Assembly (NCBI GenBank): GCA_015491735.1
Contig: WFVH01000039.1
Span: forward strand, 1 to 62,468
DNA length: 62,468 nt
From: Gammaproteobacteria bacterium
Lineage (GTDB): Bacteria > Pseudomonadota > Gammaproteobacteria > Thiohalospirales > Thiohalospiraceae
Reading direction: 5' to 3'
Shown one piece after another: positions 1-62,468 of this stretch. Within the stretch, counting starts at the first letter, position 1; each line of letters opens with the position of its first letter. The translations under genes were made by a program, and so were the position numbers. The notes below the pieces were generated by a model, which was not told the DNA's origin, did not search any database, and saw only the letters and a list, made by a program, of their open reading frames with translations.

Positions 1-1
1 G

Positions 2-1216
2 CTGGAGCAGGTGCAGATCAATGATGCGGCACAGCGCATCAACGAATATCCGCACCGCCTCTCCGGCGGCCAGCGCCAGCGGGTGATGATCGCCATGGCG
101 ATGGCCTGCGAACCGGATCTGCTGATTGCCGATGAACCCACCACCGCGCTCGATGTTACCGTGCAGGCGGAGATCCTGCAGTTGATGAAGCGGCTGCAGC
201 AGCGCTGTGGCACCAGCATCCTGTTCATCACTCATGATTTCGGCGTGGTCTCCCAGATGGCAGACCGGCTGGCGGTGATGCGCAAGGGGGAAATTGTCGA
301 GGAGGGGCCGCTGCGCGAAGTGCTGAGGGCACCGAGCCACCCCTATACCCGCCAGCTGCTTGCTGCGCTGCCGGAGAATCTTCCCAGGCCAGCCTCACCG
401 GAGCCGGTTGCCACAAACCAGGCCCCGCTGATCGATGTGCAGGGGTTGCAGGTCTATTTCCCGATCAAGAAAGGCGTGTTGCGCCGTACCGTCGATTACG
501 TTCGTGCGGTGGATGGTATCGACATGAAGATCCCGGCGGGGCAGATCCTGGCGCTGGTAGGGGAGTCCGGTTGTGGCAAGACCACCCTGGGGCGCACCAT
601 CCTGCGTCTGATTGAACCCACCGGCGGCAGGATCCAGTTCAGCGGGGAGACCATCAGCGAACTGCCCCGCCGGGAGCTGCGGCCATTCCGGCGTCAGATG
701 CAGATCATCTTCCAGGATCCCATGTCATCCCTGAACCCGCGCCTCACCATCGCCCGCACCCTCACCGAGCCGATGGCGGTACACGGCATCGGTGAGAACG
801 CCGAAGAGCGTCTGGAGCTGGCCCGGCAGACACTGGAACAGGTGCAGCTGGATCCGGACTATGTCTGGCGCTATCCGCATGAATTCTCCGGCGGCCAGCG
901 GCAGCGCATCGGCATCGCCCGTGCGCTGGCGCTCAATCCCCGCTTTATCGTTTGTGATGAAGTGACCAGCGCGCTGGATGTGTCGGTGCAGGCGGAGATC
1001 CTGCAACTGCTGCTGGAACTGCGCCGCAAGCACAACCTCACCCTGCTGTTCATCACCCACAACATCGGGGTGGTGGAGTATGTGAGCGACGAGATGGCGG
1101 TGATGTACGGCGGCCAAATCGTGGAGCGCGGCCCTACTGGAGAGGTGTGCGCCAGTCCACAGCACGAATATACCCGGACACTGCTGGCGGCGGTGCCGCG
1201 GGTCAGGTTCTTCTGA
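2..1216 (+). CDS. Tandem-ATPase peptide ABC transporter subunit (YejF-like), 5' partial
   Basis: ATP-binding subunit of a peptide/oligopeptide importer with two ABC modules in one chain; it would power uptake at the inner face of the cytoplasmic membrane. The reading frame is open from base 2, so the gene begins before the window and the first Walker A is missing. The first module shows the signature LSGGQRQR and Walker [13 protein letters not shown]. The second shows Walker [10 protein letters not shown], signature FSGGQRQR and Walker [13 protein letters not shown]. The tandem architecture with a linker of about 50 residues matches YejF/DppDF-type fusions. The permease and substrate-binding genes would lie upstream, outside the window. 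The exact substrate (microcin/peptide versus other) cannot be decided. Confidence 0.9.
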
Positions 1217-1326
1217 CCCGGCCACATAATATGTCGTATTCAGCGAGGTTGAATCCCGAACCCTCATCCTCCCCCTGTTTTGGCAGAGGGAAGAATCGGC
1301 CGTTTAGCCAGGTTGATGACCCTATC

Positions 1327-1470
1327 GGCTCTTCCCCGGATGGCTTGGCGAAAAGGGGTAGATCATCCTTGTCAGACAGCCCCGGCGATCCTCTCATGGG
1401 GGTCAAGGGCGTGACGGACACCCTGCCTGGCGGTGACTGGCCCTTTTCCCACGCCATCCGGGGAAGAGCC
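1327..1470. repeat. 18-bp inverted repeat between convergent genes
   Basis: GGCTCTTCCCCGGATGGC at 1327-1344 is repeated perfectly in inverse orientation at 1453-1470; similarity continues imperfectly inward for about 15 bp. The arms are 108 bp apart and fill the gap between the convergent ABC and sohB genes, the right arm ending 2 bp before the sohB stop. It could be a small mobile repeat or a long-range bidirectional terminator structure; neither can be proven here. Confidence 0.6.
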
Positions 1471-1471
1471 A

Positions 1472-2515
1472 CTATATCAACAGGGGCTTGTTCACCTCAT
1501 CCAACCCCAGCCGCCCGTGCCGCAGAGCGATCAATGAGGAAATCTTTTCCTTGAAAGTCTGTTTTTCAACATATTCAACCTCAACGATATCGGCGGTTTC
1601 ACGCGCCGCCATAAGATAATCATCACTGGTGCACAACTGGTCGACAAGCCCCAGCTCCAGCGCCCGGCTGCCGAGCCAGTGCTCGCCGGTCGCGATTTTC
1701 TTCACATCCAGCCCGTTGCGCTGGCGTTTGATAAAGTCCTTGAACAACCGGTGAACCTCATCCAGTTCCTGCTGCACCTTCTCCCTGCCTTTGTCGGTAT
1801 TTTCACCAAACAGGGTCAAGGTCCGCTTGTATTCACCGGCGTAGAGCTGTTCGAAATCCACGTCATGCTTCTTCAAAAGCCGATTGAAATTGGGGATCTG
1901 GGCCAGCACTCCGACCGATCCAATGATGGAGAATGGCGCTGCAATCAGCTTGTCCGCCACACATGCCATCAGGTATCCGCCGCTGGCGGCCACCTTGTCC
2001 ACGACGACCGTAAGTGATACATCGTGATCGCGGATGCGTTGCAGTTGTGACGCGCCAAGCCCATACCCGTGAACCACGCCACCGCCACTTTCAAGCCGTA
2101 TTACCACCTCGTCGCCAGGAGCCGCCAGTGTCAGAATGGCGCTAATCTCTTCGCGCAGACGGTTGACAGCGGAGGCCTGGATATCACCTTCGAAATCGAG
2201 TACAAACAGGCGTTTCTTGCCTGATCCATCCGTACCCGCCTTCTTCTTGAGTTTACGCGCCCTGCTCTCCTCTTTTTTGCGCTGCTTCTGAAGCTTGTTC
2301 TTCTGCTTGATCTCCTCTTTGGACAGCAAGGATTCAGCCAGCACCTGCGACATCTCCTCGTATTTGCTGTTCAGGCTGCGAACTTCAAGATGCCCCCCCT
2401 CTCCTTTGCGGTGACGGGAAGAAATGGCTACGATAGCGCCTGCCACCACCAGGATGGCGGCGACAACGGTTACCGCCTTCGCCAGAAAAAGACCATATTC
2501 AGCCACAAACTGCAT
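1472..2515 (-). CDS. sohB: SohB-type inner-membrane serine peptidase (S49)
   Basis: Membrane-anchored S49 family peptidase, thought to act in the periplasm on membrane or signal peptides. The protein has 347 residues, the usual SohB length. Residues about 8-30 form a transmembrane helix, followed by a charged Lys/Glu-rich region (about 60-95) and the S49 domain. The nucleophile Ser lies in DKVAASGGYLMA and the general-base Lys in AGEYKRTLT, the Ser-Lys dyad of the family. It is transcribed away from the tRNA/gltX group, with a terminator-like hairpin between them. The assignment over SppA rests on the single S49 domain and the N-terminal charged linker. Confidence 0.92.
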   Translation of the reverse strand: MQFVAEYGLFLAKAVTVVAAILVVAGAIVAISSRHRKGEGGHLEVRSLNSKYEEMSQVLAESLLSKEEIKQKNKLQKQRKKEESRARKLKKKAGTDGSGKKRLFVLDFEGDIQASAVNRLREEISAILTLAAPGDEVVIRLESGGGVVHGYGLGASQLQRIRDHDVSLTVVVDKVAASGGYLMACVADKLIAAPFSIIGSVGVLAQIPNFNRLLKKHDVDFEQLYAGEYKRTLTLFGENTDKGREKVQQELDEVHRLFKDFIKRQRNGLDVKKIATGEHWLGSRALELGLVDQLCTSDDYLMAARETADIVEVEYVEKQTFKEKISSLIALRHGRLGLDEVNKPLLI

Positions 2516-2600
2516 TGATTACTGCCTCCCGGATCCAAAAACGGTTGCCGTGCATGGCGCTGTCGACGAGGATTTTCGCTGACCACTATGATGCAGGTTG

Positions 2601-2636
2601 AAGAAGAAAAGCAACCCGCGCCGCAAGCACGGGTTG
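2601..2636 (-). terminator. Rho-independent terminator after tRNA-Glu
   Basis: On the minus strand CAACCCG (2636-2630) pairs with CGGGTTG (2618-2612) around an 11-nt loop and is followed by a T-rich tract (CTTTTCTTCTT). It lies just downstream of tRNA-Glu and should end the gltX-tRNA-Ala-tRNA-Glu transcript before sohB. Confidence 0.65.
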
Positions 2637-2644
2637 TTTCTGTA

Positions 2645-2720
2645 TGGCGTCCCCAAGGGGATTCGAACCCCTGTTACCGCCGTGAAAGGGCGGTGTCCTA
2701 GGCCTCTAGACGATGGGGAC
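2645..2720 (-). tRNA. tRNA-Glu(UUC)
   Basis: A 76-nt cloverleaf reads on the minus strand. The acceptor stem is GTCCCCA/TGGGGAC, the anticodon loop CTTTCAC carries TTC, the T-loop is GGTTCGAATCC, and the 3' CCA is encoded. It lies downstream of glutamyl-tRNA synthetase on the same strand. Confidence 0.97.
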
Positions 2721-2761
2721 AAACTTGTTGGCTGATACTGTCATCAACCTTTCTTGCAAAT

Positions 2762-2837
2762 TGGTGGAGCTAGGCGGGATCGAACCGCCGACCCCTTGCA
2801 TGCCATGCAAGTGCTCTCCCAGCTGAGCTATAGCCCC
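2762..2837 (-). tRNA. tRNA-Ala(GGC)
   Basis: A 76-nt tRNA on the minus strand starts GGGGCTATAGCTCAG. Its anticodon arm TTGCATGGCATGCAA gives anticodon GGC, the T-arm is GGCGGTTCGATCCCGCC, and CCA is encoded. It lies 37 bp downstream of gltX and 41 bp upstream of tRNA-Glu. Confidence 0.97.
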
Positions 2838-2874
2838 GAAAGAGCGCGCATTTTACGCAGCCCAGCCACTGAGG

Positions 2875-4281
2875 TCAAGTACCCTGCGCTTCGATCCACG
2901 CGATAGCGCGCTCGATCCGTCGCAGGGTACGCTCCCGGCCCAGCAACTCAAGGGTAACATCAATCGGCGGTGAAACCGGGCCACCGGCAACCGCGACCCG
3001 CAGCGGCTGCGCCACCTTGCCAAGCTTCAATTCGCGCAGCTCGGCAGTCTCCTTTACCACCTGATGGATCGCTTCCGCTGTCCAGTCCGGCAACGCCCTG
3101 AAATTGCCAAGCATATCGGTCAGTGGTTCCAGTGCAGCCGGTTTGAGATTTTTGCGTGCAGCCTTCTCGTCATAGCCGTCAAAATCCCGGTAGAAGAAAA
3201 CGCTGTTCTGCGCCATCTCTACCAGTGTCTTGGTCCGCTCGCGCTGAACCTTGACCACCTCCACCAACGAAGGACCATTGGCGGGATCGATATCCAGCTT
3301 ACCCATTTGATAGCTCAAATGATGAGCCACATGCTCCGGCCCGCTATTCATAATATATTGGTGATTCAACCACAACAGTTTCTCGCTGTTGAAAGTGGAA
3401 GCCGCTTTGTTGACATCCTTGATATCGAACAGCGCAATCATTTCATCCAGGGAGAACAGCTCCCGATCCCCATGGGACCAGCCCAACCGCACCAGATAGT
3501 TAAGCAACGCTTCGGGCAGAAATCCATCCTCCCGGTACTGCATCACGCTGACAGCACCGTGACGCTTGGAAAGACGCTTGCCATCATCACCAAGAATCAT
3601 CGGCACATGCGCATACCTAGGCGGCTCCGCCCCCAGCGCCTTGAGAATGTTGATCTGGCGCGGGGTATTGTTGATGTGATCATCTCCGCGGATTACGTGG
3701 GTTATCCCCATATCCAGGTCATCCACTACCACCGTTAAATTGTAGGTGGGCGTACCATCAGAGCGGGCAATGATGAGATCATCCAGCTCACCGTTGTTGA
3801 ATACAATCTTGCCACGCACCATATCGTCGACAATAACCGCCCCCTCCGCAGGATTACGGAACCGGATTACCGGATCCACCCCTTCCCGGGGTTCGGCGCC
3901 CGGACGGCAGCGCCCATTGTAACGGGGCTTCTCCTTGCGCCCCATCTGCTCGGCACGCATCTGCTCCAGCTCCTCCCTGGTGCAGTAGCAACGATAGGCA
4001 TTTCCGCTGTCCAGCAATCGCTGGATGACCGCCTTGTAACGTTCAAATCGCCTGGTCTGGTATATCGGTCCCTCATCATACTCCAGCCCCAGCCAGGTCA
4101 TTCCCTCCAGAATCGCATTGACCGACTCGACACTGGAGCGCTCAATGTCGGTATCTTCAACGCGCAAAATAAATTTTCCGCCATGCTTGCGCGCATACAG
4201 CCAGGAAAACAGTGCCGTGCGCGCACCACCAACATGCAGGTAGCCGGTGGGGCTGGGGGCAAAACGGGTACGAGTACTCAT
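2875..4281 (-). CDS. gltX: Glutamyl-tRNA synthetase
   Basis: Class I aminoacyl-tRNA synthetase that charges tRNA-Glu with glutamate in the cytoplasm. It is 468 aa, typical for bacterial GltX. The HIGH-equivalent [11 protein letters not shown] is at residues about 9-19 and the KMSKS-equivalent KRLSKRHGA at about 240. The zinc-site region CYCTREEL is visible near residue 100. The next genes on the strand are tRNA-Ala and tRNA-Glu, so the enzyme and its substrate tRNA are probably transcribed together; the same arrangement is known in Pseudomonas. A discriminating versus non-discriminating GltX cannot be told from inspection. Confidence 0.97.
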
Positions 4282-4385
4282 ATAATCCTTTCATTCCAGT
4301 CGGAGAAAGGGGCTATTCTACCCGCCCCTCACCGTTCTGTGAATTGACGGCCGCCCTTCTCAACCGTAGAATCCGGATCTCGAAG

Positions 4386-4460
4386 GGGCGATTAGCTCAG
4401 CGGGAGAGCACTGCCTTCACACGGCAGGGGTCGCTGGTTCGAACCCAGCATCGCCCACCA
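4386..4460 (+). tRNA. tRNA-Val(CAC)
   Basis: A 75-nt tRNA: acceptor GGGCGAT/ATCGCCC, D-arm TAGCTCAGCGGGAGAGC, anticodon arm CTGCCTTCACACGGCAG (loop TTCACAC, anticodon CAC, reading GUG), T-loop GGTTCGAACCC, CCA encoded. It marks the left edge of an accessory island. No second copy of its 3' end was seen downstream. Confidence 0.93.
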
Positions 4461-4657
4461 ATCGAGTCAATCGGGTGAAGAGCGCAGCAAGTGAACACTC
4501 CACCGGCCAAAGACATGATGTTTTGACCCGCCCAACTTCAACGAACGAGGGTTATGTTGGGGATGGGAACTATCTCCTGACACAGATCCACATCACAGAA
4601 CCACATTGAGTGAAGGGTTTCTCCGTCATGGACAAAGCGTGGAAATGTAGGCAATAC

Positions 4658-6631
4658 ATGACCAACTTCGGAGAACACGTCAGTTTTATCTGGTCCATCG
4701 CGGAAATTCTGCGCGGTAACTACAAGCAGTCGGAATACGGCAAGGTGGTGCTGCCTTTCACCGTCCTGCGCCGTCTGGACTGCGTGCTGGAACCCACCAA
4801 GGACAAGGTGCTGGAACAGCTAAAGACCCTGCCTAAAAGCGTGGATCACGAAATGCGCGAAACCATGCTGAACATGGCGGCGGGGCAGAACTTCCACAAT
4901 ATCAGCCCCTTCACCTTTGAAAAACTGCTGGATGACCCGGACAACATCGCCGCCAACCTGAACAACCTGATCAACGGCTTTTCCGATGATGCGCGGGAAA
5001 TCTTCATAGAACGCTTCAAACTGCCCGAACAGATCGCAAGGCTGGACAAGGACAACCTGCTGTACATGGTGGTCGGCCGCTTTGCCCAGGCCGACTTGCA
5101 CCCCGACAAGGTCAGCAACCTGCAAATGGGCTATATTTTTGAAGAACTGATCCGCCGTTTTTCAGAGCAAAGCAACGAAACGGCCGGGGAGCACTTTACC
5201 CCCCGTGAAGTGATCCGCCTGATGGTCAACCTGCTATTTCAGGAAGACGCAGACGCGCTAACCAAAAAAGGCGCTATCCGTAAACTGTATGACCCGGCCT
5301 GCGGCACGGGCGGGATGTTGAGCGTGGCGGAGGAATACCTGCGCGAGCTGAACCCCGACGCCCATCTGGAAGTGTACGGGCAGGAACTGAACGATGAAAC
5401 CTACGCGGTCTGCAAGTCCGACATGATGATCAAGGGGCAAAACCCCAAAAACATCCACCCCGGCAACAGTTTTTCCGAAGATGGCCTTCCCGATGACGAA
5501 TTTGACTACATGCTATCCAATCCGCCCTTTGACGTGGAGTGGAAAAAAGTAGAAACTGAAATCAGGGAAGAAGCCAATACCCTGGGTTATCGCGGGCGCT
5601 TTGGCGCGGGCCTGCCCCGAGTCAGTGACGGTTCCCTGCTATTTGTGCAGCACATGATATCCAAGTTCAACACCAACGGGGACGTATCCCGTCTGGCGGT
5701 GGTGTTGAACGGCTCCCCCTTGTTCACCGGCAGCGCCGGCAGTGGCGAAAGCGAAATCCGCCGCTGGACCATCGAAAACGACTGGCTGGAGGCCATTGTC
5801 GCTCTGCCCACGGACATGTTCTACAACACCGGCATTGCTACCTATATCTGGATCATCACCAACCAGAAAACCCCGCAACGCAAGGGCAAGGTGCAGTTAA
5901 TCAATGCCGTGGATTTTCATACCCCCATGCGCAAGAGCCTGGGCAGCAAGCGCAAGCAGATATCCGATGAGCAGATCAATACGATCACCCGGATATTCGG
6001 TGAAAACTCCGCAGGCGAATACTGCAAGCTGTTTGATAACCGCGACTTCGGCTACCAGCGCATTACTGTGGAACGCCCGCTGAAACTGAATTTTCAGGCC
6101 AGCGATGAGCGCATTGAAAACCTGCAAGCCACCAAAGCCTTTGCCAAACTAAAAGGCCAGCAACAGGCTGCCATTATCCATGCCATTAAAACGCTGGATC
6201 AGACACATCTGTATAAAAACCGCGAAGCGTTTATCAAGGCATTAAAAGCCGCTTTCAAAGCCGCCGAGCTGGATATTAAAGCCCCCATGCTAAAAACCAT
6301 CTGGCAGGCACTAAGCGAAAGGGACGACACGGCCAATATCTGCCTGTATCAATCCGGTGCCAATAAAGGCAAGCCAGAGCCGGATACCGACCTGCGCGAC
6401 TATGAAAATGTACCGTTGAAGGAAGATATTGACGACTACTTTAAGCGCGAAGTGCTGCCCCATGTGCCCGATGCTTGGATTGACTACGACAAAACCAAAA
6501 TAGGGTATGAAATCCCCTTTAATCGACACTTCTATAAGTATGTGCCACCCCGTTCACTGGAAGAAATTGATGCCGATCTGGATAAGGTCAGTGCGGAAAT
6601 TATGCAGATGTTGCAGGAAGTGCATGTATGA
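4658..6631 (+). CDS. hsdM: Type I restriction-modification DNA methyltransferase subunit
   Basis: Modification subunit of a type I system; with HsdS it transfers a methyl group from SAM to adenine (N6) in an asymmetric target. An N-terminal helical HsdM_N domain (VLPFTVLRRLD) is followed by the N6-MTase domain with SAM-binding DPACGTGGM and catalytic NPPF. The frame is open from GTG 4610, but homologues start at MTNFGEHVSFIW, so ATG 4658 is preferred (657 aa). The C-terminus extends about 200 residues beyond the MTase core. The stop overlaps the hsdS start by 4 nt (ATGA). No hsdR gene is found in this window. Confidence 0.93.
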   Translation: MTNFGEHVSFIWSIAEILRGNYKQSEYGKVVLPFTVLRRLDCVLEPTKDKVLEQLKTLPKSVDHEMRETMLNMAAGQNFHNISPFTFEKLLDDPDNIAANLNNLINGFSDDAREIFIERFKLPEQIARLDKDNLLYMVVGRFAQADLHPDKVSNLQMGYIFEELIRRFSEQSNETAGEHFTPREVIRLMVNLLFQEDADALTKKGAIRKLYDPACGTGGMLSVAEEYLRELNPDAHLEVYGQELNDETYAVCKSDMMIKGQNPKNIHPGNSFSEDGLPDDEFDYMLSNPPFDVEWKKVETEIREEANTLGYRGRFGAGLPRVSDGSLLFVQHMISKFNTNGDVSRLAVVLNGSPLFTGSAGSGESEIRRWTIENDWLEAIVALPTDMFYNTGIATYIWIITNQKTPQRKGKVQLINAVDFHTPMRKSLGSKRKQISDEQINTITRIFGENSAGEYCKLFDNRDFGYQRITVERPLKLNFQASDERIENLQATKAFAKLKGQQQAAIIHAIKTLDQTHLYKNREAFIKALKAAFKAAELDIKAPMLKTIWQALSERDDTANICLYQSGANKGKPEPDTDLRDYENVPLKEDIDDYFKREVLPHVPDAWIDYDKTKIGYEIPFNRHFYKYVPPRSLEEIDADLDKVSAEIMQMLQEVHV

Positions 6632-7914
6632 GATACGAGGAATATACAGACTTTAAAAACAGCCATTTAGAATGGCTTGATGTAATACCATCCCATTGGG
6701 ATGGTGGACGATTACGTTGGTTTAGCCACATATATGCTGGTGGGACACCTTCAAAAGAAAAAGAGGAATATTGGGCTGATGGTACAGTGCCGTGGCTAAA
6801 TTCGGGCGCGGTAAATCAGGTATTAATAAACGAGCCTTCTGCGTATATTACGGAGTCTGCGTATGCAAACAGTAGTGCAAAATGGATCCCTAAAGGCGCA
6901 CTTGTAATGGCTTTAGCCGGTCAAGGTAAGACTAAAGGCATGATTGCACAGTTAGCGATTGATACAACATGCAATCAGTCAATGGCGGCTATTGTTCCAA
7001 ACAATATGTACAACGCCAGATATCTATATTGGTGGTTAAATTCAAACTATCAAAATATACGAAATATGGCAGGTGGTGATCTACGTGATGGCCTTAATTT
7101 AGATATATTGGGGAACATACAATGTCCAATCCCAAGTAATGAAGAACAAACCCAAATCGCCACCTTCCTTGACCGCGAAACCCAAAAAATAGGCCGCCTG
7201 ATTGAAAAGCAGCAACAACTGATCAAACTGCTACAGGAAAAACGTCAGGCAGTGATTTCCCATGCCGTCACCAAAGGGCTAAACCCCAATGCAAAAATGA
7301 AAGACAGCGGGGTTGAATGGCTGGGGGAAATTCCTGAGCATTGGGAAGTGAAACGCCTAAAGTATGTATGCAGTCTAGTAACAAAAAAGATTCCTACAGA
7401 CAACTTAAAGGTTATCGCACTTGAAAATATTGAAAGTCAAACAGGAAAATATATTCAAACAGAGTCAATTTATTCAGGCGAAGACGTAGGGTTTGTTGCT
7501 GGCGATATTCTTTTTGGAAAATTAAGACCATATTTATCAAAAGTCTATATGGCGGATGAAAGTGGTGTGGCATTTGGTGATTTGTTAGTTTACCGCCCCA
7601 CTAATAAGGTGTCATCAGAATATGCCTTTTATCAGATGATATCTGATAGTTTTATTTCAACTGTGGACAGTTCAACGTATGGTTCTAAAATGCCAAGGGC
7701 AAGTGTTGATTTTACAAATGATATGCCTTTTTTGGTTCCGCCATTGAAGGAGCAAGAATCTATATCTAATTTTTTGAAAACAAAAATAAGTATGTTTGAG
7801 AAACTGATTGAAAAGGCTAACAGAGCTATTAAGTTGTCAAAAGAACGCCGCACAGCCCTGATTTCCGCCGCTGTCACAGGCAAAATAGATGTAAGGGAAG
7901 CCGTCAATGGCTAA
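6628..7914 (+). CDS. hsdS: Type I restriction-modification specificity subunit
   Basis: DNA-recognition subunit (428 aa) that sets the bipartite target sequence for HsdM. Two target-recognition domains are visible, each opened by the conserved W-L-x-x-I-P-x-H-W motif (LEWLDVIPSHW near residue 14; VEWLGEIPEHW near 228). Each is closed by a coiled-coil spacer (LIEKQQQLIKLLQEKRQA; SKERRTALISAAVTG). Both recognition domains are clearly more AT-rich than hsdM and the rest of the window, the usual sign of domain exchange by recombination. It overlaps hsdM by 4 nt and darT by 8 nt, so translation is probably coupled through the operon. The target cannot be predicted from sequence. Confidence 0.93.
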   Translation: MRYEEYTDFKNSHLEWLDVIPSHWDGGRLRWFSHIYAGGTPSKEKEEYWADGTVPWLNSGAVNQVLINEPSAYITESAYANSSAKWIPKGALVMALAGQGKTKGMIAQLAIDTTCNQSMAAIVPNNMYNARYLYWWLNSNYQNIRNMAGGDLRDGLNLDILGNIQCPIPSNEEQTQIATFLDRETQKIGRLIEKQQQLIKLLQEKRQAVISHAVTKGLNPNAKMKDSGVEWLGEIPEHWEVKRLKYVCSLVTKKIPTDNLKVIALENIESQTGKYIQTESIYSGEDVGFVAGDILFGKLRPYLSKVYMADESGVAFGDLLVYRPTNKVSSEYAFYQMISDSFISTVDSSTYGSKMPRASVDFTNDMPFLVPPLKEQESISNFLKTKISMFEKLIEKANRAIKLSKERRTALISAAVTGKIDVREAVNG

Positions 7915-8554
7915 TCCCGTCCCCACCAATCCAAAGATTTACCATATTGTGCATGCGGACAAGTTGCCATCCATTATTGCGGATGGGTGTTTATGGTGTG
8001 ATGCTGAAGTTGTACGACATTCACCACCGGGTACATCCATTGGGATGGGAAAAATTAAAAGGCGACGACTGAATGAATTAACACTGGATAGTCATCCTGA
8101 CTTGCATGTGGGTGATTGCGTGCCTTTTTATTTTTGCCCCCGTTCTATCATGTTGTATTTGCTTTGGTGTGGTAATCACCCGGAACTGGAATACCGAGGT
8201 GGTCAGCAACCCATCATTCACCTTGAGGCGGACTTGCAGACGGTGGTTAGTTGGGCAAATGAAAACGGCCAACGCTGGGCATTCACGTTATCCAATGCGG
8301 GTGCTTATTATTTTGAAGACCGTAATGACCTGGCGTATCTGGATGAAATAGACTGGGCAGCGGTGAATGCAACAAACTGGCAAGGACAAAAAGAAGGTAA
8401 ACAGGCGGAGTTTCTGCTTGAAAATAACTTTCCATGGCATTTGATTGAACGAATAGGCGTTATAAACGCAAATGTATATACCCAAGTGATGCATACCCTT
8501 ACAGGGGCACCGCATATACCAGTAGTGGAAGTCAAACGTGACTGGTACTACTGA
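7907..8554 (+). CDS. darT: DarT-like DNA ADP-ribosyltransferase toxin
   Basis: 215-aa DarT family (DUF4433) enzyme, which uses NAD+ to ADP-ribosylate thymidine in single-stranded DNA, blocking replication. Seen: His13 in IYHIVH, an Arg cluster KRRR at 51-54, and the catalytic Glu168 in KQAEFLLE, matching the His/Arg/Glu pattern of the Thermus DarT. It overlaps hsdS by 8 nt and is followed 13 nt later by darG, the antitoxin. Family members in such loci act as phage-triggered abortive-infection toxins; that role here is inference from context. Confidence 0.9.
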   Translation: MANPVPTNPKIYHIVHADKLPSIIADGCLWCDAEVVRHSPPGTSIGMGKIKRRRLNELTLDSHPDLHVGDCVPFYFCPRSIMLYLLWCGNHPELEYRGGQQPIIHLEADLQTVVSWANENGQRWAFTLSNAGAYYFEDRNDLAYLDEIDWAAVNATNWQGQKEGKQAEFLLENNFPWHLIERIGVINANVYTQVMHTLTGAPHIPVVEVKRDWYY

Positions 8555-8567
8555 GGAGGAGCAAACG

Positions 8568-9617
8568 ATGATTGAATATAAAACTGGAGACCTGTTGGCA
8601 GAAGACGCAGAAGCCATTGTTAATACGGTGAATTGTGTCGGCGTTATGGGGCGCGGTATCGCCTTGCAGTTCAAAAAGGCCTGGCCGGAAAACTTCAAGG
8701 CATATGCTGAAGCCTGCAAGCAAAAGGAAGTTGGGCCGGGCAAGATGTTTGTTTACGAACTGGGCGAATTGACCAATCCACGTTATATCATTAACTTTCC
8801 TACAAAACGCCACTGGCGGGGCAAGAGCCGCATGGAAGATATTGAAACGGGTTTGGAGGATTTACTGCGTGTTATTCAGGAAAAGAATATTCAATCCATT
8901 GCCTTGCCCCCCTTGGGAAGCGGTCTGGGTGGTCTGGAATGGCCTGCTGTGCGTTCGCGCATTGAGCAGGCTTTCAGCGACATAAAGGATACCTGTGTAA
9001 TCGTTTATGAGCCCAAAGGTGCACCGGTGGCGGAAAAAATGGTGCGTAACCGTGAAGTGCCAAATATGACAACGGGGCGTGCAGCACTGGTGGAATTGAT
9101 AGATCGCTATTTGCGTGGCTTGCTTGATCCGTTTATCAGCCTTCTGGAAGTGCACAAACTGATGTACTTCATGCAGGAGGCAGGTGAACCTTTGCGTCTT
9201 CAGTATGAAAAAGCCCCTTATGGCCCTTATGCAAAAAACCTGCGCCACGTACTGAATGCCATTGAAGGGCATATGATTTCAGGTTATGCCGATGGAGGAG
9301 ATGATCCTGAAAAACCACTGGAAATCGTACCGGGTGCGATAGATGAAGCAACTAAGTTTTTATCTGAACATACTGAAACCCGTGAACGTTTTCATCGGGT
9401 GAATGAACTGGTTGAAGGTTTTGAAACTCCGTTCGGGCTTGAACTGCTGGCAACCGTGCATTGGGTAATGAAGTATGAAAAAGCGGCTTCGCATGAAGAT
9501 GTTGTAAAACACACCTATGCATGGAATTCACGTAAAAAACAGTTTACAGAAAGGCAGATTGACCTTGCGGTGAATGTATTGACCCATAAGGGGTGGGCTA
9601 CCCCGTTGGGAGCTTGA
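8568..9617 (+). CDS. darG: DarG macrodomain antitoxin (ADP-ribosylglycohydrolase)
   Basis: Antitoxin of the DarTG pair (349 aa). The N-terminal macrodomain (residues 1-150) removes ADP-ribose from DNA; seen are the ADP-ribose-binding segments NTVNCVGVMGRGIALQFK and PPLGSGLGGL. The C-terminal half (about 170-345) is the helical DarG domain that in the family binds DarT directly. Start ATG 8568 is chosen over 8538 because of a strong GAGGAGGA Shine-Dalgarno 7 nt upstream, stronger than that of darT, consistent with antitoxin excess. It is followed after 6 nt by the ImmA/IrrE gene. Confidence 0.92.
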   Translation: MIEYKTGDLLAEDAEAIVNTVNCVGVMGRGIALQFKKAWPENFKAYAEACKQKEVGPGKMFVYELGELTNPRYIINFPTKRHWRGKSRMEDIETGLEDLLRVIQEKNIQSIALPPLGSGLGGLEWPAVRSRIEQAFSDIKDTCVIVYEPKGAPVAEKMVRNREVPNMTTGRAALVELIDRYLRGLLDPFISLLEVHKLMYFMQEAGEPLRLQYEKAPYGPYAKNLRHVLNAIEGHMISGYADGGDDPEKPLEIVPGAIDEATKFLSEHTETRERFHRVNELVEGFETPFGLELLATVHWVMKYEKAASHEDVVKHTYAWNSRKKQFTERQIDLAVNVLTHKGWATPLGA

Positions 9618-9623
9618 TGAGCT

Positions 9624-10772
9624 ATGACCCGCGTTGCCGTCAATCCCGAACTGTTGAACTGGGCGCTTGTCCGCGCAGGCTTGCATGCGGATGGATTATT
9701 CAAACAGTTCCCCAAAATCAATGACTGGCTGCAAGGCGAAGTACAGCCCACCATGAAACAGTTGGAAGATTTTGCACGTAAGACACATACCGCCATTGGT
9801 TATTTCTTTCTGCCCGAGCCACCCGTGGAAACCTTGCCGATTCCAGATTTTCGTACGCTTGCCGACAGGCAACTGACGCAATCCAGTCCGGATCTGCTGG
9901 ATACGCTATATGCAATGCAACAGCGGCAAGCCTGGTTGCGGGAAGATCGCATTGGATGTGAGGCGGAGCCACTGGATTTTGTCGGTTGTGCAACCCAAAA
10001 CGACGAACCGGAAGCCGTGGGCAGGGAAATGCGGCGGCTTGCAGGTTTTGAAGAAGGTTGGACTTCCAGTGTCGCTAGTTGGTGGGATGCGGTCAGTGTC
10101 TTGCGTCGCGCCATGGAAATGCTTGGCATTATGACCGTGGTCAATGGCGTGGTGGGCAATAGCACGAACCGTGTTCTGAATGTGGAAGAATTCCGTGGTT
10201 TTGCCTTGAGTGATCCTTACGCGCCGCTGATTTTCGTTAATGGCGCCGATGCAAAATCCGCCCAGATGTTTACCCTTGCCCATGAACTGGCACATATCTG
10301 GTTGGGCGAGAGTGCACTGGATGATGTGGATCCGGCATCGAAGCTGACGCAGCAACTTGAAGTCTGGTGTAATCGTGCCGCAGCCGAATTTCTGGTTCCT
10401 GAAGTGGAGCTTAGAACCTACTGGCATGAAGTCAGGCATGACCCGGCGCCATTCGAGGCCATTGCCCGCCATTTCAAGGTCAGCCCCATTGTTGCAGGGC
10501 GGCGCGCCATGGATCTGCGTCTGGTGGATCGCGCTGTATTCTTTGATTTTTATCAGGCCTATATCAAGGCAGAACGAAAGCGGAAGAAAAAAGCATCCGG
10601 GGGTGATTTCTACAATAATCAAAACACCCGTGTAGGCGAATTGTTTGCCACACAGGTGATACGGGCGGCAATGGAAGGCCGCGTTGGTTTCAGGGAAGCA
10701 TACGACCTTACCGGGTTACATGGCGGGACTTTCCAGAAATATGCGCGGCGGCTGGGATTTGATTTGCCATGA
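9624..10772 (+). CDS. ImmA/IrrE-family metallopeptidase with N-terminal XRE-like domain
   Basis: 382-aa protein of the COG2856-type group. The N-terminal about 70 residues resemble an XRE-like helix-turn-helix region (NDWLQGEVQPTMKQLEDFARK). The central ImmA/IrrE peptidase domain has zinc motif HELAH in LAHELAHIWLG and the downstream ligand Glu in CNRAAAEFLVP. Such proteins cleave or sense repressors and antitoxins and often precede a PIN-domain (DUF4411) gene. Here the stop overlaps such a start by 4 nt, but the partner is truncated. Role in this operon: probable regulator or antitoxin of the PIN partner (inference). Confidence 0.85.
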   Translation: MTRVAVNPELLNWALVRAGLHADGLFKQFPKINDWLQGEVQPTMKQLEDFARKTHTAIGYFFLPEPPVETLPIPDFRTLADRQLTQSSPDLLDTLYAMQQRQAWLREDRIGCEAEPLDFVGCATQNDEPEAVGREMRRLAGFEEGWTSSVASWWDAVSVLRRAMEMLGIMTVVNGVVGNSTNRVLNVEEFRGFALSDPYAPLIFVNGADAKSAQMFTLAHELAHIWLGESALDDVDPASKLTQQLEVWCNRAAAEFLVPEVELRTYWHEVRHDPAPFEAIARHFKVSPIVAGRRAMDLRLVDRAVFFDFYQAYIKAERKRKKKASGGDFYNNQNTRVGELFATQVIRAAMEGRVGFREAYDLTGLHGGTFQKYARRLGFDLP

Positions 10773-10846
10773 TAGCCGTCCCATTCTATATCCTTGATGC
10801 AGACGTATTGATAACAGCAAAGGTAACTATTCAGCTGAGAAACTGA
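10769..10846 (+). pseudogene. DUF4411 PIN-domain toxin, truncated after 18 codons
   Basis: ATG 10769 overlaps the preceding TGA by 4 nt. The frame reads FYILDADVLITAK, the N-terminal beta-strand and first catalytic Asp of PIN/DUF4411 nucleases, then at 10823 runs into GTAACTATTCAGC and stops at 10846 (25 codons in total). The native coding sequence therefore ends at Lys18 and the nuclease is inactive. The junction coincides with the presumed left end of the IS66-like element. The identification rests on a short stretch plus the typical ImmA-DUF4411 gene order. Confidence 0.7.
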
Positions 10847-11829
10847 AAAAAGCGAAAAAAGTACTTGACAAGGTTTTATCATCATTTTCTCGATTTCATT
10901 GATGATGGAGCGAGCTTTGCTATAGTCTATCCCTGGCGCCACGGGAGGCCCGCCAAAGGCTTTCCTTGCGCCCCGTGATCACGGGGCCTGATTATATTTT
11001 TCAACACCTCAGATCGGCTCACAGGAAGCAAAATGCCGTCCTGAAAACCCGTGCGATAATGTCCGTATTCAAGGTTAGCCGAGTGCGGGCAATTGAAGAT
11101 GGAAAACATTGACGTTGATGCATCAATCAACGCTGTCAAAGACCTTCTCGAGAAAGAGAAAGACCTCTCTCCTGCGCTGCGCTCGGCACTGGAAGTCTTG
11201 CTCCTGCTGGTGGCCTTGTTGTTGAACCGCCTCACCCTCAACAGCAGGAACAGCAGCAAGCCACCCTCCCTGGACCCCAATCGGAAGAGGTCCTGCAAGA
11301 AGAAAGGTAACAGAAAGCCGGGCGGCCAGAAAGGCCATAACGGAACCACCCTGGAGCCGGTGGATGATCCGGATGAAGTGACTGAGATCTCGATTGACCG
11401 TCGCACCCTGCCCAGGGGGCCACGGTATCGGGAGGTGGGCCATGAAAGCCGCCAGGTCATCGATATTGATATCTCGCGGTTTGTCACCGAATACCGGGCT
11501 CAGGTTCTGGAAGACGAACAGGGCAACCGGTTTGTCGCCGCTTTTCCGGAAGGCGTCAACCGGCCGGTGCAGTATGGTCTCAACCTGAAGGCAAGCGCAG
11601 TCTATCTGTCGCAGTTCCAGCTGATGCCCTATGATCGGGTCCGGGATCACTTCCGGGATCAGCTGGATATTCCGCTCAGCGCGGGTTCAGTCTTCAACTT
11701 CAACAAGGAAGCCCATGACCGGCTGGAGCCTTTTGAGCGATGGGCAAAAACCGAGCTGGCCAAGTCCACGCTCATGCATGCCGATGAGACCGGCATCAAC
11801 ATTGGTGGCAAGCGCCATTGGCTACACTG
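10823..11829 (+). mobile_element. IS66-like element, left part only
   Basis: It begins with GTAACTATTCAGC at 10823, inside the PIN gene, and contains an IS66-type transposase from 11099. The right part is missing: the transposase frame is interrupted at about 11829 by the Y1-transposase element, and no IS66 sequence resumes after 12771. The same 13-bp terminus bounds the palindromic repeats at 29.7 and 62.3 kb. The left boundary is inferred from loss of the PIN frame, not from a target duplication. Confidence 0.65.
11099..11829 (+). pseudogene. IS66-family transposase, 3' truncated
   Basis: N-terminal about 243 residues of an IS66 transposase (TnpC type, normally about 450-520 aa). Seen are the leucine-rich helix, the NSRNSSKPPSLDP motif, the zinc-finger-adjacent basic stretch KPGGQKGHNG, and the first catalytic Asp region HADETGINIGGKRHW. 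The frame then enters the repeated left end of the Y1 element and continues as nonsense (HTHGVTHMGSG) to a stop at 11914. The second catalytic Asp and the Glu are absent, so it is inactive. Confidence 0.88.
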
Positions 11830-11830
11830 C

Positions 11831-12771
11831 ACACACATGGGGTCAGGTCTTGTGCACACACATGGGGTCACACACATGGGGTCAGGTCTTGTATTTTGCC
11901 TTTTGTTGCCGTAATCTTGGCACGTATGGTCAGACCCTTACGAATAGAGTTTGCGGGTGCGCTGTATCATGTCACATCACGAGGTGACAGACGGGAGGAT
12001 ATCTATCTGGATGATGAGGATCGGCAACGGTTTTTGGAGGTGCTGGAAGCCGTTTGCGAGCGATTCAACTGGGAGGTGCATGCCTACTGTCTGATGTCCA
12101 ATCATTATCATTTGCTTGTTGAAACGCTGGACGGAAATCTGTCCCGGGGCATGCGTCAGCTCAACGGGGTTTATACGCAGCGGTTCAACCGACGGCATAC
12201 AAAGGTGGGACATGTATTCCAGGGGAGGTACAAGGCAATTCTGGTGCAGAAGGAGAGTTACCTGCTGGAGCTGTCCCGATACATTGTCCTCAACCCGGTA
12301 AGGGCAGGCATGGTAAGAGCCGCAAAGGATTGGCGCTGGAGCAGCTACCGGGCTACGGCGGGTCTTGTGCCATCTGAGCGGTGGTTGACCATCCGTTGGC
12401 TGTTGGCTGGATTTTCCCGTCGCAAGATAGAGGCGCAGCAGACTTATCGCAGATTTATTGCCGAAGGCAAGGGTCAAGCGGGGCCGTGGCGGGAATTACG
12501 CAGCCAGATCTATCTGGGCGATGAGGGCTTTGTTGAAGAGATGCAACGCAAGATTTCACCTGATACAACATTAAGCGAGGTGCCAGCATCTCAACGAAGG
12601 CAGGTGGCGAAGCCGCTGGCGTATTATCAAGAGCAGTACGGCGATAGAAACACGGCAATTATCGAGGCATACGAAAGTGGGGCCTATACCATGAAGGAAA
12701 TCGGAGACCACTTCCGGCTGCACTATTCGCGTGTTAGCCGGATAGTGAATGCAAAAGACAAGACCTGACCC
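11831..12771 (+). mobile_element. REP-associated (RAYT/Y1) transposase element
   Basis: The left end contains GGGGTCAGGTCTTGTATTTTGC (11878-11899), matched in inverse orientation by GCAAAAGACAAGACCTGACC (12751-12770). The left terminus is iterated: CACACATGGGGTCA occurs three times between 11830 and 11884, two of them followed by GGTCTTGT. It lies inside the IS66 transposase. The transposase stop codon is within the right repeat. Confidence 0.75.
11926..12768 (+). CDS. REP-associated tyrosine (Y1) transposase with C-terminal HTH
   Basis: About 280-aa single-stranded-DNA transposase of the IS200/IS605-like RAYT group. The HUH motif lies in LMSNHYHLLVE, and the catalytic Tyr is expected in the ELSRYIVLNPVRAG helix. 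The N-terminal MVRPLRIEFAGALYHVTSRGD is typical, so ATG 11926 is chosen although the frame is open earlier. The C-terminal 45 residues form a helix-turn-helix (AYTMKEIGDHFRLHYSRVSRI), as in longer RAYT subgroups. RAYTs mobilise or maintain REP sequences and are usually domesticated. This copy looks intact and is bounded by matching inverted ends. Confidence 0.9.
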   Translation: MVRPLRIEFAGALYHVTSRGDRREDIYLDDEDRQRFLEVLEAVCERFNWEVHAYCLMSNHYHLLVETLDGNLSRGMRQLNGVYTQRFNRRHTKVGHVFQGRYKAILVQKESYLLELSRYIVLNPVRAGMVRAAKDWRWSSYRATAGLVPSERWLTIRWLLAGFSRRKIEAQQTYRRFIAEGKGQAGPWRELRSQIYLGDEGFVEEMQRKISPDTTLSEVPASQRRQVAKPLAYYQEQYGDRNTAIIEAYESGAYTMKEIGDHFRLHYSRVSRIVNAKDKT

Positions 12772-12797
12772 TATGACCTCAGTTTTACTCACCTCCC

Positions 12798-15266
12798 ATG
12801 TTTATGACTCAGTACCGGTATCGACTGCGTGCGACCACTCTATCTGTGCTCAGCATGCTTCCGCTATCGGCCTGCCTCGATAACGGAGGGCCAGACTGGG
12901 TTATTCCCGGCCACACCGTCAGCACAAATGCCGGGGCAGGAGGAGGCATCAGTCCGGCAACTGCAGCTGTCGAACATGGAAGCCGCATCAGTTTCAACAT
13001 AACCCCGGACGAGGGCTACAGCATCACCCAGGTGACCGGATGCGGCGGTTTATTATCGGGAACCACCTATACCAGCGGCGCTATCGTCACTGACTGCACA
13101 GTCAACGCAAACTTCAGCATCAGCAGCCACACAATTACTGCCAAAGTTGGGGTTGGTGGCAACGTCAGTCCACCAAGTACCACCATCAACCACGGCAACA
13201 GCACCAGCTTCATTGTGACCCCTGATACCGGCTATGACATCGACCGCGTGAAGGGCTGCAACGGCTTATTGTCAGGCACCACCTACACCACCGGGCCCGT
13301 TACCGAGGAGTGCACAATCACCGCCAACTTCGTCATCAAAAACCATACCGTCACCGCCAGCGCTGGAACCGGTGGCAGCATCACCCCAACCAGCATCTCT
13401 GTCGCGTACGGCGGTACCCTCAGCTTCACTCTGAATCCAGACAGCGGCTACAACATCAACAACGTCACCGGCTGCAACGGCTCATTGTCAGGTACAACCT
13501 ACACCACAGCAGTTATCACCAGCGACTGCGCAATAAGCACAACCTTCATCCGAAAGCCGCCGGCAACAGCCGCAACGCTTTCCCTGACATTTATCCCGAC
13601 AAAAAACTTCCGTTTCAGCTGGACGGATGTGGCCGATGCCACCCACTATCGACTGCTGGAAAATCCGGACGGCAGCTCCGGCTACGCCCAGGTTGGCGGT
13701 GATATTCCCGCTGGAATCCAGAACATCAACCATTACGCACCGCTGCATGCCCGCATCAACGGCCAATACATTCTGCAAAGCTGCAATGATGGGGGATGCA
13801 CCGATTCACCCATCCTATCAGTCAGCGGCACCCTGACCGAGAGTATCGGTTATTTCAAGGCCAGCAACACCGGAGCAAGCGATCAGTTTGGCTATGCCGT
13901 CGCCCTGAGCGGAGATGGCGACACCCTGGCTGTCGGAGCCCCCGCCGAAGACAGCAACACAACCGGCGTCAATAATGGCAGCAACAACTCTGCAGCAAAT
14001 TCGGGAGCGGTATACATCTTTGCGCGCAGTAGCAACAGCTGGAGCCAGCAGGCCTTCATCAAGGCCAGCAATACCGGCGCGGGAGACCGGTTCGGTTATG
14101 CCGTTGATCTGAGCGACGATGGCAATATTCTGGCAGTAGGGGCCTACAGGGAAGACAGCAACACCAGTGGCATCAACGGGGTGGAGACAAACAACTCAGC
14201 CACCGATTCCGGAGCTGTATATCTGTTCACCCGCAACGACAGCGGCTGGACCCAACAGACCTATGTCAAGGCCAGCAACACCGGTGCGAATGACAATTTT
14301 GGCTACACCGTCGTACTGAGCGGCGACGGCCACACCCTTGCGGTAGGAGCACCAGCAGAGGACAGCGCCACTACCGGTGTCAATGGTGATGAAAACAACG
14401 ATTCGGCTGCCGATTCCGGAGCGGTATATCTGTTCACCTACAGTGGCGGCAACTGGAGTCAGCAGGCTTATATCAAGGCAAACAATAGCGGAGCAGGAGA
14501 CCAGTTTGGCTCTGCGATCGATCTGAGTAAGGACGGCAACACCCTGGCGGCAGGTGCCCTTGAGGAAGACAGCAACGCTACCGGGATCAATGGTGACGAG
14601 AACAACAATTCAAGATCAAACTCCGGGGCCGTTTATCTATTTACCCGCAGCGGAAACAGCTGGAACCAACAGACCTATGTAAAAGCGAACAACGCAGGGG
14701 CCGGAGATGGATTCGGCCATGCCGTTGCCCTGAGCGGAGACGGCCGCACCCTGGCGGTAGGCGCCTGGGGAGAAAACAGCGCAGCCTATGGCATCAACGG
14801 CGACGGGAGCAACAATTCAGCAGCCGATAGCGGTGCCGTATATCTGTTTACCGGCAACAGCAGCAACTGGCAGCAACAGGCCTACCTCAAAGCGGGCAAC
14901 AGCAATGCAGGTGACCGCTTCGGCTGGAGCATCAGCCTGAGCAGCAACGGGGACACCCTTGCGGTGGGGGCTCGCCTGGAGGACAGCAACGCCACCGGCA
15001 TCAACGGTGACGAGGCAGACAACTCGATGAGCGGTGCCGGCGCAGCTTTTCTGTTCACCCGCCGCAACGGCGGCTGGAACCAACAGAGCTATATCAAGGC
15101 CAGCAACACCGGGACAGGAGACCAGTTTGGCCGGGCCATCTCCCTCAGTGATAACGCTGACACACTGGCAGTGACGGGATACAGGGAAGACAGCAACGCC
15201 ACCGGCGTTAACGGTGACGCAGCCAATGACGCAAGATCAAACTCCGGTGCAGTATATCTGTATTAG
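12798..15266 (+). CDS. Lipoprotein with three InlB-type repeats and seven FG-GAP repeats
   Basis: 822-aa predicted surface lipoprotein. The signal peptide has lipobox LSAC (Cys about 26). Three divergent InlB_B repeats follow (about 40-250), each with GGxISP...Y-G...F-TPD-GY and two Cys (CGGLLSGTTY...C) likely forming a disulfide. A fibronectin-like segment (about 255-345) precedes seven tandem units of about 69 aa (207 bp) with QFGYAVALSGDGDTLAVGA, the FG-GAP/integrin-alpha beta-propeller motif. Seven blades would close one propeller. No catalytic motif is seen, so adhesion or binding is only inferred from the architecture. It starts 27 nt after the Y1 element, with no good ribosome site; it may have been captured with the island. 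Confidence 0.85.
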   Translation: MFMTQYRYRLRATTLSVLSMLPLSACLDNGGPDWVIPGHTVSTNAGAGGGISPATAAVEHGSRISFNITPDEGYSITQVTGCGGLLSGTTYTSGAIVTDCTVNANFSISSHTITAKVGVGGNVSPPSTTINHGNSTSFIVTPDTGYDIDRVKGCNGLLSGTTYTTGPVTEECTITANFVIKNHTVTASAGTGGSITPTSISVAYGGTLSFTLNPDSGYNINNVTGCNGSLSGTTYTTAVITSDCAISTTFIRKPPATAATLSLTFIPTKNFRFSWTDVADATHYRLLENPDGSSGYAQVGGDIPAGIQNINHYAPLHARINGQYILQSCNDGGCTDSPILSVSGTLTESIGYFKASNTGASDQFGYAVALSGDGDTLAVGAPAEDSNTTGVNNGSNNSAANSGAVYIFARSSNSWSQQAFIKASNTGAGDRFGYAVDLSDDGNILAVGAYREDSNTSGINGVETNNSATDSGAVYLFTRNDSGWTQQTYVKASNTGANDNFGYTVVLSGDGHTLAVGAPAEDSATTGVNGDENNDSAADSGAVYLFTYSGGNWSQQAYIKANNSGAGDQFGSAIDLSKDGNTLAAGALEEDSNATGINGDENNNSRSNSGAVYLFTRSGNSWNQQTYVKANNAGAGDGFGHAVALSGDGRTLAVGAWGENSAAYGINGDGSNNSAADSGAVYLFTGNSSNWQQQAYLKAGNSNAGDRFGWSISLSSNGDTLAVGARLEDSNATGINGDEADNSMSGAGAAFLFTRRNGGWNQQSYIKASNTGTGDQFGRAISLSDNADTLAVTGYREDSNATGVNGDAANDARSNSGAVYLY
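13850..15250 (+). repeat. Seven 207-bp tandem coding repeats
   Basis: Units begin near AAGGCCAGCAACACCGG at about 13857, 14061, 14268, 14475, 14681, 14889 and 15097, all spaced close to 207 bp (69 codons). Each encodes one FG-GAP blade. DNA identity between units is high enough to allow recombination-driven change in blade number. Confidence 0.85.
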
Positions 15267-15280
15267 ACTGTAGTAGAGCC

Positions 15281-15398
15281 TGTTGACGTTTCGTTCTAAG
15301 GTATTGAAATAAAAAAGCAAACTCGTATTATTTGTTTTGCCAAAAACAACAATAGAGTTTGCTTTTTTATTTCAATACCTTAGAACGAAACGTCAACA
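15281..15398. repeat. Perfect 44-bp inverted-repeat hairpin element (MITE-like)
   Basis: The arm at 15281-15324 (beginning TGTTGACGTTTCG, ending AGCAAACTC) is repeated perfectly in inverse orientation at 15355-15398, leaving a 30-nt loop. It is preceded by GAGCC, so the outer end reads GAGCCTGTTGACG; the other end reads GGGTCTGTTGACG. It lies 15 bp after the FG-GAP lipoprotein stop. It contains no gene. The stretch from here to 15603 otherwise holds only the leader of the aldolase/phosphatase gene. Confidence 0.9.
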
Positions 15399-15588
15399 GA
15401 CCCTAGCTTCCGTCTCAATATATTTCTATCGGATCTTCCGGATGGTGACTTGAAACCGGCCATCAGACATCCCGAAAATGAGACATCCGATGCCCATGGC
15501 TACCTTGAGTTGAAGCGGATGGATCCCCATCTATAAGAAGTACTGCTCCACAGCGGCGGCAAACTACTCTTCCTGTTACGCCATCCAC

Positions 15589-15603
15589 GGCAAGGAGGTC
15601 CAC
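15589..15603 (+). promoter_or_regulatory. Strong ribosome binding site for aldolase/phosphatase
   Basis: AAGGAGGT lies 6 nt before ATG 15604, a near-perfect anti-Shine-Dalgarno match. It fixes the start and suggests high expression. Confidence 0.8.
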
Positions 15604-16704
15604 ATGAAAATCACCCTGAGTGTCATCAAGGCCGATATCGGCTCCATCGGCGGACATATCTGCCCGTCGCAAGAACTGGTGAAAACGGTAGGCGGCCACA
15701 TCGAGAAAGCTGCGGGAGGCTTGATCATCGATCACTATCTGAGCTTCACTGGTGACGATATTGCCATTCTCATGACTCACACCCACGGCTCAGGGCATGA
15801 CGAGATCCACAAGCTGGCCTGGGATGCCTTCCAGGCCGGAACCGAGGCCGCCCGTGCGCAGGGGCTATACGGCGCGGGGCAGGATCTGCTCAAGGAATCC
15901 TTTTCGGGCAACGTGAAGGGGATGGGTCCAGCGGTGGCGGAGCTGGAGTTCGAGGAGCGGCCCAACGAGCCCTTCCTGTTCTTCGCAGCCGACAAAACCG
16001 ACCCCGGAGCCTACAACCTGCCCCTCTACCTGGCATTTGCCGATCCCATGAATACACCGGGGTTGATCCTCGCGCCAGGAATGTCCAGGGGTTTCCGTTT
16101 TGTGGTCATGGATGTCAGCCACACCGAGGGGGATCGGATTATCGAGCTGAACACCCCCGAGGATCTCTACGACCTGGCCGCCCTGCTGCGGGATCCGGAG
16201 CGCTACGTGGTCGAGTCGGTCTGGTCCCGGGACACCGGCGATCAGGCGGTCGTTGCCTCCACCTCGCGGCTGCACAACATCGCGGGCAAATACACCGGCA
16301 AGGATGACCCGGTGATGCTGGTGCGGGTGCAGAAGATGTTTCCCGCCACCGGGGAGATTCTGGCCCCCTACGCCATCGGCCATTTCGTCGCCGGCGGCAT
16401 GCGCGGCTCGCACCAGATGCCGCTGATGCCGGTGGGGCTGAACTCCGGGATAAGCTATTTCGACGGCCCGCCGGTGGTCAGCTGTGCGGCATTTGCCATG
16501 CACGATGGTCGCATCACCGAGGCGGTGGACGCCTTCGCCCACCCATTCTGGGACAAGGTGCGCGACCGGGTCTCCGACAAGGCGATAGAGATGCGCCGCC
16601 AGGGGTTCGTTGGCACCGCCATGCTGCCCATGTCGGAGCTGGAGTACACCGGCATTATGGAGAAGCTGGACACCCTGCAGCCCCGCTTCTCGGTTCGCAG
16701 ATAG
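15604..16704 (+). CDS. Fructose-1,6-bisphosphate aldolase/phosphatase (archaeal type, class V)
   Basis: Bifunctional Mg-dependent gluconeogenic enzyme: it condenses dihydroxyacetone phosphate and glyceraldehyde 3-phosphate, then dephosphorylates the product to fructose 6-phosphate. It is 366 aa, the family length. Key residues are all visible: Asp11 and His18 (KADIGSIGGH), Asp51/Asp52 (TGDDIAILMTH), Asp130 and Lys131 (AADKTDPGAY), and Tyr230/Lys233/Asp234/Asp235 (AGKYTGKDDP), where the Lys forms the Schiff base. The family is typical of Archaea and deep-branching or thermophilic bacteria, and uncommon in Gammaproteobacteria. It stands alone; pgi is 4 kb downstream on the other strand. A unidirectional, gluconeogenic role fits an autotroph. 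Confidence 0.93.
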   Translation: MKITLSVIKADIGSIGGHICPSQELVKTVGGHIEKAAGGLIIDHYLSFTGDDIAILMTHTHGSGHDEIHKLAWDAFQAGTEAARAQGLYGAGQDLLKESFSGNVKGMGPAVAELEFEERPNEPFLFFAADKTDPGAYNLPLYLAFADPMNTPGLILAPGMSRGFRFVVMDVSHTEGDRIIELNTPEDLYDLAALLRDPERYVVESVWSRDTGDQAVVASTSRLHNIAGKYTGKDDPVMLVRVQKMFPATGEILAPYAIGHFVAGGMRGSHQMPLMPVGLNSGISYFDGPPVVSCAAFAMHDGRITEAVDAFAHPFWDKVRDRVSDKAIEMRRQGFVGTAMLPMSELEYTGIMEKLDTLQPRFSVRR

Positions 16705-16784
16705 CGGACGCTGGCCCGAATGGAACTGCTCAAACGTAACCAACTGATCCAATAAGCAAAAAGGCTGCCCAGAATGGTAACAAA

Positions 16785-17099
16785 ATGGTAATGGCAAACC
16801 ACCACTTACCAGCAAAGGGCAGCCTCACCGAGTCGGACCTGTCGTGCGGCAGCACATCAGCAAAAACGCTCTCGTCAGCACGTTACGAACAGCGATTCCT
16901 TCAGCTTTTTCAATCTTATAACCAGCCCCGATTTGTCGGGTCAGATCAAATCACTGCTACCAAGAGGCATCGAGAACGACTGGTTCCACCGGCAGAGAGC
17001 TTGTCAATGTTTCTGGCGCAGACCTTGAGCGCAGTTTGTTCATGCCAACAAACAGTGAATGAGGCGGCTCTCAAACGCAAGATAAATGCCTGTCTGTAA
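16785..17099 (+). pseudogene. IS4-family transposase N-terminal remnant
   Basis: 104-codon frame. Its second half (PPAESLSMFLAQTLSA, CQQTVNEAALKR) resembles the N-terminal domain of IS4-type transposases, which continue with a C-S-T-x-T-G-x-Y-x-x-A-R-Q-R motif; here the frame stops before that. No catalytic DDE residues remain. The rest of the 490-bp gap between the aldolase/phosphatase and TetR genes shows no gene. Identification is by remembered family pattern. Confidence 0.55.
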
Positions 17100-17195
17100 T
17101 GCAAAAGCATAATAAGGCCCCAGCATGAAAAAAAATATCCTCGTACAAAAGAATATAAAAGCGGGGGGCGTGCATCTGATGTTTGTAAAGCGCGC

Positions 17196-17879
17196 TTACT
17201 GTACATATGCCAACAGCATACGCAATAACTCATCCACAAACTTAGGATGTTTTAGCAGTTCAGGTTCATTATCTACTGCAGCATGAGTAACACTAATTAC
17301 AAGTTGATAGCTAATGCGTGCGGCGAGTGGAATATCGAGACCAGGTCGAAGGCTATCTTTATGGGCATAAAAAAATTGTTCGAGCATTTTGCGCACTGAA
17401 TGTGAGCTATTATCATCCTCACTTAAATTCAAACTGGGGGCTTGAGTACTAATAACTCGGTGTAATTCGGGGTCAATTTGGTGCACCTTGATTGTAGACT
17501 CTAATAGTAAACGACTTGCTGCTTCAAAGGATAAGCCCTCTATCTGCTGATAGGCCTTGTTCATTTCATCCCGCGCCTTTTTAAAGTGTTGTCGGTGTAG
17601 CTCAGCGATTATGGCTTCTTTATTGGGGAAATATTGATAAAGAGATCCGATACTGATGCCTGCTTTGGTGGCAACATAATTAGTGTTTAATTGGCTATAT
17701 CCTTCTTCTCGTAGAATATGAGCAGCAGATTCCAAAATGATATTCATGGTAAAGCGTGCGCGCTCTTGAAGGGGTGTTTTTCTGGGATTAATAGATAATT
17801 TTTTGATAACGATAACTCCAATACCAAAGCGAGTAGAAAGTGAGTGATTGCTCGCGTAACATATTAGCATATAAAGCAT
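17196..17879 (-). CDS. TetR-family transcriptional regulator
   Basis: 227-aa repressor-type protein. The TetR_N helix-turn-helix is at about residues 43-90 (ILESAAHILREEGYSQLNTNYVATKAGISIGSLYQYFPNKEAI), a clear match including the G-S-L-Y-x-Y-F recognition helix. The C-terminal ligand domain is generic. The true start may be internal: the first about 30 residues are not typical, but no better ATG with a ribosome site is seen. It is divergent from the DUF2269 gene 56 bp away, so it may control that gene. It lies in an AT-rich patch unlike its surroundings. Confidence 0.9.
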   Translation of the reverse strand: MLYMLICYASNHSLSTRFGIGVIVIKKLSINPRKTPLQERARFTMNIILESAAHILREEGYSQLNTNYVATKAGISIGSLYQYFPNKEAIIAELHRQHFKKARDEMNKAYQQIEGLSFEAASRLLLESTIKVHQIDPELHRVISTQAPSLNLSEDDNSSHSVRKMLEQFFYAHKDSLRPGLDIPLAARISYQLVISVTHAAVDNEPELLKHPKFVDELLRMLLAYVQ

Positions 17880-17934
17880 ACAGTATTTGCATTGTTAATA
17901 AATTATTGAAACCAAAGAACGCAGGTGAAAAAAA

Positions 17935-18402
17935 ATGGATAATTACCAACTATTAAAATCCATTCACTTACTTGGCGTAACAATCTTTCTTGGAAATATT
18001 ATTGTTACTGCTGTCTGGAGGATGCTGGCTGATAGAACAAGATCACCTGTTATAGTTGCATATGCGCAACGTCTGGTAACGATTACTGACTTCTGTTTCA
18101 CCGCTGTCGGTGTTCTGTTGATATATCTGTCTGGGCATTTATTGGCTCCAATCTTTGGTGGTATTGGTGCTGTTTACTGGCTTAGCTCTGGGTGGTGGCT
18201 TTTCATAGCATCTGGCATTATCTGGGTGTTAATACTGATCCCTTTGCAAATAAAACAAGCTAAATTAGCCAAAGATTTCGCTACAAAAGAAGAAGTACCA
18301 AAACTCTATTGGACGCTATCCAAATATTGGGCAATTTTTGGAGCTATTGCCACCATACTGACATTAGCCAATTTGTATTTCATGATATTTAAACCAACAT
18401 AG
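17935..18402 (+). CDS. DUF2269-type integral membrane protein
   Basis: 155 aa with four predicted transmembrane helices (about 8-28, 50-72, 84-104, 130-152). The N-terminal Y-x-L-L-K-x-I-H-L-L-G-V-x-x-F-L-G-N pattern is typical of DUF2269 (COG5528). Function unknown. ATG 17935 follows AGGTG. It shares a short divergent intergenic region with the TetR gene, which suggests TetR-controlled expression, perhaps together with the hydrolase downstream. Confidence 0.75.
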   Translation: MDNYQLLKSIHLLGVTIFLGNIIVTAVWRMLADRTRSPVIVAYAQRLVTITDFCFTAVGVLLIYLSGHLLAPIFGGIGAVYWLSSGWWLFIASGIIWVLILIPLQIKQAKLAKDFATKEEVPKLYWTLSKYWAIFGAIATILTLANLYFMIFKPT

Positions 18403-18495
18403 GTTCTAATGCTGTTATCCATTTGCTATTGAATGCACCTAAAACATCCATCGCGCCAATCAGCCTGGGCGGCCAACTTACTAAGGATGTTGAAT

Positions 18496-19683
18496 ATGCT
18501 AAAAATTATCATATACACAATTGTGATAATATCCGCTTTGATGGGCTGTAGTATTGCCTCATCTCAAGACAGCATCAAATATATAAGCGTGGATAAACCC
18601 CAACACCATACTAAGGGCGGGTATCAAAATCATCCATTTGTTGAAACAGCGGCGCCAAAAGGTTTTCTTTTTTATATGCGGAGGGTTTGGGGATCGGTTT
18701 TTACACCTGAAATTCCAGAAGGGCATGCAATTTCTCCCGAAGAATCCTTAAGTTTACTTGGTTCAGTTAAAGGCGATCGGATCAGTTGGTTAGGGCATGC
18801 CACATTTTTAATAAATATATCCGGAAAAACGATTCTTACCGATCCCTTATTAAGTGAATTTGCCAGCCCTGTTTCTTGGGCGGGTCCCAGAAGATATGTT
18901 GATCCTGGTATTTCCGTAGAAAACCTTCCACAAATTGATATTGTGCTTATCTCACATAGCCATTACGACCATCTGGATGAAGAAACCATAGAGAAACTGA
19001 GTGATAAAAACAGAATTCATGTCCTGGTTCCTTTAGGGCTAAAGCCATTTTTTATAGAGCGTGGCTACAAAAATGTGACGGAGCTGGATTGGCATGAATC
19101 AACGACTATTGAGGGCATTAAAGTAACCTCATTGCCCTCTGTACATGACTCTGCCAGAAGTACAAGCGATCATAACAAGACTTTATGGGCTTCTTGGGGA
19201 GTTGAAGGTGGGGAACGCAAAATATTATTTATTGGTGACACAGGATATTCAGAAGAAATATTTAGAGATATCGGAAATCAGTATGGTCCTTTTGATTATT
19301 CAATCTTGCCGATTGGTGCATATGAACCCAGAGAGTTGATGTGGATGTCCCACATTACGCCTGAAGAAGCTGTAACCATAGGTATAGAGACCAATACAGC
19401 AACTTTGGTGGCTTCACACTGGGGTACTGTTAGCAGCCTGTCGGATGAACCACCATTCGAGCCTCCGGTTCGATTTAGGGAAGCTGGTATAGAAAATGGG
19501 TTTTCGGATAATGAACTCTGGGTTTTGAAAGTGGGTGAAACCAGAGCAATGGTACAAAAAACAAAATCTAACAAGCTCCACCGTACAGTTCAAAGTGGCT
19601 GGCGGACTGCCAGGTTGTGCAGTACGCAGACAGGAGACTCTATAGCCGGCCCCGACAGCAATTACGTCCAAAGATGCCGATGA
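18496..19683 (+). CDS. Metallo-beta-lactamase-fold lipoprotein (NAPE-PLD/UlaG-like hydrolase)
   Basis: About 395-aa exported Zn hydrolase. ATG 18496 is favoured by TAAGGA 7 nt upstream and gives a short signal with lipobox LMGC (Cys17). The MBL signature SHSHYDHLD gives the zinc ligands; WLGHATFLI precedes it, GDTGYS and ASHWGT follow, the pattern of NAPE-PLD-like and RomA-type enzymes. The substrate is unknown; family members act on phospholipids or lactones. The last about 40 residues (after RAMVQKTKSN) are Arg/Ser/Thr-rich, unlike the family, and more GC-rich, so the native C-terminus may have been replaced by an insertion or rearrangement. Confidence 0.8.
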   Translation: MLKIIIYTIVIISALMGCSIASSQDSIKYISVDKPQHHTKGGYQNHPFVETAAPKGFLFYMRRVWGSVFTPEIPEGHAISPEESLSLLGSVKGDRISWLGHATFLINISGKTILTDPLLSEFASPVSWAGPRRYVDPGISVENLPQIDIVLISHSHYDHLDEETIEKLSDKNRIHVLVPLGLKPFFIERGYKNVTELDWHESTTIEGIKVTSLPSVHDSARSTSDHNKTLWASWGVEGGERKILFIGDTGYSEEIFRDIGNQYGPFDYSILPIGAYEPRELMWMSHITPEEAVTIGIETNTATLVASHWGTVSSLSDEPPFEPPVRFREAGIENGFSDNELWVLKVGETRAMVQKTKSNKLHRTVQSGWRTARLCSTQTGDSIAGPDSNYVQRCR

Positions 19684-19934
19684 TGTGACCTGCGTGGCCG
19701 TGGTAACGGCCCGTCGATACAGCTTTTTTACCGGGCGCCGATCATCAAATGCCGTAAAAGTTCCCTCGTTTTTCCGCCAGATCGCTGATTCCACTGCTTG
19801 TTTCTCAGGGATTGACCAGATTATGACCCCGTTCAGCCGTGTTTTGAAGATTGACAATTTTCAATGATTTTTCCGGTTTTAATCATTAGCCTCAAGACCA
19901 GTGAAAAACCGCTGTGGCGATAGCAGAGGCTATT

Positions 19935-20093
19935 ATGACCAATACAACCAGTTTTATCTCTATCCTCCGGGACTACCCCTGGATCGGAATGATATTGGGG
20001 CTGTTGTTTTTCTTTTTTATGTTTGGCGTAAAAAACATCATGATCTACCTTTATTCACGAAGATCGGGCAACCCTACAGATCTTCCGGAGTAG
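19935..20093 (+). CDS. Small single-span membrane protein, 52 aa
   Basis: ATG 19935 is preceded by AGAGG at 9 nt. The product has one hydrophobic helix (about 15-31, GMILGLLFFFFMFGV), then a basic juxtamembrane stretch (SRRSG). Its stop is 42 nt before the next small membrane protein gene, suggesting a pair. Not recognised; no function assigned. The 250 bp before it, back to the hydrolase, show only short frames without family likeness. Confidence 0.5.
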   Translation: MTNTTSFISILRDYPWIGMILGLLFFFFMFGVKNIMIYLYSRRSGNPTDLPE

Positions 20094-20135
20094 CAAATAG
20101 AAGGACAATTAGCGGGAAAGAAAAAACCCGGACGA

Positions 20136-20555
20136 ATGGACCGTTTTACCCGAAACTACACCTTTTTTATTGCAGCGGTTGTAACTGCGCTATTCGTCTG
20201 GACACTCTACGAAGACCCGGAGGTATCAAAGCTCAACGCCTTACTGCAGGCGGACGAGGTGCTGGCGAACTACCCCTACCCGTTTCGTGTACTGAGGCTG
20301 GAAAATGGCACCGCGACGCTCAGCTCACCCCGGTCAGTAGAGTTCCCTGTTTACCGGGCGTTGGCAATACTGTTTCCTCGTCTGGCAGGGCGCTCCCCGG
20401 ACGACCCTGAACTGATGGAGGCACAGCAGGAACTGGCCCGGATCCAGCAGAGAGTTCACGCAATCGTCATGAAAGCACCCGGCGTCAACAGGGTAGTGTG
20501 GGAGCTGGATAAAAACTGGCTGACAATGCGCGGGGCGCAAATCACCACTAACTGA
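20136..20555 (+). CDS. Membrane-anchored hypothetical protein, 139 aa
   Basis: N-terminal anchor helix (residues about 8-25, NYTFFIAAVVTALFVWTLY) followed by a soluble periplasmic-facing domain ending in VVWELDKNWLTMRG. Codon use resembles that of the chromosome. It follows the 52-aa membrane gene by 42 nt. Not recognised. Confidence 0.6.
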   Translation: MDRFTRNYTFFIAAVVTALFVWTLYEDPEVSKLNALLQADEVLANYPYPFRVLRLENGTATLSSPRSVEFPVYRALAILFPRLAGRSPDDPELMEAQQELARIQQRVHAIVMKAPGVNRVVWELDKNWLTMRGAQITTN

Positions 20556-20576
20556 CAATCTGCAAATTTACCCCTC

Positions 20577-20774
20577 AGCCAGCGGTCCATCAAAGAGCGA
20601 CCAGCCATCGTGGACCACCGCTGTCGCATCACTGATTGGAGGCTGGACACGATTATCGGCAAGGGCCACTCGGGTGTGCTGGTTTCACCGGCAGAGCGCA
20701 AACCCCGTCTGACGCTGCTGGCCAAGGCACCCGGCAAGACAGCCAAGGCCGCGCGCAAGGCGTATGCAAAAATC
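20577..20774 (+). pseudogene. IS30-family transposase fragment
   Basis: About 66 codons matching the start of the IS30 DDE domain: RPAIVDHRCRITDWRLDT then IIGKGHSGVLVSPAERKPR and TLLAKAPGKTAKAA. The expected first catalytic Asp (W-x-x-D-T) is present, but there is no start, no HTH and no downstream DDE residues. It abuts the 3' end of pgi. Confidence 0.8.
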
Positions 20775-20792
20775 CGTGGAGTTTCTATCGTT

Positions 20793-22460
20793 CTAACAGG
20801 CGCTGTGCCCAAGATAGTGATTGATCAGCCCGTTTGTTGATGAATCATAACTGTCTACCGGCTCGCGGCTTTCCAGATCCGGCAGAATCTGTCCCGCCAT
20901 CTGCTTGCCAAATTCCACTCCCCATTGGTCGAACGAATCGATACGCCAGATGATGCCCTGAACGAAAATCTTGTGCTCATACAACGCAATCAAGGCGCCC
21001 AGGGTGGCGGGAGTGAGTTTGGGTATGACCAGGGTGTTGCTGGGCCGGTTTCCCGGCAGGACCTTGTGCGGAACCAGCGCCTCCAGCTCCGCGCCGCTCA
21101 TGCCACCGGCCATCAGCTCGGCGCGCACCTCATCAGCATCCTTGCCCCACATCAGTGCGCGGGTCTGGCCAAAAAAGTTGGATAACAGGATACGGTGATG
21201 ATCGCCCAGCGGGTAGAAGCTCTCCATCGGCGCAATGAAATCGGCAGGTACCAGCCGGGTGCCCTGGTGCAACAGCTGGAAATAGGCATGCTGCCCGTTG
21301 GTTCCCGGTTCTCCCCAGATGATGGGGCCGGTAGCGTAGTCGACCGGCTCTCCATCCCGCTGGACACGCTTGCCGTTACTCTCCATATCCGCCTGCTGCA
21401 GGTAGGCGGTCAAACGGTGCAGATACTGGTCATACGGCAAGATGGCGTGACTCTGCGCACCAAAAAAATCATTATACCAGATCCCCAGCAAGGCGAGAAT
21501 GACCGGCATGTTCTGTTCCAGCGGTGCGGTACGGAAATGTTCATCCATGCCGTGCGCACCCGCCAGGAGCGCCTCGAACCGTTCCATGCCGACATACAGC
21601 GCAATTGGCAGACCAATGGCAGACCACAGCGAATAGCGCCCCCCTACCCAATCCCAGAATCCGAAAACATTCTCGGGCAAGATGCCAAATGCCTGCGCCG
21701 CCTCGACATTGGCGCTCACCGACACGAAATGCCGGCCAATTGCGGCCTCATCCCTGGCGACAGCCAGAAACCACTGGCGGCAGCTCAGCGCATTGGTCAA
21801 TGTCTCCTGGGTGGAGAAGGATTTGGACGAAACGATAAACAGCGTCATCTCGGGATCCACCCGGTTGAGAATCTCCTGGACGTGGCTACCGTCGATATTG
21901 GACATAAAGTGCATGGTGAGACCACTATCGCGGCCGTAGGGGCGCAGCGCCTCGGTTACCATTACCGGCCCCAGATCGGAGCCGCCAATACCGATATTGA
22001 CGATATCGGTTATCTTTTTCCCCGTGTAACCCTTCCACTCACCGCCGCGAACCTTTGCCACAAACGTACCCATACGCTCCAGAACCTCGTCGACGGCCGG
22101 CATCACATCCTCGCCATCCACCCGGACGGGGCGGTGACTGCGGTTGCGCAATGCCACATGCAGCACCGGGCGCTGTTCGGTAAAGTTGATCCGCTCACCA
22201 CGGAACATCCGGTCCCGCCACCCCTCCACATCCGCGCTGCGGGCCAGCGCATGCAGCAGATTCATGGTCTCCCCGGTTATCCGGTTTTTGGAATAATCAA
22301 GCAATATATCGTTGGATGACAGGCTGAACCTGTCAAAACGCAACGGATCCTGCTCGAATAAGGTTCGCATATGGACATCAGCCATCGATTTCCAGTGCTT
22401 TTCCAGCGCCACCCAGGCAGGAGATTCAGTTAGTTTCATCGTGGTTACCACTCTGTCCAT
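20793..22460 (-). CDS. pgi: Glucose-6-phosphate isomerase
   Basis: Interconverts glucose 6-phosphate and fructose 6-phosphate in the cytoplasm. It is about 555 aa, the enterobacterial-type length. PGI signatures are visible: [20 protein letters not shown], the phosphate-binding [11 protein letters not shown], and [18 protein letters not shown] with catalytic Glu/His downstream ([14 protein letters not shown]). The start is uncertain among GTG 22463, ATG 22460 and ATG 22439; the last aligns best with E. coli. It is a single gene divergent from ppc. With the aldolase/phosphatase it links triose phosphates to glucose 6-phosphate. Confidence 0.96.
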
Positions 22461-22714
22461 CACGCTCTATCCTCATCATAACCGGTTCTTTGTCCAAACC
22501 ATAAATAACGATGTCATATTTCTGACCTGATACGGCGTCCGCCACCGTTTTTTGGCGGAATATCAGCCAATTTATTGGCTTCCGGAACCCTATGCCGGTC
22601 AAAAACACCCCCTGTTCCAGACAGATGCAAGTTACATGCCTCCCTGTGCCGCGCAGTTTTTGTTAGAATTAGCGCCTTTGTTTCTATGCATCGCAATCAG
22701 CACCGGAAATTGGC

Positions 22715-25525
22715 ATGACGAACAATCAGGCGGACAAGGCACTACGCTCCAGGGTCAAACTGTTTGGAACACTGCTGGGCAATGTACTGCGCACGCATGC
22801 AGGAAAGCATGTATTCGATGCGGTAGAGACCTTGCGGAAGGGATACATTTCATTGAGAAAAGAGGACAATCCCCGCAAGCGCAGACGGTTGCAGGCCGTT
22901 GTCCGTAACCTGGATGCCGATACCCTGAGCCATGTGGTGCGCGCATTCAGCATCTATTTCAGCCTTGCCAATATAGCGGAGGAGGCCTACCAGCACCGTC
23001 AACGGCGGCGGCGCATCCACGGTGGCGGCAAGCTTTGGGGAGGATCCTTCGATACCGCACTCCGGGAGCTCGAGGCGGAGGGCATCACCGCCGGACAGCT
23101 TCAGGCCATGCTGGATCAACTGCGCTACATGCCCGTATTTACTTCACACCCTACGGAATCCCGGCGCCGTATCGTGATGGAGCGTCTGCGCAACATCTTT
23201 CTCACCAGCGAACGGCTGGACTACCGCCGCCTGAACAGGGAAGAGAAACAGGAGATCATCGATTCACTGGAAACCCAAATCCAGATTCTGTGGAGTACCG
23301 ATGAAGTCCGGGTATTGAAGCCACAAGTACGCGACGAGATAAAGAATGGACTCTACTATTTCCACAAAAGCCTTTTCATGGCGGTACCACAAACCTACCG
23401 CAACCTGGAAAAGGTCATCAAGCGAATCTACGGAAAACAGTGCAGCGGCGCCAACCCGGTATGCGTACCCAGTTTTCTCACCTTCGGCTCCTGGATCGGC
23501 GGCGATCGGGACGGCAACCCCTACGTCAAACCAGACACTACCCGCATGGCCGTCCGCATGCAGCATCAACAGGTGCTGCGTGAGTATCTGCGCCGGGTCA
23601 GCGAACTGAATCTGCAGCTTACCCACTCCAGCCGTTTGTGCCAGCCCAGCCAGCCCTTTCTGGACAGCCTTGCCCGCGATGAAACACAGTTTCCCGGCAT
23701 CTTCCGGAAGCGGCCCAACCGCTACAGCCACGAACCCTACCGGCGGAAACTCTATATCATGCGGCACCGCCTGAAGGATAATCTGAAGCGGGTGGACGAT
23801 CTGATTTACGATACCGGTGACACCACGCCCCGCGAATATGCCTACACCGATGAGCAGGATTTTCTCAATGATCTGAAGCTGATCCACGATTCGCTGTACA
23901 GTCATGGCGATGGACGCTGTGCCGATGCAGAACTGAAAGATCTGATCCGGCTGGCGGAAACATTCGGTTTTTTCCTGATGCGCCTGGACATCCGTCAGGA
24001 ATCTACCCGCCACGGTGAGGCGGTAGCCGAGATTCTCTCTTTGCAGGCGGACGCTACCGATTATCTGCATCTGGACGAGAAACAGCGGCTTGTCTTGCTG
24101 GGCAGCTTGCTGGACAAACCCCACAAGCTGAACATCGAGCCTGAACGGCTCAGCGAAAAGACCAGGGAAACGCTCGAAGTATTCTCTGTAATGGGCCAGA
24201 TGCGCGAGGAGATCAGCCCCAATGCGTTTGGCGCCTATGTCATATCCATGACCCACCATGCCAGCCATATTCTGGAAGTCATGCTGCTTGCCGCGCTGAC
24301 CGGGCTTGCCGGACACAAAAATGGCCAGTGGTTCTGCGATATTCACGTCTCGCCGCTGTTTGAAACCATCGACGATCTCGAACGGATTGAACCGGTCATG
24401 CAGGAACTGCTGGCCATTCCGGTCTACCGGAGTCTGCTGGCCAACGCCGGCAACTTCCAGGAGGTAATGCTGGGGTACTCCGACTCCTGCAAGGATGGCG
24501 GGATCGTCTCCTCCTCATGGCAGCTATACAACGCCCAGAAACAGCTTACCGATCTGTTACGGGAGAAAGGTATCGCCTACCGGCTGTTTCACGGCCGGGG
24601 TGGCACCATCGGCCGGGGTGGCGGCCCGACCCATGAGGCTATCCTTTCCCAGCCGCCGGGGACGGTACATGGGCAGATCAAGTTCACGGAGCAAGGTGAA
24701 GTGCTGTCGTACAAGTACAGCAACTATGAAACCGCAGTATACGAACTGACCATGGGCGTCTCCGCCCTGCTGAAATCCAGCCGCAGTATGGTTCAGCCAT
24801 GGCAACCGTTCTGCGAAGAGTACCTGGCGATCATGAACAGCCTGTCGGCGAGTGGTGAACGGACTTATCGCCAGCTCACGGATCGGACGCCCGGCTTCCT
24901 CGATTATTTCTACGAGGCCACGCCACTCAACGAGATAGGTTTGCTCAATATCGGCTCACGGCCATCGCATCGTAAAAAAGGGGACAGGTCCAAATCATCG
25001 GTTCGCGCCATCGCGTGGGTTTTCAGCTGGGCGCAATCCCGGCATACACTACCCGCATGGTTCGGTATCGGCACGGCGCTGGAGTCCTGGCGCGACGATA
25101 CTCCAGCCCAGTTGGTCAAGCTGCAGAAGATGTATGAAGAGTGGCCTTTCTTCCGCGCCCTGATCAGTAATGCCCAGATGGCGCTGTTCAAGTCGGACAT
25201 GGATATTGCCGAACAGTACGCCAAATTGTGCCAGGATCAACAAACGGCCATGCAGATTTTCCGGATCATCCGTGATGAGTACCGGCGCACAGTCAAGCAG
25301 GTGCTGGAGATCTCGGGAAACCACTCCCTGCTGGAAGACAATCCGCCACTTCAACTGTCCCTGCTGCGGCGGGAACCCTACCTGGATCCGCTGAATCATA
25401 TCCAGATAACCCTGCTGCAACGCTGTCACAATGAAGCGCTGAGCGAGGCGGAGCGGGAAAAATGGCTGACTCCACTACTCCGATCCATCAACGCCATCGC
25501 CGCCGGAATGCGAAACACGGGTTAA
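22715..25525 (+). CDS. ppc: Phosphoenolpyruvate carboxylase
   Basis: Carboxylates phosphoenolpyruvate with bicarbonate to oxaloacetate, refilling the TCA cycle. It is 936 aa, within the bacterial PEPC range. The catalytic His segment is FTSHPTESRRR. The Lys/Arg segment is GYSDSCKDGG. The mobile-loop Arg-Gly motif is FHGRGGTIGRGGGPTHEAI. The substrate-site QGEVLSYKY follows, and the C-terminal GMRNTG is the conserved allosteric/active-site end. A Gly-Gly-Gly variant at the loop is characteristic of a PEPC subgroup. It is monocistronic. Confidence 0.97.
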   Translation: MTNNQADKALRSRVKLFGTLLGNVLRTHAGKHVFDAVETLRKGYISLRKEDNPRKRRRLQAVVRNLDADTLSHVVRAFSIYFSLANIAEEAYQHRQRRRRIHGGGKLWGGSFDTALRELEAEGITAGQLQAMLDQLRYMPVFTSHPTESRRRIVMERLRNIFLTSERLDYRRLNREEKQEIIDSLETQIQILWSTDEVRVLKPQVRDEIKNGLYYFHKSLFMAVPQTYRNLEKVIKRIYGKQCSGANPVCVPSFLTFGSWIGGDRDGNPYVKPDTTRMAVRMQHQQVLREYLRRVSELNLQLTHSSRLCQPSQPFLDSLARDETQFPGIFRKRPNRYSHEPYRRKLYIMRHRLKDNLKRVDDLIYDTGDTTPREYAYTDEQDFLNDLKLIHDSLYSHGDGRCADAELKDLIRLAETFGFFLMRLDIRQESTRHGEAVAEILSLQADATDYLHLDEKQRLVLLGSLLDKPHKLNIEPERLSEKTRETLEVFSVMGQMREEISPNAFGAYVISMTHHASHILEVMLLAALTGLAGHKNGQWFCDIHVSPLFETIDDLERIEPVMQELLAIPVYRSLLANAGNFQEVMLGYSDSCKDGGIVSSSWQLYNAQKQLTDLLREKGIAYRLFHGRGGTIGRGGGPTHEAILSQPPGTVHGQIKFTEQGEVLSYKYSNYETAVYELTMGVSALLKSSRSMVQPWQPFCEEYLAIMNSLSASGERTYRQLTDRTPGFLDYFYEATPLNEIGLLNIGSRPSHRKKGDRSKSSVRAIAWVFSWAQSRHTLPAWFGIGTALESWRDDTPAQLVKLQKMYEEWPFFRALISNAQMALFKSDMDIAEQYAKLCQDQQTAMQIFRIIRDEYRRTVKQVLEISGNHSLLEDNPPLQLSLLRREPYLDPLNHIQITLLQRCHNEALSEAEREKWLTPLLRSINAIAAGMRNTG

Positions 25526-25613
25526 GGATACAGCCAGGCCGCACGATGATAATAATCCAGCAACAACCCGCGTATGTTGACCCGCTACTTCAGATTTCAA
25601 AAACCGGGGGAAA

Positions 25614-25670
25614 CAAGGCGCAGCCCACAGGCAATGGTTGCCTCATCGCCAAAAGCGGCGACGCCGGGCC
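25614..25670. repeat. Dispersed 57-bp repeat, copy A
   Basis: Starts CAAGGCGCAGCCCACAGG and ends ACGCCGGGCC. It aligns over its whole length with 29447-29502 and 29548-29604, the ends being best conserved. It lies in the ppc-epimerase gap, where no gene is seen. Confidence 0.5.
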
Positions 25671-25791
25671 AACAACAGGAAAGCTGGAAAATGAACCAAA
25701 CGTACAGCCGGGAGTCTGTCACCTGTAACTTGCAGGAGTTCCGGGCAGATTTTTTGACGACTGTTTTAGATAGTACTTTGAGGGGAAACAC

Positions 25792-26799
25792 ATGAAGATC
25801 ATGGTAACGGGCACCGCCGGGTTCATCGGTTCAGCGCTGGCGAAACAGCTGCTGGAACGGGGAGATGAAGTCATTGGCATCGACAACATAAACGACTACT
25901 ACGATGTAAATCTGAAACTGGCGCGCCTGGAACAGTTCAAAGACCACCCTGGCTTCACGGATCTCCGCATCGACCTGGAAGACCGGGAGGCCATTCTCGC
26001 CGCCTTCGCAAAATACCGGCCACAGCGCGTTGTCAATCTGGCCGCCCAGGCCGGGGTACGCTACTCCCTCGAGAACCCCTATGCCTATATCGATACCAAC
26101 ATCGTTGGTTTCATCAACATACTGGAAGGGTGCCGCCAGAATCAGGTGGAACATCTGGTCTACGCCTCCAGCTCCTCGGTCTATGGCGCCAATACCGATA
26201 TGCCCTTTTCGGTTCACCAGAATGTTGATCACCCCCTGAGCCTTTACGCAGCGAGCAAGAAAGCCAACGAGTTAATGGCGCACACCTACAGTCACCTGTA
26301 CGGAATACCAACCACCGGCCTGCGTTTTTTTACCGTTTATGGCCCTTGGGGGCGACCGGATATGGCCCTGTTCATGTTCGCGAAAAACATCTTTGCCGGT
26401 GAACCCATCGAAGTGTTCAATCACGGGAAACACCGCCGTGACTTCACCTATGTCGATGATATCGTTGAAGGGGTCATCCGCTCCTTGGACAGGGTTGCTC
26501 AACCCAACCCCGACTGGTCCGGCAATACCCCGGACCCCGCAACCAGCACCGCCCCTTGGAGGGTCTACAACATCGGCAACAGCAGCCCGGTGGAGTTGCT
26601 TCGTTATATTGAGGTGCTGGAGGAGTGCATCGGCAAAACAGTGGAAAAAAAGCTGCTGCCGATGCAGCCAGGTGATGTCCCGGCAACCTGGGCGGATGTA
26701 CAGACGCTGTCAGATGATGTAGGTTACAAACCGTCCACCCCAATTGAACAGGGAGTGGCCCGCTTTGTCGCGTGGTACCGGGATTACTATAACGTATGA
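25792..26799 (+). CDS. NAD-dependent UDP-glucuronate 4-epimerase-like protein
   Basis: 335-aa extended short-chain dehydrogenase. N-terminal NAD-binding [16 protein letters not shown] (GxxGxxG), the specific [18 protein letters not shown] that marks the UDP-glucuronate epimerase group, catalytic Ser-Ser in YASSSSVYG, and the YAASKKANE Tyr-x-x-x-Lys pair. It makes UDP-galacturonate for surface polysaccharide. ATG 25792 is preceded by GAGGGGA. No polysaccharide genes are adjacent, so it is a stand-alone supply enzyme. UDP-glucose 4-epimerase is less likely given the RLEQFK signature. Confidence 0.88.
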
Positions 26800-26801
26800 G
26801 A

Positions 26802-26830
26802 AACTACCCCGGGGAGTGAGCCGGGTAGTT
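26802..26830 (+). terminator. Stem-loop after epimerase gene
   Basis: AACTACCC (26802-26809) pairs with GGGTAGTT (26823-26830) around a 13-nt loop. There is no strong T run, so it may be an RNA 3' end stabiliser rather than a strong terminator. Confidence 0.4.
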
Positions 26831-26917
26831 GCCAACCTGCTGCTCCCACTGCCCGGTGGAACCGGTAAACAAACGGAACGTGACAAAGCGTTGCTGTTAG
26901 AGAGCGGCCCGGATATC

Positions 26918-27451
26918 ATGCACACAATGCGAACAGCGATCCCTGTTATCGGTTTTGCCGCTTTCAGTGGCACGGGAAAGACGGCACTGCTGGAACAACT
27001 GCTGCCGATTCTTTCTCATAGCGGTGTAAAAGCCGGTGTCATCAAGCATGCTCATCACCCCTTTGACATCGACATACCGGGAAAAGACAGCTACCGCCTG
27101 CGCAAGGCTGGCGCCATCCAGACACTGGTCGCCTCCAGCCAGCGCTGGGCGTTGATGACGGAAACTCCCGTCGAACGCGCTCCCCGGCTCGCCGAGCTGA
27201 TAACGCATCTCGACCGAAAACAGCTCGATCTCATCCTAGTGGAGGGGTTCAAGCAGACCTCTTTTCCCAAAATTGAGCTGCACCGTCCCGAACTGGGCCA
27301 CCCACTGCTGTTTCCGGCGGATGAAAACATCATCGCTATCGCCAGCGATTCACCCCTGGAAATCGACACTGATCTTCCCCGGCTGAATCTCAACCGGCCA
27401 GAGGAGATCGCCAATTTTATCCTGGTACACTATCTGGAGCTGGACGAATGA
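26918..27451 (+). CDS. mobB: Molybdopterin-guanine dinucleotide biosynthesis adapter MobB
   Basis: GTP-binding P-loop protein that assists MobA in making the guanine-dinucleotide form of the molybdenum cofactor. It is about 177 aa from ATG 26918 (or 174 aa from 26927); the longer open frame upstream overlaps the epimerase gene and is unlikely. Walker A is FSGTGKTALL; VIKHAHHPFDIDIPGKDSYR and the VEGFKQTSFPKIEL motif are MobB hallmarks. The stop overlaps the moeA start by 4 nt (ATGA). Confidence 0.93.
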   Translation: MHTMRTAIPVIGFAAFSGTGKTALLEQLLPILSHSGVKAGVIKHAHHPFDIDIPGKDSYRLRKAGAIQTLVASSQRWALMTETPVERAPRLAELITHLDRKQLDLILVEGFKQTSFPKIELHRPELGHPLLFPADENIIAIASDSPLEIDTDLPRLNLNRPEEIANFILVHYLELDE

Positions 27452-28674
27452 CTCACTCTCCCCTTCTCTCTCTCGATGAAGCCCGGACTCGAATCAAACA
27501 CGCCGTTCAGCCGATCAGGGGCAGCGAGCGGGTCGTCCTCAACGCCGCCCTCGGACGCACACTTGCCGAAAAGATATTGTCGCCGATCAATGTTCCTGGC
27601 GATACCAATTCAGCAATGGATGGCTACGCCGTAGCCGGAAGCGATCTCCCCGTGTCGGGGGAGATCACCTTGACAGTAGTCGGAACATCCAGTGCTGGTC
27701 ATCCGTTCAAACGCGAGATAACGTCTGGCCAGGCCGTACGCATCATGACCGGAGCCGTGCTGCCGCCAGGAGCAGATACGGTTGTCATGCAGGAGCATGT
27801 AGAGCGTGCCGGAGATACAGCACGCATTGGCGCAGGCCACAGACCCGGCCAGCATGTGCGCAACGCCGGTGAAGATCTCTCCATCGGCCAGCCGGTACTC
27901 GATCCGGGAAGAGAGCTGATCCCTGCCGATCTGGGTTTGCTTGCCTCGCTGGGCTTTGGTGAAGTCAGTGTCAAGCGCCGGTTGCGGGTCGCCTTTTTCT
28001 CTACGGGTGACGAGCTGCGCTCCATCGGCGAACCACTGGCAGAAGGCGAAATCTACGACAGTAACCGTTACACTCTGCGCGCCATGCTTGTCCGCCTGGG
28101 GGTGGATCTTGTGGACATGGGCATTGTCCCTGATCAACAGGAAGCCATTGAGCAGGCATTTCTCGACGCCGCGGCCATCGCTGACACCGTCATCACCTCC
28201 GGTGGGGCATCGGTTGGCGAAGCGGACTACATCAGCCAAACCCTGGGAAAACTGGGTCAGGTAGAGTTCTGGAAAATTGCCATCAAGCCCGGCAAGCCGC
28301 TGGCCTTCGGAACCGTCGGCGATACCCTCTTTTTTGGGTTGCCGGGCAATCCGGTATCCGCCATGGTCACCTTTTACCAGATTGTACAACCCGCACTGCA
28401 ACGACAGATGGGGCGGGAGGATACTGCATTGCTTCGCCTGCACGCAACATGCACCACCGACCTGAAAAAACGCCCGGGACGAACGGAATTCCAACGGGGC
28501 ATACTCCGGCAAAACGAAGATGGAACACTTTCCGTGGCCAGCTGCGGCGCCCAGGGTTCCCATATTCTCAGCTCGATGAGCCGCGCCAACTGCTTTATCG
28601 TGCTCTCTGCTGAAAGCGCCGGGATTCGTGCAGGCGAGCGGGTAGAAGTTCAACCCTTTGCCGGGCTTATATAA
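27448..28674 (+). CDS. moeA: Molybdopterin molybdenumtransferase MoeA
   Basis: Inserts molybdate into adenylated molybdopterin. 408 aa with the MoeA domain order. SAMDGYAV near residue 55 and GAVLPPGADTVVMQEH belong to the core. The MPT-binding MoCF domain has FFSTGDEL, SGGASVGEADY, and GLPGNPVSAMVTF. It is translationally coupled to mobB, so a molybdoenzyme is expected in the genome; none is in this window. Confidence 0.96.
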   Translation: MTHSPLLSLDEARTRIKHAVQPIRGSERVVLNAALGRTLAEKILSPINVPGDTNSAMDGYAVAGSDLPVSGEITLTVVGTSSAGHPFKREITSGQAVRIMTGAVLPPGADTVVMQEHVERAGDTARIGAGHRPGQHVRNAGEDLSIGQPVLDPGRELIPADLGLLASLGFGEVSVKRRLRVAFFSTGDELRSIGEPLAEGEIYDSNRYTLRAMLVRLGVDLVDMGIVPDQQEAIEQAFLDAAAIADTVITSGGASVGEADYISQTLGKLGQVEFWKIAIKPGKPLAFGTVGDTLFFGLPGNPVSAMVTFYQIVQPALQRQMGREDTALLRLHATCTTDLKKRPGRTEFQRGILRQNEDGTLSVASCGAQGSHILSSMSRANCFIVLSAESAGIRAGERVEVQPFAGLI

Positions 28675-28885
28675 AAAATGGCTCATTGCCCCCCACCCCG
28701 TGCACCTGACCCAGCCACCCCCTAATGGCCGCGGTCCCAAATGCCTGCCTCGCAGACAGTGCGCCGGGGGAACATCCTGTCCAGAAAGCATCTCTCCGCC
28801 AGCACGAGCTCCCAAGATGATAACAGCTATTATTCCTGTTAAAATGGGTTCTCGTGACAACATCAACCCCCCTCAGGAGCTATTT

Positions 28886-29263
28886 ATGAATCGCATCATT
28901 ATCAGTTTGTTTGTCGGTCTGCTTTCTCTCTCCCCCCTGGCTGTATCAGCGGCGGATGAACCAGCACATAAAAGTGTAGAGGAGCTTTATCAGGAAAAAG
29001 ACAAACTCAAAGGGCAACAGGTGCAACTGCAAGGCACGGTGGTCAAGGTCAACAACGGCATCATGAACCGTAACTTCATCCATCTGCAGGATGGCAGTGG
29101 TAAGGAAGGTAGCAATGATATCACCATCACCAGTGACCAGACCGCAGAGGTCGGTGACGAAGTAACCGTGGTAGGCACTGTTACGCTGGATATGGATTTT
29201 GGCGCCGGCTATCTGTACCCGCTGATCGTGGAAAAAGCAACGATCACCAAAACCAGCAAATAA
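28886..29263 (+). CDS. Exported OB-fold protein, 125 aa
   Basis: Signal peptide (residues about 1-22, ending AVSAA) followed by a small OB-fold: GQQVQLQGTVVKVNNGIMNRNFIHLQDG, then VGDEVTVVGTVTLDMDFGAGY. The frame opens earlier but ATG 28886 has CAGGAG 8 nt upstream and begins the signal peptide. It resembles periplasmic nucleic-acid/ligand-binding OB proteins of the NrfJ/BOF kind. Its ligand is unknown. It is monocistronic, 211 bp after moeA. Confidence 0.75.
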   Translation: MNRIIISLFVGLLSLSPLAVSAADEPAHKSVEELYQEKDKLKGQQVQLQGTVVKVNNGIMNRNFIHLQDGSGKEGSNDITITSDQTAEVGDEVTVVGTVTLDMDFGAGYLYPLIVEKATITKTSK

Positions 29264-29446
29264 CTGTCCCCGGACGGACCCCATTGCGGAACCTCTCGTA
29301 TCGACCGATCCGGCAACGGCAGGGTAACTCATACCCCCGGGGCCTTGAGTATCCTGGCAAACAAGACGCTACCGGCGGAGGTTCCAGTGGCAAGCGGAAA
29401 CAATCGGTAGTAGAGCGACCTTCAGGGCAACCCGGGCATCCCGGAT

Positions 29447-29502
29447 CGAGGCGCGGCCCGCAGGGAATGGCTCGCCCTTTCCAAGGGCCGTAACGCCGGG
29501 CC
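29447..29502. repeat. Dispersed 57-bp repeat, copy B
   Basis: CGAGGCGCGGCCCGCAGGGA at the start and ACGCCGGGCC at the end; pairs with copies A (25614) and C (29548). The whole 29264-29859 gap has no gene; it holds copies B and C and the palindromic element at 29688-29839. Confidence 0.5.
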
Positions 29503-29547
29503 GGGGCGCTTGGGCCGCTTCCTCCGGGCGGGCAGTTGGGCGGGAAT

Positions 29548-29604
29548 CAAGGCGCGGCCTGCAGACAACCGTTTCTCCATTGGCATAAGCTGCTACGCCG
29601 TGCC
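29548..29604. repeat. Dispersed 57-bp repeat, copy C
   Basis: CAAGGCGCGGCCTGCAGA at the start, ACGCCGTGCC at the end. It is 101 bp from copy B in the same orientation, more diverged in the centre. Confidence 0.5.
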
Positions 29605-29687
29605 GGCCTGTTCTTGAAACCCCTGACGATTTGATTGGAAAGAACAGACCGGCACACAACGGCTGAATACGATACATAATAAAACCC

Positions 29688-29839
29688 GTAACTATTCAGC
29701 ATAATATGAAACAAACCGGTAACTGTTCAGATTACCCCTGAAATCCGTCAGTTCAAGGCGAAAAATGTGAGTTTACGTGTGTAAATGAGCATTTTTCAAC
29801 GCAGAAATGGCGGATTTCAGGGATGAGCTGAATAGTTAC
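29688..29839. mobile_element. Palindromic MITE, copy 1 (GTAACTATTCAGC termini)
   Basis: A 121-bp imperfect palindrome (29719-29839) is bounded by GTAACTGTTCAG and its inverse GCTGAATAGTTAC. Inside, CCCCTGAAATCCGTCAGTTC pairs with the inverse of the other arm. A further outward GTAACTATTCAGC lies 31 bp to the left (29688). The same 152-bp arrangement occurs inverted at 62318-62468. No coding capacity. It lies 20 bp from the 3' end of dnaQ. Confidence 0.85.
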
Positions 29840-29859
29840 CAAAACCCAAACCCCTTCAT

Positions 29860-30588
29860 TCATCCATCCATTCCACGCCAGATGCACTCGCTGCCGCAAG
29901 ACTTCTCGATAGCCCGCAACCGGTCGTCATGCCGGCGCACTTCATCTTCGTTGGCGCGTATCACTTTCAGCGCCGGACGTTTGCCGGCCAACCGACGAAG
30001 CCCCTCATTGACGCTACCTGTTTGCCCGGTATCGGCCGGCTGCTTTTCACTGCCGAGGGCAAGCTTCGTCTGGCCGCCGGTCATTGACAGATAGACATCT
30101 GCCAGAATCTCCGCATCGAGCAGCGCACCATGAAGATCGCGCTGTGAGTTGTCCACCTGATAGCGTTTACACAAGGCATCCAGACTGTTTCGCTGCCCGG
30201 GATGCAGCCTGCGCGCCAGCGCCAGACTATCCAGCACCGAACAATGATCCTCGACCCGGCCAAACTTTGGCCCCAAAAGAGCCAGCTCATGGTCGATAAA
30301 ACCAACATCAAACGGCGCATTGTGGATTATCAGCTCCGCGCCCTCAATGTAATCCAGAAAATCTTCAGCAATATCAGAAAAACGCGGTTTGTCACGAAGA
30401 AATTCGGCAGTGATACCATGCACCTCCACCGCACCAGCATCGATCTCCCGATCCGGCCGTAAATACTGATGGTAGTTATTCCGGGTCAGGCGGCGGCGCA
30501 CCAGCTCCACACACCCGATTTCAATGATCCGATGCCCTTCTTTGGGATCCAGGCCCGTGGTTTCCGTATCCAGTACAATCTGCCTCAT
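29860..30588 (-). CDS. dnaQ: DNA polymerase III epsilon subunit (3'-5' proofreading exonuclease)
   Basis: Proofreading nuclease of the replicase. About 242 aa from ATG 30588, which has GAGG 9 nt upstream and gives MRQIVLDTETTGLDP at the N-terminus, as in E. coli; the longer open frame runs into rnhA. Exo I motif DTETTG, Exo II NAPFDVGFIDHEL, Exo III HGALLDAEILADVY with the catalytic His and Asp. The C-terminal about 60 residues are the flexible alpha-binding tail. It begins 8 nt after rnhA on the same strand. Confidence 0.95.
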   Translation of the reverse strand: MRQIVLDTETTGLDPKEGHRIIEIGCVELVRRRLTRNNYHQYLRPDREIDAGAVEVHGITAEFLRDKPRFSDIAEDFLDYIEGAELIIHNAPFDVGFIDHELALLGPKFGRVEDHCSVLDSLALARRLHPGQRNSLDALCKRYQVDNSQRDLHGALLDAEILADVYLSMTGGQTKLALGSEKQPADTGQTGSVNEGLRRLAGKRPALKVIRANEDEVRRHDDRLRAIEKSCGSECIWRGMDG

Positions 30589-30596
30589 ACTTAACC

Positions 30597-31031
30597 TCAC
30601 ATCTCCTCGATAGCCCGATTGGCCAGCGCATCGGCCCGCTCGTTCTCTGGATGACCACTGTGCCCCCTGACCCAATGCCACTCTATGTTATGGCGCGCTA
30701 TCGCCCTGTCCAGCCGTTGCCACAAATCGACATTCTTGACCGGCTGTTTGTTCGCCGTCTTCCAACCCCGCCGTTTCCAGCTCTCCATCCACTCCGTCAC
30801 GCCCTTTTGTACATAACGGGAGTCGGTGGTAAGGGCCACATTACAAGGGCGCTTGAGTGTCTCCAACGCCACGATCGCCGCCATCAGCTCCATCCGGTTA
30901 TTCGTGGTTTGCGGCTCCCCGCCCCATAGCTCTCTCTCTTTCTCCCGGTAACGCAAAACAGCTCCCCAGCCGCCCGGCCCCGGATTGCCCTTGCAGGCGC
31001 CATCGGTAAAAATCTCCACTGTTGCGCTCAC
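30597..31031 (-). CDS. rnhA: Ribonuclease HI
   Basis: Cleaves RNA in RNA-DNA hybrids. 144 aa. The DEDD catalytic residues are visible: Asp in [16 protein letters not shown], Glu in [11 protein letters not shown], Asp in TTDSRYV, and Asp in NERADALAN, with His in GHSGHPEN. It overlaps the upstream methyltransferase gene by 4 nt and precedes dnaQ by 8 nt, the conserved gammaproteobacterial order. Confidence 0.97.
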
Positions 31032-31831
31032 ATGACACCCTTGATTGTACTGAGGTGGCTATGACGCGCCGTCGGCTCGGGGGCGCCCCCTGGCAGCAGC
31101 TTGTTGTGAAAGCGCCAGCGGGGAGAGATGGGGGTCAAGGTCGCCAGCCGCTTTTTTGCCAGCAGAATATATACCGCTCCACCAAAAGGCTGAAAACGCC
31201 TGCCCAGGTGTTCGAATAGCCGTAGCTGACGTATCAGCGCCCCGTGCTGAACCGGAGGATAGTAGACAAAGGAGCGAACCATCAATGTGTCAAAACCCAA
31301 TAAACCCAGCCAATCCTGCACCTTGGCTGAACTGTGAAAATGGCCGGACCAGGGCGGATTCCGTCGCCGCCATCCGACCCACCGCCATAGCGTCCACAAA
31401 CTCCACGGGTTGAAACAGGTGATGATCACGTGTCCCTCGGGTATCAGGGTACGTTCAACCTCTCTCAGCACCTGATGAGGGTCAGTGGTGAACTCCAATA
31501 CATGGGGCAAAACAATGACATCCAGGCTTTCGGCGGCAAAGGGCAGGGCGTCCGCCACGCCATAGAGATCACCGTGGTTCTGCCCTCCCCCGGTTCGGCG
31601 CGGAGACTCCAGCAACATAACGATGCTATGGCGGATACGGCTCGCTGCCAGCAGATCGATCCGGCCAGGACACCCCACCTGTAACAGATAGTATCCAAAC
31701 AGATTCGGCAGCACGGACGCCATCTGCTCCCGCTCCTGCTCCAGCAACAACCGTCCGGCGGGAAAATGAAACCAGGCTCTTGCGCGACGCCACACCCGCA
31801 CCGCCGCATCATGTTCTGACTGACGATTCAT
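31028..31831 (-). CDS. SAM-dependent methyltransferase, YafS-like
   Basis: About 267-aa class I methyltransferase-like protein. Start ATG 31831 (MNRQSEHD) rather than the upstream TTG. The SAM-binding glycine loop is degenerate ([13 protein letters not shown]), while [21 protein letters not shown] is a normal motif II-III region. The substrate is not known. Position between gloB and rnhA is the same as yafS in E. coli. Coupled to rnhA by a 4-nt overlap. Confidence 0.85.
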
Positions 31832-31888
31832 ATAGCTTTTCGCCAACTACCGGAAAAATTCTGCACGAAGAGTATACTATACCCGCTT

Positions 31889-32671
31889 ATGCTGGAAATA
31901 ACCGCCCAACCCGCGCTGAAAGACAACTATATCTGGCTGCTCCGGAACGAAGAGTGCCGGTATGTGGTCATTGTCGATCCTGGCGAAGCCGGTCCGGTGA
32001 TAAACACACTGATTGCCAATAGCCTCGAACCACTGGCCATCCTGATCACCCATCACCACCATGACCATACGGACGGGATAGCCGAACTGCTCGCCTGGCA
32101 TGATGTTCCCGTCTACGGCCCGGCGAACGAGTCCATTCCGGCCCTGACTCACCCCTTGACGGAAGGTGATCGCGTCCTCCTGAAGGAGATTGGAGCCGAA
32201 CTTCAGGTACTGGATATACCGGGACATACGTCAGGGCATATTGGCTACTATGGTGACGGCCTGCTCTTCTGCGGTGACACACTGTTTACCGCTGGTTGCG
32301 GAAAAGTCTTCGATAGTACGGCGCAACGGCTGTTCCACTCATTACAAAAACTGGCCACGCTGCCGGATGAAACACTCGTTTTTTGCGCCCACGAATACAC
32401 AGAGGAGAACCTGCTTTTCGCCAGGATGGTAGAACCCGGCAACAATGCCATCATTCAGCGGCTGGCGAAAACCCGGCAGCTTCGTCAGGGGGGGGCCGCC
32501 ACTGTCCCCTCCACGCTATCTGAAGAGAAACGAACCAACCCCTTTCTACGTTGCGGCAGGGCCGAGGTCATCCGCAACACGCAACGCTTTGCCGGCCGCC
32601 TCCTCAACGGTGCCGAAGAGGTATTTGTAGCGCTGCGGCACTGGAGAGATGTTGTCGACAGACCGACATAG
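31889..32671 (+). CDS. gloB: Hydroxyacylglutathione hydrolase (glyoxalase II)
   Basis: Hydrolyses S-lactoylglutathione to lactate and glutathione in methylglyoxal detoxification. 260 aa. The binuclear metal motif THHHHDHTDG is near residues 52-61; GHTSGHIGYY, CGDTLFTAGCGK and FCAHEYTEEN supply the other ligands and the glutathione site. It is divergent from the YafS-like gene with a 57-bp shared promoter region. Confidence 0.96.
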   Translation: MLEITAQPALKDNYIWLLRNEECRYVVIVDPGEAGPVINTLIANSLEPLAILITHHHHDHTDGIAELLAWHDVPVYGPANESIPALTHPLTEGDRVLLKEIGAELQVLDIPGHTSGHIGYYGDGLLFCGDTLFTAGCGKVFDSTAQRLFHSLQKLATLPDETLVFCAHEYTEENLLFARMVEPGNNAIIQRLAKTRQLRQGGAATVPSTLSEEKRTNPFLRCGRAEVIRNTQRFAGRLLNGAEEVFVALRHWRDVVDRPT

Positions 32672-32972
32672 CGCAACGCCCGGCGGCGGTTCACTGGGCA
32701 GGCCAGCGAGATCAAACTGCTGGAGCTGTTGGCCGGAAGTTCCGGGTGGCGAAGGCAGAGGGAAAATTTCGGCAGATCGACCCGCGCAGCCGGCGGCCTT
32801 GACTTCGAATCCCTTCAGCGCCAGACTTGAACCCATGTTTTCCCATCCCGGTACAGCCCCGATGGCCAAAAGGATACAGATGTGGTGGCTACGCCCTCGC
32901 TGCCGCCCGTGTCCCTGCGTTGGAGCAAGAAAGATGTACTGAACCGGATTGTTCGTTTACTGATTTGCCAAG

Positions 32973-33010
32973 GCCGCAGGCTCCATTCCGGACTGCGGCT
33001 TTTTTGTTTT
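32973..33010 (+). terminator. Rho-independent terminator/attenuator before EamA gene
   Basis: GCCGCAG (32973-32979) pairs with CTGCGGC (32993-32999), followed by TTTTTTGTTTT. It ends only 15 nt before the EamA start. It either ends gloB read-through or acts as an attenuator of the transporter. The rest of the gap from 32672 shows no convincing gene. Confidence 0.7.
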
Positions 33011-33025
33011 TGTCGGGAGAAAAAA

Positions 33026-33910
33026 ATGTCTGTGCCCGCCGCTTATGCAGGGGTCATCATCCTCTGGGCCACTACGCCACTGGCCATCAACTGGAGCGTG
33101 GCCGGCAGCAGCTATCTGTTTGGAATCACCGCGCGGATGGGGATCGGGCTGCTGTTCTGTCTGCTGTTGATTGGCTGGATGCGGATCCGCTTCCCTTGGC
33201 ATATGGCGGCGCGGTGCACCTATCTGCTGGCGGGGCTGGTGCTGTATGGCTCGATGCTGACGGTTTATTGGGGGGCGCAGTATATCCCCTCCGGTCTGAT
33301 TGCGGTGATTTTCGGATTGACGCCACTGGCGACCGGCATCATGGCCGCGCTGTGGCTCGGCGAACGCTCTGTTACGCCACTGAAGATATCCGGAATCGTA
33401 CTTGGCATCGGCGGTCTGGCGCTCATTTTCGAGGCAGGCCGGCAGTGGGAAAGCAGCTCATGGCGGGGTATTTCGGCCATGCTGGTATCGGTGCTGATCC
33501 ACTCTGCCGGGACAGTCTGGATCAAGCGCCTGGACTTCACCACCCAACTGCACCCGGTAGCGCTGAACGGGGGCGCGCTGGCGGTCTGTGTACCGCTGTT
33601 CCTGCTTACCTGGCTGCTGGTGGACGGCTCACCGCCCGAGCACATTACACTGCGGGCAGCACTCTCTATCGGCTATCTGGGTATCGTGGCAACGGTGGTG
33701 GGGTTTTCGCTCTACTACTATATCTTGCGCCATCTTTCTGCCGGCGTCATCGCCTTGATTACGCTGATTACCCCGGTGCTGGCGTTGCTGCTGGGAGAGT
33801 GGCTCAATGGCGAGGCGGTAGGCGCCAGGGTTTGGTGGGGCACAGCCATTATCCTGGCGGGACTGGGGCTGTACCAGACGGGAAACCGATCGGGGGAACG
33901 GGAACGGTGA
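33026..33910 (+). CDS. EamA/DMT-family membrane transporter
   Basis: 294-aa drug/metabolite-type transporter with ten predicted transmembrane helices in two EamA repeats. The first repeat contains PLAINWSVAGSSYLFGITAR, the second ALSIGYLGIVATVVGFSLYY and LITPVLALLLGEWL. ATG 33026 follows GGGAGA; the longer open frame upstream would run through the terminator hairpin. The substrate cannot be predicted. Another long frame in the same region is a shadow. Confidence 0.85.
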   Translation: MSVPAAYAGVIILWATTPLAINWSVAGSSYLFGITARMGIGLLFCLLLIGWMRIRFPWHMAARCTYLLAGLVLYGSMLTVYWGAQYIPSGLIAVIFGLTPLATGIMAALWLGERSVTPLKISGIVLGIGGLALIFEAGRQWESSSWRGISAMLVSVLIHSAGTVWIKRLDFTTQLHPVALNGGALAVCVPLFLLTWLLVDGSPPEHITLRAALSIGYLGIVATVVGFSLYYYILRHLSAGVIALITLITPVLALLLGEWLNGEAVGARVWWGTAIILAGLGLYQTGNRSGERER

Positions 33911-34034
33911 CAACCGGAACAAACAGCCATTGTGTTCAGGCAGTGGGTATTATTAACCCGCCGATCTTGTATCTGGATACTTTGCCCCTATTTTCACTAC
34001 TTCTTGTAAAACGGAGTTGACCAGGGAGTCATTG

Positions 34035-34505
34035 ATGAAAAACTGGGATCAGTTGAAGAAAGAGTTGTTCAAACATTGGTCGGTAATGAGCTTTTACGAG
34101 CGTTTTGAACATGTCGTGGCACTCATTCTTACCGGCCTGATCGCGATCATCATATGCGTGGCGCTCTGGCGGCTGGCCTACGAGGTAATAAACATGCTGG
34201 TTATGGGGGCGCTCGACCCGTTGAACCACGCCGTATTCCAGACCATTTTCGGAATGATCATGACACTGCTGATCGCCATGGAGTTCAAACATTCGATCCT
34301 GCAAGTGCTGGAACGCAAGGCGCATATCATCCAGGTTCAGACCGTGTTGCTGATTGCCCTGCTGGCGCTGGCCCGTAAATTCATAATCCTGGATGCCGCA
34401 TACATGGAAGCTGAGAAGATGGCTGCGCTGGCACTCTCTGTCGTGGCGCTTGGCGGAGTCTACTGGATGGTTAGAGAACGGAACCAGTCCGGCAATACAC
34501 AATAA
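34035..34505 (+). CDS. PsiE-like phosphate-starvation-inducible membrane protein
   Basis: 156 aa, four hydrophobic helices. ATG 34035 follows AGGGAG at 6 nt. The pattern FYERFEHVVALILT and the amphipathic EFKHSILQVLERKAHIIQVQTVLLIALLALARKFIILD are typical of the PsiE/DUF2495-type group. Function unknown; PsiE of E. coli is induced on phosphate starvation. It follows the EamA gene by 124 bp on the same strand. Confidence 0.75.
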   Translation: MKNWDQLKKELFKHWSVMSFYERFEHVVALILTGLIAIIICVALWRLAYEVINMLVMGALDPLNHAVFQTIFGMIMTLLIAMEFKHSILQVLERKAHIIQVQTVLLIALLALARKFIILDAAYMEAEKMAALALSVVALGGVYWMVRERNQSGNTQ

Positions 34506-34584
34506 ACCTGTCTGCCTTTCGCCTGCGGCTGCGTGCCATCTGCCGCCGTGAAACTGCGTGCCTGGCGATGCCGCATTCAGGGCC

Positions 34585-36111
34585 TCAGAAACAGCCCGGT
34601 TTCGATCGCATGTGCGGAAACAGCAACACGTCACGAATCGAAGCGGAGTCGGTGAACAGCATCACCAGCCGATCAATACCGATCCCCTCTCCCGCCGTTG
34701 GCGGCATGCCATGCTCAAGCGCGGTGATGTAGTCCTCATCGTAATGCATGGCCTCCAGATCACCGCTCTCTTTCTCCACCACCTGTTTGCGGAACCGCTC
34801 GGCCTGATCCTCGGCGTCATTGAGTTCGGTGAAGCCGTTGGCTATTTCGCGCCCGCCAACAAAAAATTCAAAGCGATCAGTGACAAAGGGATCTTCGTCA
34901 TTGCGCCGCGCCAGGGGCGATACTTCGGTTGGATAGGCAGTAATAAAGGTTGGCTGCTTGAGACGATGCTCCACGGTTTTTTCAAATATTTCGATCTGAA
35001 TCTTGCCCAGCCCGTAACTCTCTTTCAAAGGGATTCCCAGCCCCTCTGCTATCCGGCTCGCCTGCTCCTGCGACGCCAGCTGCTCCGCCTTGATCTCCGG
35101 ATTAAAATGGAGAATGGACTCCTTCACCGTCATGCGGACAAAGGGATCACCAAAGTTAAAGGTCTCACCCTGCCAGGTAACGTTAGTACCGCCCAGAATC
35201 ATCTGCGCCAGCAGGCGCAGCATCTCTTCGGTGAGATCCATGAGATCATTGTAGTCCGCATAGGCCTGATAGAACTCCAGCATGGTAAACTCAGGATTGT
35301 GCCGGGTAGAGAGCCCTTCATTACGGAAGTTGCGGTTGATCTCGAACACCTTCTCGAAACCACCCACAACCAGACGCTTGAGATACAGCTCCGGTGCGAT
35401 ACGCAGATAGAGCTCCATATCCAGGGCATTGTGATAGGTGGTGAAGGGACGCGCCGTGGCACCGCCGGGGATGGCCTGCATCATCGGCGTCTCCACCTCG
35501 AGAAAACCGCGCTCGATGAGAAACTGACGGATGACGTTGACAATTTGTGAGCGCACCCGGAAGATCTCCCGGCTCACCTCGTTCATGATCAGATCCAGAT
35601 AGCGCTGACGGTAGCGAATCTCCTGATCGGCAAGGCCGCGGAACTTGTCCGGTAACGGCCGCAGCGCCTTGGTCAACAACCGGGCCTGCTCCGCCCGGAC
35701 CGACAGCTCACCGGTACGGGTCTTGAACAGGTTGCCCTCGATGCCGACGATATCACCAATGTCCCACCCCTTGAACGCCTTGTATACACCTTCCGGCAGC
35801 ACGTCCCGCTGCATGTAGATCTGGATGCGTCCGGACATGTCCTGCAGGTGCATGAAACTGGCCTTGCCCATAATGCGGCGGGTCATGATCCGCCCGGCCA
35901 CCTTTACCCGGACAGGCTGCTGCTCAAACAGCGCTGCATCCTTCCCGCCATATTCGGCATGCAGCTCACCGGCCATGACATTGCGGCGAAAGTCCGCCGG
36001 AAACGGGTTGCCCTGTTCACGCAACTGCGCCAGTTTCATGCGGCGCCGGGCGATCTGCTCATGTTCGCTCAGGGCCTGCCCGGGGGGGGATTTCTTGTCG
36101 TTCATTGTCAA
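34585..36111 (-). CDS. lysS: Lysyl-tRNA synthetase (class II)
   Basis: Charges tRNA-Lys. 508 aa, a standard LysS. The N-terminal OB anticodon-binding domain spans about 60-160 ([18 protein letters not shown]). Class II motif 2 is in [20 protein letters not shown], motif 3 in [14 protein letters not shown]. It follows prfB by 14 nt on the same strand, the conserved prfB-lysS operon. Confidence 0.97.
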
Positions 36112-36125
36112 TATTACTCAGATGG

Positions 36126-37224
36126 CTACAGACCCTGCTTCAGGCTGGCCTCGATAAAATTATCCAGATCGCCATCCAGCACCGCCTGGGTGTTGCCGGT
36201 CTCCACACCGGTACGCAGATCCTTGATGCGAGACTGATCCAGCACATAGGAGCGGATCTGACTGCCCCAGCCAATATCGGACTTGGACTCCTCCAGCGCC
36301 TGCTTCTCCGCATTGCGCTGCTGCATCTCCAGCTCGTACAGCTTGGCCTTGAGCTGGTTCATCGCGTGGGCCTTGTTCTGGTGCTGGGAGCGCTCACTCT
36401 GGCACTGGGCCACGGTATTGGTGGGCAGGTGGGTGATACGCACCGCCGAATCGGTACGGTTGACGTGCTGCCCCCCCGCTCCGGATGCGCGGTAGGTGTC
36501 GATACGCAGATCAGCAGGATTGATCTCAATCTCGATGCTGTCATCCACTTCGGGATAGACGAACACTGATGCAAACGAAGTATGGCGGCGGTTGCCGGAG
36601 TCAAACGGGGATTTGCGCACCAGACGATGCACGCCGGTCTCGGTGCGCAGCCAGCCAAAGGCGTAGTCCCCCCCGAACTTGACGGTAGCGCTCTTGATGC
36701 CCGCCACCTCACCGGGGGAGGCCTCGATCAGCTCGGTCTTGAAACCCCGCCGCTCGCCCCAGCGCAGATACATGCGCAACAGCATCTCCGCCCAGTCCTG
36801 CGCTTCGGTGCCACCCGAGCCCGCCTGAATGTCGAGAAAGGCGTTGCTGGCGTCCAGTTCGCCGGAGAACATGCGCCGGAACTCCAGTTCGGTCAACTTC
36901 TGTTCCAGCTCCTCCAGATCGGCCAATACCGCCTCGATGGTATCTTCATCATCCTCCGCGGCAGCCAGATCCAGCAGCTCCTGCGTTTCGGCGAGGCGCG
37001 ACGCCAGCTCGGTGATGACATTCACGATATCCTCGAGCCGGGAACGCTCCCGCCCCAGCTCCTGGGCGCGCTCCGGATTGTCCCAGACCTTCGGATCTTC
37101 CAGTTCCCGCTCGACCTCTGTCAGCCGTTCCTGCTTGCTGTCGAAGTCAAAGATACCCCCTCAGCGCCTGAGCGCGCTTTTGCATATCATTGATACGTGA
37201 ATAGATTGGGTTGAGTTCCTGCAT
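36126..37224 (-). CDS. prfB: Peptide chain release factor 2, with programmed +1 frameshift
   Basis: Recognises UAA/UGA stops. Synthesis begins at ATG 37224 ([13 protein letters not shown]), runs 25 codons to an in-frame TGA at 37149-37147, and continues in the +1 frame ([13 protein letters not shown]) to 36126. Total about 365 aa. The stop-codon-recognition SPF motif is in [12 protein letters not shown]; the GGQ motif is in SGAGGQHVN. The frameshift region matches E. coli, so UGA acts as an autoregulatory sensor of RF2 level. Gene finders that ignore the shift report only the 299-aa downstream part. Confidence 0.96.
37147..37162 (-). promoter_or_regulatory. prfB programmed +1 frameshift signal
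   Basis: On the minus strand AGGGGGTATCTTTGAC: an internal Shine-Dalgarno-like AGGGGG, then CTT at the slip position and the UGA stop followed by C (a poor termination context). This is the canonical RF2 autoregulation site. Confidence 0.95.
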
Positions 37225-37281
37225 CCTGTTCCAGTTTGGTGAATCAAAAGGGGGGATAATACTAAATATGCGTCTTGAATA

Positions 37282-40881
<3,600 letters not shown>

Positions 40882-40891
40882 CGGATTTCAC

Positions 40892-42634
40892 CTAGCGAGC
40901 CGAGACCGGCTGGACATGCTCCAGCAGCAGTTGCAGCGTACGCCGGTCACGATATTCGTTGATGTCCAGCCGGTAGGCGGCCTGTACACGGGTCACCTCT
41001 TCGGGCCAGCCGCTGTCCACCGTATTGAAGGCGATAGCGTCCAACACACCACCACCGCGGGGCGGCTTCAGCACCAGCTTCAAGTGCCGCTCCCCCACAA
41101 TGCGGCGCTGCACAATCTCGAACAGACCATCGAATACCGGCTCGGGGAAACCCTGCCCCCAGGGGCCGCTGTTCCGGATCAGCTCGGCAAGCTCCATACT
41201 CAACTGCTCTGGCAGCAGCTCACCATCACTGTAGATACGGCCATAGAGATCCTGCGGCGTCAGATGACGGCTGACCTCCCTGTCGAATGCGTCCCGGAAC
41301 GCTCCCAGATGTTCACGGTGCAGGGTCAACCCCGCCGCCATGGCATGACCGCCAAACTTGCTCAGCAGATCGGGATGGCTGGCGGCAATGGCATCCAGTA
41401 TATCGCGGATATGCAGATCCGGCACCGAGCGGGCGGAACCCTTGAGCTCATCGCCCTCGCCGGGGGCAAAGGCGATAACCGGACGATGCAGCCGGTCCTT
41501 GAGGCGGGAGGCGAGAATGCCGATGACCCCCTGATGCCAGCTCTCCTGGAACAGGCACAGACCCAGCGGCAGATCCGCATCTTCGTCCGTATACAGCTCC
41601 TCCACGATAGCCAGCGCCTCCTCTTTCATCCCGGTTTCAATGGCGCGCCGCTCCCGGTTCAGACCGTCCAGACGTTTGGCCAGCTCCCGCGCCTCGGCTG
41701 CTGAATCCGCCAGCAGGCATTCGATGCCCAGCGACATATCATCCAACCGGCCGGCGGCATTCAGGCGCGGTCCGACCGCGAAACCCAGATCGGCGGCCAT
41801 CAGGTTCCCTGGCCGGCGCCCCGCCGCCTCGATAATGGCGCGTATCCCCGCACAACAGTGGCCACGACGAATACGGGCCAACCCCTGCGCCACCAGAATA
41901 CGGTTATTATGGTCGAGTGGCACGACATCGGCCACCGTGCCAAGCGCCACCAGATCCAGCAGTTCGGCCAGATTGGGTTCCTCCCGCCCCTGCCGGGCAA
42001 ACCAGTCCGCCTCCCGCAAGCGGCTGCGCAACGCCAGCATCAGGTAGAATATCACCCCTACGCCAGCCAGGTTCTTGCTGGGGAAACCGTCTCCCGGCTG
42101 ATTGGGGTTGACGATGGCGGCCGCTGCGGGAAGCTGCTCGCCGGGCAGATGATGATCGGTAATCAACACAGGGATATCGAAACGGCGGGCCGCCTCCACG
42201 CCCGCCACGCTGGAGATGCCGTTGTCCACCGTAACAATCAGGCCGGGCCGGCGCTTCACCGCCTCGGCGACGATCTCGGGGGTCAACCCATAACCGTACT
42301 CGAAACGATTGGGAACCAGATAACCCACTTCGGCAGCTCCCATCAGACGCAATGCCCGCACCGCCAGCGCCGTGCTGGTCGCGCCATCCGCATCGAAATC
42401 GCCAACAATCAGAATGAGTACGCGCTCCTCCAGGGCCGTCTGCAGCACAGATACCGCCTGTTCGATTCCCTTCAGGCCGCTAAGGGGCAGCAGATGACGC
42501 AGGGAATACTCCAGCTCATCCCTGGAACGAACGCCCCGGGCATTAAAAATGCGGGCCAGTACCGGATGCAACTCATCCGGCGACAGCTGCGGCTGCGCAG
42601 GAACTTCTCTCCGAACAACTATCTTGCTGGACAT
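40892..42634 (-). CDS. recJ: Single-stranded-DNA-specific exonuclease RecJ
   Basis: 5'-3' ssDNA exonuclease of recombination and mismatch repair. About 580 aa from ATG 42634 (MSSKIVVRREV); the longer frame upstream is not supported. DHH phosphoesterase motifs: VGDFDADGATSTALAVRAL, VTVDNGISS, and ITDHHLPG (the DHH motif), then the LNAAGRLDDMSLG region and the C-terminal DHHA1 GGHAMAAGL. The OB domain follows. Runs toward the oxoprolinase gene with a 10-bp gap. Confidence 0.96.
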   Translation of the reverse strand: MSSKIVVRREVPAQPQLSPDELHPVLARIFNARGVRSRDELEYSLRHLLPLSGLKGIEQAVSVLQTALEERVLILIVGDFDADGATSTALAVRALRLMGAAEVGYLVPNRFEYGYGLTPEIVAEAVKRRPGLIVTVDNGISSVAGVEAARRFDIPVLITDHHLPGEQLPAAAAIVNPNQPGDGFPSKNLAGVGVIFYLMLALRSRLREADWFARQGREEPNLAELLDLVALGTVADVVPLDHNNRILVAQGLARIRRGHCCAGIRAIIEAAGRRPGNLMAADLGFAVGPRLNAAGRLDDMSLGIECLLADSAAEARELAKRLDGLNRERRAIETGMKEEALAIVEELYTDEDADLPLGLCLFQESWHQGVIGILASRLKDRLHRPVIAFAPGEGDELKGSARSVPDLHIRDILDAIAASHPDLLSKFGGHAMAAGLTLHREHLGAFRDAFDREVSRHLTPQDLYGRIYSDGELLPEQLSMELAELIRNSGPWGQGFPEPVFDGLFEIVQRRIVGERHLKLVLKPPRGGGVLDAIAFNTVDSGWPEEVTRVQAAYRLDINEYRDRRTLQLLLEHVQPVSAR

Positions 42635-42839
42635 AGGTAACAAGCCACCTGGTATTTTATGACGACAGCATTTGATTGCCCTGGTTGGCGCAGTCAAGGT
42701 ATCTGCCCGCCCATGGCCAGACACCGAATCCGCTCTGCGGCAAGAAAGGAGTCCACCGGAGTTCCCTCCTCGTCGGCGCTTTATCGATGCACCACGCGTT
42801 CATGGGGCAACGGGCGAATCATCTCTTGAGACCATATAC

Positions 42840-42953
42840 GGGTTAGTAGTAACCCGGCCGCAAAACAGGAGCACAACGGCTCGACCAGCCCCTGAAACCC
42901 GTCGGTTCACGGCAAAAAAACGCGCGTCCAGCGTCTGGCTGAACGGTTACTTT
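42840..42953. repeat. Degenerate copy of the GTAAC-type palindromic repeat
   Basis: CTGAACGGTTAC (42942-42953) matches the inverted terminus of the palindromic family with one change, and CCCCTGAAACCCGTCGGTTC at about 42890 matches its internal arm. The other arm has decayed. It fills the 342-bp gap between recJ and the methyltransferase gene, which otherwise shows no gene. Confidence 0.5.
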
Positions 42954-42977
42954 CAAATTCCACAACTCACTGAGCAG

Positions 42978-43553
42978 CTATACAGACGCTTTCTCCGCCA
43001 CCAACATCGCCTCATTGCGAAAACCCTGGCTGACATCACCCACCCGCCCTTCTTCACGGTAATAAAGCAGGTATAACGAAGAGAACAGACCCAGCAACTC
43101 ATTTTTTCCAAGTCGGAAACAGCGGTTTTTCGGCCCGACGGTTTTGTCGATCGCTTCCAGCAGAAAGGTCTGGTAAAAAATTACGCCGCCGGGCCGCAGG
43201 GCCTCTGTCAGGCTGGAGACGAGCGAGCGCTCCAGAAAGCGGCTGACGACAATCACATCGAAACTTTGTGGCTCCGGTGGCCGGGACAGGACATCGCGCA
43301 CCTCTGTGGTGACGGATAGCCCCCTGTCCAACGCCGCAGCACGCAGCCTCTCTATCGCTACCGGGCTGAAATCCCAGGCATGCACATCCAGCCCCCGGCT
43401 GGCAAGAAACAGACTGTTGGCGCCCGGTCCACAGGCCAGATCCAGCGCGCGGCCACGCAACGGTAACAGATGCGGGTTCTCCTCCAGCACCCGTGCCGGC
43501 CCGGTGCCGCCGCCCCCCTCCCGGTAACGTTGATCCCACCGTTCAGCATCCAT
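42978..43553 (-). CDS. SAM-dependent methyltransferase, TehB-like
   Basis: 191-aa class I methyltransferase. SAM motif I ALDLACGPGANSLFLASRG, an acidic end of strand 2 (VHAWDFS), motif II VRDVL, motif III SFDVIVVSRFLERSL. The length and N-terminal WDQRYREG resemble TehB/thiopurine-type enzymes. Substrate unknown. It follows trkH by 4 nt on the same strand and may be in the trk transcript. Confidence 0.85.
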   Translation of the reverse strand: MDAERWDQRYREGGGGTGPARVLEENPHLLPLRGRALDLACGPGANSLFLASRGLDVHAWDFSPVAIERLRAAALDRGLSVTTEVRDVLSRPPEPQSFDVIVVSRFLERSLVSSLTEALRPGGVIFYQTFLLEAIDKTVGPKNRCFRLGKNELLGLFSSLYLLYYREEGRVGDVSQGFRNEAMLVAEKASV

Positions 43554-43557
43554 CGGG

Positions 43558-45009
43558 CTACCGCCGCCAGAAAGCCGGCGTCAACAGCACCAGCATGGTA
43601 AAGATCTCCAGCCTGCCTAACAGCATGGCGAAACAGAGCATCCACTTGGCCGGATCATTGATATCCCGATAGTGCATACCCACCTCTCCCAGCCCTGGTC
43701 CCAGATTGTTCAGAGAAGCAGCAACTGCGGAAAAAGCGGTCACCTGATCCAGGCCGGTCATCATCAAACCCAACATGATAATGCTGAATATCGCCACATA
43801 GGTAGCAAAAAAACCCCACACCGCTTCGATGACCCGGGGTGGCAACGGTTTTCCACCAACCTTGATCGGGATCTGGGCAGTGGGATGAATCAGGCGTTTC
43901 AGCTCGCGGAGTCCCTGCTTGAACAGCAGCAGAAAGCGGATCACCTTCATTCCTCCCCCTGTGGAACCCGCTGAACCGCCGATAAAACTGATAAAGATAA
44001 GCAGAACCGGTAAAAAGCCCGGCCATGCGTAGTACTGTACAGTGGTGAATCCTGTCGTGGTGCCTATCGATACCACCTGAAACAGGCCATGATGCAACGT
44101 GTCGCCAAAATCGGGGAACGTGCCCATCAAGTAGAGATAGCCCACCGTCACCACACTGGCGGCCGCCAGGATCAACAGATAGGTTTTGCACTCCGAATCA
44201 TGAAAATAGGGCCGGATGCTGGTAGAACGCCAGGCCAGAAAATGCAGTGCAAAGTTGATGCCCGACAGTAACATGAACACCACCGCCACCATTTCGATGG
44301 GAGTGCTGTGGAAAAAGCCGATACTGGCATCATGGGTGGAAAACCCGCCGATGGCCACGGTGGAAAAGGCGTGGGCGATGGCATCGAAAGGACCCATGCC
44401 GGCAAGCCAGTAGGCAAGGGCGCAGGCAACGGTGAGTCCCAGATAGATATACCACAACGCCTTGGCAGTTTCGGTGATGCGCGGGGTCAGCTTGTTGTCT
44501 TTCATCGGACCGGGGGTCTCTGCCCGATAGAGCTGCATGCCACCGACCCCCAGCATTGGCAGAATGGCGACCGCCAGCACGATAATCCCCATCCCTCCCA
44601 ACCACTGCAACTGCTGCCGGTAGAACAGGATGGAGTGCGGCAGATTGTCGATACCGACTATCACCGTGGCTCCGGTGGTGGTCAGGCCGGAAATGGATTC
44701 AAAGACCGCATCGGTAAGCGACATATCCGGCAACTCCGACAACATCAACGGAATGGCACCGGAAACGCCCAGCACGGTCCAGAACAGCACCACCACCACA
44801 AATCCATCACGAAGACGCAGCTCCTTTCGCTGGTTCCTGACCGGGAACCAGAGTACCCCGCCGGTTGCCAAAATAAGCACGAAGCCCAGCAGAAAAGGGT
44901 ATAAGGCGCCGTCCCCATACAGGAGCGCAACAACTGCCGGTGGCAGCATGGTGCTGCTGAACAACATCAGCAACAGGCCAATGATTCGTTGAATGACTGC
45001 AGGCTGCAT
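43558..45009 (-). CDS. trkH: Trk system potassium uptake protein TrkH
   Basis: K+-translocating membrane subunit, 483 aa, about ten to twelve helices. Selectivity-filter-like loops are seen: SGLTTTGATV, AIGGFSTHD, GTTTGFTT, and SLNNLGPGLG, the four degenerate P-loops of the Trk/Ktr family. The intramembrane-loop Gly-rich segment GGSAGSTGGGMK is present. It lies directly downstream of trkA (gap 17 bp), its regulatory partner. Confidence 0.96.
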   Translation of the reverse strand: MQPAVIQRIIGLLLMLFSSTMLPPAVVALLYGDGALYPFLLGFVLILATGGVLWFPVRNQRKELRLRDGFVVVVLFWTVLGVSGAIPLMLSELPDMSLTDAVFESISGLTTTGATVIVGIDNLPHSILFYRQQLQWLGGMGIIVLAVAILPMLGVGGMQLYRAETPGPMKDNKLTPRITETAKALWYIYLGLTVACALAYWLAGMGPFDAIAHAFSTVAIGGFSTHDASIGFFHSTPIEMVAVVFMLLSGINFALHFLAWRSTSIRPYFHDSECKTYLLILAAASVVTVGYLYLMGTFPDFGDTLHHGLFQVVSIGTTTGFTTVQYYAWPGFLPVLLIFISFIGGSAGSTGGGMKVIRFLLLFKQGLRELKRLIHPTAQIPIKVGGKPLPPRVIEAVWGFFATYVAIFSIIMLGLMMTGLDQVTAFSAVAASLNNLGPGLGEVGMHYRDINDPAKWMLCFAMLLGRLEIFTMLVLLTPAFWRR

Positions 45010-45026
45010 GTATGGTTAGGCGCGGC

Positions 45027-46403
45027 TCAGATAAAGGTCACATCGACCTGGAACAACCGTTCCACCTCAGGAATATGACGCTTGTCCACCAGAAACAGGA
45101 TAATGTGATCCTCGGGTTCGATAACAGTATCGTGATGGGCGATAATAACCTCGTTACCACGGACGATAGCGCCAATATTGGTTCCGGGGGGAAGCTTCAA
45201 CTGGTCGACAGTACGCCCCACAACGCGGGACGAGCCGGGATCGCCATGCGCCACTGCCTCGATGGCCTCGGCCGCACCGCGGCGCAACGAGTGCACCACC
45301 ACGACATCTCCCCGCCGCACGTGGGCCAGCAGACTGCCGATGGTGGACTGTTGCGGAGAGATGGCGATATCGATATCGGTGCTCTCCACCAGATCCACAT
45401 AGGAAACCCGGTTGATCAGCGACATCACCTTGCGCGCACCCATGCGCTTGGCCAGCATGGCGGAAAGAATATTGGCTTCGTCATCGCTGGTCAGGGCGCA
45501 GAATACGTCAGTGTTTTCGATGTTCTCCTCCAGCAGCAGCTCTTCATCCGCAGCGTCCCCGAGCAGGACAATGGTCTTCTCCAGTGCCTCGGAGGCAACC
45601 CGGGCCTGCTCCGGATTGTGTTCAATTACCTTGACCTGAAAATTCTGCTCCAGCGCCCTGGCCAGCCGCTTGCCAATATTGCCGGCTCCGGCAATGATAA
45701 TCCGCTTATACGGCTTGTCGAGACGGCGCAGTTCGCTCATGACGGCGCGGACATGCTTTCTGGCGACGATGATAAACACTTCGTCATCCACCTCAATGAC
45801 TGTATCACCGTCCGGGATCACCGGCTTGCCACGGCGGAAAATGGCTGCCACCCGGGTATCCACCCCCGGCATATGTTCACGCAAGGTGCGCAGTGCGTGG
45901 CCTACCAGCGGACCACCATAATAGGCCCTGACCGCCACCAGCTGCACCAGGCCATTGGCAAAATTGAGCACCTGCAAGGCGCCCGGATGTTCGATGAGGC
46001 GTTGAATATAGTCGGTCACCAGCTGTTCGGGGCTGATAAGAACATCGACAGGCAGCGCCTCCTGGGAAAACAGGTCTTTCTTGTGCGCCAGATAACCGAC
46101 TCCCCGCACCCGGGCAATTTTCGTGGGGGTATGAAACAGAGTGTAAGCAACCTGACAGGCAATCATGTTGGTCTCGTCACTGTTGGTTACGGCGATGATC
46201 ATATCGGCATCATCCGCCCCTGCGCGGCTCAACACATCAGGATAGGAGGCCTCGCCCACCTCCGTACGGATGTCGAGGCGATCCTGCAGATTATGCAGTC
46301 GCTCGGGTTCGGTATCGACAACGGTAATATCATTGGCTTCACTGGCCAGATTTGCCGCCAGGGAGGCTCCCACCTGCCCGGCGCCAAGAATGATTATTTT
46401 CAT
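45027..46403 (-). CDS. trkA: Trk system NAD-binding regulatory protein TrkA
   Basis: Cytoplasmic gating subunit for TrkH. 458 aa from ATG 46403 ([12 protein letters not shown]), matching E. coli TrkA length; the upstream extension is rejected. Two RCK units: Rossmann [10 protein letters not shown] near residue 7 and [10 protein letters not shown] near 240, each followed by a TrkA_C domain. Binds NAD(H)/ATP to tune K+ flux. Operon trkA-trkH(-methyltransferase). Confidence 0.96.
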
Positions 46404-46768
46404 TGTAATGGTTGCTCCTGTTCCCTGGGGAGGCGGTAGCGGAAGGTGAACCTGAGTTGCAGCACCCTTCGGGATCACACCTTCATGAGGACAATTACCT
46501 TGAAAGAGTACTGGTTAACCCGTCAACCCTTTTCCTCACATCTTTCCTGGCGCCTCCTGGCACATGGCTGTCCAGCCTGACCCTTCGCCCCGGCTCTTCC
46601 CCGTTGCGGATCATAAACCCAATCAAAACAGAGTTCACCCACCTTTTCTCCAGCCCGCCGATCCCGGTCGTCCGGATGTCATGTGCATACGTAACTACCC
46701 GGCGAATCGTAACATCTTGTGGTTACATTCATAGACAACGACCGGGTACAGGATATTCGCTGGCCGGG

Positions 46769-48157
46769 TCAGCTCGTTTCGGCGCCTTTTCCCGCCAGCT
46801 CTTTGTGATCGATACCCAAAGTGCGTAACTTGCGGTACAGATGGGTACGCTCGATACCGGCGATGCGGGCGACCCTGCCTACGTTACCTCCCATTTTGCG
46901 TAACTGATACTCCAGGTAGGCCCTTTCGAAACGCTCTCTGGCCTCCCGCAAGGGCAGATCGAAATCCGGCTGATAGGCCAGTATTCCGGCCGGATGTGGT
47001 GAAGCGGCTCCCAGAGCCACCTCGACCTCTTCCCGATCGATCTCGTCACCATTACCGACAATCAAAAGCCGTTGCACCAGGTTGGTCAACTCCCGCACAT
47101 TTCCTGGCCAGGGATAGTTGCGCAGATAGTTTTGCGCCGCCACGGTAAAACTCCGATAAGGGAGGTTTTCTCTCGTGGCGAAAAAATCGGCGTAGAACGC
47201 CAGCAGCTCCGGCACATCCTCACAATGCTCGCGCAATGGCGGAATATACAGAGGCAGTTCATTCAGTTTGTAGAAGAGATCCTGGCGAAAACTCCCCTTG
47301 TTCACCTGCGACTCCAGGTCATGATGTGTGGCTGCGACAACCCGCACATCGGTTCGCACAGCGTCCTGCCCATTGACCCGGTGAAAACGGCGGTTTTGCA
47401 ACGCGCTGTACAACCGGGCCTGGATCGAGGCATCCATTTCGGCAATATCCTCCAGAAACAGCGTTCCGCCATTCGCCTGTTCCAGGCGCCCGAAACGAAC
47501 CTGGCCATTCCGCTCGCTGCCGAAAAGCTCTTCGTTGGCATCTTCCCCGGCGAAAGAGGCGACGCTTATCTCGATAAACGGCGCTTCTCTGCGTGAACTG
47601 AGTTCATGCAGATAGCGGGCGAACAGACGCTTTCCGCTACCAGGCTCGCCACTGAGGAGAACACCGCTCTCGTGTTTGGCAAAACGGGCAACACTCTCCC
47701 TCAACTGATGTATCAGCGCGCTTTTGCCCACCGGTTCGATCCGGTGATGCGAGTAGCGCCGCAGATCGATGTTCTCTTTCCGCAGTTTGTCAGTGTGCAG
47801 GGTGTTCTCCACTGTCAGCAACAGCTTCGCCAGCGACAGGGGTTTTTCGATAAAGTCATATGCTCCCAGGCGGGTCGCCTCGACAGCGGTCTCCACCGTC
47901 GCATGTCCGGACATGATAATTACCGGCATGTCGAGTCCGTTTTCGTCCGACCACTCCTTGAGCAGGGAGATGCCGTCGACATCCGGCATCCAGATATCCA
48001 GCAACACCAGGTCCGGACGCCTCAAGCGCCGCGCCTGCCGAGCCTGTTCGGCATTTTCAGCTACCGAGACTTCGTAACCTTCATCTTCCAGAATCTCCTG
48101 AACCAGATGGCGGATTTCAGGTTCGTCATCCACGACTAATATGTAAGGTGTACTCAT
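46769..48157 (-). CDS. ntrX: NtrX-like response regulator lacking GAFTGA
   Basis: 462-aa response regulator. Receiver domain with phosphoacceptor Asp54 (VLLDIWMPDVDG). AAA+ domain with Walker A GEPGSGKRLFA. Fis-type HTH at the C-terminus (RVARIAGIERTHLYRKLRTLGI). The sigma54-contact GAFTGA motif is missing: the loop reads ELFGSERNGQVRFGRLEQ. The Walker B end is LFLEDI rather than the usual LFLDEI. NtrX proteins commonly lack GAFTGA and act without sigma54, so it probably regulates sigma70 promoters. Overlaps ntrY by 4 nt; the pair is linked in Proteobacteria to nitrogen, redox or envelope control. Confidence 0.9.
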   Translation of the reverse strand: MSTPYILVVDDEPEIRHLVQEILEDEGYEVSVAENAEQARQARRLRRPDLVLLDIWMPDVDGISLLKEWSDENGLDMPVIIMSGHATVETAVEATRLGAYDFIEKPLSLAKLLLTVENTLHTDKLRKENIDLRRYSHHRIEPVGKSALIHQLRESVARFAKHESGVLLSGEPGSGKRLFARYLHELSSRREAPFIEISVASFAGEDANEELFGSERNGQVRFGRLEQANGGTLFLEDIAEMDASIQARLYSALQNRRFHRVNGQDAVRTDVRVVAATHHDLESQVNKGSFRQDLFYKLNELPLYIPPLREHCEDVPELLAFYADFFATRENLPYRSFTVAAQNYLRNYPWPGNVRELTNLVQRLLIVGNGDEIDREEVEVALGAASPHPAGILAYQPDFDLPLREARERFERAYLEYQLRKMGGNVGRVARIAGIERTHLYRKLRTLGIDHKELAGKGAETS

Positions 48158-50397
48158 GCTCGCTTCTCCCTAGTTACGGCTGAAACCGAAGATTGGCCGT
48201 CCGCGGCTGCCAGCGGCAGGCGAATGACAAAACTGGCGCCACCCGCTGGCAGGTTTTCCGCCCGTACCAACCCATTGTGCTCCTCTACAATCTTCTTTAC
48301 TACAGCAAGTCCCAAACCCGTCCCTTTCGGCTTGGTCGTCATGTAAGGTTCGAACAGATGGTCCATGACATCGTCCGGAATACCCGGCCCGTTGTCTTCA
48401 ATGCAAAGCTCCACAAAACGGCCATCATGTTCATCTTTCCAGCATGTATGGATAACGATTTTTGCGTCTTTTTTTCCTGCGACGGTCTCCAGGGCGTTTT
48501 TGATCAGATTGTTCAATAACTGCCGCATCCGTCCCGAATCCGCATCGACCAGCGGAATGTCTGCCTGCAGATCGAGCACGAATTCCGCCGTTGCACCCTC
48601 TCCCTGGTAGAGGTCAATCACTTCGGAAATCAGTTGATTCAGCTTCAACGGGCGCATATGGATTTCGGGCGACCGGGCATAGTCGGAAAATGCCTTGACC
48701 ATCTCTTTCAAGGCCTCCACCTGCTGAACAATGGTGTGGGTCGAACGATCCAGAAGCCCGGCTTCCTCTGGTGGCATACTCGCAAGATACTTGCGCCGCA
48801 ACCGTTCGGCCGAAAGCTGTATGGGAGTCAATGGATTCTTTATCTCGTGGGCCAGACGCCGCGCCACTTCACTCCAAGCGGCATCACGTTGTGATTTGAT
48901 CTGCCGGGTGATATCGTCGAACACAATCACATGGTCGTGCAGCAAATCGCTCACGCGGCGCAACACCGTGGCGCGGCACATCAACACCTTTCTGCCAGCC
49001 GCGCCGAACAAAACCACCTCTTCACGCCACTCTGCCGCCCCTTTCGCCGAGAGATGCGGGAGCAGAAGAGAAGCAAATGGCTCGAGATGAGGGAACTGTT
49101 CCGCAATGGAGTCAAGTGTGCGCCCGGCCAGCGCCTGTACCGGAACATCGAGGACAGCCGCGGCGGCAGGGTTGGCCGTGTGCAAGAGACCATCGGTTCC
49201 AACCACGAGCACGCCGGAGGAGAGGCTTTTCAATATCGCCTCAAGGTAGGCTCGCTGTGTTTCGATATGGCGCTGGCTTCGCTGGGTCTCGTCACGGGCC
49301 TGCGAAAGGCGCTGGGTCATCTCGTTGAAAGAGCGGGCCAAATGCCCGAACTCATCGTGGCTGCGAACCGGCAAATGCCGGGCGTAGTCTCCCGCTGCTA
49401 CCGCCCGGGTTCCCTTGACCAAGTCCCGGATCGGCGCCACCAGACGATGCGCGTAAACGAACGCCGCCCATACGGCCGTCAAGATGGTCAACAGCAACAC
49501 CAGCGACAAGGTAAGGGTAAAACTGTATTTGAGCGGCTTGCGCAGATAGGTCAGCTCGGTATATTTGGTGTAGGCCTGCTGGACACTGGCGGCCAGCGTA
49601 CTCATGCGCGGTGGAACCGTATACAACGCCTGCAAAAAACCGGCATTGCGAAGCGCCAGCGAAGCGGGCAGATTGACCGCTGTCCGGACCCGGGCCCTAT
49701 CCTCCCTGAACGGCTCGAGTCCAACGTAGGATCGCCCCTGGCGCAGTTGAATCAGGATGGCCTCATTCGGCGGTGTCGGCGCCAACCGCTCCAGCTCTCT
49801 GAAACTTGAGGCGATCGCGCGGCCACTGGCGGTGAACAGAGCGAGTTCATCCGCCCCGCTGCGCTGCCGGAACTCGTTCAACAACAGGGCTACCGAGTGA
49901 TTCTCCACATGCACAAGTTCATCCGCCATCTGCTCTGTGGCATGCAGCAGCTCCCGCATGCGCACGTTGAGTGACGCGCGGCTCAGCTCCAGACTGTTCT
50001 GTAACGCCTCTTCGACGGTTGCATCGAACCAGCTATCGACACCCCGATGAATGAACTCCAGCGAAAAGTAGTACATTACCGACACGGGGGTAACTGCCAA
50101 AATGGTAAACAGAAACACCAGCCGCAGTTTCATTCGGGAGCCTGCTGCATGATGCCGGTATTGCAGTATCAGCTGCTGTGACTGATAAAGAATCAGCACG
50201 AACAACGCGACCAGCGTTACCGCGTTCAGCACCAGTAACCAGCTGTAGTATTGGCCGAGCAGCGCGGAACTCTTCGCCGCACCGATCATCAGATACAGCG
50301 ACGCAAGCAGCAAGACGACCAGCAAAATCAGCAACCGCGGCCCGGTGACAATCTGCCCGGCTTTCCGGATCAACCGAATCAAAGTTGTGGCTTCCAT
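48154..50397 (-). CDS. ntrY: NtrY-like sensor histidine kinase
   Basis: About 747-aa membrane kinase. N-terminal helices (about 20-90), a large periplasmic domain, a further helix near 300, HAMP (RLVAPIRDLVKGTRAVAAGDY), PAS (LKSLSSGVLVVGTDGLLHTAN), HisKA with His517 in LAHEIKNPLTPIQL, and HATPase_c (NLIKNALE, DNGPGIPDD, TKPKGTGLGLAVV). Starts at ATG 50397 inside the end of the DUF4390 gene. Phosphorylates NtrX. A periplasmic input is suggested by the domain layout; the signal is unknown. Confidence 0.93.
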   Translation of the reverse strand: MEATTLIRLIRKAGQIVTGPRLLILLVVLLLASLYLMIGAAKSSALLGQYYSWLLVLNAVTLVALFVLILYQSQQLILQYRHHAAGSRMKLRLVFLFTILAVTPVSVMYYFSLEFIHRGVDSWFDATVEEALQNSLELSRASLNVRMRELLHATEQMADELVHVENHSVALLLNEFRQRSGADELALFTASGRAIASSFRELERLAPTPPNEAILIQLRQGRSYVGLEPFREDRARVRTAVNLPASLALRNAGFLQALYTVPPRMSTLAASVQQAYTKYTELTYLRKPLKYSFTLTLSLVLLLTILTAVWAAFVYAHRLVAPIRDLVKGTRAVAAGDYARHLPVRSHDEFGHLARSFNEMTQRLSQARDETQRSQRHIETQRAYLEAILKSLSSGVLVVGTDGLLHTANPAAAAVLDVPVQALAGRTLDSIAEQFPHLEPFASLLLPHLSAKGAAEWREEVVLFGAAGRKVLMCRATVLRRVSDLLHDHVIVFDDITRQIKSQRDAAWSEVARRLAHEIKNPLTPIQLSAERLRRKYLASMPPEEAGLLDRSTHTIVQQVEALKEMVKAFSDYARSPEIHMRPLKLNQLISEVIDLYQGEGATAEFVLDLQADIPLVDADSGRMRQLLNNLIKNALETVAGKKDAKIVIHTCWKDEHDGRFVELCIEDNGPGIPDDVMDHLFEPYMTTKPKGTGLGLAVVKKIVEEHNGLVRAENLPAGGASFVIRLPLAAADGQSSVSAVTREKRA

Positions 50398-50996
50398 GTA
50401 TACCACTCACTGGTCAACCGCCAGCGGGACGAGAGATAGGCCAGCAAGCGCAAGGGGGCCGGCAGGGATTCGATATCCAGGGCAACGCGCATGCGTGCTA
50501 CATACTCCCCATCCGCAGGCAGCAGGTTCTGATCGAGCAGCGGGAGTTCTTTCAGCCGCCCGAGAGCCTCGAGAGCCGCCTCCAGCGTCTGGTAACTCGA
50601 TTCGGTGCCCATGTTGAGATTGCTCAGAACATAATGCTGAGCCAGCGCAAAATAGCGTAAACGGTAGCGTTGTTTGATAACCGCGATGGTCTCGCCCCAC
50701 CAGGGCCATTCCCGGTTTTTTATCAGTTCGATACGCAGCTCGATGGTCAGCGGCACGCTGTTGCGCAAAGCGTCGAGTACGGGTTGAGTAAGGCTGTAAT
50801 GGATATCCGCGTTTACCAGATATACCTTGTTATCGAGATAGATGTGCGCACTGTGGACGGTAAAGGGCTGCTCCTGCGCATGAATCAACGTGGAAAAAAA
50901 CAGCACGGCATTGATCAGCAGCACGCCAGCCACACATCGCACCGCCCCGATCCGGTGCAGCGTCACTCCTCCCTTGTCACTTTCGGCATCTCTCAT
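50379..50996 (-). CDS. DUF4390 exported protein
   Basis: About 205 aa. N-terminal signal helix (about 20-40, VAGVLLINAVLFFSTLIHAQ) followed by a beta-rich domain (FTVHSAHIYLDNKVYLVNADIHY) characteristic of DUF4390. Function unknown; the gene is regularly found between rsmB and ntrYX in Gammaproteobacteria, so it may be a periplasmic partner of NtrY. ATG 50996 is used instead of the preceding GTG. Overlaps ntrY by 19 nt. Confidence 0.85.
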   Translation of the reverse strand: MRDAESDKGGVTLHRIGAVRCVAGVLLINAVLFFSTLIHAQEQPFTVHSAHIYLDNKVYLVNADIHYSLTQPVLDALRNSVPLTIELRIELIKNREWPWWGETIAVIKQRYRLRYFALAQHYVLSNLNMGTESSYQTLEAALEALGRLKELPLLDQNLLPADGEYVARMRVALDIESLPAPLRLLAYLSSRWRLTSEWYTWKPQL

Positions 50997-51211
50997 CACG
51001 CAGTGGTGTAATCATGAAATTTCACTTCGACAAACCCCCAAACGCGTTCGCAAGAAGAGCAGCGGCCTCGGGGTCATTCTCGTTAACAAGACCGGCCGGT
51101 ACGACAGTTCAAGATTCAGGCTCTTGAGCGGCCGGCACCACTGGGAAGAGAGCTTGTGCAGAACACATATATGCATCGAACATCGTCTGCAGGAGCGATA
51201 TCAACCCCCGT

Positions 51212-52519
51212 TCAAGCGCGGCATCTCTTGTGCAGGCACGCGTAGTAGAAACCATCCATCTGCCTGTCACCGGGCAAAATCTGCCGCCCCGCAAGCATCG
51301 GCCGCCCCCATGGCTGATTCAGGGGCATCTCCCTGGCGTCGAGATGCCTGCCAACAAAATCCGCCACTTGCTGCGCATTTTCCTGTATCAAAACCGAGCA
51401 AGTCGCATATAAAAGGATACCGCCTGGCTTGAGCAAAAACCACAACGACTCCAGCATCTGTTGTTGTTTTACCACTAAACCCGGAATATCGTCGGCCCGC
51501 CGCAACACTTTGATGTCGGGATGACGGCGGATAACGCCTGTTGCCGAACAGGGCACATCGAGCAAAATACGGTCATACAGATCACCATCCCACCACCGGG
51601 AAGGATCGGCGGCATCGCCGATCTGCAACCGGGCATCCAGACCCAGCCGGGACAGATTCTGCTCGACCCGCTGCAGGCGCGACTCATCGATATCGACCGC
51701 TACCAACTCGGCGATATCGGGTTGTAACTCCAGAATATGTGCCGTCTTCCCGCCGGGTGCGGCACAAGCATCCAGCACCCGGTCACCCGGCTGGACATCG
51801 AGCAACTCCGCAGCCAGTTGCGCGGCGCCATCCTGCACTGAAAACTCCCCTTCCTGGAAACCCGGCAGCGTGGTGACGTCAACCGGCCGGGGCAGCACCA
51901 CCCCGCTTTCAGAACCGGGCAGTTCAACTGCCTCCACCCCATCGGCCCGCAACCGCCCAATCCAGGCAGAGCGCTCGATGCGCCTGCGGTTGATCCGCAG
52001 CGTCAGGGGCGGTTGTTCATTATTGGCTTCAACAATCGCAGGCCACTGGTCAGGCCAGTCGGAGCGCAGCATATCCAGCAACCAGCGGGGATGGGCCGCG
52101 GCCACGGCTTCGTCACGATCGACAACAGGCAGGGTCTGCTCCTTGAAACGCAGGAATCCTCTCAACACGGCGTTGACCAGGGAGCGGGCCCAGGGCTTGC
52201 CGACAGCGCGGGTGAGCGCGACCGTTTCCGATACCGCAGCGTGATCAGGAACACGGAGATAGATCAGCTGATAAAGACCCAGCAGGATGATGGCCCGGAG
52301 ATCGGAATCCTTGGCTTTTAACGGACGATTGAGATGGTGGGCAGCGCACGCCTCGAGACGTGGCAGATAACGCAACACCCCAAAGCAGAGCTGCCGGGCG
52401 AAGGCGCGCTCCCTGGAGTCGGAGACGGATTCAAGCGCTCCCGGTAACAGAGAAGATAGCGAGCGCCCCTGGCCCAATACCCGGTTCAGCACTCGCACGG
52501 CCGCGAGTCTTGGTTTCAT
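51212..52519 (-). CDS. rsmB: 16S rRNA m5C967 methyltransferase RsmB
   Basis: Methylates cytosine 967 of 16S rRNA. About 435 aa from ATG 52519 (MKPRLAAVRVLNRVL). N-terminal NusB-like RNA-binding domain (1-about 150). SAM motif VLDACAAPGGKTAHILEL, the Pro-Cys motif in LDVPCSATGVIRRHPDIK, and catalytic Cys in LLYATCSVL. Its start overlaps the fmt stop by 4 nt. The 215 bp downstream to DUF4390 show no gene. Confidence 0.95.
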   Translation of the reverse strand: MKPRLAAVRVLNRVLGQGRSLSSLLPGALESVSDSRERAFARQLCFGVLRYLPRLEACAAHHLNRPLKAKDSDLRAIILLGLYQLIYLRVPDHAAVSETVALTRAVGKPWARSLVNAVLRGFLRFKEQTLPVVDRDEAVAAAHPRWLLDMLRSDWPDQWPAIVEANNEQPPLTLRINRRRIERSAWIGRLRADGVEAVELPGSESGVVLPRPVDVTTLPGFQEGEFSVQDGAAQLAAELLDVQPGDRVLDACAAPGGKTAHILELQPDIAELVAVDIDESRLQRVEQNLSRLGLDARLQIGDAADPSRWWDGDLYDRILLDVPCSATGVIRRHPDIKVLRRADDIPGLVVKQQQMLESLWFLLKPGGILLYATCSVLIQENAQQVADFVGRHLDAREMPLNQPWGRPMLAGRQILPGDRQMDGFYYACLHKRCRA

Positions 52520-53466
52520 CTCCCCAGCCGCGCACCGGGCTTGCGAAGTTGCGGATGTCCGTTGATGAACGCCCCGGCATCGAGCATTTTGCCACCAGCG
52601 CTCTGCAGGCACTGCAGGCGAAGCAATCCTTCACCTGTCGCCACATCGATTCCCTGCCGGCCGGCCCGCAGAACGGTTCCCGGCTCCTCGCTGGTCTCAC
52701 CCGCCACCGGCGCCGCCTGCCAGATGCGAAGTATTTTCCCCTCCAGCCAGGTTTGTGCCACGGGCCAGGGGTTAAACGCGCGAATCCGCCGATCCAGTTC
52801 CCTTGCGGAAAGCTGCCAGTCCAGGGTCGCTTCCCGCTTGTCGAGCTTGTGCGCATAGGTGGCCGCATCTTCATTTTGGGGAACCGGACGAACCGAGCCA
52901 TCGGCGATGAGTCCCAGGGTATCCAGTAACGCTTGTGCGCCAAGGGAGGCAAGCCGATCGTGCAGCGTTTGCGCCGTGTCGCCGCCATGAATCCGGGTGG
53001 ACAGCCGGTAAAGTTCGGGACCGGTATCCAGTCCCTCATCCATCTGCATGATGGTTACCCCCGTTTCAGTATCCCCCGCCAGGATGGCCCGCTGGATGGG
53101 GGCTGCGCCCCGCCAGCGGGGCAACAAGGAGGCATGGATGTTGATGCACCCCAGGCGGGGCGCGTCCAGCACCGGCGGCGGCAAAATCAGGCCATAGGCC
53201 GCAACCACCATCAGATCAGCCTGCAAGGCTCGCAGTTGTTTCTGTTCGGGTTCATCGAGAGCACCCGGCTGATAGAGCGGGAGTCCATATTTGAGGGCTG
53301 CGGCTTTCACCGGGCTGGCTTTCAGCTTTTTCCCCCGGCCAGCGGGTCGATCAGGCTGCGTATAGACGGCACATATCTCATGCTGATCCATCTCCACCAG
53401 CGCATTCAGCGCGGCGACGGCAAACCCGGGGGTACCGGCAAAAACAAGTCTCAGACCTGTATTCAT
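52516..53466 (-). CDS. fmt: Methionyl-tRNA formyltransferase
   Basis: Formylates initiator Met-tRNA with 10-formyl-THF. About 316 aa from ATG 53466 (MNTGLRLVFAGTPGF), which aligns with E. coli; an in-frame GTG seven codons earlier is possible. Catalytic Asn-His-Asp: NIHASLLPRWRGAAPI and GVTIMQMDEGLDTG. C-terminal tRNA-binding OB domain. Operon def-fmt-rsmB. Confidence 0.95.
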   Translation of the reverse strand: MNTGLRLVFAGTPGFAVAALNALVEMDQHEICAVYTQPDRPAGRGKKLKASPVKAAALKYGLPLYQPGALDEPEQKQLRALQADLMVVAAYGLILPPPVLDAPRLGCINIHASLLPRWRGAAPIQRAILAGDTETGVTIMQMDEGLDTGPELYRLSTRIHGGDTAQTLHDRLASLGAQALLDTLGLIADGSVRPVPQNEDAATYAHKLDKREATLDWQLSARELDRRIRAFNPWPVAQTWLEGKILRIWQAAPVAGETSEEPGTVLRAGRQGIDVATGEGLLRLQCLQSAGGKMLDAGAFINGHPQLRKPGARLGR

Positions 53467-53483
53467 TCGGGGGAAATCGCCAT

Positions 53484-53987
53484 TCACATGGCACGCCGCC
53501 GCTGCTTTTCCAGCTTCTTGCGGATACGATGCCGTTTCATTTCAGACAGATAGTCGACGAACAGCTTGCCATCGAGATGATCGATTTCATGCTGAATACA
53601 GACCGCCAGCATCCCTTCCGCCTCCATTTCGAACAGCGCGCCATCCCTGTCCAGCGCCCTGACCCCGATTCTGCCGGCCCGCTTGACCGGCTCGTATATT
53701 CCGGGCACGGAGAGGCAGCCCTCTTCGGTCTGCTCCTCACCTTCAAGGGAAACAAGCTCCGGATTGATGAAAACCAGCGGTTGGTTCTGCCGCTCGGAAA
53801 CATCGGCCACCAGCAGCCGCAGGTGTACATCCACCTGGGTCGCGGCCAGACCGATACCGGGAGCATCATACATGGTCTCAAACATATCATCGATCAGTTT
53901 GCGAATCCCGGCATTCACTTCGTCGACCGGCCTGGCGACCTTGCGCAAACGCGCATCCGGGTAGTGGAGTATCGGTAACAGAGCCAT
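53484..53987 (-). CDS. def: Peptide deformylase
   Basis: Removes the N-formyl group from nascent proteins. 167 aa from [16 protein letters not shown]. The three class motifs are [19 protein letters not shown], and HEIDHLDG, giving the Cys and two His metal ligands plus the catalytic Glu. First gene of def-fmt-rsmB, divergent from the LysM gene. Confidence 0.97.
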
Positions 53988-54090
53988 CGGCAAAAAAATC
54001 CATATCGAGCCAAAACAGTTCGCGGTTAAGAATTATGATACTCGAACCGATATAGATTGTAACCCAACAACCCCAAAGGGACTGCAAACC

Positions 54091-55143
54091 GTGTTTACGT
54101 TCAGGCCAGTGGTATCGAAATCCGCAATTTTACTCTTGTCGCTGCTCCTCTGCTGGACAGGTTCGGCAATGGCTCAAGCCATCGCCCTGAATCCCAACCA
54201 TCCCGATCGTTATGTGGTGGTCGAGGGGGATACGCTGTGGGCCATATCTGCGCGTTTTCTACGTGATCCCTGGCGCTGGCCCGAAGTGTGGCAGACAAAT
54301 CCGCAGATCGCCAACCCACACCTGATCTACCCCGGCGATATCATCGCCCTGGAGATGCAGGATGGAAAGCCGGTACTCCGGCTTCAGCGGGATCGAAACG
54401 TTGTGAAGCTGTCACCCCGCATGCGCAAGCTACCGCGGGATCAGGCCATTCCGACTATCGACCCAGACGCAATACGCCATTTCCTGAAACGGGCGAGCGT
54501 GGTCTCGAAAGAGGAGCTGGAGCAGGCGCCCTATGTTTTGGGCGGCGTGGCAAAGCGGCTCATGGCAGGCACCACCGGCGAACGGATTTACGCCCGGGGC
54601 AAACTGCCGGAGTCGGTAACCCGCTATGGAATCTACCGGACTGGAGAGCTCTACCGCAACCCGGATGAGGAAAGGGAGGTGCTGGGCCGTGAAGTAACAA
54701 AAATCGCGGAAGCAGTGATGGAGAAACCGGGAGACCCCGCCACCCTGCTGATCACGGACATCGACCGGGAGGTGCGCGCCGGCGACCGTCTGTTGCCCAT
54801 AACGGGTCGCCAAGCCCTCAATGAGTACTATTTTCCCCGCTCGCCCAAAACAGAAACAAAAGGCCGTATAATATCGGTTTTTGATGGCGTATCCCTGGTG
54901 GGGCAATATCAGAGTGTGGTATTGAATCTGGGGCGGCGGCAAGGTATCGAGACGGGTCATGTGCTGGCCGTCTATCAGGCGAATGGAACGATGAAAGATC
55001 CAACCACTGGCCAGGAGATTGAGTTGCCGGAGGAGCGGGCGGGTACACTGCTCGTGTTCCGCACCTTCGACAAGGTCAGTTACGCCCTGCTGATGAAATC
55101 AACCCGGCCGGTTCACGTTCTGGATACGGTTCGCACCCCCTGA
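54091..55143 (+). CDS. LysM-domain periplasmic protein
   Basis: 350 aa. Signal peptide to about residue 29 (GSAMAQA). One LysM domain at about 42-92 (YVVVEGDTLWAISARFL, WPEVWQTNPQIANPHLIYPGD), expected to bind peptidoglycan. The C-terminal about 250 residues are of unknown fold and include repeated LLITDIDREVRAGDRLLP-type strands. Upstream of dprA and divergent from def, the standard gammaproteobacterial position. Start is fixed by the signal peptide. Confidence 0.9.
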   Translation: MFTFRPVVSKSAILLLSLLLCWTGSAMAQAIALNPNHPDRYVVVEGDTLWAISARFLRDPWRWPEVWQTNPQIANPHLIYPGDIIALEMQDGKPVLRLQRDRNVVKLSPRMRKLPRDQAIPTIDPDAIRHFLKRASVVSKEELEQAPYVLGGVAKRLMAGTTGERIYARGKLPESVTRYGIYRTGELYRNPDEEREVLGREVTKIAEAVMEKPGDPATLLITDIDREVRAGDRLLPITGRQALNEYYFPRSPKTETKGRIISVFDGVSLVGQYQSVVLNLGRRQGIETGHVLAVYQANGTMKDPTTGQEIELPEERAGTLLVFRTFDKVSYALLMKSTRPVHVLDTVRTP

Positions 55144-55153
55144 CCGCTCCCGC

Positions 55154-56296
55154 GTGACCACTCCAGCCACGGCAGAAAAGAGCGACTTTCCCCATTGGCT
55201 GGCGCTGTGGCGCGCCCCCGGCATCGGGGTACGGCTGTTTCTCCGGCTGCTGGAGCAGTTCGGCGAGCCGGCAGCCGTATTCGCGGCAACCCGGGAACGC
55301 CTCCGCGCTGCGGGAGTCACCCGGCCCGCCACACTCGACTACCTGCGCACGCCCGATCGGACAGCAATAGAGCGCGACCTTGCCTGGCTGGAGCAGCCGC
55401 ACCATCACCTGTTGACGATTGACAGCGCAAACTACCCTCCCCGGTTGCGTGAACTGCCCGATCCACCCCCGCTACTGTTCGTGCTCGGAGAACCTGCCCT
55501 GCTGAGTCACCCCCAACTGGCTGTGGTAGGAAGCCGCAACGCTTCCCGTTCCGGCAGTGAAACAGCTTTCGATTTCGCTTGTCATCTTTCCGGCCACGGG
55601 CTGATCATCACCAGTGGCCTGGCGTTGGGGATCGATGCAGCCGCCCACCGTGGAGCCTTGAAAGGAAACGGCCTGAGCATCGCGGTAATCGGCACCGGAA
55701 TGGACCGCGTCTACCCCGCACGCCATCGTGATTTGGCCCATGAGATTGCAAAAAAAGGGGCGCTGGTATCCGAGTTTCCAATCGGCACAGCACCAGCCCC
55801 TTCCAATTTTCCCCGCCGTAACCGCATCATCAGCGGCCTCAGCCTGGGGACGCTGGTTGTCGAGGCTACGATCCAAAGCGGCTCGCTAATTACCGCCCGG
55901 CTGGCCTCGGAACAGGGGCGGGAAGTGTTCGCCATCCCCGGCTCCATCCACAATCCGCTGGCGCGGGGCTGTCACCATCTGATACGTGAGGGGGCAAAGC
56001 TGGTGGAAACGGCCAACGATATCCTGGAGGAACTTGCCGGCCCGATTTCACTCCCCCTGGAGTGCACGGAACAGACGGAACATCCTGCCGGCCCCGCGGT
56101 CGAACTGGGAGACGACTATATCCAGCTGCTTGATATCATGGGGTATGATCCGGTCACGGTCGATGCCTTGGTTGAAAGGAGTGGATTGACGACCGAAGCA
56201 GTTTCCTCCATGCTGTTGGTATTGGAACTGCAAGACCATGTAGCATCTATGCCGGGTGGTTTATACAATCGGGTCGACAAGAGGACAAACCCATGA
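55154..56296 (+). CDS. dprA: DNA-processing protein DprA
   Basis: Loads RecA on incoming single-stranded DNA during natural transformation. 380 aa. SAM-like N-terminal helices, then the Rossmann-like DprA domain with VVGSRNASRSG, ITSGLALGIDAAAHRGAL, and IIAGLSLG-type ISGLSLGTLVVEA. C-terminal DprA_WH winged helix (YDPVTVDALVERSGLTTEAVSSML). GTG start 10 nt after the LysM stop. Overlaps smg by 4 nt. Confidence 0.94.
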   Translation: MTTPATAEKSDFPHWLALWRAPGIGVRLFLRLLEQFGEPAAVFAATRERLRAAGVTRPATLDYLRTPDRTAIERDLAWLEQPHHHLLTIDSANYPPRLRELPDPPPLLFVLGEPALLSHPQLAVVGSRNASRSGSETAFDFACHLSGHGLIITSGLALGIDAAAHRGALKGNGLSIAVIGTGMDRVYPARHRDLAHEIAKKGALVSEFPIGTAPAPSNFPRRNRIISGLSLGTLVVEATIQSGSLITARLASEQGREVFAIPGSIHNPLARGCHHLIREGAKLVETANDILEELAGPISLPLECTEQTEHPAGPAVELGDDYIQLLDIMGYDPVTVDALVERSGLTTEAVSSMLLVLELQDHVASMPGGLYNRVDKRTNP

Positions 56297-56769
56297 AAGA
56301 GACCGTACTCGATGTACTCATGTACCTGTTTGAAAACTATATCTATGAAGAGGTGGAGATAGAACCAGATGAAGACACGCTGCGCACCGAACTGAGCGCC
56401 GCCGGATTCCAGAACGGTGAAATCGACAAGGCGCTGGGATGGCTCGAAGGGCTGGCAAACATACAGGACAATCTGGCCGAATCCCCTCTCTGCAGCCATT
56501 CCATCCGCCTCTATACGAGTGAAGAGTGCGAAAAACTGGATCGGGAGGCGCGTGGTTTTCTGCTCTTTCTCGAACAGGTGGCGGTACTGGATCAGATCAG
56601 CCGGGAAATGGTGATCGATCGCATCATGGCTCTGGAAGCAACCGATATCGATCTGGATCATCTCAAATGGGTGGTGCTGATGGTATTGTTCAACATGCCA
56701 GGCCAGGAGGCGGCCTTTGCATGGATGGAAGATATGGTATTTAATGAGATGCCGGTCGATCTCCACTAG
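56293..56769 (+). CDS. smg: Smg family protein (DUF494)
   Basis: 158-aa acidic, all-helical protein with the N-terminal VLDVLMYLFENYI and C-terminal WVVLMVLFNMPGQEAAF signatures of Smg. Function not established in general; a conserved neighbour of dprA and topA. Translationally coupled to dprA. Confidence 0.93.
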   Translation: MKETVLDVLMYLFENYIYEEVEIEPDEDTLRTELSAAGFQNGEIDKALGWLEGLANIQDNLAESPLCSHSIRLYTSEECEKLDREARGFLLFLEQVAVLDQISREMVIDRIMALEATDIDLDHLKWVVLMVLFNMPGQEAAFAWMEDMVFNEMPVDLH

Positions 56770-56901
56770 CGCCGGGATATTGAAGGGGAGCAGTGGATGC
56801 AGCGGGGAAGAGGCTTGCAACAGCCTGATTCACAAGAACAGACCCGCCTTTTTCGTCCTGTCTCCCCCGGGTTCCGGCTCGGATGACACAACTAACCCAT
56901 T

Positions 56902-56924
56902 GCCCGCAGCAGCGGGCTTTTTTT
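56902..56924 (+). terminator. Hairpin with T run immediately before topA
   Basis: GCCCGC (56902-56907) pairs with GCGGGC (56912-56917), followed by seven T. It ends 5 nt before the topA ATG, so it both terminates the dprA-smg transcript and occupies the normal ribosome-site position of topA. Confidence 0.8.
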
Positions 56925-56929
56925 GAACC

Positions 56930-59233
56930 ATGGCCAAAAATCTTGTAATCGTAGAATCACCCGCAAAAGCGAAAACAATCAAGAAATACCTGGGAAAGGA
57001 GTTTGAAGTTCTCGCCTCCTACGGGCACGTGCGCGACCTGCTGCCCAAAGAGGGAGCGGTCGATCCTGCCAACGACTTTGCCATGAAATACCGGGTGATC
57101 GATAAAAATGCCCGGCATGTGGACGCCATAGCCAAAGCGCTTGGGAAAGCCGATTCCCTCTATCTCGCAACCGACCCGGATCGGGAAGGAGAGGCCATCT
57201 CCTGGCACCTTTACGAGCTTCTCAAAAAAAGAAAACTGCTCAAGAACAAGCAGGTGGGGCGGGTGGTATTCCACGAAATCACAAAACGCGCAATCAATGA
57301 AGCAATCCAGCATCCGCGTGAACTCTCAACCGATCTCATCAATGCCCAGCAAGCGCGCCGGGCGCTGGATTATCTGGTAGGCTTCAACCTCTCGCCGCTT
57401 TTGTGGAAAAAGATCCGGCGCGGGCTGTCGGCCGGGCGGGTGCAAAGTCCGGCGCTGCGGCTGATAGTCGAGCGGGAACAGGAAATCGAAAAGTTCCAGA
57501 CCCGGGAATACTGGACCATTGAAGCCGATCTGGCCGCCCAAAACCAGAAGTTCCCCGCCAAACTGACCCGTTACAAAGGGGAAAAGCTCAGCCAGTTCAG
57601 CATTACCGCCAACGAGCAGGCAAAAGCTGTCGAGCAGACGCTCAAACAGGCAGCAGACGGCAAGCTGATAGTGGTCCGGATTGAAAAAAAACAGCGCAGA
57701 CGCAACCCGGCCGCACCGTTTACCACCTCGACACTGCAACAGGAAGCCTCCCGAAAGCTGGGGTTTACCGCCCAGCGCACCATGCGCACTGCACAACAGC
57801 TCTATGAAGGGGTGGATATCGGAGGTGAAACCGTCGGCCTTATCACCTACATGCGTACCGACTCAGTCACACTGGCCCAGGAAGCGCTGGACGAGATCCG
57901 CACCCTGATCGGCGACCGGTACGGCAACGACAATGTGCCGGACAAACCCCGTGTCTACAAAACCAAGGCAAAAAACGCGCAGGAAGCACACGAGGCAATC
58001 CGGCCCACCTCGGTACAGCATCTGCCCGACACCATCAAAAACCACCTCAGCGCAGAGCAGTACAAACTCTACAACCTCATCTGGAAACGCACCGTTTCCA
58101 GCCAAATGATTCACGCTACCATCAATACCGTTGCTGTGGACATGCAGGCCGGGGGCGCGGAAAACCTGTTCCGTTCCACCGGCTCCACCATCGTAAACCC
58201 CGGCTTTATGGCGGTCTACCAGGAGGGCAGGGACGATGCCAGGGGCGGAGAGGAAAAAGAGCGGCTGCTGCCATCCCTGAAGGAGGGTGACGAGGTCACG
58301 CTGCTGGCAATCCGACCGGAACAGCACTTTACCGAACCCCCTCCGAGGTATTCGGAGGCCAGCCTGGTCAAGGCGCTGGAGGAGTATGGCATCGGCCGAC
58401 CCTCAACCTACGCCAGCATCATCTCCACGCTGCAAAACCGGGAGTACGTGGAGATGGATCGAAAGCGTTTCGTTCCTACCGATGTCGGGCGAGTGGTCAA
58501 TAAATTTCTTACTGAACACTTCACCCGCTACGTGGACTACAATTTTACCGCTAACCTGGAAGACGAACTGGACGAAATCTCACGTGGCGAACGGGAGTGG
58601 ATACCGGTTTTACGGGAGTTTTGGGAACCCTTTATCCATCTGGTCAAAGACAAAGAGAGCAGTGTCAGCCGCAAGGATGTCACCCAGGAACAGATGGATG
58701 AAGCCTGTCCCAAATGTGGCGAACCGCTGGCGATCCGCCTTGGGCGCCGCGGCCGTTTCATCGGCTGCACCGCTTACCCGGAGTGTGACTATACCCGTAA
58801 CCTGAATGGCGACAGTGAATCCAGCGAACCGGAAACGGTGGATGGACGTAGCTGCCCGGAATGCGGTTCTTCCCTGCTCATCCGCCAGGGTCGTTATGGC
58901 AAATTCATCGGCTGCAGCGGTTACCCCAACTGCAAATATATCGAGCCACTGGAGAAACCAACAGACACCGGTGTTTCCTGTCCGCAGTGTAACGAAGGAA
59001 CAATGTTCAAGCGGAAATCCCGCTCCGGAAAAATCTTCTACTCCTGTTCCAGGTACCCGGACTGCACCTATGCGATATGGAACGAGCCGGTTGATGAACC
59101 CTGTCCAACATGTGGTTGGCCCATCATCACCATCAAAACCACCAAGCGGCGGGGTACCGAAAAGGTCTGTCCCCAAAAGGAGTGCGGTTTTGCTGAACCC
59201 TGGGAGACGGAGGAGATGGTAAACGCCGGGTGA
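56930..59233 (+). CDS. topA: DNA topoisomerase I
   Basis: Relaxes negative supercoils. 767 aa. N-terminal TOPRIM (LVIVESPAKAKTIKKYLG, ATDPDREGEAISWHL), nucleophilic Tyr307 in GLITYMRTDSV, and three C-terminal four-Cys zinc ribbons (ACPKCGEPLAIRLG.., SCPECGSSLLIRQG.., SCPQCNEGTMFKRKS..) plus a partial fourth (CPTCGWPIITIKTTKR). The start is secured by family alignment, yet no Shine-Dalgarno lies before it because a terminator hairpin fills that space. Confidence 0.96.
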   Translation: MAKNLVIVESPAKAKTIKKYLGKEFEVLASYGHVRDLLPKEGAVDPANDFAMKYRVIDKNARHVDAIAKALGKADSLYLATDPDREGEAISWHLYELLKKRKLLKNKQVGRVVFHEITKRAINEAIQHPRELSTDLINAQQARRALDYLVGFNLSPLLWKKIRRGLSAGRVQSPALRLIVEREQEIEKFQTREYWTIEADLAAQNQKFPAKLTRYKGEKLSQFSITANEQAKAVEQTLKQAADGKLIVVRIEKKQRRRNPAAPFTTSTLQQEASRKLGFTAQRTMRTAQQLYEGVDIGGETVGLITYMRTDSVTLAQEALDEIRTLIGDRYGNDNVPDKPRVYKTKAKNAQEAHEAIRPTSVQHLPDTIKNHLSAEQYKLYNLIWKRTVSSQMIHATINTVAVDMQAGGAENLFRSTGSTIVNPGFMAVYQEGRDDARGGEEKERLLPSLKEGDEVTLLAIRPEQHFTEPPPRYSEASLVKALEEYGIGRPSTYASIISTLQNREYVEMDRKRFVPTDVGRVVNKFLTEHFTRYVDYNFTANLEDELDEISRGEREWIPVLREFWEPFIHLVKDKESSVSRKDVTQEQMDEACPKCGEPLAIRLGRRGRFIGCTAYPECDYTRNLNGDSESSEPETVDGRSCPECGSSLLIRQGRYGKFIGCSGYPNCKYIEPLEKPTDTGVSCPQCNEGTMFKRKSRSGKIFYSCSRYPDCTYAIWNEPVDEPCPTCGWPIITIKTTKRRGTEKVCPQKECGFAEPWETEEMVNAG

Positions 59234-59808
59234 CAGACGCAGCTCCCTCCCCACCGGAGTTTCATCTTCGCATGGCGGCACATACCTTGCGTCATGGCGG
59301 TGTGGTCGCCTATCCCACCGAGGCGGTCTACGGAATCGGTTGCGATCCGCTCGATGAAACCGCTGTACGGCGCCTGCTGAGACTGAAGCAGCGCCCCGTC
59401 AGCAAAGGGTTGATTCTGATTGCGGCAGAGTACTCCCAACTCCGCTGTTTCATTACTGAACCGACGCCCGGCCAGCTATCGACACTGGAACAGAGCTGGC
59501 CGGGCGCAATCACCTGGCTGATTCCCGCCCGGCCGGAAACCCCGGATTGGTTACGGGGCAGTCACCAGACCATTGCGGTAAGGGTAACGGCTCATCCTGT
59601 TGCCGCTGCCTTGTGCCGGAGGTTTGGCGGCCCGATAGTGTCTACCAGCGCCAATCTGTCCGGCCACCCGCCCGCCCGCACCGCCCTCGCCGTACACCGC
59701 TATTTCCAAAACCGGAGGGTTCACATTATTCATGGCAGGGTTGGCCCAAACAAAAACCCGACTGAAATTCGCAGTCTGGCCGATGGCAAACTGATGCGGT
59801 CGGCCTGA
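59230..59808 (+). CDS. tsaC: Threonylcarbamoyl-AMP synthase TsaC
   Basis: Makes threonylcarbamoyl-AMP for t6A37 tRNA modification. 192 aa, YrdC domain: VVAYPTEAVYGIGCDP, LKQRPVSKGLILIA, ITWLIPARPETP, and VSTSANLSGHPP. GTG start overlapping the topA stop by 4 nt. The short form is TsaC rather than the two-domain Sua5. Confidence 0.94.
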   Translation: MTDAAPSPPEFHLRMAAHTLRHGGVVAYPTEAVYGIGCDPLDETAVRRLLRLKQRPVSKGLILIAAEYSQLRCFITEPTPGQLSTLEQSWPGAITWLIPARPETPDWLRGSHQTIAVRVTAHPVAAALCRRFGGPIVSTSANLSGHPPARTALAVHRYFQNRRVHIIHGRVGPNKNPTEIRSLADGKLMRSA

Positions 59809-59823
59809 ATCAGGAGTGATCCC

Positions 59824-60051
59824 ATGCCCCGGCCCGGACAACCCCACCGCTCTTCCCAGCTTGGTTTGATTTCACTGGCTGCAGGCGTAGCAGGTTCAGG
59901 AATTGCCTATCTGGGGCTATGGCTCGGATCCGATACGGTGGGCCTGGTGGGCTTTGGTATCGTAACCATCGCTGTAACCGGCGCCATCGGCTCCCTCTTC
60001 TGGAACCTGGCCTGGATCATCGCCCGGAAACGGGATCAGCGGAAAAGATGA
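59824..60051 (+). CDS. Small two-helix membrane protein, 75 aa
   Basis: Two hydrophobic segments (about 12-34, SLAAGVAGSGIAYLGLWLG; 38-64, VGLVGFGIVTIAVTGAIGS) and a basic tail (ARKRDQRKR). It starts 15 nt after tsaC with GGAGTG before the ATG, so probably the last gene of that transcript. Not recognised. Confidence 0.6.
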   Translation: MPRPGQPHRSSQLGLISLAAGVAGSGIAYLGLWLGSDTVGLVGFGIVTIAVTGAIGSLFWNLAWIIARKRDQRKR

Positions 60052-60272
60052 GCCTCCATTTTACACTCGGGTAGCCCAGGCAAAAGAGAGCTGATGAAAC
60101 AGGCAGATATTGTTGCGCCACTCAGTACTATGATTAACCCGGCAACAATACATATCGTATTGACGGCATGCCGGGATATAACTACTCTTGACGAACCCGG
60201 GGATTTTGAACTCCCGGGAACTGATGCACGGCTTCAAGTAAAGGAGCCGGTTAACCCTACAGGGAATCAATC

Positions 60273-60605
60273 ATGAATATCGAAGACGAAATCAAGAAAC
60301 AGCTTGAAGAAAACCCCATCATTCTCTACATGAAAGGCACTCCCGACGAACCCTACTGCGGTTTTTCGTCCAAGGCCGCCGCCCTGCTGAAATCCACCGG
60401 AGTCGGGTTCGCCTATGTCAATGTGATCGAGTCTCCAGCCATATTTCAGAACCTCCCCTCCGTTTCCAACTGGCCAACCTATCCACAACTTTTCATCAAA
60501 GGTGAAATCATCGGCGGCAGTGACATAGTGGAAGAGATGCTCGAAAGCGGCGAACTGCTGCCAATGCTCCAGCAGGCCGCGGCCGAGGCGGGACAAGGGG
60601 CATGA
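60273..60605 (+). CDS. grxD: Monothiol glutaredoxin (Grx4/GrxD)
   Basis: 110-aa CGFS glutaredoxin that binds and transfers [2Fe-2S] clusters. The motif YCGFSS is at about residues 28-33; MKGTPDEP and WPTYPQLFIKGEIIGGSDIV supply the glutathione site. Its stop overlaps the next start by 4 nt; the partner is a BolA-type protein, with which CGFS glutaredoxins form cluster-bridged complexes. Confidence 0.95.
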   Translation: MNIEDEIKKQLEENPIILYMKGTPDEPYCGFSSKAAALLKSTGVGFAYVNVIESPAIFQNLPSVSNWPTYPQLFIKGEIIGGSDIVEEMLESGELLPMLQQAAAEAGQGA

Positions 60606-60826
60606 ACAAAGACGAGGTGGCGAAAAAAATCGCCGAGCTTTGCCCGGATGCCACCATTGACATCCGTGGCGCAAACTGCCATTTCGAGGTTCACATTACC
60701 AGCGAATTCTTCCGGGGGAAAAACAGTCTGCAGCGGCAGCAACCCATTCTGGAACTGTTCAAGGAAGAGCTTTCCAGCGGCGAATTACACGCCCTCTCAG
60801 TCAAGGCCAGGCCGCCGGAAGAGTAA
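60602..60826 (+). CDS. BolA-family protein (IbaG-like)
   Basis: 74 aa with the BolA fold: helix VAKKIAELCPDATIDIRG, strand CHFEVHITSEFFRGK, then LQRQQPILELFKEEL and ELHALSVKAR. The short length and lack of an N-terminal extension favour IbaG over BolA. Co-translated with the CGFS glutaredoxin. The His of the HITS segment is the likely cluster ligand. Confidence 0.92.
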   Translation: MNKDEVAKKIAELCPDATIDIRGANCHFEVHITSEFFRGKNSLQRQQPILELFKEELSSGELHALSVKARPPEE

Positions 60827-60849
60827 ACCACGCCAGACGCCACACCCAG

Positions 60850-61009
60850 GAGCCTGTCGGATTTAGGAATAATCTACTGCGCGGGTGGGAGAGCGGTTCA
60901 AATTTCCCCGATTTTTCGTTGCGTAGGCCCACTATGCGCCTCAAAATCGTAAAAATTTGACCTCGTTCCCCCACCATGCTCGCTACGATTACCTAAATCC
61001 GACAGGCTC
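60850..61009. repeat. 160-bp palindromic element (MITE-like)
   Basis: GAGCCTGTCGGATTTAGG (60850-60867) is repeated perfectly inverted at 60992-61009. The interior also pairs (GGTTCAAATTT with AAATTTGACC), forming one long interrupted hairpin. It shares the outer GAGCCTGT with the element at 15.3 kb. It begins 23 bp after the BolA-type gene. The rest of 60827-61599 shows no credible gene. Confidence 0.85.
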
Positions 61010-61599
61010 TAGGGATCGTACTGCCGGTTGGGGGGCTGCTCAGCGAGTTGCAGAATGTTAGCAGTCCCCCTGATCGGGTGGATTAAGGGGTGGGAGCAGG
61101 CCGAACCTCAGCTGCAGGCGGCAGCACAACGGAACCCCGGAACCTCCTTGTCAAACGACTCCACACCCCACGGTGGCCACGTGTGTGATGGGCATCCCGC
61201 CTGTCAAGGATGATTTGCCCTTTACCGCCCAAAATTCAAAAGAGCCATAACTTCATGGTTCTGAAACAATAGTTGGAACCGCTACTTGTCACTCTCCTGT
61301 GGATCCGGCAATCGCTTCCGGCGGGATGTTGTCAACAGAGCAGTCCAGTCTCCTGAATCATCACCTTCCCGCCTCCCGCAGCGGGAGGAAAAATCCTGCC
61401 CCTTATCTTCCGTGCCGCTATCCGAAACAACGACGTGAGCCGCGTGATTTCCCGCTGAAACTCAAGCCCGGCTGAAATACCACCGATAGAGTAGATAAAG
61501 CAAGAGAATACACCGGTTTTCTTGCTTCACCCTTGTTTTTCCATTTTTTAAAATCAATGGATTACGTTACTTCTGCCGGTTTTTCTGGGGATACAATCG

Positions 61600-62259
61600 A
61601 TGAAAAAAATGGTTTTTTTTCTGTTGCTGCTAACCTGCCATGCCGTCTACTCTGCGGACAGCTGTACCGCTCCGGATGACCGGACCCTTCAATCAATCGT
61701 GCGTATTGCCGGTGACGATGGCAGTAACGGCAGCGGCATCGTTATCGCCAAAAATCGCGTTCTCACCGCTGCTCATGTGCTGGGACAGGCTGAAACCCCC
61801 TATGTAGGATACGGGGGAAACTTCAAGGAGGGCCGTTTGCTGCTGATTGATGAAGAAAACGATCTGGCGCTGCTGGAGGCCCCAACGCACGAGCTACCTC
61901 CACTGCCTCTTGGAGACGCAGAGATGGCAATAAATGACGCGGTTTGGGCTGTTGGCTATCCGCGGGCAACCGCCTTGACCATTACGCCGGGGGTTTTGGA
62001 AAATGACGATGGAAAAACGCTGCACACCAGTGCCGAGATAGACTCGGGAGACTCCGGTGGCGGACTGATCGGCTGCCGGCAGAACAAATATTTTCTTGCC
62101 GGGATGCTACGCGGCTATGGCGCCATCAAACGGGGGAACGAGTACATCAAAATCGCCAACTATTCAGCTTCGGTGGCTGCACGCAACATTGCAGAGTTTA
62201 TCCAGATAAGCAACATGCTGGCTGCCAACCTGCCACCATCGCTCCCCGCTCGTTATTGA
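61600..62259 (+). CDS. Exported trypsin-like serine protease
   Basis: 219 aa. Signal peptide to about residue 19 (HAVYSA). The chymotrypsin-fold triad is visible: His in VLTAAHVLG, Asp in NDLALLEAP, and Ser in DSGDSGGGLIG. A single catalytic domain without PDZ, so not DegP. Three Cys may form a disulfide. Isolated gene between two palindromic repeats; target unknown. ATG 61600 is set by the signal peptide. Confidence 0.88.
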   Translation: MKKMVFFLLLLTCHAVYSADSCTAPDDRTLQSIVRIAGDDGSNGSGIVIAKNRVLTAAHVLGQAETPYVGYGGNFKEGRLLLIDEENDLALLEAPTHELPPLPLGDAEMAINDAVWAVGYPRATALTITPGVLENDDGKTLHTSAEIDSGDSGGGLIGCRQNKYFLAGMLRGYGAIKRGNEYIKIANYSASVAARNIAEFIQISNMLAANLPPSLPARY

Positions 62260-62317
62260 CCCGTCAACAATCGATGAAGGCAGACCGGCATACAACGCCT
62301 GAAACGATAGATATGTC

Positions 62318-62468
62318 GTAACTATTCAGCTCACCCCTGAAATTCGCCATTTCTGCGTTGAAAAATGGTCATTTACACGCGTAAACTCCCATTTTTCGCC
62401 TTGAACTGACGAATTTCAGGGGCAATCTGAACAGTTACCGGCCTGTTTCATACCATGCTGAATAGTTA
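62318..62468. mobile_element. Palindromic MITE, copy 2 (inverted; runs off the window)
   Basis: GTAACTATTCAGC at 62318 and the inverse CTGAACAGTTAC ending at 62438 bound 121 bp, exactly the length of copy 1 at 29719-29839. The extra outward terminus TGCTGAATAGTTA is cut by the window end. The arms match copy 1 in reverse orientation with few changes. No coding capacity. Confidence 0.85.

Follow-up and report, generated by a model that had tools for sequence, protein, structure and literature searches.

A predicted gammaproteobacterial lipoprotein with an InlB-type stalk of varying length and a seven-unit, integrin-alpha-like FG-GAP head

The window, meaning the whole stretch of 62,468 nucleotides that was analyzed, contains a gene whose product reads as a lipoprotein made up of a signal sequence, three InlB-B-like stalk units, a neck and seven FG-GAP propeller units (Table 1). 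A Pfam search of the protein returned seven stretches of FG-GAP_2 (PF14312; E 3.5e-56, 187.6 bits against a cut-off of 23) and three of Flg_new_2, the "Divergent InlB B-repeat" (PF18998; E 4e-15, 56 bits against a cut-off of 23.6). Each of the three InlB units passes the curated cut-off individually, and they are spaced 216 bp apart with two cysteines per unit, so that the combination of three Cys-containing InlB repeats with seven FG-GAP units given in a preliminary description of this DNA is borne out. The neck (∼90 residues), which is conserved between stalk and head among relatives, matched no Pfam family above cut-off, although its seven predicted strands, read by eye, look FN3-like. The GC content of the gene is 0.573 (0.563 for the window), and a promoter scan returned sites no more frequent than in shuffled sequence.

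Table 1. Coordinates of the gene and its parts within the window.
Feature	Position	Strand	Basis
Whole gene, 822 aa, intact ORF with ATG start; predicted stalk-and-head lipoprotein	12798..15266	+	ORF and Pfam
Signal sequence with lipobox LSAC; Cys26 (12873-12875) predicted to be lipidated, Leu at +2	12798..12875	+	Sequence
InlB-B-like stalk unit 1 (PF18998), Cys82/Cys100	12912..13121	+	Pfam, sequence
InlB-B-like stalk unit 2 (PF18998), Cys154/Cys172	13128..13337	+	Pfam, sequence
InlB-B-like stalk unit 3 (PF18998), Cys226/Cys244	13344..13553	+	Pfam, sequence
Conserved neck, Cys329/Cys334, seven predicted strands	13560..13838	+	Pfam search, model
Propeller unit 1; first strand GYFKAS	13851..14054	+	DNA repeat, unit count, model
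Propeller unit 2	14055..14261	+	DNA repeat, unit count
Propeller unit 3	14262..14468	+	DNA repeat, unit count
Propeller unit 4	14469..14675	+	DNA repeat, unit count
Propeller unit 5	14676..14882	+	DNA repeat, unit count
Propeller unit 6	14883..15089	+	DNA repeat, unit count
Propeller unit 7; protein ends here at GAVYLY, with no outer strand of its own (unit 1 would provide it)	15090..15263	+	DNA repeat, unit count, model

Upstream of the gene (11093-12768) lie an IS66-type transposase remnant and then a Y1 transposase ORF, by eye of the REP-associated type, which stops 29 bp short of the start codon; elsewhere in the genome this DNA has only one short partial match. Nine bp after the stop codon there is a 127-bp palindrome (15276-15402), partial copies of which occur on contigs C12 and C94. 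Next to the C94 copy stands an ORF that looks, by eye, like an IS5-type transposase, so the palindrome may be a small element formed from two IS ends. No surface-export partner gene was recognized beside the gene within the window, and no neighbor was common to the relatives among the loci read. Since the relatives' genes sit among different neighbors, this gene behaves like a free-standing unit. Operon structure and synteny, considered as clues to function, gained us nothing, the neighbors differing among the loci read.

The 207-bp DNA repeats on which the preliminary description drew are real: the head carries seven copies of a 138-nt core, with spacings of 204, 207, 207, 207, 207, and 207, and the copies are 63-76% identical to the first. 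Both arrays of the gene, stalk and head, are old and quiet. Tandem Repeats Finder gave no rows for a near-identical tandem array between positions 12000 and 16000, no two blades have an identical stretch longer than 19 bp in common, and the stalk units, which are 49-51% identical as protein, share exact tracts of at most 13 bp.

For the structure of the head we relied on an AlphaFold model of neck plus head, built from four sequences (pTM 0.79, mean pLDDT 74.4), in which the strands repeat through all seven units; the full-length model was poor (mean pLDDT 59.5), with signal, stalk and neck mostly below 50. VIA-align placed the neck-plus-head model against integrin alphaM (Z 34.7, 358 residues, rmsd 3.0), integrin alpha chains made up nearly all of the 50 structure matches, and the first-ranked Foldseek match was likewise an integrin (E 2.3e-16), with the proviso that fold searches including the neck are filled by matches to the head. 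The WD40 protein Ciao1 scored Z 33.0 against the same model, so seven-bladed rings generally fit nearly as well, and the likeness to integrin rests also on the FG motif, which is present in 252 of the 268 units of the family. A DxDxDG-like Ca2+ loop (D-x-[DN]-x-D-G, between strands 1 and 2) was found in none of the protein's own units and in only one of the 268, and an Asp/Asn/Gly-rich loop lies between strands 2 and 3 of every blade. When solved structures were searched by sequence, nothing significant emerged for the whole protein (best E 0.89); the head-neck profile gave a best but non-significant match to integrin alpha-6 (E 0.19), and the stalk gave no match at E 5. In the model, the chain stops once unit 7 has formed its third strand, and one strand precedes unit 1; this first strand (GYFKAS) is a probable closing strand for blade 7. 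The model thus supports the closed seven-blade propeller anticipated in the preliminary description, of the integrin-alpha/FG-GAP kind and standing at the end of the chain.

Head units were found in 42 ORFs, four of which (L039, L041, L042, and L057) were set aside with heads cut by a contig end. Among the 38 complete heads, a sample that leans to relatives resembling the seven-unit query, 37 have seven units and one, in genome G004, has six. The counts come from hidden-Markov profiles, with three rows settled by eye (L043 from a printed 7 to 6, L108 from 8 to 7, and L112 from 6 to 7). The six-unit head (L043, on contig C135 of G004) lacks exactly 69 residues relative to that of G003 and has a hybrid first blade, with the junction inside the blade 1/2 region; if the assembly is right, loss of a blade can occur, the other reading being an assembly collapse of a repeat. 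The ring is therefore not absolutely fixed unless such a collapse took place. Blade order is also largely retained: the protein's own blades best match the same-numbered blade in six of six comparisons with G005, five of seven with G007, and three of seven with G003. The G003 protein is a more distant paralogue of the protein described here. In the heads of L035 and L044, exact tracts of 70 and 77 bp recur between blades, which indicates that blades do recombine, and both heads nonetheless have seven units, a pattern that fits selection for closure.

The protein's own genome has three FG-GAP_2 genes, for which the independent Pfam profile gave 21 PF14312 matches above cut-off, seven in each. 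The two further genes are L002:1321-2841 (G000:C3) and L003 (C70). The protein from C3 ends in a Gly-rich, hydrophobic and basic tail resembling a sorting signal. On contig C9 of the same genome, a rhombosortase-family gene scored above cut-off.

The stalk is where copy number differs. Within the genus, the InlB units number three in the gene described here, three in each of G007 and G001, four in G005 (contig C152), at least four in G004, where the ORF is cut at its 5′ end, and five in G003; since we had one genome per species, this is variation between species. Recent duplication of stalk units is apparent in G003, in which units 3-5 are 82-89% identical, and in G005, in which units 2 and 3 are 73% identical. 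The longest exact tracts are 86 bp in G003 and 61 bp in a second G005 ORF (contig C75), which has three full InlB units and a fragment but no head. On the sequences compared, the preliminary description, in which the 207-bp repeats were to drive variable adhesion, assigned the variation to the wrong array: it is the 216-bp InlB stalk that varies and not the 207-bp head, whose only recorded change is the blade lost in G004.

Twenty of the 95 genomes in the relatives set matched at E ≤ 0.001, and 33 of the 369 in the class sample matched neck plus head at E ≤ 1e-40 (own genome counted in both). An InlB stalk and a head occur in one ORF in six of the eight genus members (G000, G001, G003, G004, G005, and G007; own genome included), G002 and G006 having head-type matches only; outside the genus, one genome, G075, has a single PF18998 unit preceding the head. 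PF18998 was searched for in all eight genus members, G000 among them, and in 30 genomes of the class sample that bear a head; 11 of these 38 genomes gave matches. No head was found in four other PF18998 ORFs that were read and no head unit in a fifth, on G044:C11; the remaining PF18998 ORFs are on contigs apart from those of the listed heads, or on the headless G005:C75. The G044 ORF (L055) is itself 1400 aa long, headless, and carries four strong InlB-type units. Other heads stand on cadherin repeats (L047 and L053), a cadherin-like domain (L050) or an unnamed repeat (L046), and in L035, L036, and L044 the head comes directly behind the lipobox. A protein search of genome contigs added three named loci, one from an uncultured Microbulbifer and two from proteobacterial MAGs; by profile, none of the three has an InlB stalk, and a scan of viral contigs gave 63 pattern matches, none of them a relative. 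The architecture, which had been called unusual, is accordingly uncommon, with other heads on other stalks or on none, but it is not unique.

With respect to location, the rule-based lipobox search agrees with the earlier call of a lipoprotein: like the protein itself, 32 of the 36 relatives with an uncut N-terminus have a lipobox (four do not). Lipoproteins lacking Asp at position +2 are sorted by the Lol system to the outer membrane, and a LolC/E gene is present in the protein's own genome (514 bits against a cut-off of 362). Given Lol sorting and the Leu at +2, we infer that the protein is anchored in the outer membrane through a lipidated Cys26. Its exposure at the cell surface and a role in adhesion are likewise inferred. 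A search for PF04575 (SLAM) gave no match, but the controls were equally silent, so that result is uninformative.

We give a probability of about 0.55 to the reading that this is an exported lipoprotein whose InlB stalk holds a closed seven-blade head off the membrane, where it binds a ligand. The lipid on Cys26 would anchor the protein in the outer membrane, the InlB modules, each with one disulphide, would form a stiff spacer; held away from the membrane, the head would bind a polysaccharide, matrix or partner protein. Ligand binding is suggested by analogy, from the fold and the family, and adhesion is one option among others. In this mechanism the first strand after the neck would complete the last blade and so close the ring; the head would be kept at seven units because the ring must close, and the stalk could gain or lose modules freely, so that reach would differ between species while the head stays constant.

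Several alternatives were weighed against this reading. The best of them, unlikely as we judge it, is that the outer-membrane lipoprotein faces the periplasm, where its head would scaffold envelope proteins while its stalk crosses part of the periplasmic space. A lipobox and Lol sorting lead to the outer membrane and not to the cell surface, Cys-paired modules would suit an oxidizing periplasm, and the gene surroundings described above are consistent with this arrangement; stalks that vary in length and can be exchanged for other types, however, are easier to explain by a head that reaches outward. It seems improbable that the head contains an active site, or works as a lectin for one particular sugar, in a lipoprotein of capture or processing rather than an adhesin: the repeated Asp/Asn/Gly-rich loop would suit such a role, and according to PMC8023676 integrin-like propellers group together with VCBS propellers and tachylectins, sugar binders included, but no enzyme family scored above cut-off for the protein in Pfam or NCBIfam, and the loci read share no neighboring gene. 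Very doubtful, finally, is the model of the preliminary description, in which recombination between the 207-bp head repeats alters blade number and thereby adhesion, since the genuine repeats, the one-unit loss in G004, the 70- and 77-bp tracts of two other relatives and the blade-number diversity published for highly repetitive VCBS propellers (PMC9218822) are set against the near-constant count of seven, the short exact tracts of the gene itself, the blade order kept relative to G005, and the seven units of those same two relatives.

The reading of an exported stalk-and-head lipoprotein can be compared with several known systems. Bacterial integrin-type seven-bladed propellers were described by Chouhan et al. 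(2011; PMC3192720), with their location left open and a cytoplasmic role suggested. The present head resembles those propellers in its seven FG-containing units, in a fold nearest to integrin alpha heads, and in a strand before unit 1 that likely completes the last blade; it differs in having no DxDxDG Ca2+ loop, and the present family is exported with a lipobox. Plasmid-encoded FG-GAP_2 (PF14312) proteins of Variovorax and Herpetosiphon, annotated "FG-GAP repeat protein" and "Integrin alpha beta-propellor repeat protein," share the repeat family along the head, but no plasmid record covers ≥80% of the query, and in the 20 of 26 records listed the match begins at the neck or head, with no InlB stalk there. 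The protein is like the Divergent InlB B-repeat proteins (PF18998) in its three units and above-cut-off whole-protein score, but it has no Pfam match to a leucine-rich internalin part, and its head is a predicted propeller. In the open-licence library searched, we found no paper joining FG-GAP, InlB and beta-propeller, and none on Flg_new_2/PF18998; PF14312/FG-GAP_2 gave three.

The closest parallel in design is with Periscope Proteins (PMC8201768), in which a repeat stalk of differing copy number also bears a putative functional head. There the change is at strain level and involves highly identical repeats, whereas here it is between species and the protein's own stalk units are ∼50% identical; the present head is, moreover, C-terminal, and the chain would be anchored by an N-terminal lipid. 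We tentatively extend the comparison to the family as a whole, which could be a Gram-negative lipoprotein family with an integrin-alpha-like ring fixed at seven by closure, interchangeable stalks (InlB, cadherin, other repeats or none) as the only part tuned in length, and the role of a lipid-anchored, periscope-like adhesin. If this is true, this subfamily of bacterial integrin-like propellers would sit outside the cytoplasm as lipoproteins, and a single gene would offer a natural contrast between two arrays whose periods are similar: ring closure would keep one at seven, and the other could vary freely.
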